Assembly: GCA_018109965.1 (NCBI GenBank)
Contig: JAGBFE010000066.1
Location: 1 to 7,201 of the forward strand
Reading direction: 5' to 3'
DNA from: Oscillospiraceae bacterium
GTDB lineage: Bacteria; Bacillota_A; Clostridia; Oscillospirales; Ruminococcaceae
Length of the DNA: 7,201 bases
Part shown: positions 1-7,201 of the stretch, piece after piece
Layout: each line of letters opens with the position of its first letter
Position numbering within the stretch: the stretch's first letter is position 1
Translations under genes and position numbers: made by a program
Notes under the pieces: generated by a model
Seen by the model: only the letters and a program-made list of their open reading frames with translations
Database searches by the model: none
Told to the model about the DNA's origin: nothing

Positions 1-530
1 AACTTGGCGGTCTTTTATCCGACGCACTGGCCGAAAGCCTTGGTCTTGATGTAATGCTGCTTGGTTCAGGCAGCGTGCGCACAGAGCAGATGGGCCCGCT
101 GGTTGTATATCAGGACCTTGTTGAATGTTTCCCTTACGACGATGCAACATATATGCTTACAGTTACAGGCGGACAGTTCAAGCGCATGATGCAATTTATG
201 CTGCGTGACGGTGTATGGAAGGGCGAACACTGCGAGTTCTATCAGCTTTCAAAACGAGTAAAAATTGTATATGACATACCAAACAGCAAAATTCTGGAAT
301 TTAAATTTGACGATGAAGACCTTGATGATGACAGACTGCTGCGCATAGGTTTACAGACGTTCCATTTAAACAATTTTACAGAGTTCTTCAATGTTCCTAT
401 TGCTGAAGTTGATGCAATCAAAAAACCTACTGTTGTAACCACATCTACAAGAGATGTTCTTGAAGAATATCTTGCAACACATCAGCACCTTGACCGCGAA
501 ATCGACGGCAGACTGACACTTATCAGATAA
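1..530 (+). CDS. 5'-nucleotidase / UshA-family protein, C-terminal part only (5' end outside window)
   Basis: The reading frame is open from the window edge (first full codon at position 3) to TAA at 528-530, giving 175 visible residues. They align without a gap to residues 314-488 of the next gene, and I count roughly 55% identity by eye. The segment is the family's C-terminal nucleotide-binding domain: an LGGLLSDAL helix, a GSGSVRTE loop that matches the substrate-binding Gly/Arg loop, a DLVECFPYDD segment, and the ending DGRLTLIR. The N-terminal metallophosphatase half, which would show catalytic residues and any signal peptide, is outside the window. Members of this family hydrolyse nucleoside 5'-phosphates, nucleotide sugars or cyclic nucleotides; the substrate cannot be read here. 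A 72-base gap with no clear terminator separates it from its paralogue, so the two may be co-transcribed. An ATG at position 54 is internal and not the real start. Confidence 0.88.
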   Translation, partial: LGGLLSDALAESLGLDVMLLGSGSVRTEQMGPLVVYQDLVECFPYDDATYMLTVTGGQFKRMMQFMLRDGVWKGEHCEFYQLSKRVKIVYDIPNSKILEFKFDDEDLDDDRLLRIGLQTFHLNNFTEFFNVPIAEVDAIKKPTVVTTSTRDVLEEYLATHQHLDREIDGRLTLIR

Positions 531-587
531 CATACCATCTGTGGCGGCAAATCACCGATATACAAAACACTCTGAAATGCTTTGACA

Positions 588-596
588 AAGGAGGTG
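588..596 (+). promoter_or_regulatory. Shine-Dalgarno site that sets the start of the second nucleotidase
   Basis: AAGGAGGTG lies 6 bases before ATG 603. The frame is also open from an in-frame TTG at 582, but that codon lies upstream of this ribosome site and has no good site of its own. ATG 603 is therefore the start. Confidence 0.85.
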
Positions 597-602
597 GATT
601 TT

Positions 603-2069
603 ATGGACAGATACAAAAAACTCACACTTTTGCACTCCAACGATATGCACGGGGATTTTCTGGCAGAAGATGCTGACAACAGCCTTGTGGGCGGCGTAAG
701 TATGCTGTCGGGCTATGTTGACAAGGTAAGGCGTGAAGAAAAAAGCACCCTTTACTGCATTGCAGGGGATATGTTCCGCGGCTCGGTTATCGACAGCGAA
801 TTCCGCGGCATAAGCACCATAGAGATTATGAACGCCCTTGCACCTGATGTGGTGACCCTTGGCAACCACGAAACCGACTACGGCGTGGCACATCTGCTGT
901 TTCTTGAAAAATGCGCAAAGTTCCCCATCATCAATGCAAACCTGTACATAAAATCCAACTTTGCAAGGCTGTTCAGACCTCATATCGTAAAGGAAATTGA
1001 CGGTATGAAGATACTGTTTATCGGTATCATCACCCAAGCAGTTATGAAATCCACAAAAAATGACACTGCGGTGGGCAGCTTTTTAGATATATACGATGCA
1101 GCGGCAGAAATCGGGCGCATCTGCAACACCTACAACGCAACAGATATCGACCTGACAGTGCTGCTGACACATATCGGCTTTGAGGAAGACAAAGCCCTTG
1201 CTGCACAGCTTGACCCCGCCTGGGGCGCGGATGTCATCATCGGCGGTCACAGCCACACCTTTATCGAACAGCCTGCAGTGGTAAACAACATTCTTATCGT
1301 GCAGGCGGGCACAGGCACCGACATTATCGGCCGTTTTGACATTGTGGTGGACACAGCTGAAAACCGCGTGCACAGCTGGCAGTGGCAGGCAGTACCGATA
1401 AACAGTGCAAACTGCCCAAGGGATGAAGAAATCGAAACGGTGCTTGCATCCTATAAAAACCATACCGATGCAAAGTACAACCGTATCATCACCCGTATGG
1501 CACGCAGACTGACACACCCAGACCGATTCAGAGAAACCGAACTCGGTGGCCTGTTTGCAGATATTCTTGCACAAAGCCTTGGCCTTGATATAATGCTGGT
1601 GGTCAGCGGCAGCATCCGCACCGAAAGCATGGGGCCACTTGTGATGTACAAAGACCTTGTTGAAACTTTCCCGTACGACAGTGCCGTGTATCTGCTTAAA
1701 ATAAACGGTGCACAGTTAAAACGGATGATACTGTATATGTTACGGGATGAAATATGGCAGGGTGTGCACTCCAGCTTTTCACAGCTGTCGGGCAGACTTA
1801 AAGTGGTTTATGACATACCGCACAGCACAATGACCACCTTTGAGTTTGACGGCGTGCCGATAACAGACAAACAGCTGTTCACCATTGGCGTACAGCAGTA
1901 TCAGTACAGCAACTTCAAAAAAATATTTGATGTGGAACTTGACGAAATTGAGGCAAACGGCAAGGCAAGAATAGTTGCAACATCAATAACAGATGTGCTT
2001 GAAGAATATCTTGCTTCCCACGGGCTTATTGACCACAAAACCGACGGCAGACTGACCCTTGTCAGATAA
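603..2069 (+). CDS. Cytoplasmic UshA-like bifunctional metallophosphatase / 5'-nucleotidase
   Basis: This 488-residue protein has the two-domain UshA architecture. The N-terminal calcineurin-like metallophosphatase domain keeps every metal-site motif: NDMHG (D14, H16), GDMFRG (D56), GNHE (N88, H89), LLTHIG (H190) and GGHSH (H216, H218). The C-terminal 5'-nucleotidase domain starts near residue 290 and contains ETELGGLFADIL and the SGSIRTE loop (R339). Family members use two metal ions to cleave nucleotides, nucleotide sugars or 2',3'-cyclic nucleotides. The N-terminus (MDRYKKLTLLHS) goes straight into the first beta strand with no signal peptide. It is therefore probably cytosolic, like B. 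subtilis YunD and unlike periplasmic UshA. A role in nucleotide salvage or cleaning up cytosolic nucleotides is inferred. It sits 72 bases after its paralogue and 66 bases before the SPFH gene. The enzyme class is confident; the substrate is unknown. Confidence 0.93.
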   Translation: MDRYKKLTLLHSNDMHGDFLAEDADNSLVGGVSMLSGYVDKVRREEKSTLYCIAGDMFRGSVIDSEFRGISTIEIMNALAPDVVTLGNHETDYGVAHLLFLEKCAKFPIINANLYIKSNFARLFRPHIVKEIDGMKILFIGIITQAVMKSTKNDTAVGSFLDIYDAAAEIGRICNTYNATDIDLTVLLTHIGFEEDKALAAQLDPAWGADVIIGGHSHTFIEQPAVVNNILIVQAGTGTDIIGRFDIVVDTAENRVHSWQWQAVPINSANCPRDEEIETVLASYKNHTDAKYNRIITRMARRLTHPDRFRETELGGLFADILAQSLGLDIMLVVSGSIRTESMGPLVMYKDLVETFPYDSAVYLLKINGAQLKRMILYMLRDEIWQGVHSSFSQLSGRLKVVYDIPHSTMTTFEFDGVPITDKQLFTIGVQQYQYSNFKKIFDVELDEIEANGKARIVATSITDVLEEYLASHGLIDHKTDGRLTLVR

Positions 2070-2089
2070 CCGTCAGTGCAAATTATAAA
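2059..2089 (+). promoter_or_regulatory. Possible sigma-A-type promoter before the SPFH gene
   Basis: TTGTCA (2059-2064, one change from TTGACA) is followed after 19 bases by TATAAA (2084-2089). The -35 lies in the last codons of the nucleotidase gene. The rest of the 66-base gap is very AT-rich and contains a TATAAA-A-TTTATA inverted repeat (2091-2103), with another TATAAA at 2102-2107. The long spacer weakens the call. It is the best candidate in the gap, and a change in gene function here makes a new transcription start plausible. Confidence 0.25.
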
Positions 2090-2135
2090 ATATAAAATTT
2101 ATATAAACTTTTCCGCATTATGAAAGGAGATTACT

Positions 2136-3503
2136 ATGGGACTTATCAAAGCAGCATTAGGCTCAGCAGGCGGCGTACTGGCTGACCAGTGGAAAGACTA
2201 TTTTTATTGCGAATCACTTCCTGCAGATGTACTTATCAGCAAAGGCCACAAGAGAAATTCCGGCCGCAGCAGCAACACAAAAGGCAGTGACAACATCATC
2301 TCCAACGGCTCTGTAATCAACATCAACGAAGGTCAGGCCATGATTATAGTCGAAAGCGGCAAAATCGTTGACCTGTGTGCAGAACCGGGTGAATACACAT
2401 ACGACACATCAACCGAACCGTCCCTTTTCCAGGGCGACCTCAAAGGCAACATCTCTGCAGTGTTTGACCAGATCGGCAAGCGTTTTACTTTTGGCGGCGA
2501 AGCACCAAAAGACCAGAGAATATATTTCTTCAACACAAAAGAGGTTATGGGCAATAAATACGGAACACCAAGCCCTGTGCCATTCCGCGTTGTTGACCAG
2601 CGCGCAGGCATCGATATCGACATTGGTCTGCGCTGTTTCGGCGAATACAGCTTCAAGGTTGTAAACCCGATGCTTCTTTACAAAAACGTAGCAGGCAATG
2701 TGGAACAGGATTTCACACGCCAGCAGCTTGAAAGCCAGATGAGAACCGAACTTCTCACAGCTTTGCAGCCTGCATTTTCAAGAATTTCTGCAATGGGCAT
2801 CCGCTACTCCGCAGTGCCGGGCCACACAAAAGAACTTGCAGACATCCTGCGCGAAGAACTCGCACCAAGCTGGGGCGACAGAATGGGCATTGAAATTGAA
2901 AAAATCGGTATGAGCTCCATCAAGGCAAGTGAAGAAGATGAAGCAATGCTTAAAGATATGCAGCGTGCAGCAGCATACACAGATCCTAATCTCGCAATGG
3001 CATACACAGTTGCAAGCCGCGGCAAGGCAATGCAGGATGCTGCAAACAACGCAGCAGGCGCAGCAACAGGCTTTATGGGCCTTGGCATGATGAACGGCAT
3101 GGGTAACGACGGCACAATGCAGACACTGTATCAGATGCAGCAGAACCAGCAGGCACAGCAGGCTGTTATCAACCCTGCGCATCAGGCAGCAGTACAGAAC
3201 GGCCCTGGTATGACACCTCCGTCACAGCCTGCCCCAAACAGCTGGAAATGCAGCTGCGGTGCTGTTAACACAGGTAAATTCTGTGCTGAATGCGGCAGCC
3301 CAAAACCTGCAGAAGAAGGCTGGACATGTGCTTGCGGTGCTGTAAACAAAGGCAAGTTCTGCCCTGAATGCGGTGCAAAAAAACCTGCAGGTGTTCCGGT
3401 ATACAAATGTGACAAATGCGGCTGGGAACCTGAAAAAGGCGTAACACCACCAAAATTCTGTCCTGAATGCGGCGACAGATTTGACGACGGCGACATCATT
3501 TAA
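2136..3503 (+). CDS. ydjI: SPFH/band-7 domain protein with three C-terminal zinc ribbons (YdjI-like)
   Basis: The 455 residues fall into four parts. The first is an N-terminal amphipathic stretch (MGLIKAALGSAGGVLADQWK) typical of the YdjI group. The second is an SPFH/stomatin-like domain of about residues 36-270, containing GSVININEGQ and EPGEYTYD. The third is an Ala/Gln/Met-rich segment (about 275-365). The fourth is three Cys4 modules: C372/C374/C383/C386, C398/C400/C409/C412 and C425/C428/C442/C445. The first two use CxC knuckles and are near-duplicates; the third is rubredoxin-like (CDKCGW...CPECG). There is no clear membrane-spanning helix, so binding to the inner face of the membrane is probably through the N-terminus or partners. 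In B. subtilis, YdjI is recruited by YdjG/YdjH and links PspA to the membrane. Start ATG 2136 follows AAAGGAG (2123-2129). Relatives of YdjG and YdjH lie downstream, which supports the call. Confidence 0.9.
   Translation: MGLIKAALGSAGGVLADQWKDYFYCESLPADVLISKGHKRNSGRSSNTKGSDNIISNGSVININEGQAMIIVESGKIVDLCAEPGEYTYDTSTEPSLFQGDLKGNISAVFDQIGKRFTFGGEAPKDQRIYFFNTKEVMGNKYGTPSPVPFRVVDQRAGIDIDIGLRCFGEYSFKVVNPMLLYKNVAGNVEQDFTRQQLESQMRTELLTALQPAFSRISAMGIRYSAVPGHTKELADILREELAPSWGDRMGIEIEKIGMSSIKASEEDEAMLKDMQRAAAYTDPNLAMAYTVASRGKAMQDAANNAAGAATGFMGLGMMNGMGNDGTMQTLYQMQQNQQAQQAVINPAHQAAVQNGPGMTPPSQPAPNSWKCSCGAVNTGKFCAECGSPKPAEEGWTCACGAVNKGKFCPECGAKKPAGVPVYKCDKCGWEPEKGVTPPKFCPECGDRFDDGDII
3243..3389 (+). repeat. 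In-gene tandem duplication of a zinc-ribbon module
   Basis: Two 69-base units (3243-3311 and 3321-3389), separated by 9 bases, encode 23-residue zinc ribbons with 17 identical residues. The shared pattern is W-x-C-x-CGAVN-x-GKFC-x-ECG followed by KPA. Differences are spread over first, second and third codon positions, so the duplication is old rather than a recent copy. Confidence 0.8.
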
Positions 3504-3550
3504 TACTCGCTTTATCCTTCTTTAATCATAAAGAGATAAATATTTTTGTT

Positions 3551-3608
3551 GTCTGATAAAGCTATGCTGTATGCGGCAACGGACTGCGTGCGGCATAGCC
3601 TGTCAGAC
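3551..3608 (+). other. Long imperfect RNA hairpin in the leader of the DUF4428 gene
   Basis: GTCTGA (3551-3556) pairs with TCAGAC (3603-3608). T3557-G3602 and A3558-T3601 extend this lower stem, followed by a 2x1 internal loop. A 14-pair upper stem follows (3561-3574 with 3586-3592 and 3593-3599), closing an 11-base loop (3575-3585). In all there are about 22 pairs, four of them G-T. No T-run follows on either strand, so it does not look like an intrinsic terminator. It ends 8 bases before the Shine-Dalgarno sequence. CTTTATC (3510-3516) could instead pair with GATAAAG (3555-3561) and open the base of the hairpin. It could be an RNA-processing or stability element, a regulatory leader, or a remnant of a palindromic repeat. 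Confidence 0.65.
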
Positions 3609-3617
3609 TTATCCACA
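3609..3617 (+). promoter_or_regulatory. Perfect match to the DnaA-box consensus TTATCCACA
   Basis: TTATCCACA starts on the base after the hairpin and ends on the first base of the Shine-Dalgarno sequence AAGGAGG (3617-3623). It matches the high-affinity DnaA box exactly. Only one box is present and no replication gene is nearby, so this is not an origin. A lone box could be a DnaA regulatory site or chance: about 5% for one 9-mer in this length on both strands, assuming equal base frequencies. Confidence 0.3.
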
Positions 3618-3628
3618 AGGAGGCAACT

Positions 3629-4408
3629 ATGGGACTTTTTGATAAAATTTTTGAAAAGAAAATATGCTCAATCTGCGGCGGCGAAATTGGTCTTTTGGGC
3701 AACAGAAAACTGGAAGACGGCAACTGCTGCAAAACCTGTGCAGCAAAGCTTTCGCCATTCTTCAGCGACAGACGCTCCAGCACAGTGGAAGAAATCAAAC
3801 AACAGCTGGAATACCGCGAAGCAAACAAAGCTGAAGTTGCAAAATTCAACACAACCCGTGTTATCGGCGGCGACAACACAAAAATCTACATTGATGAAAA
3901 CGCACGCAGATTTGTGGTTACATCTTCACGCAACCTGGCTGATGCAAACCCGGACGTTATCGATTTTGCAATGGTAACAGGCTGCGAAATGGATATTGAC
4001 GAAGACCGCAGCGAAGAAAAACGCAAAGACAACGAAGGCAACTATGTAAGTTATATGCCTCCACGTTTTTCCTGCAGTTATGACTTCAGCTTTACAATAT
4101 TTGTAAACCACCCTTATTTCAACGAAATCAACTTCCGTCTCAACTCATCATCTGTCGAAACAACACCGGAAGGCGGTGTGCCTGCAGCACGCATCCCTGA
4201 CCCGAGAACAAACATTGAATACAGAGAATACGAACAGATGGGCAACGACATCAAAGCAATTCTCACACAGGCACGTCAGGACGCAAGAGATGAAATTGCT
4301 GCAGCAAACGCACCAAAAACTGCTGCAACCTGCCCATACTGCGGTGCAACAACAATTCCTGACGCAAATGGCTGCTGCGAATTCTGCGGTGGCGCAATGA
4401 ACGGATAA
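3629..4408 (+). CDS. DUF4428-type protein with N- and C-terminal zinc ribbons
   Basis: This 259-residue protein has no signal peptide or membrane helix. The N-terminus MGLFDKIFEKK is a short amphipathic lead into a DUF4428-like zinc ribbon: CSICGG (C13, C16) and C34-K-T-C37, with the GLLGNRKLEDG linker typical of that family. A central beta-rich domain follows (about residues 65-190: TRVIGGDNTKIYIDE, NPDVIDF, then an alternating FSCSYDFSFTIFVN stretch). It resembles the PH-like domains often found behind DUF4428, though that assignment is an inference. A helical Ala/Gln/Arg segment leads to a second ribbon, CPYCG...C250-E-F-C253 (C235, C238). The function is unknown. Cytosolic zinc-binding adaptors of this type often sit beside SPFH/YdjI-like genes. 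ATG 3629 has AAGGAGG 5 bases upstream. The next gene starts 21 bases after its stop, so they are probably co-transcribed. Confidence 0.82.
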   Translation: MGLFDKIFEKKICSICGGEIGLLGNRKLEDGNCCKTCAAKLSPFFSDRRSSTVEEIKQQLEYREANKAEVAKFNTTRVIGGDNTKIYIDENARRFVVTSSRNLADANPDVIDFAMVTGCEMDIDEDRSEEKRKDNEGNYVSYMPPRFSCSYDFSFTIFVNHPYFNEINFRLNSSSVETTPEGGVPAARIPDPRTNIEYREYEQMGNDIKAILTQARQDARDEIAAANAPKTAATCPYCGATTIPDANGCCEFCGGAMNG

Positions 4409-4429
4409 AACGAACCGGGGTGAATTACA

Positions 4430-5197
4430 GTGAAACTCAACAAAAAAATATTACTGCTTACAGCAATTTTAGCGCTTGCTTTCGCTGTAAGCGCCTGTGG
4501 CAGCACACAACCGCCTGCCGACAGCAACCCGACACAAAGCCAGTCCCAGCAACAGCAGGACGAAACTGAAAGCGCTGTGACTGAAACGGAAAGCACAGAA
4601 AAAGAAACTGACAGCACCGGTGATGAATCAGAATCAAAACAGGAAACTGTCAAGGACAAAACTGATTTTGATGCAGAAACCGCAGTCACTGCTCAGGAAA
4701 CTGACAACGGAGTAAAATACACATTCAATGCTCTGCCACAGAATGCAGATGATATCCGAGCCCTCATGGAAATACATCCACTCAGTGACAGACACAATAC
4801 AACCGCTTTCTTTATGGCAAGTCTTGTGCGGTATATTGAAGATACCGACGACGGCCTTGCAATGATTGATGTTCTCAAAGGCCCGCAGCCTTTAAGCGAC
4901 ACTGAAAAGGCATTTATCAAAGAGCGTTTCAGCGACAAAAAATATCTGCCAAAATCATATTTTGAAGGCGCTTTGCCTGAAAACAACTACGAACCCGATG
5001 CTCCGTGGACAATTGTTGTTTCTGATGAAGCTGTATCAGCTCCTGAGGGCTACAGCTATACAACAGTGTCCAGCGGCGGCGCAGACAGTCCAAGACGCGT
5101 ATGTCTGCGCATCAAAGGTGATGACCACTACCTTTGGGAGTATAACGGTGTACTGCTGGGAATACGTCTTCCTGCCGAAGAAGATCCGTGGTTATAA
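4430..5197 (+). CDS. Lipoprotein with acidic linker and conserved C-terminal domain of unknown function
   Basis: The start is GTG 4430, with GGGGTGA (4417-4423) as a moderate ribosome site. Residues 1-22 form a lipoprotein signal peptide (KKILLLTAILALAFAVSA) ending in the lipobox VSAC, so C23 is the likely lipidated residue and the protein is exported and anchored on the outer face of the membrane. Residues 24-92 are a disordered linker rich in Gln, Ser, Thr and Glu. Residues about 97-254 form a compact domain with clear landmarks: YTFNALP, GPQPLSDTEKAFIKERF, YLPKSYFEGALPENNY, SGGADSPR, YLWEY and a final AEEDPWL. I recall this pattern from a clostridial family that I believe Pfam lists as DUF6935; the number is from memory. 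No enzymatic motif is visible. It is probably co-transcribed with the DUF4428 gene and ends just before a strong terminator. Confidence 0.87.
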   Translation: MKLNKKILLLTAILALAFAVSACGSTQPPADSNPTQSQSQQQQDETESAVTETESTEKETDSTGDESESKQETVKDKTDFDAETAVTAQETDNGVKYTFNALPQNADDIRALMEIHPLSDRHNTTAFFMASLVRYIEDTDDGLAMIDVLKGPQPLSDTEKAFIKERFSDKKYLPKSYFEGALPENNYEPDAPWTIVVSDEAVSAPEGYSYTTVSSGGADSPRRVCLRIKGDDHYLWEYNGVLLGIRLPAEEDPWL

Positions 5198-5201
5198 AAA
5201 C

Positions 5202-5227
5202 AAAAAGGGGGCTTCGGCTCCCTTTTT
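5202..5227 (+). terminator. Strong intrinsic terminator with UUCG tetraloop
   Basis: The left arm AAAAAGGGGGC (5202-5212) pairs with GCTCCCTTTTT (5217-5227) across a TTCG loop closed by C-G, the very stable cUUCGg fold. All 11 positions pair, with one G-T wobble. The right arm ends in five T, and the left arm begins with five A, so it could also act on the opposite strand. It lies 4 bases after the lipoprotein stop and separates the upstream genes from the YdjG-like gene. Confidence 0.9.
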
Positions 5228-5272
5228 ATGATTTGAAAACAATAAACTTTATATATAAAGGAGGTTGACTGA

Positions 5273-6391
5273 ATGGCAACTCAGGTAACCAACTATCAAT
5301 GTCCTGCCTGCACAGGCCCGCTGCATTTTGTGGGCGAAAGCGGCCTGCTGGAATGTGACTACTGCCAGAGCCGCTATGCAATAGAGGAAATTGACAAGGA
5401 ATATGCTGCCAAAAACAAACAGGCAGAAGAAAATTTTGAAAAGGCACAGCAGAATGCCGAGCGTGAACAGACCTGGTGGGATATGTCGGGTCTCAGCGAC
5501 CAGTGGGGTGCGGACGGTGAAAAAATCAAAGCCTATTCCTGTCCGTCCTGCGCAGCAGAAATCATCTGCGATAACACCACAGCGGCAACAAGCTGTCCGT
5601 ACTGCGGCAACCCTACAGTTGTACCTGGGCAGTTTGGCGGAGATTTGAAACCGGACTATGTTATTCCGTTTAAACTCAGCCACGAAGACGCAAAAAAAGC
5701 CCTTAAATCCTACTATAAAGGCAAAAAATTCCTGCCAAAGGAATTTACCGCCAAAAACAAAATAAGCGAAATCAAGGGCGTGTATGTTCCGTTCTGGCTG
5801 TTTGACTGTGTTGCCGATGCTGACATCACCTTTGACGGCACCACTGCGATAACCACAAAACAGGGTGACTACAATGTGACCACCACATCACATTACGACA
5901 TTTACCGCAGCGGCCGCGTGCCGTTTAACAACATCCCTGTTGACGCATCCAAAAACATGCCCGATACACATATGGATGCCATCGAGCCTTTTGATTTCAG
6001 ACAGATGAAACCGTTTTCAATGTCCTATCTGCCGGGCTTTTATGCTGAACGATACGGCCAGAGTGCACAGGAAAGCATTGAAAGGGCAGAAACCCGTGCC
6101 GAAAACACCACTATCGAAACATTGCGCGGCGACATTGTGGGCTTTGCCGGCTGCACCATAAAGGACAAAAACATATATTTGGAACGCGGCAAGGTAAAAT
6201 ACGCACTGCTGCCAGTATATATGCTGACAACCAAATACAACGGGCAGGATTATCTGTTTGCAATGAACGGCCAGAGCGGCAAGTTCATTGGCAATCTGCC
6301 TGTGGACAAAAAGAAATACTGGACTTATTTTCTCGGCATAGCCGCATCCGTCACAGCTGTGGTGGGCACTGCGATGATGCTGCTCTTGTAA
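5273..6391 (+). CDS. ydjG: Double zinc-ribbon, tail-anchored membrane protein (YdjG-like)
   Basis: The 372-residue protein opens with two zinc ribbons: C10-P-A-C13 with C28-D-Y-C31, and C90-P-S-C93 with C108-P-Y-C111. Between them is a charged, probably coiled-coil stretch (about 38-66). A long domain follows (about 120-340) with the family pattern DYVIPFKLSHEDAKKAL, KGKKFLPKEF and GVYVPFWLFD. The only hydrophobic helix is at the extreme C-terminus (about 352-372), preceded by KKK, so the bulk of the protein faces the cytosol. Database annotation often mislabels such proteins as primosomal protein N' or TFIIB-type zinc ribbon; no helicase motif is present. In B. subtilis, YdjG works with YdjH to hold YdjI and PspA at the membrane. 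ATG 5273 has AAAGGAGGT (5257-5265) 7 bases upstream. The TPM gene follows after 13 bases, so G and H form an operon. Confidence 0.9.
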   Translation: MATQVTNYQCPACTGPLHFVGESGLLECDYCQSRYAIEEIDKEYAAKNKQAEENFEKAQQNAEREQTWWDMSGLSDQWGADGEKIKAYSCPSCAAEIICDNTTAATSCPYCGNPTVVPGQFGGDLKPDYVIPFKLSHEDAKKALKSYYKGKKFLPKEFTAKNKISEIKGVYVPFWLFDCVADADITFDGTTAITTKQGDYNVTTTSHYDIYRSGRVPFNNIPVDASKNMPDTHMDAIEPFDFRQMKPFSMSYLPGFYAERYGQSAQESIERAETRAENTTIETLRGDIVGFAGCTIKDKNIYLERGKVKYALLPVYMLTTKYNGQDYLFAMNGQSGKFIGNLPVDKKKYWTYFLGIAASVTAVVGTAMMLLL

Positions 6392-6404
6392 AGGAGGGCA
6401 AACC

Positions 6405-7201
6405 ATGAAAAACAAACTTTTCAGACTGATATCGCTCTCTGTTGTGCTTGCTTTAGCGGTAAGCATCTTTACGGCAGGAGTAAATGCCGAAACTGCACAG
6501 AGACAGTATGTTTATGACCCTGTATATCTGCTGACAGACAGCGAATATTCCGAACTCAACGCAATGGCAGCCGAAACAAGCGAAAAATACGGCTGTGCAG
6601 TACACTTTGTGGTTACCGATGACCCATCTGTAAACTATGACAATATCCAGCTTTATTCTGAAGATATGTACCTTGAATCCCCTGCCCTTGGCTATGGCGA
6701 GGGCAAGGACGGCGTAATGCTGGTACTTTGCACTGCTGACCGCTGCTACTGGCTGCTGGCCTATGGCGAAAAGGGCAACTATGCCTTTACCGACTATGCA
6801 AAGGATTGGATGAGCGAACATTTTGTGGACGAATTTGGCGATGATGACTGGTATGGCGGCTTTAAAGATTACATAACTGACTGCGACTATATCCTTGGCG
6901 AAGCTGCAAAAGGCACACCTGTGGATATTGACAATGATATAGGTGTGGAAGCCTACGGCTTTGCTCTTGTGGCAGGACTTATCATTGCACTTATCGTGTG
7001 TTCCGTTTTCAAGTCACAGATGAAGACCGCAAATATCGCCACAAGGGCCACAGATTATCTTGATAAAGCAAATGTGGATATATTGTTCCGCAATCAGCTG
7101 TTCAGATACTCCACAGTTACAAGAACAAAAATAGAAACCAACAATTCCTCCTCATCCGGTGGCGGCACAACGGTAAACAGCCGCGGCTTCTCCGGCAAAG
7201 G
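6405..7201 (+). CDS. ydjH: TPM-domain membrane protein (YdjH-like), 3' end outside window
   Basis: The frame runs open from ATG 6405 to the window end, 265 complete codons. AAAGGAGG (6390-6397) overlaps the stop of the preceding gene. Residues 1-28 form a signal peptide (LFRLISLSVVLALAVS, probable cleavage VNA-E). Residues about 36-168 are a TPM domain, the fold shared with YgcG and the thylakoid lumen 18.3 kDa protein: YDPVYLLTDSEYSELN, GYGEGKDGVMLVL, then DWYGGFKDYI. A single membrane helix (about 183-202) is followed by KSQMK, which predicts the TPM domain outside and the tail inside. The tail becomes Ser/Gly-rich (SSSSGGG, RGFSGKG), as is usual near the end of this family, so probably little is missing. 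TPM domains have been called phosphatases, but this is not established for this subgroup. In B. subtilis, YdjH partners YdjG. Confidence 0.88.
   Translation, partial: MKNKLFRLISLSVVLALAVSIFTAGVNAETAQRQYVYDPVYLLTDSEYSELNAMAAETSEKYGCAVHFVVTDDPSVNYDNIQLYSEDMYLESPALGYGEGKDGVMLVLCTADRCYWLLAYGEKGNYAFTDYAKDWMSEHFVDEFGDDDWYGGFKDYITDCDYILGEAAKGTPVDIDNDIGVEAYGFALVAGLIIALIVCSVFKSQMKTANIATRATDYLDKANVDILFRNQLFRYSTVTRTKIETNNSSSSGGGTTVNSRGFSGK

Follow-up and report, generated by a model that had tools for sequence, protein, structure and literature searches.

Does a YdjG–YdjH–SPFH locus without a pspA gene represent a reshuffled form of the Bacillus subtilis PspA system, in which YdjG, YdjH and YdjI (YdjGHI) are described as the PspA anchor, or a platform of its own? 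The question arises from the window analyzed here, i.e., the whole stretch of 7,201 nt, in which a sequence-only reading had seen an expanded and rearranged YdjGHI module in the order I – DUF4428 – lipoprotein – terminator – G – H.

Results

Layout of the window and family assignment

Five open reading frames were indeed found in this order (Table 1), and by Pfam none of the ORFs in the 7,201-nt window encodes PspA, as had been claimed.

Table 1. Features of the window
Feature	Positions	Strand	Description
Second 5'-nucleotidase, C-terminal part	3..530	+	PF02872 40.3 bits; cut by window start
UshA-like 5'-nucleotidase, no visible signal peptide	603..2069	+	PF02872 55.9 bits, PF00149 38.3 bits; upstream neighbor
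SPFH/band-7 protein (I), 455 aa	2136..3503	+	PF13421; three C-terminal zinc ribbons, no membrane helix; window-type
Predicted hairpin, SPFH–DUF4428 gap	3551..3608	+	energy folding
DUF4428 protein, 259 aa	3629..4408	+	N-terminal zinc ribbon, PH-like middle (model), C-terminal zinc ribbon
Lipoprotein (putative), 255 aa	4430..5197	+	lipobox Cys 23, low-complexity linker, DUF6935 at residues 100–249
Terminator-like hairpin 5' of G	5202..5227	+	−15.9 kcal/mol, z −3.7
YdjG-like protein (G), 372 aa	5273..6391	+	two zinc ribbons, central domain, C-terminal helix
YdjH-like protein (H)	6405..7201	+	signal helix, TPM domain, second helix, tail; incomplete at window end

Profile searches placed two of the three supposed YdjGHI counterparts directly. 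The SPFH protein, for which sequence prediction gives three zinc ribbons and no hydrophobic helix, matched Band_7_1 (PF13421) with 77.5 bits at a cut-off of 24, and H matched the TPM domain (PF04536) with 59.0 bits (cut-off 22.1), whereas G gave no Pfam match above cut-off and was placed by BLASTP. G aligned with the G protein of a PspA-G-H-I operon at 34% over 367 aa (E 4e-76), and H with the corresponding H weakly (20% identity, E 7e-5); Pfam and BLASTP together thus back both as members of the YdjG and YdjH families. In G, CxxC pairs start at residues 10/28 and 90/108, and residues 354–372 make up the hydrophobic helix; in H, incomplete at the window end, the second helix lies at residues 184–202. 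Counterparts of all three anchoring proteins had been claimed, which holds for G, for H and for an SPFH protein with zinc ribbons, but this SPFH protein differs in subfamily from the PspA-linked type.

The hairpin at 5202–5227, missing from the list of a mechanical terminator scan, has counterparts in the related loci L001, L002 and L003 and could decouple G-H from the three genes preceding it. Upstream of it, region 3500–3632 folds at −46 kcal/mol (z −5.4); hairpins in the SPFH–DUF4428 gap occur also in L001 and L003 and, weaker, in L002, and an exact-seed repeat finder gave no inverted repeat at 3551–3608. No Rfam family matched the window at gathering scores. Two further candidates were rejected, a defense system, since PADLOC gave nothing except LmuB on G (E 0.004), and a mobile element, since a plasmid collection held no near match to the module. 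Nine unannotated phage records carry SPFH relatives, all below 60% identity.

The SPFH protein separates from the PspA-linked type

By sequence comparison, the window SPFH protein is a separate subfamily from PspA-linked SPFH, a type defined here by synteny in Bacilli genomes instead of by the B. subtilis YdjI sequence. In hand-picked loci (21 window-type, 9 PspA-linked), median SPFH identity was 62% within the window type, 59% within the PspA-linked type and 22% between them. No such gap was seen for G in the same loci (42% and 32% within types, 33% between), and H, compared from 6 of the 9 PspA-linked loci, behaved differently from G, at 27% and 42% within the types against 22% between them. 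That SPFH divides so sharply, next to a YdjG family that forms a continuum, suggests that it is the SPFH protein which matches the effector. BLASTP aligned the two SPFH types over the ribbons only, and hhalign matched them at 99.7% (E 7e-26). In a quick-method tree, which flags long branches, 12 of 13 PspA-linked SPFH proteins fell into one 16-row clade (SH-aLRT 100), the exception being L015; a G tree made by the same quick method also groups largely by type. Window-type SPFH proteins were called by a 380-bit cut of a custom profile, with profiles iterated on these same loci.

PspA and gene order across loci

Two samples were read, the 80 loci closest to the window (the best 80 of at least 584, picked for this closeness) and a class sample of 147 genomes of unestablished completeness that includes the central genome G001. 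In the class sample, 81 PF13421 neighborhoods were read, 49 of them window-type. Where G is recognized, I-G-H without PspA was the commonest order, with 23 of the best 80 of at least 584 loci and 15 of the 49 class loci. To call the module "rearranged" from pspA-G-H-I is hence misleading, all the more as its SPFH protein belongs to another subfamily. "Expanded" applies to some of the loci: the full order I-DUF4428-DUF6935-G-H occurred in only 3 of the best 80 of at least 584 loci, each from a close relative, and once among the 49 class loci, in a genome that also supplied one of these three. No partner gene was recognized near SPFH in 18 of the 49 class loci; as flanks on both sides exceed 3 kb in 34 and 6 kb in 26 of the 49, such solitary SPFH genes reflect contig ends in part.

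PspA was found near none of the 49 window-type SPFH genes of the class-wide sample. Genome-wide it occurred in 5 of the 47 genomes holding these loci and in 18 of the other 100, a small difference; for close SPFH relatives, 50 of the best 80 of at least 584 loci were covered genome-wide, and 9 of these 50 genomes carry it. Among close relatives, G001 and G002 have no PspA and G003 has one. L015, where 63 bp separate PspA from a window-type SPFH gene, is the sole such case in the best 80 of at least 584 loci, and in 10 loci from Bacilli, selected because PspA and SPFH are neighbors there, PspA lies 1.3–2.1 kb from a short SPFH type. The proposal of an effector other than PspA is compatible with these counts, but few genomes of the class carry PspA at all (23 of 147).

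DUF4428 and DUF6935 as optional partners

The DUF4428 protein matched PF14471 with 59.6 bits (cut-off 27.8), the only domain that Pfam found in it, and structure prediction models it as ribbon, PH-like domain and ribbon, a predicted fold into which the suggested role as cytosolic adaptor would fit. The lipoprotein's domain, not named in the sequence-only reading, is DUF6935 (PF22043, 127.9 bits, cut-off 27). With a predicted signal peptide and a lipobox LAFAVSAC at residues 16–23 ending in cysteine 23, the same in its nearest relatives including the 99% identical P0121, the protein is a predicted lipoprotein. Its DUF6935 domain was modeled with a pLDDT of about 98 and is tentatively assigned an NTF2-like fold; Foldseek gave no solved relative at E 0.001.

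The claim that both extra genes belong beside such SPFH genes was borne out in that both recur there, but they are optional. Around window-type SPFH in the best 80 of at least 584 loci, DUF4428 genes were found on 20 and DUF6935 genes on 14; when same-strand genes no more than 3 kb away were counted, in the 58 of these loci with enough flank, the numbers were 16 and 11. The class sample gave DUF4428 in 5 of 49 window-type loci, where identical SPFH rows in G074 and G118 count as one event and weaken the linkage P, and DUF6935 in 2 of 49. Without G001, 1 of 14 DUF6935 places in the class sample was linked to SPFH (0.05 expected, P 0.05), in a test with 52 SPFH places of which L143, L154 and L170 proved not to be window-type; a wrong size for one genome, 2.0 for 1.7 Mb, left the result unchanged, since that genome carries no SPFH. 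DUF6935 genes lie at most 138 bp from the SPFH gene in 9 of the best 80 of at least 584 loci, one overlapping it as called, and all nine products are cytosolic or unsure forms. In L005, two forms of DUF6935, one cytosolic and one a lipoprotein, are clustered with SPFH, DUF4428, TelA and XpaC.

In the DUF6935 tree, whose bootstrap had not settled, the window protein falls into a lipoprotein clade; 79 of 150 rows are cytosolic proteins or fusions in which DUF4428 comes first. The tree implies about five changes of membrane side, two of them made by P0193 and P0287, which are among 8 rows set as lipoproteins by eye. Near-copies had been thinned from 175 to 150, 5 unsure rows were dropped, and 2 'longN' and 1 'tm' rows were not used. 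DUF4428-DUF6935 fusions numbered 7 among the 120 matches listed. In P0177, one cluster of 4 sequences with no visible signal peptide, a YdjH-type TPM domain that scores under the Pfam cut-off is fused to DUF6935; this fusion lends support to the suggestion that lipoprotein and external TPM domain meet.

Nucleotidase and TelA/XpaC neighbors

A homolog of the UshA-like nucleotidase lies 25–51 bp upstream of SPFH in L001–L004, and the tandem 5'-nucleotidase pair is found also in L136. Downstream of the module, outside the window, TelA and XpaC genes follow in G001, L003 and L005. TelA or XpaC was present on 3 of the best 80 of at least 584 loci and is thus rarer than G, H, DUF4428 and DUF6935.

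Discussion

Our preferred reading, held with slightly less than even confidence, is that G, H and SPFH form a platform independent of PspA, complemented on the outside by a DUF6935 subunit located at the TPM domain and on the inside by a PH/ribbon adaptor. The YdjG-like and YdjH-like membrane proteins would form a receptor, on the cytosolic side of which the soluble SPFH protein may assemble as a scaffold, in analogy to B. subtilis. Judging from its modeled fold and gene adjacency, the DUF4428 protein could tie lipid or protein partners to this scaffold inside. Outside, the DUF6935 lipoprotein might contact the TPM domain of H, as lipobox and TPM-DUF6935 fusion suggest, and report on or protect the outer face. 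Output probably is membrane stabilization under envelope stress, with TelA and XpaC, whose genes follow the module in close relatives, as candidate effectors. We may further speculate that the DUF6935 (NTF2-like) family supplies matching subunits on both membrane faces of a PspA-free SPFH surveillance complex on YdjG/YdjH in Clostridia, the lipoprotein outside at the TPM domain, another form inside next to SPFH, with the two reporting across the membrane; we consider this improbable.

Alternatively, the locus could be an ordinary YdjGHI system that works with PspA encoded elsewhere in the genome, the extra genes merely modulating it. Ravi et al. suggest this for related band-7 operons (PMC11237479), G003 carries PspA on another contig than locus L003, which shares the five-gene order of the window, and L015 keeps PspA next to a window-type SPFH gene. 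Moreover, the scarcity of PspA in the whole class takes weight from the PspA-independent reading and adds it to this one. We nevertheless regard it as unlikely: at E 1e-3, PspA was absent from 41 of 50 close-relative and 42 of 47 class genomes, whose completeness is not established, and G026 carries both SPFH types, a short one beside PspA and a separate window-type locus without it.

Somewhat less probable still is that nucleotidases, SPFH, lipoproteins, TelA and XpaC mainly form an antimicrobial/anion stress island whose five genes do not build one complex. G001 and L005 have in common the nucleotidase pair, LP2-type lipoproteins, TelA and XpaC, and in Listeria disruption of the TelA-like lmo1967 is reported to lead to higher nisin and tellurite sensitivity (PMC12791056); the rarity of TelA or XpaC on the best 80 of at least 584 loci (just 3) argues against it. 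We consider it very unlikely that the DUF6935 lipoprotein works on its own, as a surface protein or cell-wall binder, and lies in the operon by chance. In the class sample 14 of 16 DUF6935 places are away from window-type SPFH, and P0260 combines a signal-like start with fn3-like repeats, but the nine cytosolic or unsure DUF6935 genes adjacent to SPFH among the best 80 of at least 584 loci, a DUF6935 gene 245 bp from SPFH in L152 and the fusions of DUF6935 to DUF4428 and to TPM all speak for a link.

As a G-H-SPFH module is common in genomes where PspA is mostly missing, the platform may serve a purpose of its own. DUF4428 and DUF6935, two little-studied families, also gain a testable place in envelope biology.

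Comparison with known systems

In the open-licence literature we found no paper on a PspA-free YdjGH-SPFH module, on DUF6935, on the TPM domain together with SPFH, or on the TelA/XpaC families paired with SPFH. TelA and XpaC, known as a tellurite/nisin tolerance pair, are not usual neighbors of window-type SPFH. SNIPE homologs without membrane helices are reported to carry N-terminal DUF4428 or PH modules (PMC13190303); in contrast, the window protein gives DUF4428 alone by Pfam, and the single PADLOC hit mentioned above falls on G. Closest is the PspA-YdjG-YdjH-YdjI system of B. subtilis (PMC8581546, PMC9239133, PMC11237479), where G likewise has two zinc ribbons besides a membrane helix, H has a TPM domain besides helices, and a soluble SPFH protein carries C-terminal zinc ribbons, all encoded together. 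The window operon differs from it by the missing PspA, the order I-G-H and the DUF4428 and DUF6935 partners, and its close relatives also by TelA and XpaC downstream.

Results

The five genes described in the sequence-only reading, in the order given there, were recovered from the open reading frames and family matches of the window. The lipoprotein moreover contains a DUF6935 domain that this reading had not named. Upstream of the SPFH gene lie tandem UshA-like 5'-nucleotidases (3-2069) without a visible signal peptide, and a 5'-nucleotidase homologue stands 25-51 bp from SPFH in loci L001-L004.

Features of the window and of its closest relative, L136
Feature	Position	Strand	Remarks
5'-Nucleotidase, 3' end only	from 3	+	cut by window start
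UshA-like 5'-nucleotidase	603-2069	+	complete
SPFH (YdjI-like, I)	2136-3503	+	
Predicted hairpin	3551-3608		after SPFH, before DUF4428; region -46 kcal/mol, z -5.4
DUF4428	3629-4408	+	
Lipoprotein	4430-5197	+	DUF6935 at residues 100-249
Predicted hairpin	5202-5227		before G; z -3.7
YdjG-like (G)	5273-6391	+	
YdjH-like (H)		+	after G; cut by window end
L136, downstream of H	1207-4211		second lipoprotein, no Pfam match; TelA, 408 bits; XpaC/PF10112, 103 bits

Our strongest observation is that SPFH splits sharply whereas the YdjG family is continuous, and that PspA adjoins one SPFH type and, except at locus L015, not the other. As family reference we used the PspA-G-H-I operon L221, defined by synteny; B. 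subtilis YdjI was not in the sequence set, and its placement in the PspA-linked (short) type is inferred from gene order. Window G aligned with its L221 counterpart at 34% identity across 367 residues and H only weakly (20%, E 7e-5); the SPFH alignment was confined to a zinc ribbon. Profile comparison nevertheless marks both SPFH types as homologous (99.7%, 210 columns). In a quick tree of 129 proteins, 12 of 13 PspA-linked SPFH proteins fell with four others into one 16-row clade (SH-aLRT 100), while the window's type formed an 88-row clade (support 96) of 85 window-type proteins, two others and the PspA-linked one of L015. Among picked loci (21 window-type, 9 PspA-linked), median SPFH identity was 62% and 59% within types versus 22% between them. 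No such gap appeared for G (42% and 32% versus 33%); H gave 27% and 42% versus 22%. The G tree was largely grouped by SPFH type (three changes for the window type versus 18.1 in shuffles), hence G tracks its SPFH and is not freely exchanged. Further PF13421 proteins of the class sample (L192-L211) occupy a different region of the SPFH tree, most with no recognised G, H or PspA nearby.

For the best 80 of at least 584 SPFH loci, the PspA search covered 50 genomes and gave 9 with PspA (8 over cut-off); class-wide, PspA occurred in 23 of 147 genomes. Window-type SPFH was present in 47 of these 147 (49 loci); 5 of the 47 had a PspA match (3 over cut-off), and among the remaining 100 genomes 18 did (16 of them over cut-off). 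PspA is thus scarce class-wide, and window-type genomes are just slightly poorer in it. On the 49 loci PspA was not found, either on the same strand within 6.5 kb or on either strand of the fetched stretch. Ten Bacilli loci had been selected because PspA adjoins SPFH there; in every one, including one cut by a contig end, the SPFH was of the short type. Genome G026 has both types, and PspA adjoins the short one only. Two cases speak against this pattern. G003 is sister to the window and shares its five genes, yet it encodes PspA elsewhere, at a locus without G or H; and in L015 PspA is 63 bp from a window-type SPFH. There (4698-7770) DUF6935, SPFH and PspA are adjacent, the sole PspA-linked case of this type; the PspA tail matched the SPFH profile, probably through a zinc ribbon.

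Discussion

The module had been read as rearranged from pspA-G-H-I, which the order counts do not support. The best 80 loci comprise I-G-H (23), I alone (16), I-G (12), I-DUF4428-G-H (4) and I-DUF4428-DUF6935-G-H (3), all remaining orders reaching at most three each. The 49 class loci comprise I alone (18), I-G-H (15), G-H-I (5), I-G (4), DUF4428-I (3) and four orders seen once, the window's own, via G001, among them. PspA-free I-G-H is hence the usual arrangement rather than a rearranged Bacillus order.

The module had also been called expanded by two components. Both indeed recur near this SPFH, but they are optional: of the best 80 loci, 20 carried DUF4428 and 14 carried DUF6935 (16/58 and 11/58 on the same strand within 3 kb), and among the 49 class loci the corresponding numbers were 5 and 2. 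Four of the 18 DUF4428 places over cut-off had a listed SPFH no more than 5 kb away, against an expectation of 0.04; leaving out G001, the count was 3 of 16, two of the three being near-copies. For DUF6935 the count was 2 of 16, or 1 of 14 without G001 (0.05 expected, P 0.05). One 400-residue DUF4428 protein (L146:8960-10159) has a long M/N/G/Q-rich repeat ahead of its C-terminal ribbon. Two YdjH-like proteins, P0270 and P0285, bear tandem TPM domains, the first of the two domains resembling the TPM fused to DUF6935 in P0177.

In G001 the cluster extends beyond H into another lipoprotein gene, which matched no Pfam family, and the genes for TelA and XpaC; an MscS-like channel gene lies further away on the opposite strand. 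L005 groups H with SPFH on a single strand, together with two LP2-type lipoproteins, two nucleotidases, TelA and XpaC; a further ORF there, judged by eye only, resembles the channel gene. Both predicted hairpins have counterparts in L001-L003, the first being weak in L002; they could lift SPFH over neighbouring genes and separate G-H from the rest.

The genes present, the division of SPFH into subfamilies, the scarcity of PspA, the recurrence of the extra genes, the domain fusions and the lipobox are shown, and we may sketch a working model around them. As in B. subtilis (PMC8581546), G and H would anchor the SPFH scaffold. The altered SPFH subfamily would accompany the absence of PspA. The DUF4428 protein would link the scaffold to lipid or protein on the inside, and the DUF6935 lipoprotein may act on the TPM domain at the outside; TelA and XpaC are candidate effectors. 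Whereas the Bacillus system is ordered pspA-G-H-I, window-type loci are usually I-G-H without PspA.
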